From the NCBI RefSeq assembly GCF_018070025.1, contig NZ_JAGPYQ010000002.1, forward strand, positions 1,798,001 to 1,862,000: a DNA stretch of 64,000 nt. Direction: 5' to 3'. Position 1 is the first letter of the stretch. Every line of letters begins with the position of its first letter. Source of the stretch: Streptomyces liliiviolaceus (lineage in GTDB: Bacteria; Actinomycetota; Actinomycetes; Streptomycetales; Streptomycetaceae). Both the position numbers and the translations under genes were made by a program. Positions 1-64,000 of this stretch are shown here, piece by piece. Below the pieces are notes generated by a model. It ran no database searches. It was not told where the DNA came from and worked only from the letters and a program-made list of their open reading frames with translations.

Positions 1-108
1 GAGCGGATCATCACCGCGGTCCGCGACCGGCGCTCGCGCCGCCGCGCGGAGTCCTCCGCCGCCGACTCGACCCCCACCTCCCAGGAGCCCACTCATGACA
101 GCGCCTGA
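1..108 (+). CDS. C-terminal end of an upstream protein (partial)
   Basis: The window opens inside a reading frame that runs 35 codons to a TGA at 106-108. The visible tail is basic and then Ser/Thr/Pro rich (ERIITAVRDRRSRRR near its start), as in the cytoplasmic tails of transporters. The fragment is too short to name a family. Its end overlaps the start of the amidohydrolase gene at 95 by 14 bases, so the two genes are probably co-transcribed and the missing gene may serve the same pathway. Confidence 0.6.
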   Translation, partial: ERIITAVRDRRSRRRAESSAADSTPTSQEPTHDSA

Positions 109-1126
109 CGCTCCGCGACTCATCGACGTGCACGCCCACTTCGTCACCGAGTCCTACATCCGGCAGGCCAGGGCCGCCGGGCACGAACGGCCCGACGGCA
201 TGCCCGGCTGGCCCACCTGGTCGCCCGCCGCCCACCTGGACCTGATGGACCGCTGCGGCATCGGCACGGCGATGCTGTCGCTCTCCTCCCCCGGCGTGCA
301 CTTCGGTGACGACGCCGCGGCCCGGCGGCTGGCCCGCGAGGTCAACGAGGAGAGCGCCCGGGTGGTACGCGAGCACCCGGGCCGCTTCGGCCTGTTCGCC
401 TCGCTGCCGCTGCCCGACGTCGACGGCGCCCTCGACGAGATCGCGTACGCCTTCGACACCCTCGGCGCCGACGGGGTGGTCCTGGAGAGCAACACCCATG
501 GCGTCTACCTCGGTGACGCGAGACTGGAGCCGGTCTTCGCGGAACTCGCCCGGCGCGACGCGGTGGTCTTCCTCCACCCCACCTCGCCCGTGTGCTGGGA
601 ACAGTCCGCGCTCGGACGGCCGCGCCCCATGGTGGAGTTCATCTTCGACACCGCGCGGACCGTCACGGATCTGCTGTTCGCGGGCACCCTCGAACGCCAC
701 CCCGATCTCAAGGTCGTCGTCCCGCACTGCGGCGGCGCCCTGCCCGTGCTCGCCGACCGCGTCAACGGCTTCATGAGGCTGTTCAGCCCCGAGGACCAAG
801 GCACTCCCGACGTGATCGCGCACCTGCGCCGTCTGCACTACGACCTCGCCGGCACCCCGTTCCCCCGCCAGGTCCCGGCGCTCCTGAACCTGGTCGACCC
901 CGACCGGCTGCTCTACGGAAGCGACTACTGCTGGACGCCGCCGGCCGCCGCCGAGGCCCATGTCGCCTCGGTCGACGCGGCTCAGGTCCCGGCCACGATG
1001 ACGGGCGCGGTGCCGGGCACGGTGACTGGCGCAGTGCCGGGCGCGGTGCCGGGCGAAAGCGTGACCTGGCGGTCCCTCACCACCGCCAACGCACAGCGTC
1101 TCCTGCCCCGCCTCGCCGCCCGCTGA
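95..1126 (+). CDS. Amidohydrolase, ACMSD-type metal-dependent hydrolase/decarboxylase
   Basis: This 343-aa protein is an amidohydrolase of the 2-amino-3-carboxymuconate-semialdehyde decarboxylase (ACMSD) type. The family hydrolyses or decarboxylates carboxylic acids at a TIM-barrel metal centre. The expected metal ligands are visible: H13-x-H15 in the first strand (DVHAHF), H161 (FLHP), H211 (VPHCGG) and D277 (YGSDY). The C-terminal part carries a low-complexity insert of alternating TGAVPG-like units at about residues 302-320, encoded by a short direct repeat at about 993-1055. It probably expanded recently and sits in a surface loop. The start overlaps the upstream gene, and an alpha/beta hydrolase follows on the same strand. 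The substrate is not evident; an aromatic or branched carboxylic acid is likely. Confidence 0.8.
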   Translation: MTAPDAPRLIDVHAHFVTESYIRQARAAGHERPDGMPGWPTWSPAAHLDLMDRCGIGTAMLSLSSPGVHFGDDAAARRLAREVNEESARVVREHPGRFGLFASLPLPDVDGALDEIAYAFDTLGADGVVLESNTHGVYLGDARLEPVFAELARRDAVVFLHPTSPVCWEQSALGRPRPMVEFIFDTARTVTDLLFAGTLERHPDLKVVVPHCGGALPVLADRVNGFMRLFSPEDQGTPDVIAHLRRLHYDLAGTPFPRQVPALLNLVDPDRLLYGSDYCWTPPAAAEAHVASVDAAQVPATMTGAVPGTVTGAVPGAVPGESVTWRSLTTANAQRLLPRLAAR

Positions 1127-1234
1127 CGCCCTTTCGCCCAGGCCTCGCTCACCCGAGCCCCGTTCACCGAAGTCCCGCTCGCCCAGGCTCGTTCACCGAA
1201 GCGCCGCTCCCGGCTCCGGATCCCGAAGGAACCC

Positions 1235-2146
1235 ATGTCCCTGCCGCCCGACCTCGCCGCGCTGCTCGCCCCGCCGGACCCGGCCCGGCTGCCCCTGCCG
1301 CCCGCGGCACTGCCCTCTCCCGGCGTACGGCTGCTGCGAGGCGTCCCCTACCTGGTGCCCGACGGCCACCGTCCCCTGGAGTTGGACCTGTGGCTCCCCG
1401 AGAAGCCGACAGGTCCGCTCCCCGTCGTCGTCTTCGTCCATGGCGGCGCCTGGCGCACCGGGCTGCGCGGCGATCCGGGCCCGGCGTTCCGCTCCTGGCG
1501 GCCCGGCCCGTTCGCCCGCCTCGTCCAGGCCGGATTCGCCGTCGCCTGCCCCGGCTACCGGCTCAGCGGCGAAGCCGTGCATCCGGCCCAGGTCGACGAC
1601 CTGTCCGCCGCCTTGGCCTGGCTGCACGTACGGTCCGGTGAACTCGGGCTCGACACCGCCCGGACCGTCCTGTGGGGCGAGTCCGCGGGCGGTCATCTGG
1701 CCGCCCTGCTCGCTCTCACCTCCCGCCGCCGCACCCCGTCCACCCCCTCCGTCCCGCCCGTGACCGGCTGTGTCACCTGGTACGCCCCCACGGATCTCCT
1801 CGCACTCGCCGGGGACCCGGCGGACGGGCACACCTTCGAGGCGCTGCTGGTCGGAGGCGCGCCGGCCGACGTGCCCGACCGGACCCGGGACGCCAGCCCC
1901 GTCCACCACGTCACCGCCGACGCGCCGCCCTTCCTCGTCCTGCACGGCACCGAGGACCACATCGTCCCCGGCGACCAGGGCGTGCGGCTGGCCGCCGCGT
2001 TGCGGGAGGCCGGGGTGCCCGCCGACCTGCGGTTGATCGAGGGAGCCGATCACCTCTGGTACGGCCTGTCCGACGCCGAGGTCGAGCGGTGTTTCGCCCT
2101 GTCGCTGGACTTCAGCCGGCGGCGCACCACGCCTTCGTCCCACTGA
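1235..2146 (+). CDS. Alpha/beta hydrolase (BD-FAE / HSL-type esterase)
   Basis: This 303-aa esterase of the hormone-sensitive-lipase/BD-FAE type has the oxyanion motif HGGAW at residues 69-73 and the nucleophile elbow GESAGG with Ser150. An Asp (GTEDHIVPGD) and a His (GADHLWYG) complete the triad near the C terminus. No signal peptide is visible, so it should act in the cytoplasm on small acyl esters or amides, possibly the product of the amidohydrolase next door. The ATG at 1235 has GAAGGA just upstream. The 108-base gap before it contains an 11-bp direct repeat (GTTCACCGAAG at 1162 and 1191). It converges on the FAD monooxygenase, with only four bases between the stops. Confidence 0.85.
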   Translation: MSLPPDLAALLAPPDPARLPLPPAALPSPGVRLLRGVPYLVPDGHRPLELDLWLPEKPTGPLPVVVFVHGGAWRTGLRGDPGPAFRSWRPGPFARLVQAGFAVACPGYRLSGEAVHPAQVDDLSAALAWLHVRSGELGLDTARTVLWGESAGGHLAALLALTSRRRTPSTPSVPPVTGCVTWYAPTDLLALAGDPADGHTFEALLVGGAPADVPDRTRDASPVHHVTADAPPFLVLHGTEDHIVPGDQGVRLAAALREAGVPADLRLIEGADHLWYGLSDAEVERCFALSLDFSRRRTTPSSH

Positions 2147-2150
2147 CCGT

Positions 2151-3338
2151 TCACTCCTGAGACCGGGAGGGACGGGCGTCGTCCGTCCACCCGGCCGACT
2201 GCGGCATGAACCTGTTCCCGGCCGCGTGGGCCGCCATCCGGGCGTCGCGGGTACGGGCCTCGGGGCCGTCCGGCAGATGGAACTCGTCGCCCGCCCGCGC
2301 GGCCCCGGCCTGCACGCTCGTGGCGGTCGTCAGCCGTCGGCGCACGTACCGGTCGAGGGCGTCGGGCACCTCGGCCGGCGTCGCGTCCGTGAGGACGTCG
2401 CCGAGCACGGCCGCGTCCATGATCGCCTGGGCGGCGCCCTGGGCCAGGAACGGCACCATCGCGTGGGCGCTGTCGCCCAGCAGGGTCACACGTCCGATGT
2501 CCCACCGCTCCAGCGGGGCCCTCGTGTAGATGCCGTAGCGGAACATCTGCCCGGCGCGTTCCAGGACGCCGAGCACCCGGGAGTCCCATCCCTCGAACGC
2601 GCGCAGCTGCTCACCGGGTTCGGCCCGCGCGATCCACGACTCCTGCGGCCGGCCCGCCTCGTCCGTCGTGTACACGGCCACCACGTTGAGCAGTTCCCCA
2701 CGCCGTACCCAGTAGTGGACGAAGTGGCGGCTCGGTCCCATCCAGACGGCCAGCTCCGGCAGGTCCAGATCGGCGACCTCGTCGGCCGGGAGCAGTGCCC
2801 GGTAGGCGGCGGTCTTCGAGAAGAGTGCCTTGTCCGCGCCGAAGAGCCACTGGCGGGCCGCGGACCGTATCCCGTCGGCCGCCACGACCAGGTCCGCGCT
2901 CAGTCGCTCACCGCTCGCCGTGGTGACATGTGCGGCCTCGTCGTCCTGGTCGATCCCGACGACCGCGGTGTCCAGGCGCACCGACGCGGGCGGCACCGCG
3001 GCGGCCAGTGCCTCGTGCAGATCGGCGCGGTGCAGGAGGAGGTAGGGCGCCCCGAAGGCGTCCTCGACCTCGTGTCCCAGCCGGTAGCGGCAGACGTCTC
3101 TCCCGTCGGACCAGGTGCGGAAGCACACCTCGGACGGGTGGTACGCCCGCGCGGCGACCTCGTCCAGCAGGCCGAGCCGCCGCAGTACGCGTGTGGCGTT
3201 CGGCGCGAGCTGGATACCGGCGCCGATCTCGGTGAACCGCGGTGTCTGCTCGACGAGCGTCACCTCATGGCCGGCGCGGCGCAGGCTCAGCGTCGCCGTC
3301 AGTCCGCCGATGCCCGCTCCCACGACGATCGCCTTCAC
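2151..3338 (-). CDS. FAD-dependent monooxygenase (salicylate / 6-hydroxynicotinate hydroxylase-like)
   Basis: This 395-aa group A flavoprotein monooxygenase hydroxylates an aromatic ring using NAD(P)H and O2. The N terminus carries the FAD-binding GAGIGG motif right after the start. A DG-type motif (VVAADGIRSAAR) and the second FAD motif (LLGDSAHAMVPFLAQG) follow in the usual order. A longer open frame begins at 3389, but its extra 17 residues are basic and unlike the family. I therefore take the GTG at 3338, which places the Rossmann strand (VKAIVVGAG) at the extreme N terminus. It diverges from a methyltransferase gene; the gap between them holds two perfect palindromes. Together with the amidohydrolase it suggests aromatic-acid turnover. 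Confidence 0.85.
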   Translation of the reverse strand: MKAIVVGAGIGGLTATLSLRRAGHEVTLVEQTPRFTEIGAGIQLAPNATRVLRRLGLLDEVAARAYHPSEVCFRTWSDGRDVCRYRLGHEVEDAFGAPYLLLHRADLHEALAAAVPPASVRLDTAVVGIDQDDEAAHVTTASGERLSADLVVAADGIRSAARQWLFGADKALFSKTAAYRALLPADEVADLDLPELAVWMGPSRHFVHYWVRRGELLNVVAVYTTDEAGRPQESWIARAEPGEQLRAFEGWDSRVLGVLERAGQMFRYGIYTRAPLERWDIGRVTLLGDSAHAMVPFLAQGAAQAIMDAAVLGDVLTDATPAEVPDALDRYVRRRLTTATSVQAGAARAGDEFHLPDGPEARTRDARMAAHAAGNRFMPQSAGWTDDARPSRSQE

Positions 3339-3401
3339 GCCAGACCCCCGCCTCGGCCGACTCGTACACGATGTGCGAAGTGACTCCATTCAAGCGTCAG
3401 T

Positions 3402-3437
3402 TGACGGCCCGTCATAGGGGAAATTCGTTGGACAACG
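3402..3437. promoter_or_regulatory. Two palindromes in a divergent intergenic region
   Basis: Between the FAD monooxygenase and the methyltransferase lie TGACGG-C-CCGTCA (3402-3414) and CGTTG-GA-CAACG (3426-3437). Both are exact inverted repeats about 23 bp apart centre to centre. They are the right size for dimeric repressor sites, but no regulator gene is adjacent, so the binding protein is unknown. Confidence 0.35.
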
Positions 3438-3464
3438 CATCGGTCGGCGGCGACCGTTGACGGA

Positions 3465-4208
3465 ATGCAGCAGGCAAAGATCTGGGACGCCGCCACCGCG
3501 CGGCGCTACGACACGCCCGGCACCGGCATGTTCGCGCCGGAGACGCTGGGGCCGACCGTGGACCGGCTCGCCGACCTCGCGGGGGACGGGGCCGCTCTTG
3601 AGTTCGCCATCGGCACCGGCCGGGTGGCCGTCCCGCTCGCCGGGCGAGGTGTCCCCGTCACCGGCATCGAGCTGTCACCGCCGATGGTGGAGCAACTGCG
3701 CACCAAGGCCGACGAGGCGACGATCCCCGTGGTCATCGGGGACATGGCGACGACCGCCGTCCCGGGCGAGTACAGCCTGGTCTATCTCGTGTTCAACACC
3801 GTCTCGAACCTCCTCACCCAGGCCGAGCAGGTCGAGTGCTTCCGCAACGCCGCCCGCCATCTCACGCCCGGTGGACGGTTCGTGGTCGAGCTCTGGGTGC
3901 CGGAGCTGCGCAAGCTCCCGCCGGGGCAGGCGGCGACCGTCTGGCAGTCCGACTCCGACTACATCGGTCTGGACACGTACGACGTGCTGCGTCAGCACGT
4001 CGTCTCGCACCACTTCCGCTTCGACGAGAGCGAGCGGGCGCAGTTGTTCCGCAGCCCGCACCGTTACATCTGGCCGGCCGAGCTCGACCTCATGGCCCAA
4101 CTGGCCGGACTTGAGCTGGAGTCCAGGCACGCGGACTGGGACGGCACGGAGTTCACCGCCGACTCGCGCTCCCACGTCTCCGTGTACCGGATGCCGACAT
4201 CCCGGTAA
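3465..4208 (+). CDS. Class I SAM-dependent methyltransferase
   Basis: This 247-aa methyltransferase has a Rossmann core. The SAM-binding motif I is EFAIGTGRVAVPL at about residues 46-58, the acidic residue after strand 2 is in TGIELSPPM, and a motif IV-like segment lies near residues 105-115 (YSLVYLVFNTVSNLL). The family methylates small molecules in the cytoplasm; the substrate cannot be read from the sequence. It starts at the ATG at 3465 and is transcribed away from the FAD monooxygenase. It converges with the DeoR gene at 4258 after a 49-base gap in which I see no clear terminator. Confidence 0.82.
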   Translation: MQQAKIWDAATARRYDTPGTGMFAPETLGPTVDRLADLAGDGAALEFAIGTGRVAVPLAGRGVPVTGIELSPPMVEQLRTKADEATIPVVIGDMATTAVPGEYSLVYLVFNTVSNLLTQAEQVECFRNAARHLTPGGRFVVELWVPELRKLPPGQAATVWQSDSDYIGLDTYDVLRQHVVSHHFRFDESERAQLFRSPHRYIWPAELDLMAQLAGLELESRHADWDGTEFTADSRSHVSVYRMPTSR

Positions 4209-4257
4209 GGCCCATCGGGCTGTGCCGGAGTGTCGTCCGCGCCTTGCCCGGTCGCCG

Positions 4258-5052
4258 CTACGGCTTCACCAGATGCAGTTCGGTTCCGGAGGCCCGTACG
4301 CCCTCGGCCGCCGCGTCGGCCAGCGCGCTGTCGGTGATGATCGTGTCGAACGCGCTCAGGGCGGCCACGCGGTACTTGCCGAAGGTGCCGAACTTGGAGG
4401 AGCCCGCGACGAGCACGGAGGTGCCCGTGCACTCCATGGCCGTCTGTTTGACCTCCACCTTGAGGTCGGAGGGAGTGGTCACCCCGCGCAGGAGGTCCCA
4501 TGAGCTGGTGCTGATGAACGCCATGTCGAGGGCGAGCTGCCGCAGGACGGTGGCGGCGAGACGGCCGACGCTGGAGCGGTTCGCGGACTCCACCCTCCCG
4601 CCGACATGGATGAGGTCGAGGTGGGGAGCGGCGGCCATCAACTGATCCACGGTGGTGAAGTCGTTGGTGACGACGGTCAGTGCGGTGTGGTCCACGAGGA
4701 AGGGGACCATGGCCGACAGGGTCGTACCCGCGTCGAGGTAGACGGTCATGCCGTCCTCGACCAGGTGCGCGGCCTTGGCGGCCATGGCCTGTTTCTCTGG
4801 CTGCTCGATGAGGGTCTTGGCCTGGTGGCTCGGTTCGCTCTGCAGATGGCTGGCGATCCGGGCGCCACCCGGTACGGAGAAGACCTGTCCCTGGCGCTCC
4901 AGTTCGGCGATGTCACGGCGGACCGTCATGTGCGAGACACCGAGGAGCTGGGTGATCTGCTGGACGCTGAGCACTCCGTCGCGGCGCAGATGCTTCAGCA
5001 ACTGCTCACGCCGCTGGTCGGGAATCAGCGGGAGGGAGCGGTCCTCGGCCAT
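4258..5052 (-). CDS. DeoR/GlpR-family transcriptional repressor of the acid-sugar cluster
   Basis: This 264-aa DeoR-family regulator has an N-terminal winged helix-turn-helix (about residues 13-67, with LSVQQITQLLGVSHMTVRRDI). It is followed by the DeoR sensor domain, a sugar-phosphate isomerase-like fold with the family's VYLDAGTT motif at about residue 105. Such proteins repress sugar catabolic operons and release DNA when a phosphorylated intermediate binds. It is the last gene of the leftward set dehydrogenase-GntP-DeoR, 52 bases after the permease. The paired GTTAAC boxes at 7912-7962, between the two arms of the cluster, are its most probable operators. The inducer may be the phosphorylated acid made by the DUF1537 kinase. 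Confidence 0.88.
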   Translation of the reverse strand: MAEDRSLPLIPDQRREQLLKHLRRDGVLSVQQITQLLGVSHMTVRRDIAELERQGQVFSVPGGARIASHLQSEPSHQAKTLIEQPEKQAMAAKAAHLVEDGMTVYLDAGTTLSAMVPFLVDHTALTVVTNDFTTVDQLMAAAPHLDLIHVGGRVESANRSSVGRLAATVLRQLALDMAFISTSSWDLLRGVTTPSDLKVEVKQTAMECTGTSVLVAGSSKFGTFGKYRVAALSAFDTIITDSALADAAAEGVRASGTELHLVKP

Positions 5053-5104
5053 CGTCGATGGTCCTTCCTGTCGTCCACCAAGACTGGTCTCACCGGCTCG
5101 TGCG

Positions 5105-6463
5105 TCAGCTGCCGACGAACGTGCTCAGGAGCAATACTCCACCCAGGCTGAGCAGTGACTGCAGGGAGAGCATCAGTGTCCAGGTCCGGAAGGTCTGGGA
5201 CACCGAGAGCTGGAAGTACTCCTTGAAGAGCCAGAAGCCCGAGTCGTTCACATGGGACAGCATCACGGCGCCGGAAGCGCTGGCCAGCACCATGAGTTCG
5301 GGAGAGAGCCCCGGGTACGCGCCGAGCAGCGGCGCGACGATACCGGTGGCCGCGGCGGTCGCGACCGTCGCCGAGCCGAGGCAGATCCGCAGCAGCGCGG
5401 CGACGAGCCAGGCGAGCAGCAGCGGGGGTATCGACCAGTCCACGGCGTAGTCCGAGATGAGCTTGTCGATACCGGTGGCGGTCAGCATGGCCTTGAGGCC
5501 GCCGCCCGCGCCGAGGATCAGGACGATGCCGCCGACCGGTCCGAGGCCCTTGCCCGCCATCTTCTGGAGCTGTCCGAGGCCGAAGCCGGAGCGGACGCCC
5601 AGAGCGAAGAAGGCGAACACGACGGCTGCCAGCAGGGACAGCACGGAGGAGTCGCAGGCCTCGAAGAACGCGTACGGCAGTGAGCCCTCGGCCGTGTGGG
5701 ACGTGCCGACCGTGCCGATCAGCATGAGGACCGGCGGCAGGAGAACCGTGATCAGCGCGAGGGTGAAGGACGCGGGCTTGCGCTGGTTCTCGGGCAGCGG
5801 TTCGGGCTCGGGGACCGGTCCCTTGTCGAGGTCGGGGGCCGGTCCGAACCAGCGGCTGGCGACCTTGGTGAGCAGCGGCCCGCTGATGACGGCGATCGGG
5901 ATGCCGATGATCAGGCCGTACATAATGGTCAGGCCGGTGTTGGCGCTGTACGCGGAGACGGCGAGCGTCGGGGAGGGGTGCGGGGGCAGCAGGCCGTGCG
6001 AGATGTAGAGGCCGGCCGCCATCGGCAGCCCGACGTACAGCAGATGGGTGCCGGTGCGCTTGGCGACCGCGTACACGAGCGGTACGAGCATCACGAAGCT
6101 GACGTCGAACAGGTGCGGCATGCCGATGAGGAGGGCCGCCGCGGTGATCGCGGTGGGGATCCACTTGACCGGCCGCGCTCCGATGAACACGGTCGCGATG
6201 CGGTCGGCGCCACCGGAGCCCAGCAGGATGCCGCCGAGGATGGTGCCGAGGCCGATGGTGGGGCCGGTGCTCTTGAGCGCGTCGCCGAAGCCGGTCTGGA
6301 AGAACTCGACGGTCTTGCCCGGGCCGATCCCGGCGGCGAGCCCGAGGCCCAGCGCGGAGATGCTCAGCGCCAGGAAGGGGTGCAGCTTGGCCTTGGTGAT
6401 CAGCACGATCAGGACGGCGACGGCCGCCACGCCGAGGAGCAGATGCTGGATGTCCGTATCCAT
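5105..6463 (-). CDS. GntP-family acid-sugar:H+ symporter
   Basis: This 452-aa integral membrane protein is of the gluconate:H+ symporter (GntP) family, with about 12-14 hydrophobic helices over its whole length. Conserved family segments are visible: GDALKSTGPTIGLGTILGG near residues 55-75, HGLLPPHPSP at about 155-165 and HVNDSGFWLFKEY near the C terminus. It imports an aldonic or other acid sugar. Its ATG shares one base with the TGA of the upstream dehydrogenase gene (TGATG), so the two are translationally coupled. With a DUF1537 kinase and class II aldolase across the divergent promoter, the likely cargo is a four-carbon acid sugar such as a threonate or erythronate. Confidence 0.9.
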   Translation of the reverse strand: MDTDIQHLLLGVAAVAVLIVLITKAKLHPFLALSISALGLGLAAGIGPGKTVEFFQTGFGDALKSTGPTIGLGTILGGILLGSGGADRIATVFIGARPVKWIPTAITAAALLIGMPHLFDVSFVMLVPLVYAVAKRTGTHLLYVGLPMAAGLYISHGLLPPHPSPTLAVSAYSANTGLTIMYGLIIGIPIAVISGPLLTKVASRWFGPAPDLDKGPVPEPEPLPENQRKPASFTLALITVLLPPVLMLIGTVGTSHTAEGSLPYAFFEACDSSVLSLLAAVVFAFFALGVRSGFGLGQLQKMAGKGLGPVGGIVLILGAGGGLKAMLTATGIDKLISDYAVDWSIPPLLLAWLVAALLRICLGSATVATAAATGIVAPLLGAYPGLSPELMVLASASGAVMLSHVNDSGFWLFKEYFQLSVSQTFRTWTLMLSLQSLLSLGGVLLLSTFVGS

Positions 6464-7878
6464 CAGCCGACCCTCCCGGCGGACGCGGTGGTGGTGGCGG
6501 TGGCGCGGGAGGCGCGGCCCAGGGTCCAGGCCTCCAGCAGCTCCTCGTCGGCGTCGGCGAGGTCGGCGAGCCGGATGAGTTCACCGGCGGCGACCGGGCG
6601 GGCGAGCGTGCTGTGGGCGGCGAGGTAGAGCGGGGCGACGTCGGAGGGGGTGTCCTCGTCGCGCAGCAGGACGGCCTGTACGTCGGTCACGTCGTGGTGG
6701 TGGCCGCCCATGGCCAGGACGGTCCCGGCGGGCAGGTCCTGCTGGGCGCGGCCGGCGAGCGCCGCGTGGGCGCGCGGGTCGGTGCCTCCGGAGGGGCGGT
6801 GGTGCAGGACCGCGGAGAGCAAGGAGACCGGGGTCTCGACGCCCATGAGGTGGTACGGCAGGTAGATCGCGGCGTAGCGGCCGTCGCGGCTGACGACGTG
6901 TCCCTTGCCCCGCAGGGTCTCCCAGGTGGCCGGGTCGCCGGTGCGGACCACGACGAACACGCCGCCGGCGAAGGACGCCTCGTCGGGCAGCCGCAGCGCG
7001 CTGAACACGTCGACGGCTCCGGCGCGGTGGAGGAGTCCGCCGTCCTCGCGCAGGGCGTAGATGTCGGCGAGTTCCGCGATGCGGGCGACCGGGTAGTGCA
7101 GGCGCTCGACGTCGGGCCGGAAGCCGGTGTTCGTGGCGACGACGGCCATCTCGCAGTAGTCGGCGGTGGCGCCGACCGGCAGTGCGGAGACCGCCTGCGC
7201 ACGAGCGGCCAGGGTGGCGCGGAGGTCGTCGCCGAGCGTGAGCAGTGCGGCGAGCTCCGGCGCGGGGACGGTGGTGTCGAGCTGGGTGACCGTGCCCCGG
7301 TCGGGGTCGAGGACGAGGTCGTACTCACTGGACTTGCCGATGGCCACGATGTCGAGGCCGAGCAGCTCGGCCCAGGTCACGAGGCCGATGAGGTTGGCGG
7401 GCTGGTCGCCGTCCGCGGTCGTGTAGACGACGCCGTTGTCCTTCGCGAGGTCGGCGAGGTGGAGTCCCGCGACGGAGTCGACCTCCTTGCTGACCATGGC
7501 GACGTGCCGGCCGTCGGTGAGCGCCTCGCGTGCCATCGCGTAGCCGTCGGCGGGGCTGCCGGTGGCTTCGACGAGGATGTCCCAGGGCGCGGCGGACAGC
7601 AGTGAGCCGCCCTCGACGAGGGCGATGTGCCCGGCCTGCGCGGCGGCGGCCACCTCGTCCGCCGTGGTGCAGACGTCGAGATCGGAGGCGTTGTATCCGA
7701 GCTCCAGGAGCATCGCGCGCAGCCGGGGTACGTCGCGGTCGCACAGGACGGCGGGGGCCAGCCCGGGGATGCGCGGCGTCTGCGCCAGCAGGGTCCGGGC
7801 GAAGCCGCCGCCGGCTCCGGACAGTGCGTAGCGCACGGTCCGGTTGCCGCTGTCGGCGAACAGATGGTGCAAGTTCAT
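6463..7878 (-). CDS. Homoserine-dehydrogenase-like NAD(P) oxidoreductase with C-terminal SAF domain
   Basis: This 471-aa protein has an N-terminal Rossmann domain (YALSGAGGGFARTLL at about 17-31) and a DapB/homoserine-dehydrogenase-like core (VEATGSPADGYAMA, AMVSKEVDSVAG). The C-terminal SAF-type segment ends about residue 455. Proteins of this architecture are often mislabelled flagellar FlgA because of the SAF domain, yet they are predicted dehydrogenases that occur beside sugar-acid genes. Here it is the first gene of the leftward operon, facing the DUF1537 kinase gene. I infer that it oxidises the imported acid sugar at C2 or C3 so that the kinase can act, replacing the unrelated hydroxyacid dehydrogenase usual in tetronate pathways. 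The exact reaction is not known to me. Confidence 0.75.
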   Translation of the reverse strand: MNLHHLFADSGNRTVRYALSGAGGGFARTLLAQTPRIPGLAPAVLCDRDVPRLRAMLLELGYNASDLDVCTTADEVAAAAQAGHIALVEGGSLLSAAPWDILVEATGSPADGYAMAREALTDGRHVAMVSKEVDSVAGLHLADLAKDNGVVYTTADGDQPANLIGLVTWAELLGLDIVAIGKSSEYDLVLDPDRGTVTQLDTTVPAPELAALLTLGDDLRATLAARAQAVSALPVGATADYCEMAVVATNTGFRPDVERLHYPVARIAELADIYALREDGGLLHRAGAVDVFSALRLPDEASFAGGVFVVVRTGDPATWETLRGKGHVVSRDGRYAAIYLPYHLMGVETPVSLLSAVLHHRPSGGTDPRAHAALAGRAQQDLPAGTVLAMGGHHHDVTDVQAVLLRDEDTPSDVAPLYLAAHSTLARPVAAGELIRLADLADADEELLEAWTLGRASRATATTTASAGRVG

Positions 7879-7911
7879 GGACCCTCCTGGATGACGAGCG
7901 CGATGCGCTGC

Positions 7912-7962
7912 TCGTTAACAAGATGTATCAGCAGATCCCATCCACGTAAAGTCTGTTAACAT
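7912..7962. promoter_or_regulatory. Paired GTTAAC boxes, probable DeoR operators
   Basis: The 157-base divergent gap has two near-identical palindromic boxes, TCGTTAACAA (7912-7921) and CTGTTAACAT (7953-7962), 41 bp apart, about four helical turns. The local sequence is unusually AT-rich for this genome. The spacing puts both on one face of the helix, as expected for a DeoR-family oligomer that controls both arms at once. The regulator encoded at 4258-5052 is the obvious candidate. Confidence 0.55.
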
Positions 7963-8035
7963 TTTTTCACAAGCCCCTGGTCACGGCCCCCGGTCATGTC
8001 CAGAGGAATCCGCCCACCCCTCGCAAGGAGGCCCG

Positions 8036-9340
8036 ATGCCGACCCTCGGGGCCATCGCCGACGACTTCACCGGAGCAACGGATCTCGCCACGATGCTGGT
8101 CGCCCGCGGCTACCGCACCGTGGTGGCCGTCGGCTCCGACAGCATCGCCGACGAACCCGGGCGCACCGCGGTGGACGACGCGGACGCGGTCGTCATTGCG
8201 CTCAAATCGCGTACAGCGCCGGTCACCGAGGCCGTGGACTCCTCGCTCGCCGCGCTGCGCGCCCTGCGGGCGGCCGGCTGCCGGCGCTTCTACTTCAAGT
8301 ACTGCTCCACCTTCGACTCGACGCCGGAGGGCAACATCGGCCCCGTGGCCGACGCGCTGCTGGAGGAGATCGGGGAACGGCGCGCCGTCGTCGTGCCGTC
8401 GTTCCCGGCCACCGGCCGCACCGTCTACCGCGGCAGGCTCTTCGTCCACGACGAGCTTCTCGACGAGAGCCCGATGCGCCACCATCCGCTGACCCCGATG
8501 CGCGACGCGCACGTGGGACGGCTGCTGACACCGCAGACCACGCACCCGGTACGGCTCGTGGGCCTGGACACCGTACGGGCCGGGGCCGCGGCTCTCGCGT
8601 CGGCCCTGGACGATCCCTCCCTCGCCGACGCGCTCGTCGTGGTGGACGCCACCGAGGACGAGGATCTGCGCACCATCTCGGCGGCCACCGCGCACCACCC
8701 GCTCGTCACCGGCGCCGCGGGACTGGCGCTCGGGCTGACCGGCCCGCGGCCGGGGGCCGCCCGCGTGGCGGCCGCGTCGCGTCCCGGCGATCCGGCCGTC
8801 GTGCTCTCCGGCAGCGCGTCCTCGGCCACCCGCGCCCAGGTGGCGCACGGCCGCGCCCACCTGCCGCACCGCAAGCTCGACCTCGCCGCGCTGCGGGCCG
8901 ACTTCGAGAGCGCGGTCGACGAGCTGGTCGCGTTCGCCCGCGCGTGCTGGGAGCAGGACCCGCAGCGGCCACCCCTCCTGTACGCCGTCGGCGACCCGGG
9001 CGACCTCGACGACTCCCCCGCCGCGGCGGCGCTGGTGGAGAAGGCGCTGGCCGCCTGCGCCACGCGCCTGGTCGCGGCCGGGGCACGACGGCTGCTCGTC
9101 GCGGGCGGGGAGACGTCCGGCGCGGTGGTCACCGCGCTCGGCGTGCGCACGCTCACCATCGGGTCCCCGATCGCCCCGGGCGTCACGTGGGCCCGCGCCC
9201 AGGTCGCCGCCCTTCACGCCGACGACGGACCCGGCGGCAACCAACACACCGAGAAGGGCCACATCGTCGACGTGGCCCTCAAGTCGGGCAACTTCGGTGC
9301 CCCGGACATCTTCACCGAGGCTTGGAGCGCGCTCGTATGA
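8036..9340 (+). CDS. otnK: Four-carbon acid sugar kinase family protein (DUF1537)
   Basis: This 434-aa kinase of the DUF1537 (SBD_N/NBD_C) family phosphorylates 2- or 3-oxo acid sugars with ATP. The N-terminal substrate domain opens with the family signature GAIADDFTGATDLA at residues 5-18. The C-terminal nucleotide domain shows AGGETSGAVVTALG near residue 365 and the glycine-rich end KSGNFGAPDIF near 418-428. A strong AAGGAGG ribosome site precedes the ATG. Its stop overlaps the aldolase start by four bases (ATGA). Kinase plus class II aldolase is the core of the known tetronate route, in which 3-oxo-tetronate 4-phosphate is decarboxylated to dihydroxyacetone phosphate. The true substrate here remains to be shown. 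Confidence 0.88.
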   Translation: MPTLGAIADDFTGATDLATMLVARGYRTVVAVGSDSIADEPGRTAVDDADAVVIALKSRTAPVTEAVDSSLAALRALRAAGCRRFYFKYCSTFDSTPEGNIGPVADALLEEIGERRAVVVPSFPATGRTVYRGRLFVHDELLDESPMRHHPLTPMRDAHVGRLLTPQTTHPVRLVGLDTVRAGAAALASALDDPSLADALVVVDATEDEDLRTISAATAHHPLVTGAAGLALGLTGPRPGAARVAAASRPGDPAVVLSGSASSATRAQVAHGRAHLPHRKLDLAALRADFESAVDELVAFARACWEQDPQRPPLLYAVGDPGDLDDSPAAAALVEKALAACATRLVAAGARRLLVAGGETSGAVVTALGVRTLTIGSPIAPGVTWARAQVAALHADDGPGGNQHTEKGHIVDVALKSGNFGAPDIFTEAWSALV

Positions 9341-9996
9341 ACGACCCGCGACCGAACGACCCGCGGACCGAACTCGCGGCCGCGGGCGCCCACCTCGCCG
9401 CGCTCGGCCTCAGCCCCGGCTCCTCCGGCAACCTGAGCGTCCGCGAGGGCTCCCGGATCTATCTGACTCCCACCGGTACGGACCTGGCCCGCGTCGATCC
9501 CGACGCGCTCAGCGTCCTCGATCTGTCGGGGGCACACCTCGACGGGCCGAAGCCGTCCAAGGAATTCCCGCTGCACACGGCGTTCTACCGCCGCGACGCG
9601 TCGGCCCGGGCCGTCGTCCACCTGCACTCCCGCCATGCGGCGGCCGTGTCGTGTCTGCCCGCCTGGCACGAGCGGAGCGCCATACCCCCGCTGACGCCGT
9701 ACTTCGTCATGCGCGTCGGCCAGACTCCCCTGCTGCCCTACGCCGCGCCCGGCGACAGCGGGCAGGCCGACCTGATGGAGTCCCTGCCGTTCCCGTTCCG
9801 GGCGGCGCTGCTGCAGAACCACGGCCCGGTCGTCGCGGGCCCCTCGATGTCCCTGGCGGTGGAGTCGGCGGTGGAGCTGGAAGAGGTCTCCGCGCTCTTC
9901 CTCGCCCTCGGCGAACGCGCCCCGCGACTCCTGTCGGCCGAGGAGATCGCACCGCTGGCGCGGAAGTACGGCGCGCCGTGGACCGTGGCCGGCTGA
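9337..9996 (+). CDS. otnC: Class II aldolase/adducin family protein (OtnC-like)
   Basis: This 219-aa zinc-dependent class II aldolase/adducin-fold protein contains the phosphate loop SPGSSGNLSVRE at about residues 27-38. The metal site is visible as HLHSRHA (about 90-96) with a later NHGPVVAG (about 155-162). In tetronate utilisation, the homologue decarboxylates 3-oxo-tetronate 4-phosphate after phosphorylation by the DUF1537 kinase. The ATG at 9337 overlaps the kinase stop, giving a fixed ratio of the two products. The gene is followed by a 6-bp GC hairpin at 10100-10115 and a converging SDR gene. Rhamnulose-, fuculose- or other phosphate aldolase activity cannot be excluded from sequence. 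Confidence 0.85.
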   Translation: MNDPRPNDPRTELAAAGAHLAALGLSPGSSGNLSVREGSRIYLTPTGTDLARVDPDALSVLDLSGAHLDGPKPSKEFPLHTAFYRRDASARAVVHLHSRHAAAVSCLPAWHERSAIPPLTPYFVMRVGQTPLLPYAAPGDSGQADLMESLPFPFRAALLQNHGPVVAGPSMSLAVESAVELEEVSALFLALGERAPRLLSAEEIAPLARKYGAPWTVAG

Positions 9997-10099
9997 CAGC
10001 CGGGGCTTGTCGGACTCCTCGACGAGGCCTTCGCGGCGTCGGCGTCGTGGCTCGTCGGATGGGTGCGGGTCCGGTGGGGGCCGAGCGCGCAGTTCCCCG

Positions 10100-10115
10100 C
10101 GCCCCTGACGGGGCG
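10100..10115. terminator. GC hairpin in a common Streptomyces intergenic repeat
   Basis: CGCCCC-TGAC-GGGGCG forms a 6-bp stem and 4-base loop in the gap between converging genes (aldolase and SDR). The flanking stretch AGTTCCCCGCGCCCCT is, from general knowledge, a very frequent intergenic element in Streptomyces chromosomes. It probably ends transcription from both sides. Confidence 0.5.
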
Positions 10116-10153
10116 GGCACGCCCGCAGCCCATGGCCCATCCCTTCGATCCGT

Positions 10154-11041
10154 TCAGGGCGTGAGAATCCGGTCCTGCTCCGTCGGGGGCGTGCCGCTGT
10201 ACCAGGGCAGGACCTCTCCGAAGCGGACCAGCTCGCCGTAGTGGTCGGGCTCGACCCGCTCGGCGAGGACCAGGTCGAGCACCGCGCGGGCGGCCCGGGC
10301 GGGCGACCGGGCCTGGCTGTAGTCGCTGAACCAGGGGCGCGAGGTGGCGGTGTCGACCATGCCGGGGCACACGGAGGCGATCAGGGTCCCGTCGGCGAGA
10401 TCGCCGTGGCGGCGTTCGGCGGCGACCGCGCGGACGGCGGCGACCTGGGCCACCTTGGACGGCACGTTCAACCAGCGCGGCCAGCCCGCCTCCTCCGCGG
10501 TTCCGGCGTGAACGGCACACCGCCAGGACTCGACGGCGTCCTCGACCTCGTCGAGGCTCGCGCCGTCGAACAGGTGGTGCAGCCGCGGGTCGAGATGTCC
10601 GAGGGTGCCCAGGGTGCTGGCCACTACGAGCAACCGGCCGCCGGGACGCAGGACGGGCCCGAAGGAACGCAGGATCGCGTGGGTGGCGGTGTTGGAGACG
10701 TCGATGAACTCGTCGGCCCGCTCGGCCTGGGAGTCCTCGGGCAGCAGACGGGCGATGGCGTTGGAGAGGACGATGTCGACCCCGCCGTGCCGCGTCCGCA
10801 GTTCGCCGGCGAGGCGGGCGATGGCCTCGCGGTCGGAGACGTCCAGCACCCGGCCCTCCACCCGGCTGCGCGTACCGGGCGCCCGCGCCACCTCGCGGGC
10901 GGCCTCCGCGACGCGGCCATGGCTGCGCCCGGTGAGCAGGACCACGTCCTGCGGGCCCAGGCGGGCCGCCAGCCCCTCGACGAGAGCGCGGCCGAGCCCT
11001 TGGTTGGCCCCCGTGACGAGGGCGATGCGTGAAGCGGTCAT
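10154..11041 (-). CDS. SDR-family oxidoreductase, CBR1-like, with altered catalytic Tyr
   Basis: This 295-aa short-chain dehydrogenase/reductase resembles carbonyl reductase. The cofactor motif is TGANQGLGRA (residues 9-18), the LSNAIAR segment lies in the place of the usual NNAG, and VVASTLGTLG carries the Ser. The active-site block aligns with the CBR1 type (GWPRW then LNVPSK), but the position of the catalytic Tyr is Asn192 in N-V-P-S-K196, so the Y-x-x-x-K motif is broken. It may be inactive, use another acid, or bind a ligand. It diverges from a LysR regulator with a 71-base gap, a typical arrangement for a regulator and its target. Confidence 0.78.
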   Translation of the reverse strand: MTASRIALVTGANQGLGRALVEGLAARLGPQDVVLLTGRSHGRVAEAAREVARAPGTRSRVEGRVLDVSDREAIARLAGELRTRHGGVDIVLSNAIARLLPEDSQAERADEFIDVSNTATHAILRSFGPVLRPGGRLLVVASTLGTLGHLDPRLHHLFDGASLDEVEDAVESWRCAVHAGTAEEAGWPRWLNVPSKVAQVAAVRAVAAERRHGDLADGTLIASVCPGMVDTATSRPWFSDYSQARSPARAARAVLDLVLAERVEPDHYGELVRFGEVLPWYSGTPPTEQDRILTP

Positions 11042-11112
11042 GGAGCCACGCTAGGAAGGTCCGCGGGCATGCGTCCAACGAGAGTCGCGCACACCTGGTA
11101 TGCGTAGTCCTC

Positions 11113-12021
11113 ATGGACTTCACGCAGGTGTCACTGACCGCGCTCCGCGTCTTCCGCGCGGTCGCGGAACAGGGGACCTTCACCGCGGCGGCGGTGTCGC
11201 TCGGCTACACCCAGTCGGCGGTCTCCCGGCAGATCGCCTCCATCGAACGGGCGGCGGGCACGGAGCTGTTGGAGCGGCGGCGCGACGGGGTGCGGCTGAC
11301 CGCCGCCGGCCATGTCGTCATGCGGCGCGCGACGGTCGTGCTCGACGAGATCGACGCGACCGCGCGCGAGCTGTCCGGCCTGCCCGGCCAGGCCGGGACC
11401 GTCCGGCTGGGCTGGTTTCCCAGCGCGGGAGCGGTGCTCCTGCCCGAGGCGCTGTCGGAGCTGCGCCGCACCGACCCCGGCCTGCACGTCGTCAGCAGGG
11501 AGGGCAGCACTCCGGCGCTCGTACGGGCCCTGCGCGCCGGAAGTCTCGATCTGGCCCTGCTGGCGGCGGCGCCCCCGTTCCGCGCGCCGGACGCGGAGTC
11601 GCCCCCGCTGGCGCTGGAGACGCTCACGGAACGCGCGCTGTGTCTCGCGGTGCCCGCCGCCCATCCGCTGGCCCGCGGCGACCACGTCGACGTGACCGCT
11701 CTGCGGGGGCAGCGCTGGATCGCCGGATCCGCCACCGGAGGGGACCGGTTGCTGGGGGTGTGGCCCGGTCTGGACGAGCGTCCCGACATCGCCCACACGG
11801 CCCGCGACTGGCTGGCGAAACTGCGGCTCGTCGCCGCCGGCTGCGGACTGACGACGGTGCCCGCCTCGCTCGCCGCCGCCGCACCGCCGGGGGTACGCGT
11901 CCTGCCCGTGCGCGGTGGGCCCCAGGAGCAGCGGCGTCTGCTGCTGGCCCGTCTTCCGCACCCGCCGGCCGACCCCGTCACGCGGGTGGCGGCAGCGCTC
12001 CGTGCCGCGGCCCGGGCGTGA
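11113..12021 (+). CDS. LysR-family transcriptional regulator
   Basis: This 302-aa LysR-type regulator has an N-terminal winged helix (TALRVFRAVAEQGTFTAAA then LGYTQSAVSRQIASIE, residues 7-45) and a C-terminal periplasmic-binding-like effector domain (about 90-295). An in-frame ATG at 11029 would add 28 non-conserved residues. I chose the ATG at 11113 because the canonical start of the DNA-binding domain follows at once. The divergent SDR gene at 10154-11041 is its most likely target. ATGCGT repeats 30 bp apart (11070 and 11100) lie in the gap and could form part of the operator. The effector is unknown. Confidence 0.88.
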   Translation: MDFTQVSLTALRVFRAVAEQGTFTAAAVSLGYTQSAVSRQIASIERAAGTELLERRRDGVRLTAAGHVVMRRATVVLDEIDATARELSGLPGQAGTVRLGWFPSAGAVLLPEALSELRRTDPGLHVVSREGSTPALVRALRAGSLDLALLAAAPPFRAPDAESPPLALETLTERALCLAVPAAHPLARGDHVDVTALRGQRWIAGSATGGDRLLGVWPGLDERPDIAHTARDWLAKLRLVAAGCGLTTVPASLAAAAPPGVRVLPVRGGPQEQRRLLLARLPHPPADPVTRVAAALRAAARA

Positions 12022-12076
12022 ATCTGGCGCAATCGAGTGTTGCCATTCCGTTTCGTCGCGCCGAGCCTGGGTGGCG

Positions 12077-12090
12077 CGGGAGCGCTCCCA
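12077..12090 (+). promoter_or_regulatory. CebR-type operator upstream of the LPMO
   Basis: CGGGAGCGCTCCCA matches 13 of the 14 bases of the published CebR box TGGGAGCGCTCCCA, differing only at the first base. It lies 46 bases before the LPMO start. CebR is the cello-oligosaccharide-responsive repressor of cellulose utilisation in Streptomyces, so this site predicts that the LPMO is induced by cellobiose or cellotriose and acts on cellulose. Confidence 0.75.
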
Positions 12091-12135
12091 CGCCCCGTAC
12101 ACACCAAGAGAAGAGCCATCCGAAAGGAGCACACC

Positions 12136-12801
12136 TTGACTTGTCATGATCGCGTCAATCCTTCGCGGACGACCCTTGTCCTGAGCCTCCTCGCCGCCGT
12201 GCTGCTCTGCCTGATCCCCTGGAGCGCACCGGCCCACGCCCACGGTTCGGTGGTCGACCCGGCGTCCCGCAACTACGGCTGCTGGCTCCGCTGGGGAAGC
12301 GACTTCCAGAACCCCGCCATGGCACAGGAGGACCCCATGTGCTGGCAGGCGTGGCAGGACAACCCGAACGCCATGTGGAACTGGAACGGCCTCTACCGCA
12401 ACGGCTCCGCCGGTGACTTCGAGGCGGTGATCCCCGACGGGCAGCTGTGCAGCGCCGGCCACACCGAGAGCGGCCGCTACAACTCCCTCGACGCCGTGGG
12501 CGCCTGGAAGACGACGGACATCGGCGCCAACTTCACCGTGAAGCTGTACGACCAGGCCAACCACGGCGCCGACTACATACTCGTCTATGTCACCCGCCAG
12601 GGCCTCGACCCCACCACCCAGCCCCTGAACTGGGACGACATGCAACTGGTCGCGCGGACGGGCAAGTACGCCCCCAGCCAGAACTACGCCATCGACGTGA
12701 GCACTTCCGGCCTCAGTGGCCGCCACGTCGTCTACACGATCTGGCAGGCGTCGCACATGGACCAGACGTTCTTCATGTGCAGCGATGTGAACTTCCGCTG
12801 A
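12136..12801 (+). CDS. Secreted lytic polysaccharide monooxygenase, AA10 family
   Basis: This 221-aa copper enzyme cleaves crystalline cellulose or chitin oxidatively outside the cell. I take the TTG at 12136 as the start: it has AGGAG six bases upstream and yields a clean export signal. The signal peptide (residues 1-35) ends in APAHA, leaving His36 as the mature N terminus, which with His109 (SAGHTE) forms the copper histidine brace. The mature part is a single catalytic domain (NYGCWLRWG, ending TFFMCSDVNFR) without an added carbohydrate-binding module, and four or more Cys suggest disulfides. The CebR-like operator at 12077 argues for cellulose rather than chitin. It is monocistronic and is followed by a hairpin. 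Confidence 0.9.
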   Translation: MTCHDRVNPSRTTLVLSLLAAVLLCLIPWSAPAHAHGSVVDPASRNYGCWLRWGSDFQNPAMAQEDPMCWQAWQDNPNAMWNWNGLYRNGSAGDFEAVIPDGQLCSAGHTESGRYNSLDAVGAWKTTDIGANFTVKLYDQANHGADYILVYVTRQGLDPTTQPLNWDDMQLVARTGKYAPSQNYAIDVSTSGLSGRHVVYTIWQASHMDQTFFMCSDVNFR

Positions 12802-12825
12802 GAGTGACCGCCTGAGAGTGACCGT

Positions 12826-12844
12826 CCGGGCTTCGGCGGCCCGG
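12826..12844. terminator. Hairpin between LPMO and histidine kinase genes
   Basis: CCGGGC and GCCCGG (12826-12831 and 12839-12844) pair around a TTCGGCG loop, 25 bases after the LPMO stop and 48 before the end of the converging kinase gene. A nearby duplication of GGGAG-CGGCCGTC units follows. It is a plausible bidirectional terminator. Confidence 0.45.
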
Positions 12845-12891
12845 GAGTCGGCCGTCAGGGAGCCGGCCGTCCGGGAGTGGCCACCGCACCC

Positions 12892-14094
12892 TCACCGCGT
12901 CTGCTGCAGCGGCAGGCACAGATGGAGTTCGTAACCGCCGTCGGGGGCGGGGCCCGCGATGACGGTGCCGCCCAGCAGCTCGGCTCTCTGGCGCAGGCCG
13001 GCCAGGCCGTGGTGGGCGCCGGGCAGCAGCAGGGCGGGCCGGGTGGGCGCGGTGTTGGTGACGGCGGCCCGTACCGTCCCCTCGGCGAGCCGTATACGGA
13101 TGGCGGCCTTCGCTCCGGGGGCGTGCTTGCGGACATTGGTGAGGGCCTCCTGCACGGTGCGGTAGACGGCGCGCTGGATGGTCGCGGGCAGGGCGTCCGG
13201 CAGGTCGGTGTGCAGTTCGGTCTCGATACCGCTGGTGTCGACCAGCCGCTGCAGATCGGCCAGGGACGGCTGCGGGGTCAGTTCCGTCGGACGGCTGCCG
13301 GCGGCGCGCAGCACGCTCACCATGTGCCGCAGTTCCTCCAGGGTCTGCACGCTCAGCCGTCTGATGGTGGCCGCGGCCTCCTGCGCCATCGGTTCCCGGC
13401 TGCCCACCTGCAGCGCGCCCGCGCGGACCGCGATCAGACTGACCTGGTGGGAGACCACGTCGTGCATCTCCCGGGCCAGTTGCGCCCGTTCCTTGGCCAG
13501 CACGCTCTGGGCCAGCAGTTCGCGTCCGTGTTCGCGCGCCTGGGAGATCTCGGCGAGCCGCAATGACAGTTCGCGGCGGGCCTGCACGAGTTGGCCGAGG
13601 AAGACCGGTGCCGCCGCGGTGGCCAGGCTGTAGGTGACGGTGATCAGGTCGGACGGATCGGAGAAGTCGGCGAACGCCGGCGAGGGCCACATCCACCAGG
13701 TGATGTCGCAGGCGGCGAACATCAGTGCGCAGACCACCAGGAGCACCCGGCTCCGGCTCAGCGAGGCGAGGGCGTACAGCGCGGCCAGGGTGGCGAACAC
13801 CGCGTCGCTGACCAGGGTCGCGGGAAGGGCGCACAGGAAGGCCACCAGCGGGAGATGGCGTCGCAGCGACAGCGCCGCCGCGGCCAGTACCGCGACGGCT
13901 CTGCGCTCCGGGTCGTCGGCTTCGACGTGCACCCAGATGTCCAGCAGGGAGATACCGATGAGCAGGGCGTCCATCACCGGGGCCGGGATGCGCCGGGCCG
14001 CGACCCAGCGCCGTGGGCGCGCGGCGCACTGCGCCCAGTCCTTCGGACGCTTGGCGGAAGGCTCCCGACCGCCGTCGTGCGCGCGGGATTTCAC
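12892..14094 (-). CDS. NarL-type sensor histidine kinase
   Basis: This 400-aa membrane histidine kinase has four to six N-terminal hydrophobic segments (about residues 45-165), a coiled region, and the HisKA_3 box LAREMHDVVSHQVSLIAVRAG with the phospho-accepting His. A compact HATPase domain follows (VQEALTNVRKHA, then GLAGLRQRAELLGG). The open frame continues far upstream, but the real start is the GTG at 14094, which overlaps the response-regulator stop by four bases (GTGA). With little extracytoplasmic sequence, it probably senses a membrane or cell-envelope state. It signals to the regulator encoded immediately upstream. The divergent DUF418 protein gene is a likely target of the pair. 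Confidence 0.87.
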   Translation of the reverse strand: MKSRAHDGGREPSAKRPKDWAQCAARPRRWVAARRIPAPVMDALLIGISLLDIWVHVEADDPERRAVAVLAAAALSLRRHLPLVAFLCALPATLVSDAVFATLAALYALASLSRSRVLLVVCALMFAACDITWWMWPSPAFADFSDPSDLITVTYSLATAAAPVFLGQLVQARRELSLRLAEISQAREHGRELLAQSVLAKERAQLAREMHDVVSHQVSLIAVRAGALQVGSREPMAQEAAATIRRLSVQTLEELRHMVSVLRAAGSRPTELTPQPSLADLQRLVDTSGIETELHTDLPDALPATIQRAVYRTVQEALTNVRKHAPGAKAAIRIRLAEGTVRAAVTNTAPTRPALLLPGAHHGLAGLRQRAELLGGTVIAGPAPDGGYELHLCLPLQQTR

Positions 14095-14756
14095 CCTTCC
14101 CCCTGAGGGCTCGGCGGTTTGAGCAACCCCGCGCGTTCGGCCAGCAGGGCGGCCTGGACCCGGCTGCCCACCCGCAGTTTGGACAGCAGGGCACTCACGT
14201 GGTCCTTGACCGTGCCGGTGCTCAGGTGCAGTTGTGCGGCGATGGCGGCGTTCGGCAGCCCTTCCGCGATGAGGATCAGGACGGCCTTCTCGCGGCCGGT
14301 CAGCTGGGTGACGCGGCGCAGGGCGGCCTGCTGGGGGCCGTTGGCGAGGTAGCCGTCCACGACGGTGCGGGTGATAGAGGAGGACAGGACGACTCCGCCC
14401 TGTGCCAGCGTGCGTACCAGCACGGGCAGTTGTACGGGGTCGGTGTCCTTCAGCAGGAACCCCGATGCTCCCGAGCGCAGGGCGGCGGCCACGTACTCGT
14501 CCATGTCGAACGTCGTGAGCATCGCCACCACCGGCGCCGCCGGCAGCAGCCGCAGCTGGGCCAGCACACTCAGCCCGTCCACGTCCGGCATCCGGATGTC
14601 CAGCAGCACCACGTCGGGTGTCAACCGCCGTGCCGCCGCGACCGCTTGACCGCCGACGACGGCGCCCACCACCTCGATGTCGTCGGCCGCGGAAAGGATG
14701 TGCTCGAAGCCCGTGCGGATCAACGCTTCGTCGTCGACCACCAGTACGCGAATCAC
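14091..14756 (-). CDS. NarL/FixJ-family response regulator
   Basis: This 221-aa response regulator has a receiver domain with acidic D8-D9, phospho-acceptor D53 (VLLDIRMPDVDG), a Thr switch (AMLTTFD) and K in FLLKDTD. A LuxR-type helix-turn-helix follows (LTGREKAVLILIAEGLPNAAIA onwards). A GTG at 14756 is preferred over upstream in-frame starts because the receiver begins immediately (VIRVLVVDDE). It is the first gene of the two-component operon and is translationally coupled to the kinase. It faces the DUF418 gene across 175 bases, in which its operator is expected. Confidence 0.9.
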   Translation of the reverse strand: MIRVLVVDDEALIRTGFEHILSAADDIEVVGAVVGGQAVAAARRLTPDVVLLDIRMPDVDGLSVLAQLRLLPAAPVVAMLTTFDMDEYVAAALRSGASGFLLKDTDPVQLPVLVRTLAQGGVVLSSSITRTVVDGYLANGPQQAALRRVTQLTGREKAVLILIAEGLPNAAIAAQLHLSTGTVKDHVSALLSKLRVGSRVQAALLAERAGLLKPPSPQGEG

Positions 14757-14931
14757 GTGCGCCCCTATCGCCGTGGACCGCTTGAGGATTCGTACCACGC
14801 GGGAGACCGTCCGGGGGTTCCCTCGGTGACGGTTCCCGCTGGGCGACGGAGGGCTTCCAGCCGGTCGGCTGGACGATGGCGGCCACTTGCCGGATGGGCC
14901 CGGACCGGTGCGCCGCGTCAGCCTGAAACCC

Positions 14932-16176
14932 ATGACACACGACGCGCCTTCAGCCTCCGCACCGGCCCTTCCCTCGCCGGTCCCGCGGCCGAGCCGGCCG
15001 GCCGACGTCCCCCTCAAGTCATCGGCCGGCCGGCTCATCGGTATCGATCTCGCCCGTGGCCTGGCGGTCTTCGGCATGTACGCCGCCCATGTGGGCCCCG
15101 AGCCGGCCATGGGCGGGCCGGTGGGCTTCCTCGCCGAGCTGGCCCGCGGCCGGTCCTCCGCGCTGTTCGCGCTGCTCGCCGGGTTCTCCCTGGTCCTCAT
15201 CACCGGCCGCCCGCAGTCGCACACCGGCCGGGCCGGACGGCAGGCGGTGGGCCGGATCGTGCTGCGCGCGCTGATCCTGATCGCCGCGGGCTACGCGCTC
15301 ACCGCCCTGGACACCGACGTCGAGGTCATCCTCTCGTTCTACGGGCTGATCTTCCTGCTCGTCCTGCCGCTGTACCGGCTGCGCGCCCGCACCCTGGCCC
15401 TGCTCGCCGCCGCGAGCGCCCTGCTCATGCCCGTGCTGGTGTACGTGGTGCAGCAGGCGATCTACGACGGCGACTGGGCCGACACGATCATCGCGGCGGA
15501 TCCGCTGGCGCGCGTCAGCGACACCGACGGCCTGCTCGAACTTCTGTTCACCGGCTCGTACCCGGCGCTCACCTGGATGCCGTTCATGATCGCGGGCATG
15601 GCGGTCGCCCGTCTCGATCTCACCCAGGCCCGGACCCGCACCCGGCTCGCACTGACCGGTGGCGGACTGGCCGTGCTCGGCTACGGCGGCTCCTGGGTGG
15701 CGCTGCACCTCGTGACGGGCGCCTTCTCCACGATCGCCGCGGCCACGGACGGCGGCGGGGCGGGGTCGGCCTGGTGGTCGGACACCGTCGGCTACCCCGT
15801 CGACGAGACCCCGGCCGTATGGCTGCTGGTGGGCGCGCCCCACAGCCAGACCACGTTCTCCGTCCTGGGCAACACCGGTGTCGCCCTGCTCGTGGTGGCG
15901 GCCTGTGTCACCGTCGCCGCCCGGATGCCGCGTCTGACGCGAGCCGTCCGGCCGGTCACCGCCGTGGGCATGATCGCGCTGACCGCCTATGTCGCGCACA
16001 TCCTCGCCATCGACGTGGTCGGCATGGAGGAGGAACCCGGCCCGGCCCTGGTCGCGCTGACCGCATTCGTCACCGCGGCCATGCTGCTGGCGACCGTCTG
16101 GACGCGGTGTTTCCGCCGCGGTCCGCTGGAGTACGTGCTGTACCGCACCACCCGCATCACACGTCACATCAGGTAA
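14932..16176 (+). CDS. DUF418-type membrane protein
   Basis: This 414-aa polytopic membrane protein has about ten hydrophobic helices. It has the N-terminal segment IGIDLARGLAVFGMYAAH and the later GMIALTAYVAHI typical of the DUF418 and related acyltransferase-like membrane proteins. An in-frame ATG at 14887 would add 15 residues; the ATG at 14932 leaves a Pro/Ser-rich cytoplasmic leader before the first helix. Related proteins are proposed to move acyl groups across the membrane, but no activity is established. Its position opposite a two-component system suggests it is the output of that system, perhaps an envelope modification. Confidence 0.75.
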   Translation: MTHDAPSASAPALPSPVPRPSRPADVPLKSSAGRLIGIDLARGLAVFGMYAAHVGPEPAMGGPVGFLAELARGRSSALFALLAGFSLVLITGRPQSHTGRAGRQAVGRIVLRALILIAAGYALTALDTDVEVILSFYGLIFLLVLPLYRLRARTLALLAAASALLMPVLVYVVQQAIYDGDWADTIIAADPLARVSDTDGLLELLFTGSYPALTWMPFMIAGMAVARLDLTQARTRTRLALTGGGLAVLGYGGSWVALHLVTGAFSTIAAATDGGGAGSAWWSDTVGYPVDETPAVWLLVGAPHSQTTFSVLGNTGVALLVVAACVTVAARMPRLTRAVRPVTAVGMIALTAYVAHILAIDVVGMEEEPGPALVALTAFVTAAMLLATVWTRCFRRGPLEYVLYRTTRITRHIR

Positions 16177-16310
16177 CACCCGTCGCGGCCCACCGGGTTC
16201 GGCCGGGTCGGGGCGTCAGCGGAGGGCGACGGCCAAGGTGACGGCATCGAAGATCACTCGTTTGACCGTACTGACAGTTCTTCCTCGTCCCCCGAAAGAG
16301 CTAAACGATC

Positions 16311-18341
16311 ATGTTTGTGCGCTGGCAGACACCCTCGGACGGCGACCTGCGTGTGCTCGATGTGCGGCGCGCGGAAGCCGCGCTCATGGAGCACTACGCG
16401 CGGTTGGTCCGGCTGGTCTACGTCACTCTCCCCCGTTCTCCGGGCCGCCACCGGCGGGTCCTCGCCGCCCACGGCCTCGTACAGCGGGCGCTGCCCCACC
16501 GGGCGCCGGCCATACCGGGCCGGCGTCGCGCGGGGGACGCCCGGAACGCGGCTCCGGACGAGTACGGGGTCCTGCGGACGTCCGTACTGCGGGCGGCCAT
16601 GGCCCAGGACGCGCGGCCCGGCCCGCTGCCCCGCTCGTGGGGCTGGTGGCCTGGGCGCCCCACGCTGCCGACGGTGTGGGGGCTGCGTGTCTTCCCCCAG
16701 TCGGGAGGCGCCGAGGAACTGCTGCTGGACCGGGCCCTCGCGCAGGCCGGCTGGCCGGTGCGGGCGGCCGTCGCGCTGCTCGTCCTGGAGGAGCTGTCCG
16801 CCGACGAGGCGGCCGCCGTCCTGCGCGACACCGGCGTGGCCGAGCCCTCAGAGGCCCTGCTGGCCGCCAGGCGGCTGGTCGACGAGAGCGGCCCGCACCC
16901 CTCGGGCAGCGGCACGGGTGCGGCGGAAGCGGCCACCGGATCTCGGCCGCCTTCGGTGGCCGACGGCTCCGGGACACCCGTATCCGCTCTGCTCGCCCCG
17001 GAGTTCGACCCCTGTCTGCTGCACGCTCGGCCGACCGATCTGCTCCGCCGCAGGCACCGGGTGCGCACGGCGGTGACCGGCGCCCTGCTGGCCGCGTGCG
17101 TCGGAGCCGTCTCCCTCTCCCTCGCGGGCGACAGCGGTGTCCCCGCCGACAGAGGGCGCGATTGGACGGACTCGAAGGCGGTGGGCGCCGCGCTGCTGCG
17201 TCAGACGCCCGCCGACGTCTGGGCGGACACCGCCCGGGTCGACTTCACGGCCTGGCCCGCCCGCGGCGCCCGGACCGGCGACCGGGCGCTGCTGGAGCGC
17301 GCCATGCGGGCCTGGTCGGACCCGTCCTGGCGGGGGCGGCGGTCGCAGGAGGCCGGAGCGGCGTCCACCGGCAGCGGCCGGGCGCCCCATCTGCTGTTCG
17401 CCGACGACGTCGACGGACGCGCGGTCGTCGTCCTGCACGACGACCTGACCACCGTGCGCTACAGCGAACCGCTGGACGGCGACGGCGCGCCCGAGCTGGT
17501 GTCCGCCCTCACCGACGGCGCGAGCGTGACGACCGCCGCCGCGGTCGTCGTCTCCCGCACTCCCGAGTCCGTACGGATGCTGCTGGCGCCGTGGATCGCC
17601 GAGGCGGGCACCCGCGATCTGCTGGCACCGGACACGCCTGCCCGGGACGTGTCCCGTTCCCGCACCGGCCTCACCGAGCCGCTGCCGGTGCCGTCGGCCG
17701 ACGGCGACTGCCGTACGTGGCCCGTCGTGCAGTTGCGGTCCTCGACCCGCATCGTCGAGAAGCACGCGTTCCTGCTCAGCGACCTCGGCGGTATCTCGCC
17801 CGTCCATCTGACCTACATGCCGCCGCCGGAGCCGGGGGCACGGCCGCGCCCGCCCCGGGAGGCCACCGGCACGGACGCGCTGCTGGGCTGGGCACGCACC
17901 GCCTGCCGGCTGAACGGTCTGCGCGGCCACGGGGTGCGCGCGGTGAACCACTGGGTCTTCGCCCAGCAGGATCTGCCCGAGAGCGCCGGACGGGCCACCT
18001 GGGTCTGTGCCCGCGCCGACACCTGGCGCGGTCCCGGCCGTGTGGAGTACCTCTTCCTCGGACCGGGCAGCGGACCCGCCCGCTCCGCCGGCGTCCGCGC
18101 GAACACCGCCGAGTGCAGCCGGTTCGGCCAGCACGTGCTGGCCGACGTCGACTGGCGGGCCCCTTCCGGGTCCTCGTACCTGCTGGCCGCCGGAAGCAGG
18201 TCCGTCGACCGCATCGAGGCGTCGGGACCGCTGCGTGCCAAGTCCGACGGGCGCTTCCTCGCCGTCCGCGCCCCCAGGAAAACCTCCGACGCGAAGGTCG
18301 TCGGAGAGCTCCCCGAGCGTGCCGAGGTCCGGGCCCCCTGA
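16311..18341 (+). CDS. Large single-pass membrane protein with sigma-factor-like N-terminal part
   Basis: This 676-aa protein has no family I can name with certainty. Residues about 20-60 (EAALMEHYARLVRLVYVTL) resemble sigma-70 region 2 and residues about 145-185 (VRAAVALLVLEELSADEAA) resemble region 4, as in ECF-type sigma factors. A single transmembrane helix follows at about residues 247-270 (TAVTGALLAACVGAVSLSL), and the remaining 400 residues are predicted to be outside. Several Cys in the outer part (DCRTWP, ARTACRL, WVCARADTW, AECSRF) could form disulfides. This layout suggests transmembrane signalling by a tethered sigma-like domain, but the lack of a partner anti-sigma factor leaves the role open. 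It ends in a stem shared with the MarR gene. Confidence 0.6.
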   Translation: MFVRWQTPSDGDLRVLDVRRAEAALMEHYARLVRLVYVTLPRSPGRHRRVLAAHGLVQRALPHRAPAIPGRRRAGDARNAAPDEYGVLRTSVLRAAMAQDARPGPLPRSWGWWPGRPTLPTVWGLRVFPQSGGAEELLLDRALAQAGWPVRAAVALLVLEELSADEAAAVLRDTGVAEPSEALLAARRLVDESGPHPSGSGTGAAEAATGSRPPSVADGSGTPVSALLAPEFDPCLLHARPTDLLRRRHRVRTAVTGALLAACVGAVSLSLAGDSGVPADRGRDWTDSKAVGAALLRQTPADVWADTARVDFTAWPARGARTGDRALLERAMRAWSDPSWRGRRSQEAGAASTGSGRAPHLLFADDVDGRAVVVLHDDLTTVRYSEPLDGDGAPELVSALTDGASVTTAAAVVVSRTPESVRMLLAPWIAEAGTRDLLAPDTPARDVSRSRTGLTEPLPVPSADGDCRTWPVVQLRSSTRIVEKHAFLLSDLGGISPVHLTYMPPPEPGARPRPPREATGTDALLGWARTACRLNGLRGHGVRAVNHWVFAQQDLPESAGRATWVCARADTWRGPGRVEYLFLGPGSGPARSAGVRANTAECSRFGQHVLADVDWRAPSGSSYLLAAGSRSVDRIEASGPLRAKSDGRFLAVRAPRKTSDAKVVGELPERAEVRAP

Positions 18342-18361
18342 CCGAACGGCTGCTCGGTCAG
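18338..18361. terminator. Bidirectional hairpin containing both stop codons
   Basis: CTGACCGA (18338-18345) and TCGGTCAG (18354-18361) pair perfectly around an 8-base loop between converging genes. The TGA of the membrane protein and the TCA (TGA on the minus strand) of the MarR gene lie inside the stem arms, a very compact shared terminator. Confidence 0.55.
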
Positions 18362-18837
18362 CGCTCGTTGCTCAGCTCGCTGTTGAGGGCCTGGAGGAAG
18401 TCGGCGATCGTCTGCAGCTGTTCGGGGGTGAACTTCTGGCGCGCGGCCTCCGTGCTGCGCGCCAGAGGGCTGAAGTACTCACGGGCGAGCGCACGGGCAC
18501 CCGCGTTGTAGGTCAGGTGGACCACCCTGCGGTCGGTGCTCTCGCGGGTGCGGCTGATGTGGCCCGCGCGTTCGAGCCTGTCCAGGCAGGCCGTGACGGC
18601 TCCGGAGGTGAGGTCGAGGCGCTCCCGCAGGCGCGAGGGCGTCATCGGCTCGCCGTCGGTCGCCGAGGCGTCCAGGATCGCGGCCAGCGCGTGGACGTCC
18701 GTGGCATGCAGTTCGTTGGCCTGGGCAAACGAGTGGGCGATCCGGTTGAACTCGCTGTTCAGCGCGCGCAGCAGGACGGCGTAGGCCTGGAGATCGCTGG
18801 CGGGGCCTTCATGGCTGTCCGGACTGTTGGGCTGCAT
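18358..18837 (-). CDS. MarR-family transcriptional regulator
   Basis: This 159-aa MarR-type winged-helix regulator has the DNA-binding core at about residues 60-110 (MTPSRLRERLDLTSGAVTACLDRLERAGHI, wing at RESTDRRVVHLTY). It is preceded by a dimerisation helix with the segment HATDVHALAAI. The gene diverges from an MMPL exporter and the gap carries an inverted repeat, so it most probably represses both itself and the exporter and is released by a small lipophilic or phenolic ligand. No clear ribosome site precedes the ATG; a TATTAT hexamer ten bases upstream suggests a very short leader. Confidence 0.9.
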   Translation of the reverse strand: MQPNSPDSHEGPASDLQAYAVLLRALNSEFNRIAHSFAQANELHATDVHALAAILDASATDGEPMTPSRLRERLDLTSGAVTACLDRLERAGHISRTRESTDRRVVHLTYNAGARALAREYFSPLARSTEAARQKFTPEQLQTIADFLQALNSELSNER

Positions 18838-18854
18838 GGGACAAGGATAATATC

Positions 18855-18891
18855 TCTCAATGGTTGAGATACTTTCTCTTTGAGTTATCTT
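18855..18891 (+). promoter_or_regulatory. MarR operator overlapping the MMPL promoter
   Basis: TCTCAATGGTTGAGA (18855-18869) is an inverted repeat with 6-base arms in an AT-rich gap. The right arm contains TTGAGA (18864-18869), followed 16 bases later by TATCTT (18886-18891), a reasonable -35/-10 pair for the MMPL gene. A related half-site, TTTGAGTTATC, overlaps the -10. Repressor binding would block this promoter directly. Confidence 0.55.
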
Positions 18892-18957
18892 TGCACTCGG
18901 CCGCTGTCCGGTCCTCGTCCTGCGCCACGCCTGTGGGGAAAGCTGTTGAGAAAGTCA

Positions 18958-21033
18958 ATGAACACTGTGCGTCGACCCGCCCGATGGCTGGTCCCCCTGG
19001 TCCTCGTCGTCGTCTGGCTCGGTCTCGGCGGAGCGTTCGGCTCCTACGCGGGCAAGCTCGGGGACGTCTCCACGAACGACCAGGCGGCCTTCCTGCCGCA
19101 GAACGCCGAGTCCACCAAGGTCATCGAGCAGCAGAAGGCCTTCGCCGAGCGCGAGACCCTGCCCGCCATCCTCGTCTGGACCGCCGAGGGCGGCGGTGAG
19201 GTCTCCACGGCCCAACAGGGCTCCGCGACCCGGATCCTGGAGTCGCTCGCCGACGTGGAGGGCGTCGAGAGCAGGCCCTCACCGGCCCTGCGCTCACAGG
19301 ACGGAGCCGCGCTCCAGGGCGTGGTCCCGCTGCGCCCGGACCTCGGGGAACAACTCGGCGACGTGCTGGACGAGTTGGAGCGGGCCGCGGGGGACGTCCC
19401 CGGGGCACGCGTCCAGATCGCCGGACCCGCCGCCACCCAGGGGGACCTCGGCGAGGCTTTCGCGGGCATCGACGGAATCCTGCTGGGAGTTGCCCTGGCA
19501 GCCGTTCTGCTCATCCTGCTGCTGGTCTACCGCAGTGTTCTGCTGCCCTTCACGATCATCATCAGCGCCGTCTTCGCCCTCGGTATCGCCTGTGCCATCG
19601 TCTATGTGCTGGCCGACCACGACATCGTGCGCGTGGACGGTCAGGTGCAGGGCATCCTCTCGATCCTCGTGATCGGCGCCGCCACCGACTACGCCCTCCT
19701 GCTGACGGCACGTTTCCGTGAGGAACTCGCCCGCAGCGGCGACCGTTTCCAGGCCGCGTGGAAGGCGCTGCGCGACTCCTTCGGGGCGATCACCGCCAGC
19801 GCCGCGACCGTGGCCCTGGGACTGCTCGCCCTGCTGCTCAGCGACCTGACCAACAACCGTGCGCTGGGACCCGTCGGGGCGATCGGCATCGTGTGCGCCG
19901 TACTGACGACCCTGACGTTCCTGCCCGCGGTGCTCGCCCTCATGGGCAAGGTGGCCTTCTGGCCGGCCAAGCCCCGCTCGGCCGACGCGGAGACGGGCGG
20001 ACACGGGATCTGGCGGCGCGTCGCCCACTGGGTGGACACGCGCCCCCGGCGGCTGTGGATGGCCTCCGCCGCGCTGCTCGTGGCGGGTGCGGCGTTCTTC
20101 CCCGCGCTGCAGTCGAAGGGGGTGCCCCTGGACGAGCTGTTCGTCAACGACGCACCGTCCGTCGCGGCGCAGGAGACCCTGGGCCGGCACTTCCCCGGCG
20201 GCTCCGGCCAGCCGGTCGTGATCATCGCGGACGCTGACCGGCGTACGGAGGTCACGCGCGCCGCCGCCTCGACGAAGGGCGTCGCCGAGGCACAGGCGGT
20301 GGCCTCGTCGGGCCGACCGGGCGGGAAGCCACTGGTCGTGGACGGCCGGGTGCGGATCGACGCCGTCCTGGACGCCGCGCCGGACAGCGACTCGGCGAAG
20401 GACACCGTGCAGAAGCTGCGCGACCGGCTCCACACGGCCGACGCCGACGCCCTGGTCGGCGGCTACACCGCGCAGCAGTACGACACCCAGCGCACCGCGG
20501 AGCACGACCGGACCCTGATCATCCCCGTCGTCCTGGCGATCATCCTGCTGATCCTCGTCGTCCTGCTGCGCTGCCTCCTGCTGCCGGTGATCCTGGTGGC
20601 CACCGTGGCGCTGAACTACCTCGCCACGCTCGGGATCGCGGGCCTGGTGTTCCGGCACGGCTTCGGCTTCTCCGGGACGGACGCCTCGGTGCCGTTGTAC
20701 GGGTTCGTGTTCCTCGTCGCGCTCGGAGTCGACTACAACATCTTCCTGATGTCACGCGTGCGGGAGGAGACGCTGCAACTGGGCACGCGGCAGGGCATGT
20801 TGCGCGGCCTGATCGCCACCGGCGGTGTGATCACGTCCGCGGGCGTGGTCCTGGCCGCCACCTTCGCGGCCCTGATCGTCATCCCGCTCGCGTTCCTCGC
20901 GCAGATCGCCTTCATCGTCGCCTTCGGCGTGCTGCTCGACACGATCGTGGTGCGCTCGCTGCTGGTCCCGGCCCTGGTGAGGGACATCGGCCCGGCCGTC
21001 TGGTGGCCCGGCCGCCTCGCGCGCCGACGGTAA
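18958..21033 (+). CDS. MMPL-family RND transporter
   Basis: This 691-aa protein of the MMPL (RND superfamily) type has two repeats, each with one helix, a large outer domain and five further helices. The family signature regions are visible: IGAATDYALLLTARFREEL at about residues 239-257 in the first half and LGVDYNIFLMSRVREET in the second. Such pumps export lipids, siderophores or drugs using the proton gradient. I choose the ATG at 18958, since the longer open frame from 18880 would start inside the promoter. A 15-bp-stem terminator follows at 21088. Control by the divergent MarR protein suggests inducible efflux. Confidence 0.92.
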   Translation: MNTVRRPARWLVPLVLVVVWLGLGGAFGSYAGKLGDVSTNDQAAFLPQNAESTKVIEQQKAFAERETLPAILVWTAEGGGEVSTAQQGSATRILESLADVEGVESRPSPALRSQDGAALQGVVPLRPDLGEQLGDVLDELERAAGDVPGARVQIAGPAATQGDLGEAFAGIDGILLGVALAAVLLILLLVYRSVLLPFTIIISAVFALGIACAIVYVLADHDIVRVDGQVQGILSILVIGAATDYALLLTARFREELARSGDRFQAAWKALRDSFGAITASAATVALGLLALLLSDLTNNRALGPVGAIGIVCAVLTTLTFLPAVLALMGKVAFWPAKPRSADAETGGHGIWRRVAHWVDTRPRRLWMASAALLVAGAAFFPALQSKGVPLDELFVNDAPSVAAQETLGRHFPGGSGQPVVIIADADRRTEVTRAAASTKGVAEAQAVASSGRPGGKPLVVDGRVRIDAVLDAAPDSDSAKDTVQKLRDRLHTADADALVGGYTAQQYDTQRTAEHDRTLIIPVVLAIILLILVVLLRCLLLPVILVATVALNYLATLGIAGLVFRHGFGFSGTDASVPLYGFVFLVALGVDYNIFLMSRVREETLQLGTRQGMLRGLIATGGVITSAGVVLAATFAALIVIPLAFLAQIAFIVAFGVLLDTIVVRSLLVPALVRDIGPAVWWPGRLARRR

Positions 21034-21087
21034 CGGGCTGAGGCTGCCGGGGACCGAAGGGGCCGGAGACGGCCGGGGCCGGGCAAC

Positions 21088-21124
21088 GAAGAAGGCAAGG
21101 AGTCGTGTGCTCCTTGCCTTCTTC
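21088..21124. terminator. Strong 15-bp-stem terminator
   Basis: GAAGAAGGCAAGGAG (21088-21102) and its exact complement (21110-21124) pair around the loop TCGTGTG, 55 bases after the MMPL stop. The arms are a perfect 15-bp match and end in CTTC/GAAG rather than a U-run, as is usual for Streptomyces terminators. Confidence 0.8.
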
Positions 21125-21183
21125 AAGCTATAGCTCACCGGGGGGCTTGCCGCAAGACCCCGGTCGTGGCGCAGAATCACCGG

Positions 21184-21214
21184 CCGAAGCCGGAGACCAC
21201 CGGACCGGCTTCGG
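21184..21214. promoter_or_regulatory. 10-bp inverted repeat before the flavin hydroxylase gene
   Basis: CCGAAGCCGG (21184-21193) and CCGGCTTCGG (21205-21214) are exact inverted repeats with an 11-base spacer, 29 bases before the ATG at 21244. It lies after the MMPL terminator, so it belongs to the hydroxylase gene. It may be an operator or a leader hairpin; no adjacent regulator is dedicated to it. Confidence 0.45.
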
Positions 21215-21231
21215 AGTTCCTACGCCGTTGA

Positions 21232-22671
<1,440 letters not shown>

Positions 22672-22718
22672 GCGTCCCGTGGGCGGCGACGGCGGCACGG
22701 TCGCGGGGCGGGGTGTCG

Positions 22719-23498
22719 TCACAGCCGCCGGACGCGCAGTACCCCGGTCAGCATCGGGAGTGTGAACGCGCCGTGGGCGGTCTCCGGTCGGCTCGCGAGG
22801 TACGCGTGGAGCCGGCCCAGGGTGGCCTCGCGTTCCTGTGACGGCATGACCAGCATCCCCGCGCGTGTCGCGACGGTCGCGACCAGGGAGGCGGCGGTGC
22901 GGCGCTGTCCGTGCGGGAAGGCGGCCTGCTCCGGTGAGCCGAAACGGGCGGCCGCGGCCGTCGCCGGAACGTGCACGTCCGCCGTCTCGGCGCGCCAGCC
23001 GGTGGATGTGTCGCGCGGACCGACGGCGGCGCTCCCGCCGACCCGTGCGAGCCCGGACACCCACTCGACCCCGTCGTCCATGACGTTCCACAGACCGGCC
23101 AGGACGCCGTCGGGCGCGAGGACCCTGGCGATCTCGGGTCCCGCTACGGCCATGTCGAACCAGTGCATGGCGTTGCCCGCCAGCACGGCGTCGACGGACC
23201 CGTCGGGCAGCGGGATCGCCTCGGCGCTTCCCGGCAGGGCACGCACTCCCGGCAGTGCGCGCCGCAGCTCGGTCAGCATCGCCGGATCGGGCTCGACCGC
23301 GACGACGTCGGCGCCCAGCGCGAGCAGCGTGGCGGTGAGCTTGCCGGTTCCGGCGCCTAGGTCGAGTACGCGCGGGCCGGCCGCGGGTTCGAGCGCCCAG
23401 CGCACCGCGGTCCGCGCGTAGTCCGGACGGTGCTCGGCGTAGGCGACGGCCGCCGCGCCGAACGAGGAGGAGTGGAGCAACCGCTCGTCCTGATCCAT
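22719..23498 (-). CDS. SAM-dependent methyltransferase, UbiE/COQ5 type
   Basis: This 259-aa class I methyltransferase has motif I VLDLGAGTGKLTATL at about residues 44-58, the acidic AVEPDPAML at strand 2, and GSAEAIPLPDGSVDAVLAGNAMHW covering motifs II-III (about 93-116). The N-terminal FGAAAVAYAEHRPDYA is usual for small-molecule methyltransferases related to trans-aconitate methyltransferase. The substrate is unknown. It converges with the flavin hydroxylase gene and diverges from the rsbQ-like hydrolase. Its position does not tie it to either. Confidence 0.82.
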   Translation of the reverse strand: MDQDERLLHSSSFGAAAVAYAEHRPDYARTAVRWALEPAAGPRVLDLGAGTGKLTATLLALGADVVAVEPDPAMLTELRRALPGVRALPGSAEAIPLPDGSVDAVLAGNAMHWFDMAVAGPEIARVLAPDGVLAGLWNVMDDGVEWVSGLARVGGSAAVGPRDTSTGWRAETADVHVPATAAAARFGSPEQAAFPHGQRRTAASLVATVATRAGMLVMPSQEREATLGRLHAYLASRPETAHGAFTLPMLTGVLRVRRL

Positions 23499-23623
23499 CG
23501 GGTCACCCTATGACCCATGAGGGCTGCCGCCGCTCCACCGTCCGCCGGCGCTCCACCGTCCCGTGCGGCTGCCCGCTCCGTGGGATCCGTGGGAACCGCC
23601 TCCGGTCTGCGAGGATGCTTCGT

Positions 23624-24433
23624 ATGGATGTGCGACACAGGAACCATGTGACGGTGTCCGGGCGGCCCGGCGGGCCCGTCGTGATGCTGGCGCACGGGTT
23701 CGGTTGCGACCAGAACATGTGGCGTCTGGTGGCCCCGGCACTGGAGCGCGACTTCACCGTCGTGCTCTTCGACCACGTGGGCGCGGGGCACTCGGATCTG
23801 TCGGCGTGGAGCCCGGACCGGTACGCGACGCTCGACGGTTACGTGGAGGACGTGCTGGAGCTCTGCCGGGAGCTCGCGCTCGGCCCCGTGACGTTCGTGG
23901 GGCATTCCGTGAGCGCGATGATGGGTGTGGTGGCCGCCGTCCGGGAACCCGAGGCGTTCGCCGGACTCGTGCTGCTGGCCCCCTCGCCGCGGTTCGTCGA
24001 CGACCCCGTGACCGGTTACCGGGGCGGGTTCGACGCCGAGGACATCGATGAGCTCCTGGCAGCGCTCGACGCGAACTATCTGGGCTGGTCGGGCGCCATG
24101 GCCCCGGTGATCATGGGCAATCCGGAGCGGCCGGAACTGGGCGAGGAGCTGACCAACAGTTTCTGCCGCACCGATCCGCACATCGCCCGGGTCTTCGCCC
24201 GCGTGACGTTCCTGTCCGACAACCGCGAGGATCTCCCCCTGGTGAAGGTCCCCACGCTGGTCGCGCAGTGCTCCAGCGACGCGATCGCTCCCCGGGAGGT
24301 GGGCGAGTTCGTGCACGCCCGGATTCCGGGAAGCCGCCTGGTGACGCTCGACGCCACCGGGCACTGCCCGCAGCTCGCCGCTCCGGAGGAGACCACGGCG
24401 GCGATCGCCTCGTTCGTGGAAGCACTCGCCTGA
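23624..24433 (+). CDS. rsbQ: RsbQ-like alpha/beta hydrolase
   Basis: This 269-aa alpha/beta hydrolase of the RsbQ type has the catalytic Ser in FVGHSVSAMMG, the Asp in CSSDAIAP and the His in ATGHCPQLA. The cap region FVDDPVTGYRGGFDAEDIDE and NYLGWSGAMA is diagnostic of RsbQ. In Bacillus, RsbQ supplies an unknown small molecule that activates the PAS domain of the phosphatase RsbP in the energy-stress branch of the general stress response. Its stop shares one base with the start of the phosphatase gene (TGATG), so the pair is coupled as in Bacillus. I chose the ATG at 23624, which has GAGG nine bases upstream, over longer forms. Confidence 0.85.
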   Translation: MDVRHRNHVTVSGRPGGPVVMLAHGFGCDQNMWRLVAPALERDFTVVLFDHVGAGHSDLSAWSPDRYATLDGYVEDVLELCRELALGPVTFVGHSVSAMMGVVAAVREPEAFAGLVLLAPSPRFVDDPVTGYRGGFDAEDIDELLAALDANYLGWSGAMAPVIMGNPERPELGEELTNSFCRTDPHIARVFARVTFLSDNREDLPLVKVPTLVAQCSSDAIAPREVGEFVHARIPGSRLVTLDATGHCPQLAAPEETTAAIASFVEALA

Positions 24434-25767
24434 TGGGCAGATCCTGCGGCGAGGAGAACGGGGTGGCCGGGGCAGGCGCGGCGCGTGGCGCGGACGGAAC
24501 GACCGAGGCACACGGGGCGGCGAGCGTCTGGCGCACGGGCGACCTCCACTCCTCCGACGACCGGGCGCAGTTCTCCGCGCTGCTGGAGGACAGCGCCGAG
24601 GATCTGTACGAGCACGCGCCCTGCGGCTATCTGTCCACCCTGCTGGACGGCAGGATCGCGAAGGTCAACACCACGCTGCTGGACTGGCTGGGCTACGAGC
24701 GGGACGACCTGCTGGGCCGCAGACACTTCTCCGACCTGCTGACCGTCGGCGGGCGGCTCTACCACGAGACCCACTTCGCCCCGCTGCTGAGACTGCAGGG
24801 CGAGGTCAGCGGCATCGCCCTGGAACTCAAGACCGCCGACGGCTCCCGTCTGCCGGTCCTGGTCACCTCGACCGTGCGGACGGGCAGGGACGGGCAGCCG
24901 CTGCTGATCCGCACCACCCTCTTCGACGCGCGCGACCGCCGCGCCTACGAGACCGAGCTGCTGCGCGCCCGCGAGGAGGCCGAGCGGGAACGCGAACGGC
25001 TCCAGCGCCTGGCCGCCACCCTGCAGAAGACGCTCCTGCCGCCGGCCCTGGCCAACGTGCCCGGGCTGGACGTCTCCGCGTACTACCACATCGCCTCCGT
25101 CGACGAGGTCGGCGGCGACTTCTACGACCTGTTCCCGCTGGCCGAAGGCGCCTGGGGACTGTTCCTGGGCGATGTGTGCGGCAAGGGCGCCGCCGCCGCG
25201 GCCGTCACCTCGCTCACCCGCTACACCCTGCGGGCCGCGGCCGTGTACGACCCCGACCCGGTGGCCGTCCTCGGCAACCTCAACACCGTCCTCAACCACG
25301 AGTACAACGGCTCCGACCCCCGCTTCTGCACGGTCATCTTCGGTCTGCTGACCCCGGACCCCGACCAAGGCGGCTTCCACGTCACCCTGGCCAGTGGCGG
25401 TCATCCGCCCGCCCTGCTGATGCGCGCCGACGGCACCGCCGACCAGCTGCCCACCCCGGGCGGACAGCTCATCGGTGTGCTGGCCGACGCCCACATCGGC
25501 ACCACCGCCGTCCGGCTGGCCCCCGGCGACACCCTGCTGCTGCACACCGACGGGCTCACCGAGGCCCATGTCAACGCCGTCGACGGCGAGGACCGCTACG
25601 GCGACGACGCCCTTCTCGATTTCGCCCGCACGCTGGCTCCCACCACCGCCTCGGACACCGTCGGCGCGATCCGCGACCTGCTCGACACCTTCGGCAGCGG
25701 CGTGGACGACGACACCGCCGTCCTGGCTATCCATGTGCCCCGACCTCCCAGTGGAGAGCTCACGTGA
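24433..25767 (+). CDS. rsbP: RsbP-like PAS-PP2C serine phosphatase
   Basis: This 444-aa protein has an N-terminal PAS domain (about residues 45-165, with APCGYLSTLLDGRIAKVN and LGYERDDLLGR), a charged coiled coil (AREEAERERERLQRLAA, about 175-195) and a C-terminal PP2C/SpoIIE phosphatase (about 200-435). The metal-binding acidic residues appear in VGGDFYDLF, LGDVCGKGAAAA and GVDDDTAVLAI. It is expected to dephosphorylate the STAS anti-anti-sigma factor encoded next, when the RsbQ product occupies the PAS domain. The ATG overlaps the rsbQ stop, and the 3' end overlaps the STAS gene by four bases. No sigma factor or anti-sigma kinase lies nearby, so the output is encoded elsewhere. Confidence 0.88.
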   Translation: MGRSCGEENGVAGAGAARGADGTTEAHGAASVWRTGDLHSSDDRAQFSALLEDSAEDLYEHAPCGYLSTLLDGRIAKVNTTLLDWLGYERDDLLGRRHFSDLLTVGGRLYHETHFAPLLRLQGEVSGIALELKTADGSRLPVLVTSTVRTGRDGQPLLIRTTLFDARDRRAYETELLRAREEAERERERLQRLAATLQKTLLPPALANVPGLDVSAYYHIASVDEVGGDFYDLFPLAEGAWGLFLGDVCGKGAAAAAVTSLTRYTLRAAAVYDPDPVAVLGNLNTVLNHEYNGSDPRFCTVIFGLLTPDPDQGGFHVTLASGGHPPALLMRADGTADQLPTPGGQLIGVLADAHIGTTAVRLAPGDTLLLHTDGLTEAHVNAVDGEDRYGDDALLDFARTLAPTTASDTVGAIRDLLDTFGSGVDDDTAVLAIHVPRPPSGELT

Positions 25768-26123
25768 CCCGACGCCTGACCCTCCGCACCCGCACCGCTC
25801 CCGCCGGACCGGTCATCGAGCTCGCCGGGGACCTGGACCACTACAGCGCCCCCGAGGTACGCGCCGCGCTGCCGGGACTCGACCTGCGTCCGGGCCGGCA
25901 GCTCGTCCTCGACCTCGGCGGTGTCACCTTCTGCGACTCCAGCGGTATCACCGTGCTCATCGCGGCCCGCAATCACGCCTTGGCGGCCGGTGCGGGCATC
26001 GCCCTGGCCGCCGTACCCGATCCCGTCAGCCGGATCTTCCGTATCGTCGGCCTGGACCAGGTCTTTCCCGTCCACCCGACGGTCCTGGCCGCCGAAGCCG
26101 CCTGGCGGCCGACCGCGGGCTGA
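25764..26123 (+). CDS. STAS-domain anti-sigma factor antagonist (RsbV-like)
   Basis: This 119-aa single STAS domain has the phosphorylation site in VTFCDSSGITVLI (Ser59 or Ser60) and the N-terminal strand TAPAGPVIELAGDLD. In partner-switching systems the unphosphorylated form binds an anti-sigma kinase and frees the sigma factor. The GTG start at 25764 overlaps the RsbP stop (GTGA), which links substrate and phosphatase in one transcript. The cassette rsbQ-rsbP-rsbV is compact and self-contained, but the cognate kinase/anti-sigma factor is missing from the window. It converges with an aldo/keto reductase. Confidence 0.88.
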   Translation: MTRRLTLRTRTAPAGPVIELAGDLDHYSAPEVRAALPGLDLRPGRQLVLDLGGVTFCDSSGITVLIAARNHALAAGAGIALAAVPDPVSRIFRIVGLDQVFPVHPTVLAAEAAWRPTAG

Positions 26124-26181
26124 CACCGGGTCCGACACCGGATGCCGGGGACGGGTGCCGGGCCGGATGCCGGGGTCTGGC

Positions 26182-27180
26182 TCACTCCTGGATGGAGGCC
26201 ATGCCCATCGGCGCGTAGCGCTCCCCTGCCGCGGCTCCGACCGGTATCGCGGCGCTCAGTCCGGCGAGGGTCGCGGGGTCGAGCCGGACGGCCGCGGCGG
26301 CGACGTTCTCTTCGAGCCAGGTGCGCCGCTTCGTACCGGGGACGGCTGTCACTCCTTCCTGGGCCAGCACCCAGGCAAGGGCCAGGCGGCCGGGCGTCAC
26401 GCCGAGCTCGTCCGCCGTCGCGACGATCTGGTCGAGCAGCGACAGGTTCTGTGCGAGGTTCGCGTCGGCGAAGCGTGGTGAGGTGCGGCGGAAGTCATGG
26501 GCCGGCAGGTCCCGCACCGATCGCACAGCACCGGTGAGGAAACCGCGGCCGAGCGGCGCGTACGCGACGAAACCGATGCCCAGCTCACGGACCGTGTCGA
26601 GTACGCCGTTGACCTCGACGTCACGGCTGAACAGCGAGTACTCGGTCTGCACCGCCGACAGGGGGGCGGTCGCGTGCGCCGCCCGGATGCTCGCCGGGGA
26701 CGCCTCGCTGATACCGAGGTGGCGCAGCTTTCCCTCCGTCACCAGATCGGCGAGGGCACCGAAGGACTCCTCGACGGGGACACCGGGGTCGACCCGGTGC
26801 AGGTAGTACAGATCGATGTGGTCCGTGCCCAGCCGGCGCAGCGAGCCCTCCACGCACGCCCGCAGGTAGTCGGGGCCGCCGTTGGGGCCGCCGACGAACC
26901 GTCCGCTCCCGTCGAGCGTGACACCGCCGCCCTTCGTCGCCACGACCAGTCCGTCGCGGCGGCCTTTCAGCGCCCGTCCCAGGAGTTCCTCACCGCTGAA
27001 GGGCCCGTACATGTCGGCGGTGTCGAACATCGTGACGCCGAGGTCGACCGCGCGGTGCACCGTCCTGATGGCCTCCGCCTCGTCCGGGGTGCCGTACATG
27101 GCGGTCATGCCCATGGTTCCGAGTCCCTCGACGGAGGAGACCAGGCCGTGCGAGCCGATCTTGTGGGTCCGCAAAGTCAT
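26182..27180 (-). CDS. Aldo/keto reductase (AKR13-like)
   Basis: This 332-aa aldo/keto reductase has a TIM barrel using NADPH. The catalytic set is visible: Asp and Tyr in FDTADMYGPF (about 49-58), Lys in VVATKGG (about 78-84) and His in YYLHRVD (about 121-127). The NADP-binding C-terminal part has PGTKRRTWLEEN (about 285). The real start is the ATG at 27180. It is followed on the same strand by nothing and converges with the STAS gene. The upstream SDR gene starts 45 bases away, so the two reductases likely form an operon controlled by the divergent MmyB-type regulator. Confidence 0.9.
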   Translation of the reverse strand: MTLRTHKIGSHGLVSSVEGLGTMGMTAMYGTPDEAEAIRTVHRAVDLGVTMFDTADMYGPFSGEELLGRALKGRRDGLVVATKGGGVTLDGSGRFVGGPNGGPDYLRACVEGSLRRLGTDHIDLYYLHRVDPGVPVEESFGALADLVTEGKLRHLGISEASPASIRAAHATAPLSAVQTEYSLFSRDVEVNGVLDTVRELGIGFVAYAPLGRGFLTGAVRSVRDLPAHDFRRTSPRFADANLAQNLSLLDQIVATADELGVTPGRLALAWVLAQEGVTAVPGTKRRTWLEENVAAAAVRLDPATLAGLSAAIPVGAAAGERYAPMGMASIQE

Positions 27181-27224
27181 GTCCTCGCCTTGATCGTCCG
27201 CTTGCAGGTGGCTGTTCCGGTGGT

Positions 27225-28091
27225 TCATCGGGTGCCCGCCCCCACGAGGTCGGCGGTCGCGTCCCAGAGCCGTCCTGCCATGGCCGGGTCGAGGCCCGCC
27301 CTGCCCGGTCGGCGCAGGGCCGGGGAGCCCTTGAAGCCGCCGAGGCCGTCCGGTCCGACGTAGGCGTTGCCGGGTACGTCCTGGGTCGCGGCGTAGAGCA
27401 CCGACAGGGCTCCGCGTTCCGGGTCGTTGGTGAGGAACGTGAACCGGTTGACGACGTTCGACTTCGACTGCGCCGCCAGCGAGGTACGGGCGATGCCGGG
27501 GCTGGCGAGCACCGAGCGCACGGGGCTGCCGGTGGCCGTCAGCCGGCGCTGGAGCTCCAGGGAGAAGAGGACGACGGCGAGCTTCGACGCCTGGTAGGCC
27601 TGCATGCCGTTGTGCTTGCGGGTCCGCCAGTCGAGGTCGTCCAGGTCGATCTTCCCCTGCTTGTGCAGCTCGCTGGTGACGTGCACCACGCGGTCGGTGA
27701 GGTGCGGGAGCAGCAGGGTGGTCAGCAGGAACGGGCCGGTGTAGTTGGTGGTCGTCTGCAGATCGAGGCCGTCGGCGGTGCGCGCGGCGGGGATGTCCAT
27801 CACCCCGGCGTTGTTGATCAGGATGTCGATGTCGCCGGTCCAGGCGTCGGCGAAGGCGCGTACCGAGGTCAGGTCGGACACGTCGAGGGGCCTGATGTCG
27901 AAGGTGCCGGGCAGGTCGGCGACGGCCCGGCGGGCCTTGTCGGTGTCGCGTACTCCGAGGACGACGCGGGCGCCGGCCCGGGCGAGTTCGCGTGCCGTGA
28001 TCAGGCCGAGGCCGCGGCCGGCGCCGGTGACGACGACCGTGCGGCCGGTGAGATCCGGGAGTTCGTCCGCCGTCCAGCTGTTCGTGTGCAT
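27225..28091 (-). CDS. SDR-family NAD(P)-dependent oxidoreductase
   Basis: This 288-aa classical SDR has cofactor motif TGAGRGLGLI (residues 20-29), NNAGVMD (about 91-97), Ser in HVTSELHKQG and an intact Y-x-x-x-K in AYQASKLAV (about 163-171). It resembles retinol-dehydrogenase-like and daunorubicin C-13 ketoreductase-like SDRs. The ATG at 28091 is chosen over the longer open frame upstream, because the MHTNSW leader directly precedes the conserved part and the frame further up runs through the divergent promoter. It leads a two-gene reductase operon with the aldo/keto reductase, opposite the regulator gene at 28254. Confidence 0.88.
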   Translation of the reverse strand: MHTNSWTADELPDLTGRTVVVTGAGRGLGLITARELARAGARVVLGVRDTDKARRAVADLPGTFDIRPLDVSDLTSVRAFADAWTGDIDILINNAGVMDIPAARTADGLDLQTTTNYTGPFLLTTLLLPHLTDRVVHVTSELHKQGKIDLDDLDWRTRKHNGMQAYQASKLAVVLFSLELQRRLTATGSPVRSVLASPGIARTSLAAQSKSNVVNRFTFLTNDPERGALSVLYAATQDVPGNAYVGPDGLGGFKGSPALRRPGRAGLDPAMAGRLWDATADLVGAGTR

Positions 28092-28253
28092 GATTCCTGG
28101 CTCCCTGATTCGGGGGGTGCGGGGTCGGTGCTGCGGGGCGATCGGTGATCGCGACTTCAGTGAACTCGCCGCGCCAGGACGGTGGAAGGACACGCTCAAC
28201 CACTGAATGGGAGGTCGTGGATAAGCCCTGCCGGATGCCCAAGGATGGGGCTC

Positions 28254-29117
28254 ATGGACCACACGTTCGACCGCTCGTCCCTGGGCGCCTTCCTGCGTAC
28301 TCGACGCTCGGCGCTGCAACCCGAGGATGTGGGCCTGCGCCGTGGGCAGCGCCGCCGTGCTCCGGGGCTGCGCCGCGAGGAGGTCGCGGAGCTGTGCACG
28401 ATGTCCGCCGACTACTTCGCGCGACTGGAACGCGGCGACGGACCGCAGCCGTCGGAGCAGATGGTCGCGGCCATCGCCCGCGGTCTGCGGCTGACCCCGG
28501 ACGAACGCGATCACCTGTTCCTGCTGGCCGGCTACCGCACCGCCCGCCGTGACGCGCGCCTTCACCATGTGAGCCCCGGGCTGATGCGGGTCATGGACGG
28601 CCTGGCGGGCACCACCGCCCAGGTGATGGGCCCGCTCGGCGAGACTCTGCTGCAGACGCCGTCCGCGGTGGCGCTGCTCGGCCACCAGACCCAGTACACC
28701 GGCAACGCCCGCAGCGCCACGTACCGGTGGTTCACCGATCCGGTCGCCCGTGAGCGGTACCACCCCGACGGGTACGACAGGAACAGCCGGACCAATGTGG
28801 CGCTGCTGCGGGCGGCCGTCACCCGGGACGGGCCCGGCTCCACCGCGGCGGACCTGGCGGACGTCCTGCTGCGCACCAGCGAGGAGTTCGCCCGGTTGTG
28901 GGAGCGCCACGAGGTGGGCCTGCGGTGGAGCGAGACCAAGCGGTTCGTGCATCCCCAGGTCGGGGAGCTGGACCTCTACTGCCAGCTCCTGCTGGAACCG
29001 GACCAGGGCCAGTCGTTGCTCATCTTCACCGCGACGCCGGGCACGGAGAGCCACGAGAAGCTCGCCCTGCTCACCGTGCTGGGCACCGACCGGTTCGCCG
29101 CCGGCACCACCGGGTGA
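28254..29117 (+). CDS. XRE-family regulator with MmyB-like ligand-binding domain
   Basis: This 287-aa regulator has an N-terminal XRE helix-turn-helix (about residues 5-85, with APGLRREEVAELCTMSADYF and RLERGDGPQPS). The C-terminal domain is of the MmyB type (about 100-275, QTPSAVALLG, HPQVGELDL, IFTATPG), which in related proteins binds fatty-acid-like ligands. Two in-frame ATGs exist, at 28245 and 28254; AAGG at 28241-28244 fits the second. It diverges from the SDR/aldo-keto reductase operon. In Streptomyces this regulator type is very often beside an SDR gene that it controls, so it should regulate both reductases. Confidence 0.9.
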   Translation: MDHTFDRSSLGAFLRTRRSALQPEDVGLRRGQRRRAPGLRREEVAELCTMSADYFARLERGDGPQPSEQMVAAIARGLRLTPDERDHLFLLAGYRTARRDARLHHVSPGLMRVMDGLAGTTAQVMGPLGETLLQTPSAVALLGHQTQYTGNARSATYRWFTDPVARERYHPDGYDRNSRTNVALLRAAVTRDGPGSTAADLADVLLRTSEEFARLWERHEVGLRWSETKRFVHPQVGELDLYCQLLLEPDQGQSLLIFTATPGTESHEKLALLTVLGTDRFAAGTTG

Positions 29118-29139
29118 TGCCATCCGTGGCCGGACGGGG

Positions 29140-29916
29140 TCACAGGCCGAGGTAGATCCGCCGTACCCGCGGGTCCTGGCCGAGCTCCTCGGAGGTGCCC
29201 GTCATGGCGACGCTGCCGTTCTCCATGACCAGGCAGTGACTCGTCGCGCCGAAGGTGAGTTTGGCGTTCTGCTCGACGAGAAGCAGGCTCAGCCCTTCCT
29301 CGCGCAGCCGTCTCAGCGCGCTCAGGATCTCCCCGACGAGTTTGGGCGAGAGCCCCATGGACGGTTCGTCGAGGAGGAGGATGCGCGGCCCGGCCATCAG
29401 GGCGCGACCGATGGAGAGCATCTGCTGCTGCCCGCCGGAGAGCGCGCCGGCGAGGCGCCCGCCCATCTCGCCCAGTACGGGGAAGAGTTCGTGCACCTCG
29501 GCCAGCGTGGCCCGGGTCCCGGCGTCCCACCGGCGGGCGTACGCGCCGAGCAGCAGGTTCTTCTCGACGGTCAGGCCGGGGAACACATGCCTGCCCTCCG
29601 GTACGTAGCCGATGCCGTGCCGGACCATGTCGCGGGCCCGTGTCCGGGTCAGGTCGCGTTCGCCCAGGGTGATGCGTCCGCCGCCGCGCGGCACCAGTCC
29701 CATCAGGGCCTTGAGGGTGGAGGTCTTCCCCGCGCCGTTGGCGCCGATGATGCCCACCGACGCCCCGGGCGCCACGCTGAAGCTGATGGAACTGACCGCG
29801 CGGACCCCGCCGTAGTGGACGGACAGGTCGTCGACGGTGAGGGTGGCCGGAGTGTCCGTGTCGGGTGCGGTCGTTCGCCGGAAGGGGATGGTCCTGAGCG
29901 GACCCATCGGGCTCAT
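29140..29916 (-). CDS. livF: Branched-chain-type ABC transporter ATP-binding protein (LivF)
   Basis: This 258-aa ABC ATPase of the LivF type has Walker A GANGAGKT (about residues 59-66), the signature LSGGQQQML (about 157-165) and Walker B RILLLDEPSMGL (about 177-188). It energises uptake of a branched amino acid or other small carboxylic acid with the LivK, LivH and LivMG products encoded beside it. The ATG at 29916 overlaps the stop of the LivM-LivG fusion by four bases. It is the last gene of the leftward operon and converges with the MmyB-type regulator gene. Confidence 0.92.
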   Translation of the reverse strand: MSPMGPLRTIPFRRTTAPDTDTPATLTVDDLSVHYGGVRAVSSISFSVAPGASVGIIGANGAGKTSTLKALMGLVPRGGGRITLGERDLTRTRARDMVRHGIGYVPEGRHVFPGLTVEKNLLLGAYARRWDAGTRATLAEVHELFPVLGEMGGRLAGALSGGQQQMLSIGRALMAGPRILLLDEPSMGLSPKLVGEILSALRRLREEGLSLLLVEQNAKLTFGATSHCLVMENGSVAMTGTSEELGQDPRVRRIYLGL

Positions 29917-31796
29917 CGGGTCGCCTCCTTCGAAGCGGGTGGAGGCGAAGCAGGCGGAGGCCCCGGCTCCGGCCCTGGCCCCGCGTGCGGGTGCGGTTCC
30001 GGTCGCGGTACGTCCGCCATCGCCGAATCCCCGAGATACGCCTCGATGACCTCGGGCGCGGCCACCACCTCGGCCGGTGTGCCCTCCGCGATGACCCCGC
30101 CGCTGGAGAGCACGGTGACGCGCTCGCACAGCGACATGACCAGGCCCATGTTGTGCTCGATGAGGACGACCGTCGTGCCGCTGTCCCGGATGGAGCGCAC
30201 GATGTCGGCGAGTTGGCGTACCTCCTCGCCGTTCAGTCCGGCGGCCGGTTCGTCGAGCAGCAGCAGGCGGGGCCGGACGGCCATGGCGCGGGCGATCTCG
30301 ATGCGCCGCTGGATGCCGTAGGGCAGCGACCCGGGCGCCGCCTCGGCGAAGTCGGTGAGCCCGAAGCGGTCCAGGAGTTCCTGGGCCCGGCGGCGCAGTC
30401 GCCGCTCGCGGCGGACGACTCCGGGCTGCCACACGGCGTACTGCCAGATGGTGTGTGTCCTGGTGCGGTCGAGGGCGACGAGGATGTTCTCGCGGACCGT
30501 CAACTGGCCGAACAGGCGCAGGTTCTGGAAGGTGCGGGCCAGGCCGAGGAGGGACAGGGTGTAGGGGCGGGCGGTGGTGGTGGCGCGGCCGGCGAACCGT
30601 ACCTGTCCCGAGGTGGCCCGGTAGAAGCCGCTGATGACGTTGAACAGGGTGGTCTTGCCGGAGCCGTTGGGGCCGACGATGCCGCGGATCTCGCCGGGGG
30701 CGACCGTGAGGGAGACGTCGTCCAGGGCTCGCAGTCCGCGGAAGTCCTTGGTGACGGACCGGATGTCGAGGAGGGGCCCGGTGGTGGCCGCAGGGCGCTC
30801 GACGGGCTCGTACGGCTGGAAGGGGCGCAGTCGGGCACGGTCCTCACCCGGGCTCCCGCGCGGTCGCCGCCGGTGCACGAAGTCCCTTGCGCGGGTGGGG
30901 ATTCCGGCGAGGCCGGTCGGTGCGAAGACGACCATGACGACGACCACCACGCCGTATCCGAGCTGTGCGTAGGTCGAGAAGTCGGAGAGCCACTCGCGGA
31001 TCAGGGTGAGCCCGATCGCGCCGACCACGCAGCCGACGAGGGAGCGCCGGCCGCCGATGACGACCATGGCGAGCAGGATGAACATGTTGCCGATGGAGAA
31101 GGTCTCCGGGGCGACATAGCGGATGAGGCCCGCGTACAGCACTCCGGCGAGGCCCCCGTACAGGCTCGCGAGCAGGAACGCGGTCATGCGCAGCAGGGGG
31201 ATCTCCGCGCCCATGGCGCCCGCGGCCAGGGAGTCGTCGCGCATCGCGCGCAGCCGTCGCCCCAGGTGCGTACGGACGACGAAGAGTCCGAAGCCGAGGC
31301 CGAGCGCGCAGACCACCAACTCCAGGTAGTAGTAGAGGTATTCGCTGGAGAGGTCGATGCCGGGCAGGGTGGGCAGCGGGATGCCGGATATTCCGTCGGC
31401 TCCGCCGGTGACGGAGGCGTTGGTGATCCAGTTGATGAAGCCCAGTGCCAGACCGAGGGTGACGATCCCCAGATAGTGGGACTGCATGCGCAGGGCGGGG
31501 ATGCCGACGAACAGGCCCGTCGCCACGGTCGCGAGCACCGCGACCACGGCCGCCGCCCAGAACCCGTATCCGGAGTCGGTGGTGAGGATGGCGAGCGTGT
31601 ACGCGCCGACGCCGAAGAAGGCGACCTGGGCGAGGTTGATCTGCCCGGAGATACCCATGGCCAGGCCCATGCCGATGGCCAACAGGGCATAGATGAGGGC
31701 GATGTTGACGACATGGATGGAGTAGCCGCCGAGGCCGTACGGCAGCAGCCAGGCGGCCACCGCCAGGGCCCCGAGGGTTGCGGCACGGAACTTCAC
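29913..31796 (-). CDS. Fused LivM permease - LivG ATPase
   Basis: This 627-aa polypeptide joins two transporter parts normally made separately. Residues about 1-300 form a LivM-type permease (ISGQINLAQVAFFGVGAY, YLGIVTLGLALGFINWITN, GGRRSLVGCVVGAIG). Residues about 335-600 form a LivG-type ATPase (Walker A GPNGSGKT, signature PYGIQRRIEIA, Walker B RLLLLDEPAAGLNGEE). A Pro/Arg linker joins them and the last 30 residues are Pro/Glu rich. The GTG start overlaps the LivH stop (GTGA). LivM-LivG fusions are known in actinobacteria, so a sequencing error is unlikely. Regulation is presumably with the operon, by the IclR protein at 37386 or a global control. Confidence 0.9.
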   Translation of the reverse strand: MKFRAATLGALAVAAWLLPYGLGGYSIHVVNIALIYALLAIGMGLAMGISGQINLAQVAFFGVGAYTLAILTTDSGYGFWAAAVVAVLATVATGLFVGIPALRMQSHYLGIVTLGLALGFINWITNASVTGGADGISGIPLPTLPGIDLSSEYLYYYLELVVCALGLGFGLFVVRTHLGRRLRAMRDDSLAAGAMGAEIPLLRMTAFLLASLYGGLAGVLYAGLIRYVAPETFSIGNMFILLAMVVIGGRRSLVGCVVGAIGLTLIREWLSDFSTYAQLGYGVVVVVMVVFAPTGLAGIPTRARDFVHRRRPRGSPGEDRARLRPFQPYEPVERPAATTGPLLDIRSVTKDFRGLRALDDVSLTVAPGEIRGIVGPNGSGKTTLFNVISGFYRATSGQVRFAGRATTTARPYTLSLLGLARTFQNLRLFGQLTVRENILVALDRTRTHTIWQYAVWQPGVVRRERRLRRRAQELLDRFGLTDFAEAAPGSLPYGIQRRIEIARAMAVRPRLLLLDEPAAGLNGEEVRQLADIVRSIRDSGTTVVLIEHNMGLVMSLCERVTVLSSGGVIAEGTPAEVVAAPEVIEAYLGDSAMADVPRPEPHPHAGPGPEPGPPPASPPPASKEATR

Positions 31797-32662
31797 GCGC
31801 GGCTCACCGTCCTCTCCCCGAAGACACCCATCGGGCGGATCATGATGGCGGCGGTGAAGACCAGGAAGGTCACCAGCACCGAATAGCCCTGGAAGTGGCC
31901 GGCCGCGTAGGAGTCCAGGACGCCGATCGCGAGGCCGCCGACGACCGCGCCGGGGACGGAGCCGAAACCGCCGAGCATCGCGGCGGCGAACCCCTTGATG
32001 CCGAGGGCGCCGCCGAGTGAGGCGTCGACGTACAGCATCGGTCCGACGAGACCACCCGCGAGGGCGGCGAGGCCCGCGCCGATGGAGAAGGCGAGCGCGT
32101 TGCTCCGACCCACGTTGATACCGACCGCGGTGGCCGCCTCGTGGTCCATGGCGACGGCCTGCATGGCGGCGCCGCGCTTGGTGCGCGCGAGGAACCAGGC
32201 GAGGCCCAGCACCGCGAGGGCCGCGACGGCCATCACGAGCAGGTCGTACGTGCGCACGCGCACCCCGAACACATCGAGCGGGGCGGCCGGTACGGGTGAG
32301 CGGACCGCCCGTCCGGTGGTGCCCCAGATCAGGATGGCGACGGCCTGGAGGACGATGCCGAAGCCGATCGTGCCGATCAGCATCAGGTCGAAGTCCTTGT
32401 TCTCCAGGGGCCGCAGCACCCGCTCGATGACCAGGCCGATCGCCGCGGTGACCGCGATGGCGACGACCATGGCGACGGCGAAGGGCAGCTTGTAGGTCAG
32501 GTAGAAGGTGGAGGCGGCGTAGGCGCCGATCATGGCGATGTCGGCGTGCGCGAAGTTGACCAGGCCCATGGTGCGGTAGACCAGGGAGAACCCCATGGCG
32601 ACCAGGGCGTAGACCGCCCCGAGGCTGAGGCCTCCGACGAGTGTCTGCAGTGTCTCCTGCAC
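31793..32662 (-). CDS. livH: Branched-chain-type ABC transporter permease (LivH)
   Basis: This 289-aa permease has about eight transmembrane helices and the LivH signatures LGAVYALVAMGFSLVYRTMGLVNFAH near the N terminus and AAMLGGFGSVPGAVVGG near residue 235. It forms the membrane channel with the LivM half of the fusion. The start is taken as the GTG at 32662 (VQETLQTLVGG), just after the LivK gene, because the longer frame upstream overlaps LivK completely. It overlaps the fused LivMG start by four bases. Confidence 0.92.
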   Translation of the reverse strand: MQETLQTLVGGLSLGAVYALVAMGFSLVYRTMGLVNFAHADIAMIGAYAASTFYLTYKLPFAVAMVVAIAVTAAIGLVIERVLRPLENKDFDLMLIGTIGFGIVLQAVAILIWGTTGRAVRSPVPAAPLDVFGVRVRTYDLLVMAVAALAVLGLAWFLARTKRGAAMQAVAMDHEAATAVGINVGRSNALAFSIGAGLAALAGGLVGPMLYVDASLGGALGIKGFAAAMLGGFGSVPGAVVGGLAIGVLDSYAAGHFQGYSVLVTFLVFTAAIMIRPMGVFGERTVSRA

Positions 32663-32697
32663 TTCGGTGCTCCCCAGGTTCCCAGTGCTCCCGATGC

Positions 32698-33879
32698 CTA
32701 CTGCTGCGGGACGAGTTCGCCGTCGCGGATGACTCCGATGGTGGTCCTGGTGATGCCGACGCCCGACTCGTCGTACCGGAAGTCGCCGAGCAGACCCTTG
32801 TACCGGGTGTCGCGGATGGCGTCGGCGAGTTCCTGGCCGCTCGCCCCGTTGCTGGTCTTCAGCGCGGTGAGCAGGATGTTCGCGCCGTCGTAGGCCTTGG
32901 CGCCGTGCAGTTCCGCCTCCTTGCCGTACGCGTCCTGGTACGCGGCGGCGAACTTCTTCGAGGCGTCGCTGACGTCGTTGCTCAGATAGGGCGAGCTGAC
33001 GATGGTGCCTTCGACGGCGGCCTTTCCGGCGGTGTCGATGAAGACGGGGGTGCCCTGGGGGGCCGCGCCCGCGAAGGGGGCGGTGATGCCCAGGTCCCGG
33101 GCCTGCTTGACGATCAGGCCCGCCTCGACCTCCTCCGAGCCGATGAAGATCACCTGCGGTTTCGTGGACCGGATCTTCGTGAGGGCCGCGCTGAACTCCT
33201 TCTGGTCGGTGGTGACCACCTGGTCGGTCGACGGGGTGACACCGAGGTCCTTCACGGCCTTCAGGAACGCGTCGTGCTCGCCCTTCCCGAAGGAGCCGTT
33301 GTTCGTGATCATGGCGATCTTCTCGTAGCCCTTGTCCTTCACCAGGTGCTGGGCGAGCGTCGAGTCGTAGGTGGTGCTGGTCGGCCCGTTGAGGAAGAGG
33401 TACGGGCTCTTCAGCGCGACCAGCCCGTCGGACTGCCCGGAGGTGATGTTCGGGATCTTCGCCTGTTGCAGCACCGGACCCATGGCGATGGTCACCGCGC
33501 TCTCCGCCGTGCCGATCATGGCGACGTACTTGTCGCTGACCAGCCTGCGGGCGATGTTGGTGCCGGTGGTCGGGTCGCCCTGGTCGTCGAAGAGCTTCAG
33601 CTGGATCTTGCGGCCGTCGACCCCGCCCTTCTCGTTCCACTCGTCGACGGCGAGCTTGGCACCCTTGTACTCCCAGTCGCCGAGCGAACTGAGCTGTCCG
33701 CTCTGCGCGTTGACGACGGCGACCTTGATGGGACCGGAGGACGCCTTGGTGTCGTCGTCCGACTCACCGGGCGCGCTGCACGCGGTGAGGGCGACGGCCA
33801 GCGCCGAGGCGGTGCAGACGACAGCTCGGGCGGTGGTGCGCGTGCCGGTGCGTGGTCGTGGGGTGCTGCTGCGGGTCAT
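32698..33879 (-). CDS. livK: ABC transporter substrate-binding lipoprotein (LivK type)
   Basis: This 393-aa extracellular solute-binding protein has a lipoprotein signal peptide with the lipobox L31-T-A-C34, so it is anchored in the membrane after processing. The mature part is a two-lobed type I periplasmic-binding fold (VAVVNAQSGQLSS, GGVDGRKIQLKLFDDQGDP region, ITNNGSFGKG). This type binds branched amino acids, amides, or aromatic and hydroxy acids. The neighbouring ThDP enzyme, aldehyde dehydrogenase and CoA-transferase favour a carboxylic acid over an amino acid. It is 35 bases before LivH and 57 bases after the ThDP enzyme gene. Confidence 0.9.
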   Translation of the reverse strand: MTRSSTPRPRTGTRTTARAVVCTASALAVALTACSAPGESDDDTKASSGPIKVAVVNAQSGQLSSLGDWEYKGAKLAVDEWNEKGGVDGRKIQLKLFDDQGDPTTGTNIARRLVSDKYVAMIGTAESAVTIAMGPVLQQAKIPNITSGQSDGLVALKSPYLFLNGPTSTTYDSTLAQHLVKDKGYEKIAMITNNGSFGKGEHDAFLKAVKDLGVTPSTDQVVTTDQKEFSAALTKIRSTKPQVIFIGSEEVEAGLIVKQARDLGITAPFAGAAPQGTPVFIDTAGKAAVEGTIVSSPYLSNDVSDASKKFAAAYQDAYGKEAELHGAKAYDGANILLTALKTSNGASGQELADAIRDTRYKGLLGDFRYDESGVGITRTTIGVIRDGELVPQQ

Positions 33880-33936
33880 GGGGTCACCTCGTTGTGGGCG
33901 AGCGGTGAACGGACAGGACGATGTGGGGGATGGCGG

Positions 33937-35754
33937 TCAGTCGGCGAAGGACCCGCGGTAGATGTCCTTGATGTTCCAGTGGCCCGGCGTCGGCACGGGT
34001 TCGTTGACCATCGGTACGTCGATGACGGCGGGCCTGCGCCGGGCGACCGCGTCGGCGAGGGCCTTGGAGAGGTCGGCGGGGGCGGTGACGGTGTGTCCGT
34101 CGGCGCCGCAGGACCGGCCGAAGGCCGCGAAGTCCGGGCTGTAGGGCCGGCCCTCGGCATCGGTGAACTCGCAGCCGTAGGACCGGCCGAAGGACGAGGC
34201 CTGGAGGTCGGCGATGGTGCCGTGGGCCCGGTTGTTCATCACCACGAAGACGACGGGCAGGCCCTGTTCGACGGCCATCGGCACCGCGGGCAGCTGCGCG
34301 CTCATCCCGCCGTCGCCGATGAGCGCGACCACCACGCGGTCCGGCTGTGCCAGTTGCACGCCGACCGCCGCGGCGGGGCCGAAGCCCATGGTCGAGGCTC
34401 CGCCGGGGGTGATGAAGCGCCCGCCGTCGGGGAGTTCGTAGCACTGGGCGACGCCGTTCTTGTTCCAGCCGACGTCGGTGACGAGCACCGCGTCGTCGGG
34501 CAGCGCGTCGCGCAGGTCGGCGAGGATGCGCTGGGGCCGCAGGGGGAAAGTGTCGCTGCGGCCGTCCTCGCGGGCGGTGTCGAAGACGGCCCGGCGGGCG
34601 GCGGCGACGGTCTCGCGCAGCCCTTCCCTCACGAAGGGCTCGGGGCGGGCGGATCTCACCGCGGCTCCGATGGCTCGTACCGCGTCGCCGACATCCGCCA
34701 CTGCGCCGATCTCGACGGGGTAGTTGCGGCCGATCTCGGCGGGGTCGATGTCGATCTGGATGAGCCTGCTGGGCGGGCCGTGCCGGTCACCGGGCGGATT
34801 GTGCCGGTCACCGGGCGGGTTGTGGCTGTCGCCGGTCGAGCCGTGCTTCTCGCCGAAGGTCCAGGTGTACGCCGGGTCCCACGAGCTGGCGTCGGTCTCC
34901 GCGAACCGGGTGGCCAGCGCGAGGACCACATCGGCGCCCCTGGTGTACGCGTGGGTGGTCTCCAGGCCCCAGAAGCCGGGCATGCCGAGCAGCAGGGGGT
35001 GGCTGTCGGACAGGACGCCCTTGCCCATCAGGGAGTGGGCGAGGGGGATGTCGAGGTGCTCGGCGAGGGCGGAAAGGGCCTGGCGCGCTGCCGGTTTGCG
35101 CAGCCCGCCCCCGAAGTAGATCAGCGGGCGTTCGGCGGCCAGCAGGGTCTGGGCGATCCGTTCGGCGGTGTCCCGGTCCAGAGCGGGCAGCGCGGCGCCC
35201 TTGGGCAGCGGGTGGTCGTCGGCGTACTCCTCGACCTGTCGGCTGAGCAGGTCCATCGGGATGTTCACCAGCACGGCCCCGGGCCGTCCGGACGTCGCGG
35301 TCCAGAAGGCGCGCTCGGTCGTACGGGCCAGATCCTGGACGCGGCGTACGTGCCAGGCGCGTTTGGTGAGGGGCCGGTAGATGGCGGTCTGGTCGGCGTC
35401 CGCGTGGAGGTTGACCTCCTGGTGCGGGTGGCGGCCGGAGTAGTAGGAGGGGATGTCGCCGGAGATGACGATCAGCGGGATCGAGTCGAGGGCGGCGGTG
35501 GCCACCCCGGTGACGGCGTTCATCATGCCGGGCCCGACGTGGGTGAGCAGGACGCCGGGTTTCCCGGAGGCACGGGCGTAGCCGTCGGCGGCGTGTGCGG
35601 CGGCCTGTTCGTGCCGGGCGATCACGAAGTGGATCGGGCTCGGGCCGAGCGCGTCCAGCAGCGCGATGTTGGTGTGGCCGCAGGTGCCGAAGACGTACTC
35701 GACTCCGTACGACTCCAGTTGGGCGACCAGGGCTTCGGCGGCGGTCACGGTCAT
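33937..35754 (-). CDS. Thiamine-diphosphate-dependent enzyme (acetolactate synthase / 2-hydroxyacyl-CoA lyase superfamily)
   Basis: This 605-aa ThDP enzyme has the three domains of the acetolactate-synthase superfamily. The N-terminal pyrimidine domain has the catalytic Glu in ARHEQAAAHAADGYAR (about 47-62), followed by a central domain. The C-terminal pyrophosphate domain has GDGGM with NN about 25 residues on (about 488-515). The family includes acetolactate synthase, glyoxylate carboligase, oxalyl-CoA decarboxylase and 2-hydroxyacyl-CoA lyase, which cannot be told apart here. A 7-aa repeat, GD(R/S)HNPP, is inserted in the central domain before LIQIDIDPAEIG. The ATG overlaps the aldehyde dehydrogenase stop. 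I infer that it makes an aldehyde that the next enzyme oxidises. Confidence 0.85.
   Translation of the reverse strand: MTVTAAEALVAQLESYGVEYVFGTCGHTNIALLDALGPSPIHFVIARHEQAAAHAADGYARASGKPGVLLTHVGPGMMNAVTGVATAALDSIPLIVISGDIPSYYSGRHPHQEVNLHADADQTAIYRPLTKRAWHVRRVQDLARTTERAFWTATSGRPGAVLVNIPMDLLSRQVEEYADDHPLPKGAALPALDRDTAERIAQTLLAAERPLIYFGGGLRKPAARQALSALAEHLDIPLAHSLMGKGVLSDSHPLLLGMPGFWGLETTHAYTRGADVVLALATRFAETDASSWDPAYTWTFGEKHGSTGDSHNPPGDRHNPPGDRHGPPSRLIQIDIDPAEIGRNYPVEIGAVADVGDAVRAIGAAVRSARPEPFVREGLRETVAAARRAVFDTAREDGRSDTFPLRPQRILADLRDALPDDAVLVTDVGWNKNGVAQCYELPDGGRFITPGGASTMGFGPAAAVGVQLAQPDRVVVALIGDGGMSAQLPAVPMAVEQGLPVVFVVMNNRAHGTIADLQASSFGRSYGCEFTDAEGRPYSPDFAAFGRSCGADGHTVTAPADLSKALADAVARRRPAVIDVPMVNEPVPTPGHWNIKDIYRGSFAD
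34780..34842. repeat. In-frame 21-bp tandem repeat in the ThDP enzyme gene
   Basis: Two near-identical 21-bp units (34780-34800 and 34801-34821, both opening GTGCCGGTCACC on the plus strand) and a diverged third (34822-34842) encode the heptapeptide GD(R/S)HNPP in the ThDP enzyme. The near identity of units one and two suggests a recent duplication. The inserted loop should be at the surface. Confidence 0.7.
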
Positions 35755-37256
35755 GCGGTGCTCTCCCCGTCGATGGACGTCGTGTCGCCCCAGACGGACA
35801 GGCCGCGGAGCATGAGTGTTTTGACGACCGTGTAGTCGTCGATCATCGAGCGGGGTGTCTCCCGGCCGAAGCCGGAGTCCTTGACCCCGCCGAAGGGAAT
35901 GTGGTCGAGGCGGTGGTTCGAGGTGCCGCCGACGATCAGCGCGCCGGTCTCCAGTTCCCGCCAGGCGGTGATCACACGGCCCAGGTCACGCGTGAACAGC
36001 CCCGCCTGCAAGCCGTAGCGGCTGGCGTTGCAGAGGTCGATGACCGCACTGAAGTCGTCGTAGGGGAGCACCGCGACCAGTGCCCCGAAGACCTCGTGGA
36101 CCACGGCCGAGGAGTCCGGTGCGGGGTCCGCCACGACGGTGGGCGCCGCGGTGGCGCCGTCGCGGGTGCCGCCGCGCAGCACGCGGGCGCCGGAGGCGGC
36201 GGCCTCCGCGGACCAGCGCACCACACGTTCGGCGGCCTCCTCGTCGACCATCGACCCCACGTCGGTGGCCGGGTCGAGCGGGTCGCCGACCTTGAGGGTG
36301 TCGACGGCGGCCGTGAACGCGTCGAGGAAGGTGGCGTAGCGGGAGCGGTGGACGTAGACGCGCTGGACGGAGATGCAGCTCTGGCCGGAGTTGCTGTATC
36401 CGGTGCGGGCGCACTCCTTCGCGGCCTGCCCTATGTCGGCGTCCTCGCAGACGATCGTGGCGGCGTTCCCGCCGAGTTCGAGGACCAGTCGTTTGGCCCC
36501 GGCCGCGCGGGCGACGGCACGGCCGGTCTCCGCGCTGCCGGTGAAGCTGATGACGGCCACCTCGTCTGCCGCGCACAGCATCGCGCCCACCTCGGCGCCG
36601 CCGTGCAGCAACTGCACGCCCTCCGGGGGCATACCGGATTCCAGGAGGAGGGCCACGATCGCGGCGGTGGAGGCCGGGGCCTGGGGCGGGGCCTTGACGA
36701 GGGTGGTGTTGCCCGCGGCGAAGGACGCGCCGAGTTTGTGCGCGAGGAGGTTCGCGGGAGCGTTGAAGGGGGTGATGGCGAGGGCGACCCCGGCCGGGGC
36801 GCGGTAGGTGAAGGCTGTGTTGCCGACGCCGCGTGCCCAGCCCGCGACGGGCAGGGTCTCGCCGCCGATGTGCCGTGCCTCCGCGGCGCACACGGCGAAG
36901 GTGTCGGCGACCCGGTCGATCTCGCCGAGCCCGTCCCTGACCGGCTTGCCCAGTTCCAGGGCGAGGAGGCGGGCCAGGCCCTCGCGGTGGGCGGACGCGG
37001 CGCGGGATGCTCGTTCCAGGACGTCGGCGCGCAGTGCGGGCGCGAGCTCGGCCACCGTCCGGGCCGAGGTACGGGCCCGGGCGAGGGCGCGGGAGATCTC
37101 GTCCCCGGTCGCCGTCGAGGTCCGGCTCACCACGCGGCGCAGGTAAGGGCCTGTTCGGGTCGACGCGGGTCCGCTGCCACCCCATCGGCCGGCGACGTAG
37201 GGAGGCGCTTCGGCCACCGCCGCGTCCCTGCCGGCTTTGAGAAGGGAATCGAGCAT
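35751..37256 (-). CDS. Aldehyde dehydrogenase family protein
   Basis: This 501-aa NAD(P)-dependent aldehyde dehydrogenase has the catalytic Glu in VLELGGNAATIV (about 268) and the nucleophile Cys in NSGQSCISVQR (about 302). The cofactor segment FTGSAETG lies near 245 and the C-terminal PFGGVKDSGFGRE is typical of the family. ITPFNAPANLLAHKLG resembles lactaldehyde, phosphonoacetaldehyde and succinate-semialdehyde types. It starts at the ATG at 37256 and is the first gene of a leftward operon with the ThDP enzyme and the Liv transporter. It diverges from the IclR regulator, which probably controls it. Confidence 0.9.
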   Translation of the reverse strand: MLDSLLKAGRDAAVAEAPPYVAGRWGGSGPASTRTGPYLRRVVSRTSTATGDEISRALARARTSARTVAELAPALRADVLERASRAASAHREGLARLLALELGKPVRDGLGEIDRVADTFAVCAAEARHIGGETLPVAGWARGVGNTAFTYRAPAGVALAITPFNAPANLLAHKLGASFAAGNTTLVKAPPQAPASTAAIVALLLESGMPPEGVQLLHGGAEVGAMLCAADEVAVISFTGSAETGRAVARAAGAKRLVLELGGNAATIVCEDADIGQAAKECARTGYSNSGQSCISVQRVYVHRSRYATFLDAFTAAVDTLKVGDPLDPATDVGSMVDEEAAERVVRWSAEAAASGARVLRGGTRDGATAAPTVVADPAPDSSAVVHEVFGALVAVLPYDDFSAVIDLCNASRYGLQAGLFTRDLGRVITAWRELETGALIVGGTSNHRLDHIPFGGVKDSGFGRETPRSMIDDYTVVKTLMLRGLSVWGDTTSIDGESTA

Positions 37257-37351
37257 GAGATCTCCCAGGAAACCGCTCAGTGGTACTGGTGGACTGCTCT
37301 GTGGGTCGGCGTGTAACGTACGGGCGCCAACTCGCGGTGACAAGAGGGCCG

Positions 37352-37368
37352 TTCGAGGAAGTTTCGAA
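37352..37368. promoter_or_regulatory. Inverted repeat, possible IclR operator
   Basis: TTCGA-GGAAGTT-TCGAA (37352-37368) lies 18 bases before the IclR start and 96 bases before the divergent aldehyde dehydrogenase start. The size and position fit an autoregulatory IclR site, but the arms are only five bases, so the call is tentative. Confidence 0.35.
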
Positions 37369-37385
37369 GCAGAGGGGGAAGGCGC

Positions 37386-38171
37386 GTGAGCGGGACCGAC
37401 CATGAGGGGGCGGCGGCCGAGGCGACCGGGGTGCGCAGTGTGCGCAGGGCTCTGGACATCCTGGGACTGCTGACGGAGGATCAGCCGACGGTCACGCTGC
37501 GCGAGATCGTCGACGCGACCGGGCTGGCCAAGACCACGGTGGTCCGCATGGTGCAGACCCTTGAGCAGTGCGGTCTGCTCTGGGACACCCCGGCCGGCTA
37601 CACGGCGGGGCCGGGCCTGTGGCGCTGGGCCCACCTCGCGCACACCAGCTGGGAACTGCCGCGCGAGACACGCAAGTTGATGCGCGAACTGGCCGAGGAA
37701 CAGCAGGAGACGGTCAATCTCTTCATGCTGCGCGGCCTGTCCCGTGTCTGCGTGGCCCAGCAGGAGAGCCCGCAGCCGCTGCGTCATGTCGTACGGGTCG
37801 GCGACGAACTCCCGCTGTGGGCGGGTGCCTCGTCGAAGATCCTGCTGCGTACGGCACCCGATGCCCTGCTGCGCCGGATCGCCGCGGGCTCGCCGCACGG
37901 TGAGGGACATGCCAGGCAGTTGCGGGTGTGGGCGGACCTGGCGGCGGAGCGGGGCTTCGCGGTCAGCCGGGGCGAGCGCGACGAGGGGCTGACGGCCGTC
38001 GCCGTACCCGTCGTGGGGCGCGGCGGGGCCGTGGTCGCCTCGCTCTCGCTCAGCGGTCCGAGCCACCGCTTCCCCGAGTCCGTCGTCGAGCGGTTCGCCA
38101 CCGCGCTCGCCGAGGTCGCCCGGCGGATGTCGGAGCAGGGCTTCGACCATCCGCTCAGCCCCGCGAAGTGA
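37386..38171 (+). CDS. IclR-family transcriptional regulator
   Basis: This 261-aa IclR-type regulator has an N-terminal winged helix at about residues 18-75 (VRRALDILGLL, TLREIVDATGLAKTTVVRMVQTLE region). The C-terminal effector domain is at about 90-250 (LPLWAGASSKILL, RGERDEGLTAVAVPV). The GTG at 37386 follows an AGGGGGAAGG stretch. It lies between the aldehyde dehydrogenase operon on one side and the CoA-transferase/lyase pair on the other, so it probably governs both halves. Effectors of this family are usually small aromatic or aliphatic acids, which suits the gene content. Confidence 0.9.
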   Translation: MSGTDHEGAAAEATGVRSVRRALDILGLLTEDQPTVTLREIVDATGLAKTTVVRMVQTLEQCGLLWDTPAGYTAGPGLWRWAHLAHTSWELPRETRKLMRELAEEQQETVNLFMLRGLSRVCVAQQESPQPLRHVVRVGDELPLWAGASSKILLRTAPDALLRRIAAGSPHGEGHARQLRVWADLAAERGFAVSRGERDEGLTAVAVPVVGRGGAVVASLSLSGPSHRFPESVVERFATALAEVARRMSEQGFDHPLSPAK

Positions 38172-38193
38172 ACCGACGACTCTCAGAACACGC

Positions 38194-38283
38194 TTGACCC
38201 GCTCGAACCGCTGGACCTACCTGACCTACCTGACCCGCCTGACCCGCTGGACCTGCCTGACCCGCTCGAACCGCTGTGACCGC
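38194..38283 (+). repeat. Ten-unit 9-bp tandem repeat before the CoA-transferase
   Basis: Ten consecutive 9-bp units (consensus CTGACCCGC, with TGGACCTAC and TCGAACCGC variants) fill the gap between the IclR and CoA-transferase genes and end right at the ribosome site (AGAAGGAGC). The block is free of stops and in frame with the downstream ATG, and would read as Leu-Thr-Arg-like triplets. There is no ribosome site before it, so I treat it as untranslated. Confidence 0.75.
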
Positions 38284-38298
38284 AGAAGGAGCCGGTGC

Positions 38299-39501
38299 AT
38301 GCCCGAACGACCGCTCTCAGGAATCCGCGTACTCGATCTCACCAATGTGCTCGCAGGGCCGTACTGCAGTTACCACCTCATGCTCCTCGGCGCCGAGGTC
38401 GTCAAGGTCGAACAGCCGGGCAGGGGCGACCTCGCACGGAGTCTCGGCCCGGATCCGGAGCTGAACCGGTCCGGTATCGGCGCGTCCTTCCTCGCCCAGA
38501 ACGCGGGCAAACAATCCCTCGTACTCGACCTCAAGGACCCCGGCGACCGGGCCGACTTCGAGGAACTGCTGTGCGGCGCGGACGTCCTCCTGGAGAACTT
38601 CCGGGCCGGCGTGCTGGCCCGGATGGGGTACGGGGCCGACCGGCTGCGGGAGCTGAATCCGCGGCTGGTCAGCTGTGCGATCACCGGCTTCGGCCAGTCG
38701 GGGCCGATGAGTGCCGCGCCCGCCTACGACCAGATCATCCAGGGGCTCTCGGGGATGATGAGCATCACCGGTACCACCGACACCGCCCCGCTCAGGGTGG
38801 GTTTCCCGGTGTGCGACTCGCTCGGCGGTCTCGGCGCGGCCCTCGCGATCAGCGCGGCCCTGGTCGGACGGGAGCGGACCGGGCAAGGGGCCCGGCTGGA
38901 CGTGTCCATGCTGGAGGTCTCCCTCTCCGCGATGGGCTGGGCGGTCTCCAACTACCTGGTCAGCGGGGTGGATCCGGAGCCGATGGGCGACCAGAACGCC
39001 ACCGCGGCGCCGTCCGGGACCTTCGAGACCGCCGACGGAGGGCTGAACATCGCCGCCAACCGGCAGGAGCAGTTCGTCACGCTCTGCCGTCTCGCCGGGC
39101 TGCCCCGGTTGATCGACGACCCGAGGTTCGCCGAGCGTGAGGCGCGGAAGCTGCACCGCGCGGAACTCAACTCCGAACTCAACGCGGCCCTGCGCAGGAA
39201 GACCGCCCTGGAGTGGGAGGCCATGCTGTCCGCGGCCGGGGTCCCGGCGGCCCGCGTCCTGACCGTCCCCGAGGCCGTCGAGCTGGAACAGCTGGCGCAT
39301 CGCGGCTTCTTCACGGACCTGCCCTATCCGGACGGCTCCGGCCGCACGCTGAGAGTCAGCGGCAACGGCGTACTGGTGGACGGCGAGGCGCTGTCACCGG
39401 ACACCCCGCCCCCGCTGCTCGACGAGCACGGCGAGGAGCGGGAGCGGCTGATCGCCCGCTGGCGTGCGCACCGCCACGCCGCCGAGGCCCGGGCGTCATG
39501 A
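38299..39501 (+). CDS. CaiB/BaiF-type CoA-transferase (class III)
   Basis: This 400-aa class III CoA-transferase moves CoA between carboxylic acids through an aspartyl-CoA intermediate. The opening GIRVLDLTNVLAGPYCSYHLMLLGAEVVKVE region is diagnostic. The catalytic Asp is expected near residues 150-180, where QIIQGLSGMMSITG is followed by GFPVCDSLGG and later DVSMLE. The ATG at 38299 has AGAAGGAG about eight bases upstream. The gene overlaps the citryl-CoA-lyase-like gene by four bases (ATGA), so the CoA ester made here is probably the substrate of that lyase. Formyl-CoA, succinyl-CoA or acetyl-CoA could be the donor. Confidence 0.9.
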   Translation: MPERPLSGIRVLDLTNVLAGPYCSYHLMLLGAEVVKVEQPGRGDLARSLGPDPELNRSGIGASFLAQNAGKQSLVLDLKDPGDRADFEELLCGADVLLENFRAGVLARMGYGADRLRELNPRLVSCAITGFGQSGPMSAAPAYDQIIQGLSGMMSITGTTDTAPLRVGFPVCDSLGGLGAALAISAALVGRERTGQGARLDVSMLEVSLSAMGWAVSNYLVSGVDPEPMGDQNATAAPSGTFETADGGLNIAANRQEQFVTLCRLAGLPRLIDDPRFAEREARKLHRAELNSELNAALRRKTALEWEAMLSAAGVPAARVLTVPEAVELEQLAHRGFFTDLPYPDGSGRTLRVSGNGVLVDGEALSPDTPPPLLDEHGEERERLIARWRAHRHAAEARAS

Positions 39502-40385
39502 CGGCGACCGGGCCGCAGGACGGTCTGGTCGCGCAGTGGTGGGCCACCGCCGTCAGCCGGGTCGAGCCCGGCATCGTCGAACTGCGCGAGCACCCGGTCC
39601 AGGACCTGATCGGCCACGCGACCTTCGTCGAGACGATCTGGCTGCTGCTCCGCGGTGAACTCCCCCGCGCAGAGCAGGCCGGACTGCTGGAGGCGGCGCT
39701 GGTGGCCGGCGTCGACCACGGCCCGCAGGCACCCTCGATCGCCGCCGCCCGGATGGCCGCCACCTGCGGGGTGGGGCTCAACAGCGCGGTGGCCACCGGC
39801 GTGAACATGCTCGGCGATGTGCACGGCGGGGCCGGTCAGCAGTGTGTGGAGTTACTGGGCGAGATCGTCGAACGGCAGAGCGGGAGTACGGCGCGGCCCG
39901 ACGGAGAGGCCGGGCAGCCCGTCCGAGAGACCGAACAGCGCGCCCGGGACGCGGAGTTCGAGCTCGCCGTCGCGGAGGTCGTCGGCGAGTGGCGGGCCCG
40001 CTCGCGCTATCTGCCCGGCTTCGGACACCGTTTCCACCCGCGTGATCCGCGCCGCGACCCGCTGCTCGCGCTGGTGGACCGGGCCGTGGCGGACGGCCTG
40101 GTCGAGGGCGCCCATCTGCGGGCGGCCCGCGCGGTGGAGGAGTTGCTCAACCGCGGACGCGCCGGCAAGAAGCCGGTGCCCATGAACATCGACGGCGCCA
40201 CGGCCGTCATCTACGCCGAACTGGGCTTCGCCGCGCCGCTGGCCCGCGGCCTGTTCGTACTCAGCCGCAGTGTCGGCATCCTGGCGCACGCGTGGGAGGA
40301 GACGGGGCAGGGGCGACGCAACAAGAGCCCCATGCCGCCTTCCATGGTGCCTGTCCACCTGGTGGCACCAACAGCGCGTCCGTAG
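39498..40385 (+). CDS. Citryl-CoA lyase-like protein (citrate synthase fold), with a TTA codon
   Basis: This 295-aa protein has the citrate synthase fold and the size of stand-alone citryl-CoA lyases. The active-site block GFGHRFHPRDPRRDPL (about residues 173-188) and NIDGATAVIYAELGF (about 231-245) are clear, and HGGAGQQCVELL (about 110-121) matches the family. It lacks the long N-terminal helical part of true citrate synthases. A hydrophilic insert rich in Glu, Arg and Pro occupies about 128-152. Residue 119 is encoded by TTA (39852-39854), the only in-frame TTA I found in the window, so translation may depend on the bldA tRNA. With the coupled CoA-transferase it likely cleaves a citryl-, malyl- or citramalyl-type CoA ester. 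Confidence 0.8.
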   Translation: MTATGPQDGLVAQWWATAVSRVEPGIVELREHPVQDLIGHATFVETIWLLLRGELPRAEQAGLLEAALVAGVDHGPQAPSIAAARMAATCGVGLNSAVATGVNMLGDVHGGAGQQCVELLGEIVERQSGSTARPDGEAGQPVRETEQRARDAEFELAVAEVVGEWRARSRYLPGFGHRFHPRDPRRDPLLALVDRAVADGLVEGAHLRAARAVEELLNRGRAGKKPVPMNIDGATAVIYAELGFAAPLARGLFVLSRSVGILAHAWEETGQGRRNKSPMPPSMVPVHLVAPTARP

Positions 40386-40550
40386 CGGCTCGTTGACCCT
40401 CGCATCGACGCGTGCGACGCGAAAATCCCCTGTCACGTGTCTTGTCATGGACGCACAGCCGTCCCTAACGTGACCTCCCATCACGCGAACCCATGGTGCG
40501 GCTCGCATGAACCATCTAGCGGACCTTGATCGAATCGAGGGAACTCGGCG

Positions 40551-42698
40551 ATGGAAAGACGGACCTTCCTCCTGACGGCCGCGGCGGGCAGTGCGGTCGG
40601 CGCCTCCACCGCGGCATCCACCGCGAGCGCGGCCCCGGGCCTCGCGCTCCCGGTCCCCCGGCAGTCCGCCGCGCTCGGCACCACCGGCGCCGACTGGCCC
40701 AAGGTGGGCGGCGACTACGGCAACCAGAACCACTCCACGCTCCAGGACATCACCCCGAAGAACGTCGAACGGCTCGGCGGGGCCTGGCACATCAACCTGG
40801 AGGGCGGCTCCACCAGCGCGTACCAGCAGTGCACGATCGTCGTGCGGGACGGTGTGCTGTACGTCGAGACCACCCAGCAGAACGTCTTCGCGATCGACGG
40901 CAGGACCGGCGAGGTGATCTGGAGTGCCGGCCTCGGCACCGAGACCACCAACATGCGTGGCGTCGCCGTCGCCGAGGGCAAGGTCTTCACCATCTCCGGC
41001 GCCAACATCGTGTACGCCCTCGACCGGCGGACCGGCGCGATCGTCTGGCAGAAGCCGCTGATCGTCGACGACAACGGCGGTGACGACGGCTGCGACAACG
41101 ACAGCGGCCAGTGCGGCGGCAACAGCGGCGGCCTCGCGGGCGCTGTCGTGCACTGGGACGGCCTGGTCTACATCGGCACCGAGGGCTCGACCGCCGGCGC
41201 CCGCGGACGCGGGTACGCGCTGGACGCCCGGACCGGCGCCGTCGTGTGGACCTTCTGGGGTCCGCCGGGACCCGGCGAGTACGGGCACGACACCTGGGAG
41301 GGCGACTCCTGGAAGACCGGCGGCGCGGTCCCCTGGATCCACCCGGCCGTCGACCCCGAACTCGGCCTCGTCTACTGGACGTTCGGCAACCCCTATCCCC
41401 GTACGGACGGGTCCTCGCGCGGGGGCGACAACCTCTTCGCCAACTCGATCGTCGCCATCGACGCCAAGTCCGGCAAGCGGCGCTGGCACTTCCAGTCGGT
41501 CCACCACGACATCTGGGACGCCGACAACGTCATGGCACCGGTCCTCGCCGACCTGCTCGTCGACGGCAGGAAGCGCAAGGTCGTCGTCTACGGCTCGAAG
41601 ACCTGCTGGTACTACGTCCTCGACCGCCGAACCGGTGAGGCCGTGCACGGCATGGAGGAGCGGCCGGTCCCCCAGCACACCCTCCAGAAGACGTCCCCCA
41701 CCCAGCCCTTCCCCGGCGGCGAACCGTTCGTGTCCCCGTACCCGGAGCTGGACAAGACGACCCGGCCCGTCCCCTTCTATCCGACGGGCGGCCTGTACGA
41801 GGTCTTCTGGGACCGGGCCACCATCATCTTCCCGGGAGCGGGCGGCGGCGCCGACTGGGGCTTCCCCTCCTTCAGCCCGCGGACCGGATACGTCTACGTC
41901 GGCTACGGGCTCGTCAACTCGTCCTACTCCAACACCCGTGGCGGCCGGGTCAACACGGCCCGGCCCCTCGGCGAGCTGTTCGGCGGCGGTCTGGTCGCGA
42001 TGGACCCGCGCACCAACACGGTCGCCTGGCGCAAGGAGGGCCCGTGGTCGCTGGCGCACGGCAACGGCGTCCTCACCACCGCCGGCCGTCTCCTCTTCCA
42101 GGGCCGCCCGGACGGCGTCCTCGAAGCGATGGACGACACCGACGGCAGGACCCTGTGGACCTGGCAGTGCGGCGCCGGGGTCAACACCGTTCCCGTGAGC
42201 TACGAGATCGACGGCGAGCAGTACATCGCCGTGCTGGCCGGAGGCAACGGCCTCCCCTTCCCCGACATCCCGCGGGGCGACCACCTCTGGGCGTTCAAAC
42301 TCGGCGGCACGGTGGGCCAGGCTCCCGCGCCCACTCCCCCGTCCCGCCGCAACCAGATCCGTACCGCCGCGGTGACCGGGGCGGCGGCACACGACACCGT
42401 CACGCTCGGCCGCGTCTGGAACACCTCCACGGGCGCGCCCGGAACCACCGAGAACACGGTCGCCCAGAACGCCATGGCACCCCAGCACCTGACGGTCCCG
42501 GCCGGTACCACCGTCACCTTCACCAACCCCGCCGACAACGCGCAGGCCCATGGCGCGGTCGCGTTCTTCGACGCGGAGTTCGACACGGGGCTGCTGATGC
42601 CGGGCCAGTCGTACACGTACACCTTCGGCAGGGCCGGCGAGTACTTCTACAACGACCCGGTCTTCCCCCAGTCCACCGGCAAGATCGTCGTCCGGTGA
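40551..42698 (+). CDS. Secreted PQQ-type quinoprotein with C-terminal cupredoxin-like domain
   Basis: This 715-aa exported protein has a Tat-like signal (RRTFLLTAAAGS, cleaved around residues 27-30). An eight-bladed beta-propeller of the PQQ-dependent dehydrogenase type follows (about 45-580), with Trp-docking repeats such as DGRTGEVIWSA, DRRTGAIVWQ, DARTGAVVWTF and DDTDGRTLWTW. A C-terminal cupredoxin fold lies at about 620-715 (PAGTTVTFTNPAD, then AGEYFYNDPVF). The Cys, His and Met expected in the copper loop are replaced by Tyr, Pro and Gln/Ser, so a type 1 copper site is unlikely. PQQ genes are absent nearby, so the cofactor is uncertain. A coupled ThuA gene lies 29 bases downstream. Confidence 0.85.
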   Translation: MERRTFLLTAAAGSAVGASTAASTASAAPGLALPVPRQSAALGTTGADWPKVGGDYGNQNHSTLQDITPKNVERLGGAWHINLEGGSTSAYQQCTIVVRDGVLYVETTQQNVFAIDGRTGEVIWSAGLGTETTNMRGVAVAEGKVFTISGANIVYALDRRTGAIVWQKPLIVDDNGGDDGCDNDSGQCGGNSGGLAGAVVHWDGLVYIGTEGSTAGARGRGYALDARTGAVVWTFWGPPGPGEYGHDTWEGDSWKTGGAVPWIHPAVDPELGLVYWTFGNPYPRTDGSSRGGDNLFANSIVAIDAKSGKRRWHFQSVHHDIWDADNVMAPVLADLLVDGRKRKVVVYGSKTCWYYVLDRRTGEAVHGMEERPVPQHTLQKTSPTQPFPGGEPFVSPYPELDKTTRPVPFYPTGGLYEVFWDRATIIFPGAGGGADWGFPSFSPRTGYVYVGYGLVNSSYSNTRGGRVNTARPLGELFGGGLVAMDPRTNTVAWRKEGPWSLAHGNGVLTTAGRLLFQGRPDGVLEAMDDTDGRTLWTWQCGAGVNTVPVSYEIDGEQYIAVLAGGNGLPFPDIPRGDHLWAFKLGGTVGQAPAPTPPSRRNQIRTAAVTGAAAHDTVTLGRVWNTSTGAPGTTENTVAQNAMAPQHLTVPAGTTVTFTNPADNAQAHGAVAFFDAEFDTGLLMPGQSYTYTFGRAGEYFYNDPVFPQSTGKIVVR

Positions 42699-42727
42699 AT
42701 CGCCGTCCAGGGAGAGGGTCGGTCACC

Positions 42728-43744
42728 ATGACATCAAGAGCACGTGCGGCGCGTACGGCCGTGTCCGTGGTCGCCGCCGTCGGTGCCACGCTCCTCATCG
42801 CGCTGGCCGCCTTCTTCGGTCTTCAGCAGGAGGGGGACGTGCGGGGCGAAGGGACATCGGGGAGCGCGCAACACACGTCGGCCGCATCGGAGTTGGGCAG
42901 TCCGGACTACGGCGTCTGCCGTGGCGTGAGTGCCAAGTGCTACCACGACTGGGGGAACTTCTCCCCGGGCACGGACGGCTACCGGGTGCTCCTCTACACG
43001 CGGACCGCCGGGCCCCGGCACGCCAACCTCGGCCCCGCGCTCGGCACCGGACTCAACCCGCCGCTCGCCGACACCAACGTCGTCCAGAACGCCCTGGTCG
43101 AACTGGGCAGGGAGCACGGCTTCACCGTCGACTGGACCGAGGACGTCACCCAACTCGCCACACCGGCGCGGCTCTTCCGGTACAACGCCGTCGTCTTCTA
43201 CTCCACCAGCCGCGACGCCCTCGACGACGCCGCGCAGACCTCCCTGCGCCAGTACATCCGCGGCGGCGGCGGTTTCGCCGGCATCCACAACGCCTTCGGC
43301 ACGGAGTACAACTGGCCCTGGTACGAGGGTCTGCTGGGCGGCGCCAACTTCTACGACCACGGACCCGAGCAACCGGGCGAGGTCGTCGTACAGAACCGGC
43401 GCGACTCCTCCACCGCCGGGCTGCCGGCCCGCTGGGGCTTCTCCGACGAGTGGTACAACCTCGTCCCGGCCCCTTCGGAGGTCCGGGTCCTGGCCACCGT
43501 CGACGAGTCCACGCTGACCGAGGGCGTCACGGGGAACCAGGGACACCCCGGCCATGGCAGGAACCACCCGGTCGCCTGGTGCCAGTACTACGACGGCGGA
43601 CGGGCCTGGCTCACCACGCTCGGCCATGACGCCGCGGCCTTCTCGACGGACGGTTCGTTCCCCGGCGCCGAACAGTTCCGCAAGCTGATCCTCGGCGGCA
43701 TCGAGTCCGCCATGGGCAGGGAGCCGTTCTGCCGGGCGGGCTGA
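42728..43744 (+). CDS. Secreted ThuA-domain protein
   Basis: This 338-aa protein has an N-terminal signal or anchor helix (about residues 10-32, VSVVAAVGATLLIALAAFF) and a ThuA-like glutamine-amidotransferase fold from about 70. The conserved blocks YRVLLYTRTAGPRHANL, YNAVVFYSTS, YIRGGGGFAGIHNAF and the closing NHPVAWCQYYDGGRAW with TLGHD are all present. ThuA proteins accompany sugar and trehalose-type oxidoreductases, but their reaction is not settled. It follows the quinoprotein gene by 29 bases with GGGAGAGGG upstream of the ATG, so the two are likely co-secreted partners in oxidation of an extracellular sugar or alcohol. Confidence 0.85.
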   Translation: MTSRARAARTAVSVVAAVGATLLIALAAFFGLQQEGDVRGEGTSGSAQHTSAASELGSPDYGVCRGVSAKCYHDWGNFSPGTDGYRVLLYTRTAGPRHANLGPALGTGLNPPLADTNVVQNALVELGREHGFTVDWTEDVTQLATPARLFRYNAVVFYSTSRDALDDAAQTSLRQYIRGGGGFAGIHNAFGTEYNWPWYEGLLGGANFYDHGPEQPGEVVVQNRRDSSTAGLPARWGFSDEWYNLVPAPSEVRVLATVDESTLTEGVTGNQGHPGHGRNHPVAWCQYYDGGRAWLTTLGHDAAAFSTDGSFPGAEQFRKLILGGIESAMGREPFCRAG

Positions 43745-43846
43745 CTCGTTCCGCCGGGCGGGGCGACTCACTCCTGCGCGGGACCGGTTGATCCATTTCG
43801 CCGAATTCCCGTGCATCCTGCAAGGAAAGCGTGGAAGAAGGCGAAG

Positions 43847-45040
43847 ATGAGATCTTCCATGGATGACGGGATCGCCGCCGACTTCTACGACTTCGAGTCC
43901 GCGCTGTCGGACGAGGAACGCAAGATCCTGCTGAAGACACGCGCGTTCATGCACGACGAGGTCAAGCCCCTGGTGAACGAGAACTGGGCCGCGGGCACCT
44001 TTCCCGAGGAACTGATCACCAAGTTCCGCGAGAGCGGCCTGGTGGGGCTGTCGTACGAGGGCTACGGCGAGCACCGTCCCGCGGTGAGCCATCTGCTGAC
44101 CGGGATGATGGCGCTGGAGATGAGCCGGGTGGACGCGTCCGTCGCCACGTTCTTCGGCGTGCACACCGGCCTGGCCATGTACTCCGTCCACGCCGGAGGC
44201 AGCCAGGAGCAGCGGGACCGCTGGCTGCCCGGCATGGCCGCCATGGACACCATCGGGGCGTTCGCCCTGACGGAACCGCTCGACGGATCCGACGTGGCGG
44301 CCGGTATGGGCACCACGGCCGAGCGGCAGGGCGACACCTGGGTCCTCAACGGCGCCAAGCGCTGGATCGGCAATGCCACCTTCGCCGACCATGTCGTGGT
44401 CTGGGCGAGGGACCTCGCGGACGAGCAGGTCAAGGGGTTCGTCGTCGGCAAGGGCACGCCGGGCTTCGTCACGGAGAAGATCGCGAACAAGATCTCCCTG
44501 CGGATCGTCGAGAACGCCGACATCACCCTGACCGACGTCAGGGTGCCGGAGGCCGACCGGCTCCAGAACGTCGAGTCCTTCCGCGACGTCGCGGAGGTGC
44601 TGCGCGCCACCCGCAGCGGGGTCGCCTGGCAGGCGCTGGGGGTGATGATCGGCGCGTACGAGCTGGCGCTCGCCTATGCCACCGAGCGCGAGCAGTTCGG
44701 GCGGCCGCTCGCCGGTTTCCAGCTCGTACAGGATCTGCTGGTCAAGAGCCTCGGCAACATCACCGCCTGCTGGGGCATGCTGCTGCAGCTCGCCCGGCTG
44801 CAGGACTCGGGCGTGTTCAAGGACCAGCACTCCTCGCTGGCCAAGGCCCATGTCACGGCGCGTATGCGCGAGGTCGTCGGCTGGGCCCGGGAGATCTTCG
44901 GCGGCAACGGGATCGTGCTGGACTACGACGTGGCCCGCTTCTTCTCGGACGCGGAGGCCATCTACTCCTTCGAGGGGACCCGGGAGATGAACACGCTCAT
45001 CGTCGGGAAGGCGGTCACCGGCGAGAGCGCGTTCGTCTGA
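43847..45040 (+). CDS. Acyl-CoA dehydrogenase, glutaryl-CoA dehydrogenase-like
   Basis: This FAD enzyme of the acyl-CoA dehydrogenase family (397 aa from the ATG at 43847; ATGs at 43811 and 43859 are alternatives) has an N-terminal helical domain, a middle beta domain (GAFALTEPLDGSDVA and WVLNGAKRWIGNAT) and a C-terminal four-helix domain. The catalytic base is the Glu in YSFEGTREMN, the position used by glutaryl-CoA dehydrogenase. The closing TLIVGKAVTGESAF also matches that subfamily rather than short- or long-chain types. It may oxidise glutaryl-CoA or a related dicarboxylyl-CoA to crotonyl-CoA. It stands alone, and a 15-bp repeat follows it. Confidence 0.87.
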   Translation: MRSSMDDGIAADFYDFESALSDEERKILLKTRAFMHDEVKPLVNENWAAGTFPEELITKFRESGLVGLSYEGYGEHRPAVSHLLTGMMALEMSRVDASVATFFGVHTGLAMYSVHAGGSQEQRDRWLPGMAAMDTIGAFALTEPLDGSDVAAGMGTTAERQGDTWVLNGAKRWIGNATFADHVVVWARDLADEQVKGFVVGKGTPGFVTEKIANKISLRIVENADITLTDVRVPEADRLQNVESFRDVAEVLRATRSGVAWQALGVMIGAYELALAYATEREQFGRPLAGFQLVQDLLVKSLGNITACWGMLLQLARLQDSGVFKDQHSSLAKAHVTARMREVVGWAREIFGGNGIVLDYDVARFFSDAEAIYSFEGTREMNTLIVGKAVTGESAFV

Positions 45041-45053
45041 GGCGTGCCGTTCG

Positions 45054-45128
45054 GGGGCCAGGCGTACTGGGGCCTGGTGTGCTGGGGCCAGGCGTACTGG
45101 GACCTGGTGTGCTGGGACCTGGTGTCCG
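45054..45128 (+). repeat. Five-unit 15-bp tandem repeat
   Basis: Five 15-bp units alternate between GGGGCCAGGCGTACT and GGGGCCTGGTGTGCT forms (starting at 45054, 45069, 45084, 45099 and 45114). The A-B-A-B'-B' order suggests duplication of a 30-bp pair. The block is in frame with the downstream GNAT gene and free of stops, but starts 32 bases or more before its likely start codon. Confidence 0.75.
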
Positions 45129-45160
45129 GACGGCGATCTCCTGCCTGTAATACTCGCCTG

Positions 45161-45655
45161 ATGAACCGGAGCGTTACAGGCAGGGGTGGCTCGATCTCGG
45201 TACGCCGGGCCACCGCGCGGGACGCCAAACGGCTCACGCGGCTCGTGCGCGGTTCACGCGCCTACGAGGGCCAGTACGCGGCCATGGTGGCGGGCTACCG
45301 GGTCGGTCCCGACTACATCGAGACCCACCGCGTGTTCGTGGCCGTCACCACCGCGGAGGGACACGAGGGCCAGGTGCTCGGGTTCTACTCACTCGTCCTC
45401 GCCCCGCCGGAACTGGACCTGATGTTCGTCGCCGATCAGGCACAGGGACGCGGGGTGGGACGGCTGCTCGTGGCGCACATGACGGCCGAGGCCCGGGCGG
45501 CCGGGCTCGACCGGGTCCGTGTGGTGTCGCATCCCCCCGCCGAGGGTTTCTACCGCAGTGTGGGCGCGGTGCACGTCGGGACCGCGTCGGCGACACCGCC
45601 CGCGGTGGTGTGGGACCGGCCCGAGCTGGAGTTCCACATTCCTACTTACGAGTAG
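45161..45655 (+). CDS. GNAT-family N-acetyltransferase
   Basis: This 164-aa acetyltransferase has the acetyl-CoA binding motif V/I-x-x-x-x-Q-x-x-G-x-G as LMFVADQAQGRGVGRLLVAHM (about residues 87-107, pyrophosphate loop Q-x-x-G-x-G). The core ends with AEGFYRSVGAVHVG. The acceptor, an amine on a metabolite or protein, is unknown. The ATG at 45161 is preferred because the frame upstream is the 15-bp repeat. No ribosome site is obvious before it, and TAATAC lies eight bases upstream, so the gene may be read from a leaderless transcript. The next gene, SRPBCC, starts 39 bases downstream. Confidence 0.85.
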   Translation: MNRSVTGRGGSISVRRATARDAKRLTRLVRGSRAYEGQYAAMVAGYRVGPDYIETHRVFVAVTTAEGHEGQVLGFYSLVLAPPELDLMFVADQAQGRGVGRLLVAHMTAEARAAGLDRVRVVSHPPAEGFYRSVGAVHVGTASATPPAVVWDRPELEFHIPTYE

Positions 45656-45693
45656 ACTCCCGGGTAACTTCTGCGCCCACGGAGAGAGTGCCC

Positions 45694-46203
45694 ATGCCCC
45701 GCACGTTCACCGTCACTCGCGACATCCTGGTCGAGGCATCACCCTCGACGGTCTACGACCAGGTCAGCCGACTCTCGCAGATGGGCCGCTGGAGCCCCGA
45801 GAACCTGGGCGCGACCGTCCCGGGCGGGGACGCGCCGGCCCAGGCCGGGATGGTCTTCGAGGGGCACAACAAACGTCGGGGCTTCCGCTGGACGACCCGC
45901 TGCACGGTCACCGCGGCGGATCCCGGCAGCCGCCTCGCCTTCCGCGTCCACGCGATCGGAATCCGGCGTCCGCGCCTCAAGGCACCCATCGCCACCTGGG
46001 AGTACCGGTTCGAGGCGGAGGACGGCGGCACCCGGGTGACGGAGACCTGGACCGACGACCGTCGCTCCTGGCCCACGTTCGTCGCCAACGCCTTCGACCG
46101 CGTGGCCACCGGCGGCAAGACCTTCGCCGTCTTCCAGGTCGGCAACATCGACAGAACCCTGCGCAACCTCAAGCGGGAGCTGGAGGCACCGGCCCGCCCC
46201 TGA
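45694..46203 (+). CDS. SRPBCC (START-like) family protein
   Basis: This 169-aa protein has the START/Bet v1-like fold used for lipid or polyketide binding. It has the N-terminal strand VTRDILVEASPSTVYDQVSRLSQMGRWSP, a long central sheet (WEYRFEAEDGGTRVTETW) and a C-terminal helix (VFQVGNIDRTLRNLKREL). It lacks a signal peptide. Enzyme members cyclise polyketides and non-enzymes bind hydrophobic ligands, and this one is close to the generic group. It lies 39 bases after the GNAT gene, with GGAGAG before the ATG, and is followed by a bidirectional hairpin at 46221. Confidence 0.82.
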   Translation: MPRTFTVTRDILVEASPSTVYDQVSRLSQMGRWSPENLGATVPGGDAPAQAGMVFEGHNKRRGFRWTTRCTVTAADPGSRLAFRVHAIGIRRPRLKAPIATWEYRFEAEDGGTRVTETWTDDRRSWPTFVANAFDRVATGGKTFAVFQVGNIDRTLRNLKRELEAPARP

Positions 46204-46220
46204 GCAGCCTCAGGCGTTCT

Positions 46221-46239
46221 CGGCGCGTGCGACGCGCCG
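46221..46239. terminator. Bidirectional terminator hairpin
   Basis: CGGCGCGT (46221-46228) and ACGCGCCG (46232-46239) form a perfect 8-bp stem with a 3-base loop between the converging SRPBCC and flavin oxidoreductase genes. It can end transcription from both sides. Confidence 0.7.
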
Positions 46240-46246
46240 GCCGGTG

Positions 46247-47320
46247 TCAGGCGCTGTACTGGTGTGCCGGATAGGTCAGGTATCCGGCGTCGCCGCCCTG
46301 GTAGTAGGTCGCCTCGTCGACGGGGGCGATGGGCACGCCCGTGCGCAGGCGTTCCACCAGGTCGGGGTTGGCGATGAAGGCGCGGCCGAAGCTGATGAGG
46401 TCGGCTCCGAGGCCGAGCCAGTGGTCGGCGTCCGACCGGCCGGTCTGCTTGGGTCCCATGGGGAGGACCGGGTTCATGACGAGCGTGCCGGGCCAGGCGC
46501 GGCGCAGCGCCACCAGGACCTCTTCCTCCGCGGTCGCCTCGATGTGCACGTACGCCAGGTCCAGGCGTGCCAACTCGGCGAGCAGAGCGGTGTAGAGGTC
46601 GACGACCTCCGTCTCCTCCACTCCCCAGAAGGTCCCGCCCGGCGAGAGCCGGATGCCGGTGCGTGCCGCGCCGACGGCCTCGACGGTCGCGGACACCGCC
46701 TCGACGGCGAACCTGATGCGGTGGGCCACGGAGCCGCCGTAGCCGTCCGTGCGCAGGTTGGCGTTGGAGGAGAGGAACTGCGAGATCAGGTATCCGTTGG
46801 CGCCGTGCAGTTCCACGCCGTCGAATCCCGCGTCCACGGCGCGGCGGGCCGCGTCGCCGTAGGAGCGGGCGTGCTCCGGCACCTCCGAGGTCTCCAGTGC
46901 GCGGGGCACGGGCGCGGACTGGGGTCCGGTCGGCGTGAACACCTCGCCGACCGCGGCCACGGCCGACGGTCCGACCGGCTGCGTACCCGTGGTGTCGGGG
47001 TGCGAGACGCGCCCGCCGTGCATGAGCTGGGCGAAGATCCGTCCGCCGTTGGCGTGCACGGCATCCGTCACCGGCCGCCACGACGCCTCCTGCTCATCGG
47101 TGTGCAGGCCCGGCGTACCCGGGTTGGACTGCCCGATCGAACTGGGCTGGACGCCCTCGGTCACGATCAGCCCGGCGCTCGCCCGCTGAGCGTAGTAGGT
47201 GGCCATCGACGGCGTGGCCAGACCACCGGCGGCGGCCCTCACCCGGGTCATCGGGGCCATCACCACTCGGTTGGGCAGCGTCAGGGCACCGAGGTCGTAA
47301 CGCTGGAACAGGCTCGTCAC
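46247..47320 (-). CDS. NADH:flavin oxidoreductase / Old Yellow Enzyme-type alkene reductase
   Basis: This 357-aa FMN enzyme of the Old Yellow Enzyme family reduces activated C=C bonds of enals, enones or nitro compounds. The FMN barrel starts LTLPNRVVMAPMTR (about residues 13-26). The substrate-binding His-x-x-Asn is in VELHGANGYLISQF (about 169-182), and the C-terminal FMN phosphate site is visible as ISFGRAFIANPDL (about 313-325). The start is a GTG at 47320 with GGAG upstream. It diverges from a MerR gene across 129 bases with a palindrome at 47377, and a second GCCCGG palindrome at 47344 lies in its leader. Redox or electrophile stress is the likely inducer. Confidence 0.92.
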   Translation of the reverse strand: MTSLFQRYDLGALTLPNRVVMAPMTRVRAAAGGLATPSMATYYAQRASAGLIVTEGVQPSSIGQSNPGTPGLHTDEQEASWRPVTDAVHANGGRIFAQLMHGGRVSHPDTTGTQPVGPSAVAAVGEVFTPTGPQSAPVPRALETSEVPEHARSYGDAARRAVDAGFDGVELHGANGYLISQFLSSNANLRTDGYGGSVAHRIRFAVEAVSATVEAVGAARTGIRLSPGGTFWGVEETEVVDLYTALLAELARLDLAYVHIEATAEEEVLVALRRAWPGTLVMNPVLPMGPKQTGRSDADHWLGLGADLISFGRAFIANPDLVERLRTGVPIAPVDEATYYQGGDAGYLTYPAHQYSA

Positions 47321-47376
47321 TTGCGACTCCTTCGCGATCCGTGGCCCGGGTACCGGGCACAGCGGTTACGCTAAAA

Positions 47377-47394
47377 CCTGACATTGACGTCAGG
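47377..47394. promoter_or_regulatory. MerR-type operator between the OYE and MerR genes
   Basis: CCTGAC and GTCAGG (47377-47382 and 47389-47394) are inverted repeats with a 6-base centre containing TTGAC. An 18-bp dyad in a divergent promoter fits MerR operators, which sit between over-spaced -35 and -10 elements. On the minus strand TTGCCC and TTAGCG flank it about 19 bases apart. Confidence 0.5.
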
Positions 47395-47449
47395 GGCAAG
47401 TGTTGTGACCCAGGTAACAGTGGGACGCGAGGAGAGCGGGGAGAAGGTC

Positions 47450-47833
47450 ATGCGTATCGGGGAGCTCGCCGAGCGGGCCGGTGTCAGCGTCCGGTCGTTG
47501 CGGTACTACGAGGAACAGAAGCTGCTCACCAGCACCCGCAGCGCGAGCGGACAGCGGCACTACACGGACGACGAGATCGAACGCGTCAGGTTCATCCAGA
47601 ACCTCTACGCGGCCGGCCTGTCCAGCCGGACCATCGCCGAACTGCTGCCCTGCGTCGACTCACCCAGCGAGGAGAACTCCGACGCCGCCCTCGACCGCAT
47701 GGGCCAGGAACGCGACCGGCTCACCACGCACATCGTGGAACTCGTCCAGACCCGCGACGCGCTCGACCAGCTGATGACCTCGGCGCGGGCGCACCGCGAC
47801 CAGCTCCAGGCGGCCTCGGCGGCCGGCGTCTGA
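47450..47833 (+). CDS. MerR-family transcriptional regulator
   Basis: This 127-aa MerR-type activator has the N-terminal winged helix (MRIGELAERAGVSVRSLRYYEEQKLL, residues 1-26), wing sequences QRHYTDDEIERVRFIQNLYAAGLS and a long C-terminal dimerisation coiled coil (about 80-115). It has no Cys near the C terminus, so it is not a metal or redox sensor of the classical type. It resembles members next to oxidoreductases and most likely controls the Old Yellow Enzyme gene. The ATG at 47450 has GAGAAGG just before it. A longer in-frame start at 47384 falls inside the operator and is rejected. Confidence 0.9.
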   Translation: MRIGELAERAGVSVRSLRYYEEQKLLTSTRSASGQRHYTDDEIERVRFIQNLYAAGLSSRTIAELLPCVDSPSEENSDAALDRMGQERDRLTTHIVELVQTRDALDQLMTSARAHRDQLQAASAAGV

Positions 47834-47877
47834 CGGTCGCACACCCGCCCGCGTCCTGCTCCTGCCCGCGCGTAACG

Positions 47878-48852
47878 TCACTTGGACTCGATCCGGCCCA
47901 ATGGGGCGGCATCCTCGGCGAGGGCCTCGCGCACCGCCGTCCAGCTGTCGTCCTCGATGCCGAGCGCATGGCGGAGGTAGGCCCAGGTGACCCGCTGCAC
48001 CAGGCCGACCCGCTCGGGGTTCTCGTCCGTCGTCTCCTGGACCTCGTAGCCGGCGATCCCGCCGAGCGAGTGTTCCGCCCCGAACAGGGTGAGCAGGCTC
48101 TTGTCACCCGGGCTCAGGAAGTACGGGTCGGCGAGCCACTCCGGCCCCCGGACGGACAGCGGGGAGTCGTCCCGGTCCCCGACGACCACGAGGGCCGGCG
48201 CGGTCATGTGCGCGAAGTCCGGGTTCATGAACGGGAAGCGCTCGGCCGCGAACGGCGTCAGGTCGGCTCCGCCCTTTCCCGCCGTGGCCAGCAGCACGCC
48301 CGCCTTGATCCGCGCGTCGGAGAGGTCCGCTTCCTTCTTGCTCACCGGATCCAGGACCCGCAGACCCAGCAGATTGCCCGCGGTCTGGCCGCCGAAGGAG
48401 TGTCCGGCCACGGCGATACGGGACCGGTCGAGACGGCCGCCGAGACCGGGAACGGCCGCCTCCAGCAGATCGAGCCGGTCGAGAACCCGCTTCACGTCCT
48501 CGACGCGGTGACGCCAGATCCGCGGCGTACGGGGATCGTCCTGGGCGAGGCCCACGGTGCGGGAGTCGAGGTGGGTGGGCTGGACGACGACGAAGCCGTG
48601 AGCGGCCCAGAAGTCGGCCAGGGGGCCGTAGCCGTCGAGCGACGACCCGAAGCCGTGCGAGAGGACGACGATCGGCAGCCCGCTCCCGGTGACCGGCGCG
48701 GAGATCCGCACCCGGAGGTCCGCGCCACGGCCGGGCGCGTCCAGCACCAACGGTTTCACCGAGACGACGGGGGTGGGTGCGAGTACGGGTGCGGATGCGG
48801 ATGCGGATGCAGCCGATGCGCTTGACGGAGTTGACGGAGTTGATGCAGTCAC
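47878..48852 (-). CDS. Alpha/beta hydrolase (PET-hydrolase / chlorophyllase-like)
   Basis: This 324-aa alpha/beta hydrolase has the oxyanion HGFG (VLSHGFGSSLDGYG), the nucleophile motif AGHSFGGQTAG (Ser about 158), an Asp in VVGDRDDSPL and a His in FGAEHSLGG. The fold resembles dienelactone hydrolase and Streptomyces lipases. The GTG at 48852 is preceded by GAGGA. The first 35 residues are a low-complexity Ser/Ala/Thr/Pro run made by 6- and 9-bp repeats (for example GGATGC copies near 48792), with no clear signal peptide, so it may be cytoplasmic. It diverges from a TetR gene, which probably represses it through the twin GGGAC boxes between them. Confidence 0.82.
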   Translation of the reverse strand: MTASTPSTPSSASAASASASAPVLAPTPVVSVKPLVLDAPGRGADLRVRISAPVTGSGLPIVVLSHGFGSSLDGYGPLADFWAAHGFVVVQPTHLDSRTVGLAQDDPRTPRIWRHRVEDVKRVLDRLDLLEAAVPGLGGRLDRSRIAVAGHSFGGQTAGNLLGLRVLDPVSKKEADLSDARIKAGVLLATAGKGGADLTPFAAERFPFMNPDFAHMTAPALVVVGDRDDSPLSVRGPEWLADPYFLSPGDKSLLTLFGAEHSLGGIAGYEVQETTDENPERVGLVQRVTWAYLRHALGIEDDSWTAVREALAEDAAPLGRIESK

Positions 48853-48936
48853 GGGGATTTTCCTCTTCCGACCGTCCGGACGTGCTGACTCTGCGCGATT
48901 GGCCACCAGTCCCCCCACCTGCAATGATGGGGAAAT

Positions 48937-48983
48937 GGGACACTGTCCCGCATTGACGTCGAACATACGGGACGTCGTCCCGT
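48937..48983. promoter_or_regulatory. Twin TetR operators
   Basis: Two copies of GGGAC-N3-GTCCC occur, at 48937-48949 and 48969-48981. The second extends to the 17-bp palindrome ACGGGACGTCGTCCCGT (48967-48983). Their centres are 32 bp apart, three helical turns. They lie between the hydrolase and TetR genes and overlap the AT-rich stretch GTTTAGTAAAG, where the TetR promoter should be. Autorepression and repression of the hydrolase are likely. Confidence 0.75.
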
Positions 48984-49040
48984 TTAGTAAAGTCGGCAGC
49001 GAGAGCCGACAGTGGTGCCGACAGCGACAGGGACGGTGTG

Positions 49041-49631
49041 GTGAGCGGAAGCGATCAGGGTGCGGGACGTACGGCCCGCCCCAAACGTGCGGACGCGCGC
49101 CGCAACCAGGAGGCCCTGCTCGACGCGGCGGCCACGGTCTTCGTCGCGTCGGGCGTCGAGGCGCCGATCCGTGACATCGCGGCCGAGGCGGGCGTCGGGA
49201 CGGCCACGATCTACCGCCACTTCCCGACCCGGGCGGACCTCATCGTCGCCGTCTACCGGCATCAGGTGGAGGCCCTGGCCGAGGCCGGTCCCGCGCTGCT
49301 GACGGCCGGCCCGAAGCCGTACGCCGCACTGGCGCGGTGGATCGACCTGTTCGTCGACTTCGTGGTCACCAAACAGGGGCTCGCCTCCGTGCTGCAGTCC
49401 GACGACCCCTGCTTCGACCCCCTGCACTCGTACTTCCTTGAGCGCCTCGTACCGGTGTGCGCCGAACTGCTCGACGCCTCGGCCGCGTCGGGGGAGATCG
49501 ATCCCGGCATGGATCCGTACGCACTCATGCGCGGCGTCGGCGGACTCTGCGCGGGCGCGGGCAACAACCCCCGCTACGACGCACGTCGACTGGTGGAGAT
49601 CCTCATCGCGGGCCTGCGCCGCCGGCCTTGA
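49041..49631 (+). CDS. TetR-family transcriptional repressor
   Basis: This 196-aa TetR-type regulator has a helix-turn-helix at about residues 20-65 (LLDAAATVFVASG, IRDIAAEAGVGTATIYRHFPTRADLIVAVY) and a helical C-terminal ligand domain. The start is GTG at 49041; a GTG one codon earlier (49038) is equally possible. It diverges from the alpha/beta hydrolase gene and the gap has twin GGGAC-N3-GTCCC sites. The gene ends 168 bases before the DUF4132 operon and is followed by a stem-loop at 49642, so it is unlikely to be part of that operon, although it might still regulate it. Confidence 0.9.
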   Translation: MSGSDQGAGRTARPKRADARRNQEALLDAAATVFVASGVEAPIRDIAAEAGVGTATIYRHFPTRADLIVAVYRHQVEALAEAGPALLTAGPKPYAALARWIDLFVDFVVTKQGLASVLQSDDPCFDPLHSYFLERLVPVCAELLDASAASGEIDPGMDPYALMRGVGGLCAGAGNNPRYDARRLVEILIAGLRRRP

Positions 49632-49641
49632 GAGGGTGCCG

Positions 49642-49671
49642 GTCGCCGGTCGGCGGCCGTCGGCCGGCGAC
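49642..49671. terminator. Stem-loop after the TetR gene
   Basis: GTCGCCGG (49642-49649) and CCGGCGAC (49664-49671) pair perfectly over a 14-base GC-rich loop, 11 bases past the TetR stop. It likely separates the TetR gene from the large operon that begins at 49800. Confidence 0.6.
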
Positions 49672-49761
49672 TGCCCTTCAGCGGTCGGCGGTTGGCTCGA
49701 AAGCGACTGCGGCCGTTGCCCGGTGGCTCCGGAAGGGCGTTGTCAGTGGTCTCACCTAGAG

Positions 49762-49793
49762 TTCTCCGCACTTGATCAGTGAAGTGCGGGGAG
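49762..49793 (+). promoter_or_regulatory. Hairpin that includes the Shine-Dalgarno of the first operon gene
   Basis: TTCTCCGCACTT (49762-49773) pairs with AAGTGCGGGGAG (49782-49793), 12 bp with two G-U pairs, around an 8-base loop. The 3' arm contains the GGGGAG of the ribosome site for the DUF4132 gene (GGGGAGG at 49788-49794; ATG at 49800). A TAGAGT hexamer (49757-49762), matching the Streptomyces -10 pattern, touches its 5' edge. If transcription begins about 49769, most of the 5' arm is not in the RNA and the dyad is instead a DNA operator; if the start lies further upstream, it can sequester the ribosome site. Confidence 0.55.
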
Positions 49794-49799
49794 GCACAT

Positions 49800-50654
49800 A
49801 TGGGGTGGGTCACGGCCGGCGATTACGAGGTCGGCCTCGACGGCGGAAAGGTGGTGTGCCGCAACGCGGCGGGACGGCAGTTGAAGTCAGTACCGCCCAA
49901 ACTCGCCGAGGATCCCGCGGTCATGGGACTGCGGCAGCTCGCCGAGTGGCTGGAGCGGCACGAGCGCCAGTGCCTCACCGACGTCGAGAACTGGATGGTG
50001 CGCTCGCTTCCGGTGCCCTTCGCGGTCATCGCGCGGGTGTGGCCGGATCCCGCCTGGCAGAGCGCGCTCCGCGATCTCGTCGTCACCGGCCCGGACGACG
50101 AGGTGGCCGGATTCCTGCGGGACGTCGACCTCGACCGCGGTCTCGGTCTGGTCGACCTCGACGGAGACAGCGTGCGCATCACTCCCGAACTGGTCCGTCT
50201 CCCCCATCCCGTCCTTCTGGACGACCTGGAGGAGCTGCGGGAGTTCGCCGTCGAGATCGGTGTGGAACAGCGCGCCCAGCAGCTCTTCCGCGAGGTGTGG
50301 CACCGTCCCGCGGCCGTCGACGCCGAAGCCACCACCGTGGAGGAGTACGCGGGCGGCGCGTTCAAGCAACTGCGCTTCCTGCAGGGCCGCACCACCCAGC
50401 ACGGATACCGCGTGCGCGGCGGCAACGCGGTCTGCTCCGTGCGGGAGGACTCCCGCGCCATCGAGGCCCGCGTCTGGATCGGCGACTACGACACCTACGA
50501 GCAGACCGAGACCGGCCCCCTGATGTGGACGGACGGCGCGGGCCGGGTGCTGAAGCTCGGTCAGGTGGGGCCCGTCGCCTGGTCGGAGGGCATGCGCATG
50601 GCGGCCACCCTGTTCGCCGGGCGGGACATCGAGGACGAGGAGCAGGCGGCATGA
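49800..50654 (+). CDS. DUF4132-domain protein, first gene of the MoxR-VWA operon
   Basis: This 284-aa protein has the DUF4132 pattern at about residues 75-175. A helical stretch ALRDLVV and an RVTED-like GLVDLDGD are followed by VRLPHPVLLDDLEELREF with the conserved HP, and then AQQLFREVWHRP. The C-terminal part continues in the fold that follows DUF4132 in larger WGR-DUF4132 proteins such as Escherichia coli YehI. It is much shorter than those proteins (over 1000 aa), so it could be a split-off C-terminal half. The ATG at 49800 has GGGGAGG five bases upstream. It overlaps the next gene by four bases (ATGA). Function is unknown. Confidence 0.7.
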   Translation: MGWVTAGDYEVGLDGGKVVCRNAAGRQLKSVPPKLAEDPAVMGLRQLAEWLERHERQCLTDVENWMVRSLPVPFAVIARVWPDPAWQSALRDLVVTGPDDEVAGFLRDVDLDRGLGLVDLDGDSVRITPELVRLPHPVLLDDLEELREFAVEIGVEQRAQQLFREVWHRPAAVDAEATTVEEYAGGAFKQLRFLQGRTTQHGYRVRGGNAVCSVREDSRAIEARVWIGDYDTYEQTETGPLMWTDGAGRVLKLGQVGPVAWSEGMRMAATLFAGRDIEDEEQAA

Positions 50655-53600
50655 CCACGTACGCGCACATCGACACGGCCGCGCTGCTCGAAGCGGGCGC
50701 CGTCCTGCCCCCGGGCACCCACACCGGCGACGACGCCGACACCCTCACCGTGCGGACGTACAGCCATCCCGCGCTGGACGGCCGGGTGGCCGTCCGTCTC
50801 GTGCCGGGCACTCTCGGCGAGGCCGAGGACCTGGCGCTGGAGTTCCTCGGTCTGGCCCGTGACCCGGAGACGCCCGAGGTCGGCCAGGTCCGCCGCGAGA
50901 CCCTGGGCTTCCCCGCCTGGGCGCTGGTCAACGACCCTGCCAACGGCCACCACGCACTGGCGCTGGTCAAGGACGTCGAACGGCTCGCGCGCCAGGCCAA
51001 GTCCCGCCCCGGCACGGCCAAGGAGGGCTTCGAGGCACTCGGCGAGCGGCTCGGCCGGGCCGTGCCGCACTTCCTGCCGACCTTCTACGAGCAGGCCGCG
51101 CGGGTCTTCCTCCAGCACGAGAACACGACGTACGGGGCCACCTTCTTCGGCAAGGCCCGCGAGGCCGAGCGGGTGCACGCGCTCACCGTCGACGAGGAGC
51201 GGCAGCGTGCCGTGTTCCTGGAGTTCGCCTTCGCCGGCGCGCTCACGGTCAAGGCGCTCAAGGAGCATGTGAAGGCTCTGGCCCACCGGCTCGACCCTGC
51301 CACGGCGTGGGCGCAGTTCCGGCAGCTGTGCGTGGAGCGCTGCGCGGCCGGCATGCCGCCGTACGCGTCTCTGCCGCAGGACGCCCGTGGTCTGATCAAG
51401 GCCGCCGGGCTCGACCGGGTCACCGAGGAATGCGCCTTCGTGGCCGACCTGGTCGCCTCGCCCGCCGCGGTGCGGGCGCCCGCCTCCTTCTGGACGGCGT
51501 ACCGGGCCACCCTCGCCGTCCTCACCGAGCGGCGACCGGCCGTACGGGCCCGGCTGCTGGAGATCATGCCGACCGGCCTGGGACGCGACGTCAAGAACGA
51601 CGAGTTCTGGCTCACGCTGCTCATGGAGAGCGGCGCCGACCGCCTGCTCACCGGCGAGGACGACGAGAACGGCGTGCGCTCCGCGGGCGCCGAGGCCGAC
51701 GTGGTCGACGCGGAAGACGCGGAAGACGCGGTCGACGCGACTCGTGGCGGCGGCACGGCGGACGGCATCGACGCGGCGGACTGGCTCAGCCGCTGGGCCG
51801 CCCACCGCAAGCACGGCGCCACGGTCAGCGGGCGCTCCCCGCTCACCCTGCGGCTCGTCGAACGGATGGCGCCGCGGCTGCGCGCCGACGGCCGGGCCGT
51901 GGACCTCTTCACGGGCCGCTGGTACGCCGGTGCCGACCTCGACCTGCTGGACCTGTGCGTGGCGCAGGGCGTCCCGCTCGCGATGCCCGCCGCGGACAAG
52001 GACGTGCATCTGGCCCTCGACCGCTGGCTCCGCGAACAGCAGCCCGACGGACGCGACCTGGTCGCCACCGCCGCGGACGCACGCTGCCGGCCACTGCTGC
52101 ACCGGGCCATCGGGACGCTCGGCAACGACCGTTCGCTCTCCGCCAAGCTGCTGGAGAGCCTGGCCGACCACCCCGTGCTGAACGACGTGCTGCGCGAATG
52201 GCTGGACGACGCGGCCGAGACGTTCGGCGCGTCGACCGGCCTGCCCGGCGCCCGCGCGGCCCTCCAGCACCTGCGCCCCTTCCGTCCGGTCGCCACCCGG
52301 GTGAGCCCGGGAGCGGTCGCCCGCGTCGCGGGGCACGAGATCGCGCCGCTGCTCGGCCGCACCCTGCGGGCCGGCATCCCCGACGAGCTGGGCTGGCCCG
52401 CCCTCGACGAGGCGCTGCGGCTCATGGACAGTGAGACCGGCCGCCACCAGGACGACCAGCTGCGCCTCACGGAGGCCTGGCCCGCCCTGATCCTCTCCCG
52501 CGGCCACAAAGCCGTCGTCGTCGGCCCGGACGGAATACTCCTCGACCACGAGGTGCGGATGCCCGTCGAGCTGGAGCGCTGGACGTATCCGCGGTTCCGC
52601 TTCACCGACGGTGAACTGCTCGTGATGTGGCGGCATGACAACAAGCAGTTCGGCTACTGGTCCGCCCGGCCGTCCGAGGTGTTCACCCTCGGCGGCGAAC
52701 AACTGCCGTACTGGTACGGCAGTGAAACCACCGACCCCTCCATCCCGCTGTCCGGCGGCGGCCGTGCCACCGGCGGACGCACCCTGCACGCCGGAGACAC
52801 CGTCCTGCCCGCCGACCGGCCCGTCATCGGTGACGGCACGACGTGCTGGCGTCAGGGCAGGCAGGGGCTGCAGCAGGTCTGGCTGGAGTACGACCCGACC
52901 ACCGGAACGCACGGACGTGCGTCCCTGCCCGCCTTCCTCCGGTCGGGCATCCGTGAGGACACCACGCTCCTGCCGCACCACTGCCAGGTCCTGCCGCTGC
53001 AACCCGGCCTCGAACAGAGCCCGTTCGGCACCGACGGCACGGTCCTGGGCCGCTGGGTGCGCTCCGAGGGCACCGGAGCCGAGGCCCGGACGACCACCGG
53101 TACGCCGGACGGCCGGACCGTCACCCGGCCGTCGGCCGACAGCCGGTCCGGGGGCCTACCCCTCGGCGCGCTGCGGCTGCCCGGCGGCGCCGAGCCCGTC
53201 GCGGCACAGTTCCACCAGCAGGTCGCGCTGTTCGCCGCCGAGGACACCTCCGACTCCGGCGAACTCGGCCGGGTGACACCCGGTCAGCGCGGCGGAGAGT
53301 TCGCAGCCGGTACGCGGCTCGTACCGCCGCTCGCCTTCTGGCACGCTCTGCGCCCCCGTGACGAGCAGGCCTCCGCCGTGCTGCGGGCGCTCACCGACAG
53401 GACGGCGGCCGAGATCCTGGCCGCCGCGGACCGCGCCCTGGCAGAGCGGCGGGCCCAGCTCCACAAGGCCGGTGACACCCTGCGCGGCACGGGTGACGCG
53501 GCCAGGACGACCGCCGACGGCAAGCCCGCCGTCGCGTCCGCGGACACCTTCGTCAGAGGCGTCGTGTCCAAGGCCCTGCCCGGTCTCACCGACGAGCGGC

Positions 53601-55765
53601 TGCTCACCGGTGTGTCCGCCCTGGTCCAGGCGGCGCTCCGCGTCGTCGGATCGGTCGGCACGTTCGTGGAACCGCCGGTCGAGCGTCCGCAGGCCGACCG
53701 CCGGCGGACCGAGGGCATGTTCCCCGACTACAGCCCCGTGCACGGCGACGACCGGTCCGTGCGCACGGCCGTCGACGGCCTCGCCGACATGTGGGGAGGC
53801 TGGGGCGGCGAATCCCAGTGGACCGCTCTGCGCCAGATCCGGTCCGTGAACCATGTCCTGTCCGGACGGCCCGCGGAGGGCAAACCGCTGCCCGAACTCG
53901 CCCGGACGGGCGCCGTCGGTGACGGATGGCGCAGCGAGGAACACACGATCCCCGGCATGGGCAGCGCGTGGACGTCCCTGCTCGCCGCGCTTCGGCCCTT
54001 GGCCTACCGGGCCGCCACGCCCGTGGCGAGCGAGGCCGTGCGGGAAGCACTGCTCCTGCTCTTCGAAGCGATCACCGAAGGGCCGCTCGCCACACCCGGG
54101 AGCGGGTTGCGCGAGATCGTACTGAGCGAGCCGCACACCAAGCACCAGCGTGTCGGTCAGGTGCTCCGCAGGAAGGGCCGGACCGTGGTCGTCCTCGGCT
54201 GCGAGAACGTCGACAACCAGCACGGCCGCATCAGTTGGCTCGCCCTCGACCACGACCCCTCCGCCGCGTTCGGCGCCGTCGCCCACTTCACCCTGGAGAA
54301 GGAGACCCCGGTGGTGTCGGCGTTCCCCGAGAACGGGCTCGCCGCCGTCACCCGGCTGATCCGGGACAAGGGCGCCGCCCCGTGGCTGCCCGAGGCACCC
54401 GCCGCGTTCGCCGACGCGACCCGCGGCGGACTGGGCCCCGTCCAGGCCACCGTGCTGCTCGCCGGGCGTCCGCAGGATCCCGGAGCCGACGCCCTCGCGA
54501 CGATCGGACTCAAGCCCCGGCAGCTGGACCTGGGCAACGGCCGTCTGTCGTCGCTCGGCCGGGAGGACCGGTCCGCGCTGCTGAGCGCCCTGCTGCCCGA
54601 GGACCCCGCGGACCTGTGGACCACCGGTCCCGACACCGCGGCCGCGGGCCGGGTGTGGGCCGAGCGGCTCGGTTCCGTCGTCCGGCTGCCCGAGGACCTG
54701 GCGGTCGATCTCGCCGGACTGCCCGCCGGTTTCGCCGAGTCCGTGCTCAATCCGGGGCTCACCCCCTGGATGAGCCGGACCACTGTGCAGCGCCCGGACA
54801 AGGACGGCGACCTCGTCGCGGCGGACCCCGCCGCGCTGCCCGGGGCGCACGACCTGACCCGCGCGGTGGCGGCACTGGCCTCACTCGCCTACGCCCTGCC
54901 GTACGGGCACCCACTGCGCGCCTCCCTGCCCGAGGGCCTCGCCGCCCTGCGGCACCGCCTCACCGACCCCGAGCTGCTCCTCGCACTCGACGTCATGTGG
55001 ACGGAGAAGGGCGGCTCGACGGCGGTCGAACTGCGCAAGGCGTACGGGCTTCCCGCCACCGGGGGCGCCGACGCGTACGGCCTGACAACCGTCGGGGAGG
55101 CCCTCGCGCTCCGGCCCTGGTACGCCGAGCGGGAGACGGTCCTGTTGCGCCCCGCCGCCCTGACCGGTCCGGACGACGCGGTCATCGGGCTCCTCGCGGG
55201 CCTGGTGGGTCCGCAGCGCGACGCCGGTGTCCAGTCCCTGCGTGCGATCCTCGACGACGAGCTGGCCCACGCGCTGAGGGCCGGCACGGACCCCGAAGGC
55301 CCCGCCGGGTACGCCCAGGACCCGACCGTCTGCGCTCCCGCACTGGTCGCCGAGGTGGCCGCGGCACACGGTCTGGGCGAGGACGCGGCGACGCTCTACC
55401 TCCAGCTGCTGGCCCTGCCCGATCCGACGGACCGCAACTGCGCCCGCTGGACCGGCTGGAAGCCCGCCCGGTTGAAGAAGGCCCGCGCCGAACTGGCCGC
55501 CACCGACCTGGTGGTCGAGGCGAAGCGACCGCGCGCCGGGCGCACCCTCTTCCTGCCGTGCGGCTGGCTCGACCTCAAGTCCCCCGCCCTGCCGGTGGAG
55601 ACCTGGAAGGAGAGCCTGTACCCGATACGCGCGAACACGCGTGCCGTGCCGCTCCTGCCGGTGCCCGAGCTGTTCGCCCGCGCCTGGCGACGCGTCCAGG
55701 ACGGGGACGCGCCCGCCTACGAGCAGCTCACCACCCGCGCCACCCGGAAGGGCCGCCGCCGATGA
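50651..55765 (+). CDS. 1704-aa protein of unknown function in the MoxR-VWA operon
   Basis: The gene encodes a giant 1704-aa protein with no signal peptide or membrane helix. I do not recognise a domain with certainty. The N-terminal 340 residues are mainly helical, and an acidic low-complexity run of Asp/Glu/Ala-Val repeats lies at about 344-372, encoded by 9-bp repeats near 51703-51740. Residues about 600-1000 look like a beta-rich repeat region with many Trp/Tyr-Gly pairs. The C-terminal 200 are helical with a Lys/Arg-rich end. It may be the N-terminal partner of the DUF4132 protein encoded just upstream, the two together corresponding to a large WGR-DUF4132 protein. The ATG overlaps the upstream stop; its TGA overlaps a 25-aa micro-ORF. 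Confidence 0.6.
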   Translation: MTTYAHIDTAALLEAGAVLPPGTHTGDDADTLTVRTYSHPALDGRVAVRLVPGTLGEAEDLALEFLGLARDPETPEVGQVRRETLGFPAWALVNDPANGHHALALVKDVERLARQAKSRPGTAKEGFEALGERLGRAVPHFLPTFYEQAARVFLQHENTTYGATFFGKAREAERVHALTVDEERQRAVFLEFAFAGALTVKALKEHVKALAHRLDPATAWAQFRQLCVERCAAGMPPYASLPQDARGLIKAAGLDRVTEECAFVADLVASPAAVRAPASFWTAYRATLAVLTERRPAVRARLLEIMPTGLGRDVKNDEFWLTLLMESGADRLLTGEDDENGVRSAGAEADVVDAEDAEDAVDATRGGGTADGIDAADWLSRWAAHRKHGATVSGRSPLTLRLVERMAPRLRADGRAVDLFTGRWYAGADLDLLDLCVAQGVPLAMPAADKDVHLALDRWLREQQPDGRDLVATAADARCRPLLHRAIGTLGNDRSLSAKLLESLADHPVLNDVLREWLDDAAETFGASTGLPGARAALQHLRPFRPVATRVSPGAVARVAGHEIAPLLGRTLRAGIPDELGWPALDEALRLMDSETGRHQDDQLRLTEAWPALILSRGHKAVVVGPDGILLDHEVRMPVELERWTYPRFRFTDGELLVMWRHDNKQFGYWSARPSEVFTLGGEQLPYWYGSETTDPSIPLSGGGRATGGRTLHAGDTVLPADRPVIGDGTTCWRQGRQGLQQVWLEYDPTTGTHGRASLPAFLRSGIREDTTLLPHHCQVLPLQPGLEQSPFGTDGTVLGRWVRSEGTGAEARTTTGTPDGRTVTRPSADSRSGGLPLGALRLPGGAEPVAAQFHQQVALFAAEDTSDSGELGRVTPGQRGGEFAAGTRLVPPLAFWHALRPRDEQASAVLRALTDRTAAEILAAADRALAERRAQLHKAGDTLRGTGDAARTTADGKPAVASADTFVRGVVSKALPGLTDERLLTGVSALVQAALRVVGSVGTFVEPPVERPQADRRRTEGMFPDYSPVHGDDRSVRTAVDGLADMWGGWGGESQWTALRQIRSVNHVLSGRPAEGKPLPELARTGAVGDGWRSEEHTIPGMGSAWTSLLAALRPLAYRAATPVASEAVREALLLLFEAITEGPLATPGSGLREIVLSEPHTKHQRVGQVLRRKGRTVVVLGCENVDNQHGRISWLALDHDPSAAFGAVAHFTLEKETPVVSAFPENGLAAVTRLIRDKGAAPWLPEAPAAFADATRGGLGPVQATVLLAGRPQDPGADALATIGLKPRQLDLGNGRLSSLGREDRSALLSALLPEDPADLWTTGPDTAAAGRVWAERLGSVVRLPEDLAVDLAGLPAGFAESVLNPGLTPWMSRTTVQRPDKDGDLVAADPAALPGAHDLTRAVAALASLAYALPYGHPLRASLPEGLAALRHRLTDPELLLALDVMWTEKGGSTAVELRKAYGLPATGGADAYGLTTVGEALALRPWYAERETVLLRPAALTGPDDAVIGLLAGLVGPQRDAGVQSLRAILDDELAHALRAGTDPEGPAGYAQDPTVCAPALVAEVAAAHGLGEDAATLYLQLLALPDPTDRNCARWTGWKPARLKKARAELAATDLVVEAKRPRAGRTLFLPCGWLDLKSPALPVETWKESLYPIRANTRAVPLLPVPELFARAWRRVQDGDAPAYEQLTTRATRKGRRR

Positions 55766-55839
55766 CCGCCCACCAGGTGACGCCCCCTCTCCCGATGATC
55801 CCGCTGCCCCACCGACTTGACCGGACGGACCACCGATGA
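55762..55839 (+). CDS. 25-aa bridging micro-ORF, overlapping both neighbours
   Basis: A 25-codon frame (opening MTAHQVTPPLP, ending RTDHR) starts at an ATG that overlaps the TGA of the giant gene by four bases (ATGA) and ends in a TGA that overlaps the ATG of the AAA+ gene by four bases (ATGA). It fills the gap exactly. This is the arrangement of a translation relay: ribosomes finishing the giant gene re-initiate, cross 75 bases and re-initiate again. The peptide is Pro/His/Arg rich with no recognisable fold. It could be a true small protein, but a coupling role is enough to explain it. Confidence 0.55.
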   Translation: MTAHQVTPPLPMIPLPHRLDRTDHR

Positions 55840-57005
55840 CCACCACCCTGGCCCCCTCCCCGGGCCGCCAGATCACCCCGCCCGAGGACCGGCACGCCAC
55901 CGAGCTGGCCTTCCTGGCCGCGTACGACGACGGGCCCCGTCCGCCGGCGTGGCGGCTCACACCCCGCGCCGTCGTCACGTTCGTCATGGGCAGCGACGGC
56001 CGGGCCCTGCAACTTCCCAATGGCTCCCAGGTGCCCGAAGGCGTGCCGCGGCGCCTCGTGGTCGAGGGGAAGTTCGTCGGCGACCGTGCCCTGGTCGAGC
56101 GGTGTGTCGTCACCCTCGCCGGTGAGCGCGGGCTGCTGCTCGTCGGCGAGCCCGGCACCGCCAAGTCCATGCTGTCCGAGCTGCTGTCCGCCGCGGTCTG
56201 CGGCACCAGCGGCCTGGTCGTCCAGGGCACCGCGGGCACGACGGAGGACCAGCTCAAGTACGGCTGGAATTACGCCCTGTTGCTGGCCCAGGGCCCCAGC
56301 CGGCAGGCCCTGGTGCCGTCGCCCGTCCTGACCGCCATGACCAGGGGCGCCGTCGCCCGGGTGGAGGAGGTCACCCGCTGTCTGCCCGAAGTGCAGGACG
56401 CGCTGGTGTCGTTGCTGTCCGAGCGGCGCATCGCCGTGCCCGAACTGGCGGGCAGCGAGGACGCCCTGGCCCACGCGGCGCCCGGCTTCACCCTCATCGC
56501 GACCGCCAACCTGCGCGACAAGGGCGTCTCCGAGATGTCGGCCGCGCTCAAGCGCCGCTTCAACTTCGAGACCATCGGCCCCATCGCGGACCTCGACGCC
56601 GAGACCGCGCTCGTCCGCAGTCAGGCCCGTGCCTCGGTCGAGCGCGCCGGGGCACCCTTCAAGGTCGACGACGCCGTACTGGAAGCCCTCGTCACGGCCT
56701 TCCGGGATCTGCGGGAGGGCCGGTCCGCGGAGGGCTGGGAGGTCGAGCGGCCCTCCACGGTGATGAGCACCGCGGAAGCCGTGTCCGTCGCGGGCGCCCT
56801 CGGACTCGCCGCCGCCTACTTCCCCGGCGACCGCGACGTCCTCGGCCTGCTGCCGGGCCATCTGCTCGGCGTGGTCCGCAAGGACGACCCCGCCGACGCG
56901 GCCCGGCTCCGCGGCTACTGGGACGGCCCCGTCAGGCGCCGCGCCGAGCAGGGCTCCGCCACCTGGCGCACCCTGTGGGACCTGCGCACCGTCCTGGAGG
57001 ACTGA
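55836..57005 (+). CDS. MoxR-type AAA+ ATPase with atypical Walker B
   Basis: This 389-aa AAA+ ATPase of the MoxR branch is equivalent to Escherichia coli YehL. Walker A is GEPGTAKS (G104-S111, Lys110). The place of Walker B is GAVARVEEVTR with Val176-Glu177-Glu178, so the usual Asp is a Glu. This seems to be a trait of the group, but it should alter catalysis. Sensor 1 is in LIATANLRDKG (Asn) and the Arg finger region in LKRRFNFETI. The substrates are unknown. MoxR ATPases usually work with a VWA partner as chaperones or remodelling factors, and the VWA protein is encoded next. The ATG overlaps the micro-ORF stop. Confidence 0.88.
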   Translation: MTTTLAPSPGRQITPPEDRHATELAFLAAYDDGPRPPAWRLTPRAVVTFVMGSDGRALQLPNGSQVPEGVPRRLVVEGKFVGDRALVERCVVTLAGERGLLLVGEPGTAKSMLSELLSAAVCGTSGLVVQGTAGTTEDQLKYGWNYALLLAQGPSRQALVPSPVLTAMTRGAVARVEEVTRCLPEVQDALVSLLSERRIAVPELAGSEDALAHAAPGFTLIATANLRDKGVSEMSAALKRRFNFETIGPIADLDAETALVRSQARASVERAGAPFKVDDAVLEALVTAFRDLREGRSAEGWEVERPSTVMSTAEAVSVAGALGLAAAYFPGDRDVLGLLPGHLLGVVRKDDPADAARLRGYWDGPVRRRAEQGSATWRTLWDLRTVLED

Positions 57006-57010
57006 CCACC

Positions 57011-60000
57011 GTGCCCCTCACCCCCGAGGAAGCCGTCGCGGCTCTCACCGACCCGGCGGCTCCCTATCTCATCGGCGTCCGGCATCACGCGCCCTCGCTG
57101 GCCGCGGCCGTGCCCGCGCTGCTGGACGCGGCCGCGCCGGACGTGCTGCTCGTCGAACTCCCCGACGAGATGCAGGAATGGCTGCCCTGGCTCAGCCATG
57201 AGGAGACGCGGGCACCGGTCGCCCTCGCCGCCGCCCCCCGTGACGGGGGCGGCGGCCGGGGCCCGGCCTTCTATCCGTTCGCCGACTTCTCACCCGAACT
57301 GGCCGCCGTGCGCTGGGCCGCACGGCAAGACGTGCCGGTCCTCACCTGCGACCTGCCACTCGCCGACCGCGCGTGGAGCGCCGGCCGTGAGGGGACGGAC
57401 CGGTCCGCGGGCCCGTTGCCGACCGGAGGTCCCGCACCTGCTTCGGCGCCGGACCCTGCCCCGGCCACCCAGGCCGCGGCGGGCCTCGGCACCGCCCTGC
57501 GCGCGCGGCTGACCGGCCGTCCGGGTGACGACCTCTGGGACCGCCTCGTCGAGGCCGCCGCCCCAGGCTCGTCTCCCGAAGCGCTGCGGCGCGCCGCGCT
57601 CCTGACGGGCTGGGCGCTGCGCGCGGAGGCGGCGGCCTCGGGCGGCGTGCCCGAGCTGGACCTTCGGCGTGAGGAATGGATGCGCGCCCGGCTGGCCGCC
57701 GCCACCGCGAACGGCGAACGGGCCGCCGTGGTCGTCGGTGCCTTCCACGCCCCGGCGTTGACGGCACCGGCGTCCTCGGGCTCATCGGCGCCCTTGAGAA
57801 CATCACCGGCGTCGCCGGACTCAGGCGCGGAGAGCCCGGCGTCCTCCCTCAAAAGCACCGCCACCGCCGCTCCGGCAGCCTGGACGACCTCCCTCATCCC
57901 CTACACCTACGCGCTTCTCGACGAGCGGTCCGGCTATCCGGCGGGGATCCGGGACCCGGAGTGGCAGCATCTCGTGCTGCGTGCGGCGGGCGATCCGGTC
58001 GTGCTGGAGGAGTCCCTGACACGCGCCGCCGTACAGGTCTGTGCCGAACTGCGCACCATGGGCCACCCGTCGGGCCCCGCCGAGGCCCGGGAGATCAGCC
58101 GCCTCGCCGGAGACCTCGCCCGGCTGCGCGGCCTCCCCGCGGCAGGCCGTGGCGAACTGGTCGAGGCGGTGCAGACGGTCCTCACACAGGGTGAGCCGTA
58201 CGGGCGCGGCCGGGCCGTGGCGCGGGCGATGGAGCGGGTGCTCGTCGGAAAGCGCGGTGGCCGCCCGGCCCCCGGTGGGCCCCGCAGCGGACTCGCTCCG
58301 GCGGTGGAGGACGAGTTGGCGGAGCTGCGGCTGCCCGGGCCCGACAGCCACGGCGCCGACGCCACTCGGGAACTGCGACTGGACCCGCTGCGCTCCGACC
58401 TGGACCGCCGCCGCGAACTGCTGCTGCACCGCCTGACCGTGTGCGGTGTGCCGTACGGGGAGCCCAGGGAATCCGTCGGCGCCGGCGGCACGGAGGCCCT
58501 GACCTCGCGCTGGGAGGTGCGCTGGACACCCGCCACCGCGGCCATGCTGACCGCGGCCGGTGTCAGGGGAGTCACCCCCGCGCAGGCCTCCGAAGGTCTG
58601 CTGCGTGAACGGCGGCGGGCCGAGCAGGACGAGGGCGGGCCCACGGCCGCACAGACCCTGCAGGGGCTTCGGCAGGCGGCGGAGTGCGGCCTGTCGGACC
58701 TCACCGACGAACGTCTCGCCGAGGTCCGTGACGTACTGCCCGGGTCCGCCACGCTCCCGGAACTCCTCGGCGCCCTGGCCCTGTTGGACCGGCTGCGGAC
58801 GGGCCATGTCGCGGGTCTCGGCGCCGACGAGGAACGTACCGCCACGGTGGTCGCCGTGGCGGAGTTGCTGACCGCCGCGGCGGTGCGGCAGGTCGACGGC
58901 CTCACCGGCTCCGAGGAGCCGGCCGACGCGCACGCACTGGTCGAACTCGCCCATCGAGCCGATCTGTTGGGGGGCATACGGCTCACCGACGCACTCGCCC
59001 GGCTGGCCGCCGACGGCTCCCCGCTGATGCGCGGCGCCGCCGGAGCCGTACGGGTGCTCCTCGGACACGAGGATCCGCGCGCGCTCGGCGACCGGATCGC
59101 CTCCTGGGTCGACGGGGCCGGCACTCCCGAGGCCCGCGCCACCCTCACCGATCGTCTCGTCGGCGTACTGACCGCCGCCGGTCCGCTGCTGGAGGCGGCG
59201 GCGCCCGCGCTGGAGCCGCTGCTCAACCGGGTGTCCGAGATGCCCGACCGGGACCTGCTCGATCGGCTGCCCGCGCTCCGGGGAGGCTTCGACGCGCTCA
59301 GCCCCGCGGCCCGCGACCGGCTGCTCGACATCGTCGAGGAGCGTCTGGCCACCACACGGCTGAGCGACACCGGAGGCGTCGACCCCGTCGCGCTCGCCAC
59401 CTGGACCCGCGCGGACCTCGCGGCCCGCGCCGCCCTGCGCACGCTCGGACTGCTGCCACCCCCCGCGGACGGCCTCGCCCCGGCGGCGGAGGCCCCCGCA
59501 CCGCACAAGGCCGATGAAGGAGCCCCTGAGGATCATGTCCTCGGGGCCGCCGATCGGTGGCGGCTCGTGCTCGGCCGCCGTACGGATCAACTGCCGTCCT
59601 CGGCTTCGGCGTTGGCGACCGCGCTGGACGAGCTGTACGGCAGCGGACGCGGCGAGGGCAGCAGGGGCGGGCTGGACGGACCGGGCTCACGCGGCGGCCG
59701 TGAAGCTCCGTACCCGGGTGTGCGCGAGTGGTCCGAGGAACTCGCCGCCCTGTTCGGCCCGGGCATCCGGGAAGAGGTGCTGGCGGCCGCCGCCGCGGCG
59801 GGCCGCAAGGACGTTCTCGCCGAACTGGATCCGGCGAGCGTGCGGCCCTCCGTCGACCTGCTGCGTACCGTGCTCCGGCACGCGGGAGGACTGCCCGAGG
59901 CACGACTGGCCGCACTGCGCCCCCTGGTCCGCCGCCTGGTCGAGGCGCTGACCCGGGAACTGGCCACGCGGCTGCGTCCCGCGCTGCACGGTACGACCCT

Positions 60001-60643
60001 GCCGCGCCCCAGCCGGCGGCCGGGCGGCGGACTCGATCTGTCCCGCACCCTGCGCGCCAACCTCGCGACGGCACGCCGCGCCCCGGACGGGACCGTCCAG
60101 GTCGTTCCGGAGCACCCCGTGTTCCGCTCGCGCGCCAAACGCGCCGCGGACTGGCGGCTGATCCTGGTCACCGACGTGTCCGGGTCCATGGAGGCCTCGA
60201 CGGTCTGGGCCGCGCTCACGGCGTCGGTCCTGGCGGGCGTACCGACCCTGTCGACGCACTTCCTGGCCTTCTCCACGGAGGTCATCGACCTCACCGGCCA
60301 TGTCGACGATCCGCTGTCGCTGCTGCTTGAGGTCAGTGTGGGCGGCGGCACCCACATCGCCGCGGGGCTGCGCCATGCCCGCGAGCTCGTCACCGTGCCG
60401 TCCCGCACCCTCGTCGTGGTCGTCAGCGACTTCGAGGAGGGGTATCCCATCGGGGGCCTGCTCGCCGAGGTCCGCAACCTCGTCGGGGCGGGCTGCCATG
60501 TCCTGGGCTGCGCGAGCCTCGACGACACCGGCCGCCCCCGGTACTCGACCGGCGTCGCCGGACAGCTCGTCTCCGCGGGCATGCCCGTCGCCGCCCTCAG
60601 CCCGCTCGAACTCGCCCGCTGGGTAGGGGAGAAAGTCTCATGA
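57011..60643 (+). CDS. DUF5682 - VWA fusion protein, probable MoxR partner
   Basis: This 1210-aa protein joins two parts that are separate in Escherichia coli (YehM and YehP). Residues about 18-800 are DUF5682, with the family opening GVRHHAPS (G22-H26), VLLVELPDEM and FYPFADFSPE (about 90-99). It is broken by Pro/Ala-rich loops. Residues about 1045-1210 are a VWA domain with a complete MIDAS: D1055-V-S-G-S1059, T1114 (GGGTHI) and D1140 (VSDFEEG). The start is GTG at 57011, five bases after the AAA+ stop, with GGAGGA upstream. VWA domains in MoxR systems recruit clients or the ATPase through a metal ion. It is coupled to the SWIM gene by ATGA. Confidence 0.85.
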   Translation: MPLTPEEAVAALTDPAAPYLIGVRHHAPSLAAAVPALLDAAAPDVLLVELPDEMQEWLPWLSHEETRAPVALAAAPRDGGGGRGPAFYPFADFSPELAAVRWAARQDVPVLTCDLPLADRAWSAGREGTDRSAGPLPTGGPAPASAPDPAPATQAAAGLGTALRARLTGRPGDDLWDRLVEAAAPGSSPEALRRAALLTGWALRAEAAASGGVPELDLRREEWMRARLAAATANGERAAVVVGAFHAPALTAPASSGSSAPLRTSPASPDSGAESPASSLKSTATAAPAAWTTSLIPYTYALLDERSGYPAGIRDPEWQHLVLRAAGDPVVLEESLTRAAVQVCAELRTMGHPSGPAEAREISRLAGDLARLRGLPAAGRGELVEAVQTVLTQGEPYGRGRAVARAMERVLVGKRGGRPAPGGPRSGLAPAVEDELAELRLPGPDSHGADATRELRLDPLRSDLDRRRELLLHRLTVCGVPYGEPRESVGAGGTEALTSRWEVRWTPATAAMLTAAGVRGVTPAQASEGLLRERRRAEQDEGGPTAAQTLQGLRQAAECGLSDLTDERLAEVRDVLPGSATLPELLGALALLDRLRTGHVAGLGADEERTATVVAVAELLTAAAVRQVDGLTGSEEPADAHALVELAHRADLLGGIRLTDALARLAADGSPLMRGAAGAVRVLLGHEDPRALGDRIASWVDGAGTPEARATLTDRLVGVLTAAGPLLEAAAPALEPLLNRVSEMPDRDLLDRLPALRGGFDALSPAARDRLLDIVEERLATTRLSDTGGVDPVALATWTRADLAARAALRTLGLLPPPADGLAPAAEAPAPHKADEGAPEDHVLGAADRWRLVLGRRTDQLPSSASALATALDELYGSGRGEGSRGGLDGPGSRGGREAPYPGVREWSEELAALFGPGIREEVLAAAAAAGRKDVLAELDPASVRPSVDLLRTVLRHAGGLPEARLAALRPLVRRLVEALTRELATRLRPALHGTTLPRPSRRPGGGLDLSRTLRANLATARRAPDGTVQVVPEHPVFRSRAKRAADWRLILVTDVSGSMEASTVWAALTASVLAGVPTLSTHFLAFSTEVIDLTGHVDDPLSLLLEVSVGGGTHIAAGLRHARELVTVPSRTLVVVVSDFEEGYPIGGLLAEVRNLVGAGCHVLGCASLDDTGRPRYSTGVAGQLVSAGMPVAALSPLELARWVGEKVS

Positions 60644-62445
60644 GCCTCGACCTGCCTCCGGTCGCCCCGTCCGTGACCGCCGCTCTCGTCCAGGGGCTCA
60701 CCCCCCGCCTCCGCAAGCGGCTGGACGCCGGCATCACCAAGCTCGCGGACCGCCCACGTGTCCGCGACGGCGACACCGTGCGCATCGCCGTCGACGACGA
60801 CACCAGCCTCGAACTGCACGCCCCCGGCGGCAGCGTGACCAGCGCGGACGCGATCCGTTGCGGCTGTCTGCTGGCACCGGACTGCCTGCACCGCGCGGCC
60901 GCCGCCTCGGCCGCCCCGATCGCCGAGGCCGAGCACGAGGCCGAGCCCGAACCGGATGCGCGGCCAGAGCAGGAGCCGGGCTCTGGGTCCGGCTCGGACA
61001 CCGGCGCCGGGTCTCCGCCCCCGTCGGCCCCTGAAGCAGGGGCGGAGTCCGAGACCGCGACCCCCGAGCAGCGCCTCGCCGCGCTGGCGATGTACGACGC
61101 CACGGCCGCCGTGCTCGAAGCGGGTACGGACGGGGCCGGGGCCGTGCTTCAGGCGGAGTTGCTGCGTGCCGCGCACACCGCGCGGGTCGGCGGGCTGCCC
61201 AGGGTCGCCGCCTCGGCGGTCTCCGTGGTCACCCAGCTCCGGGCCGCCCGCAGCGCCGACCCGGCGTACCGCCTCACCGATCTCACCGCGGCTCTCCGTG
61301 ACGTCCTCATGACGGCCCATCGCCTTCCGGACGCCACCGATGCCGAACTCGCCGATCTGCGCGGCACCGCACGACAGCCCTACGCCCCGGACGGGTCCCT
61401 GCGGTTGTACGGACTGTTCTCCGAGCCCGTCCTGACGGCGACCGGTTACGCGGGAGCGGTCACCTGGACGGCCGACGCCGACGGCAGGCTGTACACGGTC
61501 TCCGATGTCGCCCCGGGCGGTTCCGGCCGGGCCGTGGGTGCGGCCGGCCGGGCGGTGCGGGTCGGGGACACGGCTCTCACCCATCGGGAGCTGTCGCGGG
61601 CCGGGCTCGCCGTGTCCGGCGCGACCGTCTCCCCGACGGGCCGACTCGGCGCGGGTGCGGGCGTGCGGGCCGTGCGGGCGGCGGGTGCCTCCTGGAGCGA
61701 GGCCCCTCTCGACAGCCTGTGGCAGGTACCGGTCGCCGAACAGGTGTCGCGTGCCCTGACCGGCACCGGCGGGGACGGGCTGCTGTTCCTCGACGTGACC
61801 CTCACCGGGACGGTCCGCGAGGCGGCGGGCGACTGTCTGCTCGCCGACTGCGACGGCCTGACGCTCCGTCTGGCCGCCGCGCACGACCACCCCGCGCTGC
61901 CCTACCGCGACAACCTCCGTCTCCTCGCGACCGCTCCGGGCACCCGTTTGCGCGTCGTCGCCCACCTCGACGCCTCTCCCGTGCCCCGGGCTCTGCTGGT
62001 CGCCGCGGGCCACCCCACTGACGCCGGGGCCCATGTCGACCTGGGCCTCGACCGCCTCCAGCAGGCGGACCTGCCCGCTCCCACGACGGTCTCCACGGTG
62101 CCGGTGCCGGTGCCGGTGTCGGCCGGTTCGCCGCCCGCCGTCCTGGACGAGGCGCCGCTGCACGTGCTGCGACGCCGTGTCCACCAGGCGGCCTCGGCGG
62201 GCCGTCGCGTGCTCGCCTTCCCCGGTGACAGTGCCGCCGACAGCAGGCGTCTGAGCCGGTACGGCTTCGCCTGCGCCGGAGACCTCCTCGGCGAACTCCA
62301 CGCCGCTGCCGCCGACCGGTCCCGCGACGTCTTCGGCCGTCTCGTCCCCGCCGACCTCGACCGGTTCGCCCGCGCCTGGCTCGCGGCGGCCCACTACACC
62401 GAGGAGGTGGACCGGGCGCTGTGCGCCGCGGCGTGGGGCGCCTGA
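60640..62445 (+). CDS. SWIM zinc-finger protein, last gene of the MoxR-VWA operon
   Basis: This 601-aa protein has a SWIM-type zinc site C74-x-C76-x5-C82-x-H84 (IRCGCLLAPDCLHRAA). It lies after a first domain that opens LTPRLRKRLDAGITKLADRP (about 20-40), typical of YehQ-like proteins. A Pro/Glu/Ser-rich linker (about 95-140) follows, then a large mainly beta part with OB-like segments. SWIM domains bind DNA, RNA or protein. It is the sixth coding region of the operon and corresponds to Escherichia coli YehQ. The ATG overlaps the VWA stop. It converges with the aminotransferase gene 28 bases on, with no strong terminator in the gap. Confidence 0.88.
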   Translation: MSLDLPPVAPSVTAALVQGLTPRLRKRLDAGITKLADRPRVRDGDTVRIAVDDDTSLELHAPGGSVTSADAIRCGCLLAPDCLHRAAAASAAPIAEAEHEAEPEPDARPEQEPGSGSGSDTGAGSPPPSAPEAGAESETATPEQRLAALAMYDATAAVLEAGTDGAGAVLQAELLRAAHTARVGGLPRVAASAVSVVTQLRAARSADPAYRLTDLTAALRDVLMTAHRLPDATDAELADLRGTARQPYAPDGSLRLYGLFSEPVLTATGYAGAVTWTADADGRLYTVSDVAPGGSGRAVGAAGRAVRVGDTALTHRELSRAGLAVSGATVSPTGRLGAGAGVRAVRAAGASWSEAPLDSLWQVPVAEQVSRALTGTGGDGLLFLDVTLTGTVREAAGDCLLADCDGLTLRLAAAHDHPALPYRDNLRLLATAPGTRLRVVAHLDASPVPRALLVAAGHPTDAGAHVDLGLDRLQQADLPAPTTVSTVPVPVPVSAGSPPAVLDEAPLHVLRRRVHQAASAGRRVLAFPGDSAADSRRLSRYGFACAGDLLGELHAAAADRSRDVFGRLVPADLDRFARAWLAAAHYTEEVDRALCAAAWGA

Positions 62446-62473
62446 CGAGATCCGGGCGGCCGGGACGGGCCCT

Positions 62474-63679
62474 TCAGCGTGTCAGGAACTCGGCCAGGCC
62501 CGTCAGGAGCCGTTCGATGTCCTCGGCGCTGTTGTAGGGGGCGAGGCCGATCCGGAGGCCGCCGGTGTCGCCGAGACCGAGTCGACGGGAGGCCTCGATC
62601 GCGTAGAAGGACCCCGCCGGAGCGTGGACGTCGCGCTCCGCGAGGAAGCTGTACGCCTCCGCCGCCGGCCGGCTCTCGAAGGTGAGCAGCACGGTGGGCG
62701 TGCGGTCGGCCGCCCTGGAGTGGAGCTGGACTCCCGGGAGGGCGGCCAGCCCCTTGTCGAGTTGTGTCCGCAGGGTCTGCTCGTGTGCTTCGAGTGCCGT
62801 GAAGGCCGAGGCGAGGCGCTGCCGCCGCGTCCCGGTGGCGCCCGTGTCCAGGCCGGCGAGGAAGTCGACGGCCGCCTCCGTGCCCGCGAGGAACTCGTAG
62901 GGCAGGGTGCCCAGTTCGAAGCGTTCGGGGACCACATCGGTGGAGGGCAGGAGCTTGTCGGGCGAAAGCGTCTCCAGCAGCTCGGGCCGGGCCGCGAGCA
63001 CTCCGTGGTGGGGGCCGAAGAACTTGTACGGGGAACAGACGAAAAAGTCCGCGCCCAACTCCTCCAGGTCGACCAGCCCGTGGGCGGCGTGGTGGACGCC
63101 GTCGACGTAGGTGAGCGCTCCCACCTCGTGTGCCAGGCCGCAGATCTCCGCGATCGGAGGGCGGGTGCCGATCAGGTTGGAGGCGGCGGTGACGGCCACC
63201 AGCCGGGTCCGCGGGGACAGGACGGCGCGGATGTCGTCGGCGGTCAGCTCCCCGGTGGCGGGATCGAAGTCGGCCCAGCGCACGGTGGCACCGGCCTGTT
63301 CGGCGGCCTGGACCCAGGGGCGGATGTTGGCGTCGTGGTCGAGCCGGGTGACGACCACCTCGTCGCCGGGCGACCACGCCTTGGCGAGGGTGCGGGAGAA
63401 CTCGTAGGTGAGCTGGGTGGCGCTGCGGCCGAAGACGATCCCGTCCGGCTGCGCTCCCAGAAGGTCGGCCAGGGCCTGCCGGGTCCTGGTGACGATGGCC
63501 TCGGCGTTGCGCTCCCCCGGCGTCATCCGGCCCCGGATCGACAGCGGCTGCCCCATCGCGTCGGCGATCGCCCGGATGACGGGCTGCGGGACCTGGGTGC
63601 CGCCGGGGCCGTCGAAGTGGGCGATCCCTGCGCTCAGCGCCGGGAACTCGGCGCGGAGGGCGGTGATGTCGTACGTCAC
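62474..63679 (-). CDS. Cysteine desulfurase-like class V aminotransferase
   Basis: This 401-aa PLP enzyme of the class V aminotransferase type is related to cysteine/selenocysteine desulfurases. The PLP-binding Lys is in FVCSPYKFFGPHHGVL (about residues 216-231), the Asp and His before it in TYVDGVHHAAHG, and FGRSATQLTYEFSRTLAK is the cofactor loop. The active-site Cys loop of true desulfurases is not evident, so it may be a lyase, kynureninase-like enzyme or aminotransferase. The GTG at 63679 has AGGAG five bases upstream and opens the conserved part (VTYDITALRAEFPAL). The frame continues upstream without homology. It diverges from the DUF2975-type gene. Confidence 0.85.
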   Translation of the reverse strand: MTYDITALRAEFPALSAGIAHFDGPGGTQVPQPVIRAIADAMGQPLSIRGRMTPGERNAEAIVTRTRQALADLLGAQPDGIVFGRSATQLTYEFSRTLAKAWSPGDEVVVTRLDHDANIRPWVQAAEQAGATVRWADFDPATGELTADDIRAVLSPRTRLVAVTAASNLIGTRPPIAEICGLAHEVGALTYVDGVHHAAHGLVDLEELGADFFVCSPYKFFGPHHGVLAARPELLETLSPDKLLPSTDVVPERFELGTLPYEFLAGTEAAVDFLAGLDTGATGTRRQRLASAFTALEAHEQTLRTQLDKGLAALPGVQLHSRAADRTPTVLLTFESRPAAEAYSFLAERDVHAPAGSFYAIEASRRLGLGDTGGLRIGLAPYNSAEDIERLLTGLAEFLTR

Positions 63680-63816
63680 GAATGCTCCTGTCGGTGCTGT
63701 GCCGGGCCAACCGGCTGTGCTGTGGGCCGGCCCTGCCCATCGGGTCCGGCCGCCCTTGCATCGTGATCGTTCGCCCCGCCCGCCACAAGGGGCCCCTCCG
63801 GAGCCGAATCCAGGAG

Positions 63817-63856
63817 ATCGATTGATTTTCGATCGATACCAATCGATAATCGATAC
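63817..63856 (+). promoter_or_regulatory. Leaderless promoter overlapped by ATCGAT repeats
   Basis: TTGATT (63822-63827), a 17-base spacer and GATAAT (63845-63850) make a close match to the sigma-70 consensus, six bases before the ATG at 63857, so the mRNA would start at or next to the A of the ATG. Four ATCGAT(A/T) copies start at 63817, 63832, 63842 and 63849 and cover both elements. These repeats should be operator half-sites, perhaps for the XRE regulator that usually lies downstream of DUF2975 genes. Confidence 0.65.
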
Positions 63857-64000
63857 ATGCATCAACTCTTCATTGCCGTACTCCGGGTCGGCATCCTCAC
63901 GACGGTCGCGGTCGGGCTCTTCGGCCAGATCGTGGTCATTCCGACGACGGCGGCCGATGAGGTCGAGCGTTTCCCGCCGTACGCCCCCTTCGCCACGCCC
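63857..64000 (+). CDS. DUF2975-type membrane protein (N-terminal part)
   Basis: The frame opens MHQLFIAVLRVG and runs on to the end of the window, 48 codons. Residues about 6-30 form a hydrophobic helix, followed by AADEVERFPPYA, the sort of outer loop seen in DUF2975 proteins, which are small four-helix membrane proteins normally paired with an XRE regulator. No ribosome site lies before the ATG, which fits the leaderless promoter. The call is tentative, as the remaining two-thirds are not in the window. It diverges from the desulfurase-like gene. Confidence 0.5.
   Translation, partial: MHQLFIAVLRVGILTTVAVGLFGQIVVIPTTAADEVERFPPYAPFATP

Follow-up and report, generated by a model that had tools for sequence, protein, structure and literature searches.

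An operon in Streptomyces liliiviolaceus probably encodes a DNA-damage-induced, ATP-driven MoxR-VWA protein-remodelling machine of the YehL class. It occupies positions 49800-62445 of the window, that is, of the whole 64,000-nucleotide stretch analysed (C2:1798001-1862000 of an 11.1-Mb genome). Judging from the upstream sequences, induction by DNA damage through a RecA-NDp (PafBC-type) promoter is very likely, while the mechanistic half of this reading, which draws on analogy with related ATPases, is offered tentatively. The damage-type promoter signature suggests that the machine may help cells to cope with damaged DNA.

The operon consists of six translationally coupled reading frames on the forward strand, and the four ATGA overlaps (at 50651, 55762, 55836 and 60640) and single 5-base gap (57006-57010) that a sequence-only reading had described are exactly reproduced. 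The first frame (49800..50654), with an ATG start preceded by GGGGAGG, encodes a 284-aa protein with a DUF4132 domain at residues 25-201 (Pfam PF13569, 99.5 bits against a cut-off of 27). It is followed by a giant protein of 1704 aa (50651..55765), a micro-ORF of 25 codons (25 aa, 55762..55839), a YehL-type MoxR AAA+ ATPase (55836..57005, 389 aa), a DUF5682-VWA fusion of 1210 aa with a GTG start (57011..60643) and a SWIM-motif protein of 601 aa (60640..62445). MoxR is assigned by its motifs and by a Pfam match to AAA_5 at 129.7 bits; its score against PF20030 (bpMoxR) is 19.8 bits, under the cut-off of 27. In the fusion protein Pfam finds DUF5682 (PF18934, 714.2 bits, residues 34-955) and VWA_CoxE (217.1 bits, residues 984-1205 of 1210; 59960..60625), the latter with the MIDAS motif DVSGSM. 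The SWIM call is made on the motif CxCx5CxH (CGCLLAPDCLH, residues 74-84, positions 60859-60891) in a protein without a Pfam SWIM match, and a C-x-C-x(4-12)-C-x-H pattern is present in all 64 orthologues found. Pfam thus confirms the earlier family calls for DUF4132, MoxR, DUF5682 and VWA, and SWIM is a call by motif. The MoxR P-loop GEPGTAKS is found in 73/73 orthologues and A-R-x-E-E-[VI]-T-R, whose YehL counterpart is R-F-E-E-I-T-R, in 71/73. By sequence, the ATPase, MIDAS and SWIM motifs are intact. The giant, the micro-ORF and the SWIM protein are without any Pfam match at E <= 0.1, and the sole NCBIfam matches of the operon proteins lie far under its cut-offs.

The micro-ORF between the giant and MoxR, previously counted as a coding region, is present as a frame but is not a conserved gene. 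At 44 of 73 loci the ATGA or GTGA at the stop of the giant shares the reading frame of MoxR itself; at the other 29 it starts a frame whose length varies (12-67 codons). On this pattern we reject a peptide gene, and the frame looks, from its sequence, like a variable coupling leader.

The giant, earlier called a protein of unknown type, belongs to no family in Pfam, NCBIfam or PADLOC. Of 7986 entries scored in a search, 1295 are related to it at E <= 0.001, and the protein is 99% identical to its counterpart in Streptomyces sp. NPDC057621. Structure models predict a TPR-like alpha-solenoid (residues 101-460, 50951..52030), a beta-propeller (residues 571-900, 52361..53350) and a C-terminal winged helix (residues 1555-1636, 55313..55558). 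With Foldseek neither half had a match at E <= 0.001, in a fold comparison that covered the VIA-align lists. These predicted folds would suit a scaffold at least as well as a client or effector. A divergent or split YehI was considered and rejected (hhalign probability 0.4%), and a BLASTP comparison with one relative of YehI, a WGR-DUF4132 protein, lent no support to kinship; because the Neff of the profile is only about 2.3, a very remote link may still exist.

The likeness to the Escherichia coli yehI-L-M-P-Q set, proposed earlier together with the fusion and the giant beside a short DUF4132 protein as differences, is sustained. Both contain DUF4132, a MoxR with the R-x-E-E variant of Walker B, DUF5682, a CoxE-type VWA and, going by motif and position, a SWIM protein, and both have the gene order MoxR-DUF5682-VWA-SWIM; YehL is 42-46% identical to the MoxR proteins of seven operons. 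A tblastn search with YehQ gave no match in the 12 loci tested; the SWIM gene of the operon holds the same last position. DUF5682 and VWA are fused in Streptomyces but separate in E. coli, and the promoter is of the RecA-NDp type in the former, in place of a LexA-type site. The DUF4132 domain, which is the C-terminus of the 1210-aa YehI in E. coli, stands in the 284-aa first protein in Streptomyces, too short to hold the N-terminal 950 residues of YehI, and the added giant is without profile similarity to YehI. Since the operon has no large DUF4132 protein of the YehI type, and its giant is unlike YehI, we class it as a variant of the YehL-class MoxR/DUF5682/VWA/SWIM system, not as a new kind. 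The YehL subfamily of MoxR is named in PMC3893208, and other MoxR systems are treated in PMC10910872.

Two further kinds of system share some of these parts. In the MoxR-vWA beta-propeller ternary systems, as described in PMC7159879, the GXXXTAKS form of the P-loop is frequent in MoxR, and the vWA strictly has a propeller at its C-terminus and sometimes no MIDAS aspartates. The operon resembles them in its P-loop, its vWA partner and the helical-repeat plus propeller component predicted in the giant but lacks the defining VWA feature, as its VWA ends the protein and has an intact MIDAS. With CoxD/CoxE and NorQ/NorD it shares a MoxR and VWA pair in which the VWA is of the CoxE type; unlike them, it has no metalloenzyme gene and has DUF5682, DUF4132, SWIM and giant proteins in addition.

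The arrangement is well conserved. Among the 80 best (79 from Streptomyces, one from Actinacidiphila) of 410 relatives, the order DUF4132-giant-MoxR-DUF5682/VWA-SWIM is complete at 64 loci; 14 of the other 16 reach a contig end, and two (L101 and L141) are without MoxR despite about 10 kb 3' of the giant. This co-occurrence, for which a neighbourhood comparison had been suggested as a check, is more than chance. In a set of 21 genomes, our own plus 20 relatives, the giant has matches in 11, and the 11 regions examined comprised ten places in relatives and a second place in one genome (G012). Seven relatives carry all five genes, arranged as in the window, making 8/21 genomes with the window; two regions (L027, L033) hold distant giant homologues without partner genes, and two (L034, L035) share just a short region. 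With a Catenulispora giant as query, the best 120 of 1216 proteins included relatives in Micromonospora, Dactylosporangium, Catellatospora, Cryptosporangium, Kineosporia, Saccharothrix, Actinosynnema and others.

Upstream of the operon, TTGTCAGTG-N8-TAGAGT (49740-49762, forward strand) lies 37 bases 5' of the DUF4132 start, with no mismatches to the RecA-NDp consensus in the form used here for site scoring. We searched the 250 bp upstream of DUF4132 in the 80 loci, which are related and therefore not 80 independent cases, and found the motif at 10/12 or better in all of them (12/12 in 45, 11/12 in 25 and 10/12 in 10). Of 1600 random 250-bp windows from the same loci, among which some may contain the site, 20 reached at least 10/12. 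Conservation upstream of the operon is highest at the motif: mean information is 1.71 bits in TTGTCRGTG, 2.00 in the TA and final T and 0.87 in the spacer, against 0.41 in the 40 bases before the motif and 0.97 in the 30 after it. A leader element (CACTTGATCA, 49769..49778, forward strand) is also kept 3' of the motif; counted as the pattern AC[CT]TGATC, it lies at most 25 nt from the -10 in 59/80 loci and at 0/30 other RecA-NDp sites. The operons of the seven relatives score 10, 10, 10, 10, 11, 12 and 12 of 12, and one of them, by its giant (L029), is from Catenulispora pinisilvae. Regulation by LexA was considered and rejected: a LexA box was found at one mismatch or fewer in 1/80 upstream regions, and in the window none was found at up to two mismatches in 49640-49800.

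Exact RecA-NDp sites number 35 in the 11.1-Mb genome, against none for a reversed control pattern, and two of the 35 are those of the two DUF5682 loci. We assigned loci to 30 of these sites, used a simple coding score to pick the probable downstream gene of each and ran Pfam on 20 of them. Nine of the 20 are genes of DNA repair, replication or precursor supply (RecA, UvrA, a UvrB-type protein, O6-methylguanine methyltransferase, uracil-DNA glycosylase, AlkZ, DnaX, ThyX and a DEAD helicase), one contains a Cas3 HD domain, and for the remaining ten no link is evident (two ABC-transporter proteins, a sigma factor, ribosomal S6, DUF4253, a HAD hydrolase, SUKH-4, an amine oxidase, a lectin domain and one familyless protein).

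The genome contains one giant, one DUF4132 match and two DUF5682 loci. The second of these, which we call the sister locus (L003), shares with the operon the MoxR, DUF5682, VWA and SWIM families and RecA-NDp sites, but its layout is divergent, with SWIM (553 aa) and DUF5691 on one strand and MoxR, DUF5682 and VWA on the other; DUF5691 takes the place of DUF4132 and the giant, and DUF5682 and VWA are separate. Of 30 sister loci examined, seven were set aside (three with a short upstream region, one without MoxR and three with a misplaced start). Toward MoxR, the remaining 23 score 11/12 in 22 cases and 10/12 in one; toward SWIM, 21 score 12/12, and the other two (L154 and L174), whose upstream regions are just 133 and 168 bp long, score 6 and 7. 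Among random 300-bp windows on either strand, 16/520 reached at least 10.

As for the regulator, tandem WYL genes that may be pafBC lie at C2:1131982-1133160, among 11 WYL matches in the genome; a tandem pair is the arrangement expected for pafBC. In the literature, PafBC is said to switch on damage genes independent of LexA/RecA by way of the RecA-NDp promoter, which reaches beyond mycobacteria (PMC8223512, PMC6789036; for such promoters see also PMC9411070), and it is reported to precede S. coelicolor recA and the UV-inducible SCO6735 (PMC5087735). According to PMC9380542, S. venezuelae does not conserve the PafBC motif of M. smegmatis, and that motif search doubted a PafBC-type response in Streptomyces; the present result bears on the existence of such a response. 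A report that an M. smegmatis pafBC mutant has lower levels of MoxR1, MoxR2 and a VWA protein (PMC5656591) is not counted as evidence here.

We propose that DNA damage would switch the operon on in Streptomyces through the PafBC-type promoter, and that a MoxR hexamer would then bind the VWA domain and pull on a target using ATP. This motor step is modelled on NorQ/NorD, since NorQD is described as acting by pulling on the linker of the VWA protein (PMC13036017). The earlier idea of an ATP-driven MoxR/VWA remodelling machine holds up as a proposal. Going by the structure models, the giant would be a scaffold whose solenoid and propeller bind protein partners and whose C-terminal winged helix, perhaps together with the SWIM motif, binds DNA, so that the ATPase could act on proteins at damaged DNA. 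DUF4132 may be an adaptor common to the operon and the yeh system.

The most speculative step concerns the N-terminus of DUF5682, which may be a metal-dependent hydrolase akin to TraB/Tiki, cutting the protein after its extraction. The candidate stretch lies between two GxxH motifs (residues 22-25 and 243-246; 57074..57748), and two GxxH motifs with acidic motifs between them mark TraB/Tiki-like hydrolases. With relaxed patterns, GxRHH, E[GL]P, DLP and G[AG][FWY]HxPAL all occur in 61 of the 68 ORFs found across the 80 window-type loci and in 28 of the 29 found across the 30 sister loci; with stricter ones the counts are 1/69 and 11/11, respectively. The TraB family PF01963 scored 16.4 bits, under its cut-off of 26.8, in one of four DUF5682 N-termini scanned, hhalign against TraB gave a probability of 2.2% (E 0.022), and comparison with solved structures gave one match at chance level.

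A conflict or defence-like role, suggested by the sequence-only reading, finds no support: the only PADLOC match is weak, DUF5682 is near-universal in the genus and the promoter is of the damage type. We consider it unlikely that the operon is a damage-triggered anti-phage or abortive system, in which the promoter would sense phage or prophage stress and MoxR/VWA would unleash an effector, perhaps the giant or DUF5682. Such a system would agree with the patchiness of giant-type operons (full-length type in 8/21 genomes), but DUF5682 occurs in 146/150 Streptomyces genomes, often in more than one copy, unlike patchy defence genes; and a Cas3 HD-domain gene also has a RecA-NDp site, but no PADLOC family fits, its only match being of MoxR to a type II restriction model (E 0.0054, 12.9 bits), with none for the other five proteins. 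MoxR-vWA pairs are described as the core of several predicted conflict systems, whose GXXXTAKS form GEPGTAKS fits (PMC7159879), yet the gene order is constant and no variable effector position was seen.

Rather improbable, too, is a chaperone for metalloenzyme maturation like CoxD/CoxE or NorQ/NorD, the damage promoter then supplying a repaired or replaced enzyme. No metalloenzyme gene is part of the conserved operon, the promoter is of the DNA-damage type, and the giant with its predicted winged helix and propeller would be left unexplained, although the VWA is of the VWA_CoxE type. MolR has an old link to molybdate, which would fit such a role, as would the pulling of NorQD on its VWA linker (PMC13036017). 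We regard as very improbable that the operon serves general protein quality control and that its promoter match is incidental. MoxR proteins are chaperones in other systems and the promoter is a call from sequence, but the motif stands before 80/80 operons against 20/1600 random windows and occurs independently on the sister locus. The remodelling machine induced by DNA damage remains our preferred reading.

Parallels in other phyla extend this reading. MolR is in a published SOS gene list (PMC3978071) and is called a LexA-regulon member in PMC8533742, which also reports that depletion of DdrO in D. radiodurans strongly raises expression of the operon DRA0165-DRA0166, whose DRA0166 contains a DUF4132; a deletion table places E. 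coli molR directly before yehI (PMC10652928). In the literature searched, we found no function for the yeh genes and no mention of DUF5682 or DUF5691. It is conceivable, if doubtful, that YehL-class systems are a widespread, overlooked DNA-damage arm under PafBC in actinomycetes, LexA in E. coli and DdrO in Deinococcus, and that they use ATP to extract and cleave proteins that damaged DNA has bound or been crosslinked to, DUF5682 contributing a metalloprotease domain of the TraB/Tiki type and the giant or YehI serving as scaffolds for DNA and client binding; the idea of three damage regulators in control combines published lists with the present analysis. A conserved damage promoter on two Streptomyces versions, together with the published damage control of molR and of a Deinococcus DUF4132 gene, turns an unexplained gene set into a testable damage pathway. 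In E. coli, yehF is preceded by a LexA-like site that has one mismatch, in an 18-kb stretch that holds ten such sites against 5.3 expected.

The leader of the window operon contains an inverted repeat (CCGCACTTGATCAGTGAAGTGCGG, window 49767-49790), the core of which (AC[CT]TGATC) lies at most 25 nt from the -10 hexamer in 59 of the 80 loci compared, which are the best 80 of 410 relatives. This core was found at none of 30 other sites of the PafBC-type DNA-damage promoter RecA-NDp.

The second DUF5682 locus of the same genome (L003, G000:C1:430000-449000) is arranged as two divergent arms, SWIM and DUF5691 versus MoxR, DUF5682 and VWA, and RecA-NDp sites face both of them. Among 30 loci with an exact RecA-NDp site (L036-L065), the chosen start codon is 7-9 nt past the -10 hexamer in ten, which suggests leaderless transcripts there, in contrast to the window operon. 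One exact site (L053, G000:C1:4426420-4426442) is followed after 34 nt by the start of a reading frame that contains a Cas3 HD domain; DNA damage would then control the expression of a CRISPR effector gene.

In Streptomyces phaeofaciens (L101) and S. spongiae (L141) the promoter, DUF4132 and giant genes are present and no MoxR match was found in the next 10 kb. These loci may be a version with two genes or the outcome of a loss that happened recently. Remote homologues of the giant occur in two further 19-kb stretches (L027 and L033), each devoid of MoxR, DUF5682 and SWIM matches. Finally, two proteins of about 950-960 aa (L034 and L035) match the giant only at residues 145-336, and this region may therefore be a shared module.
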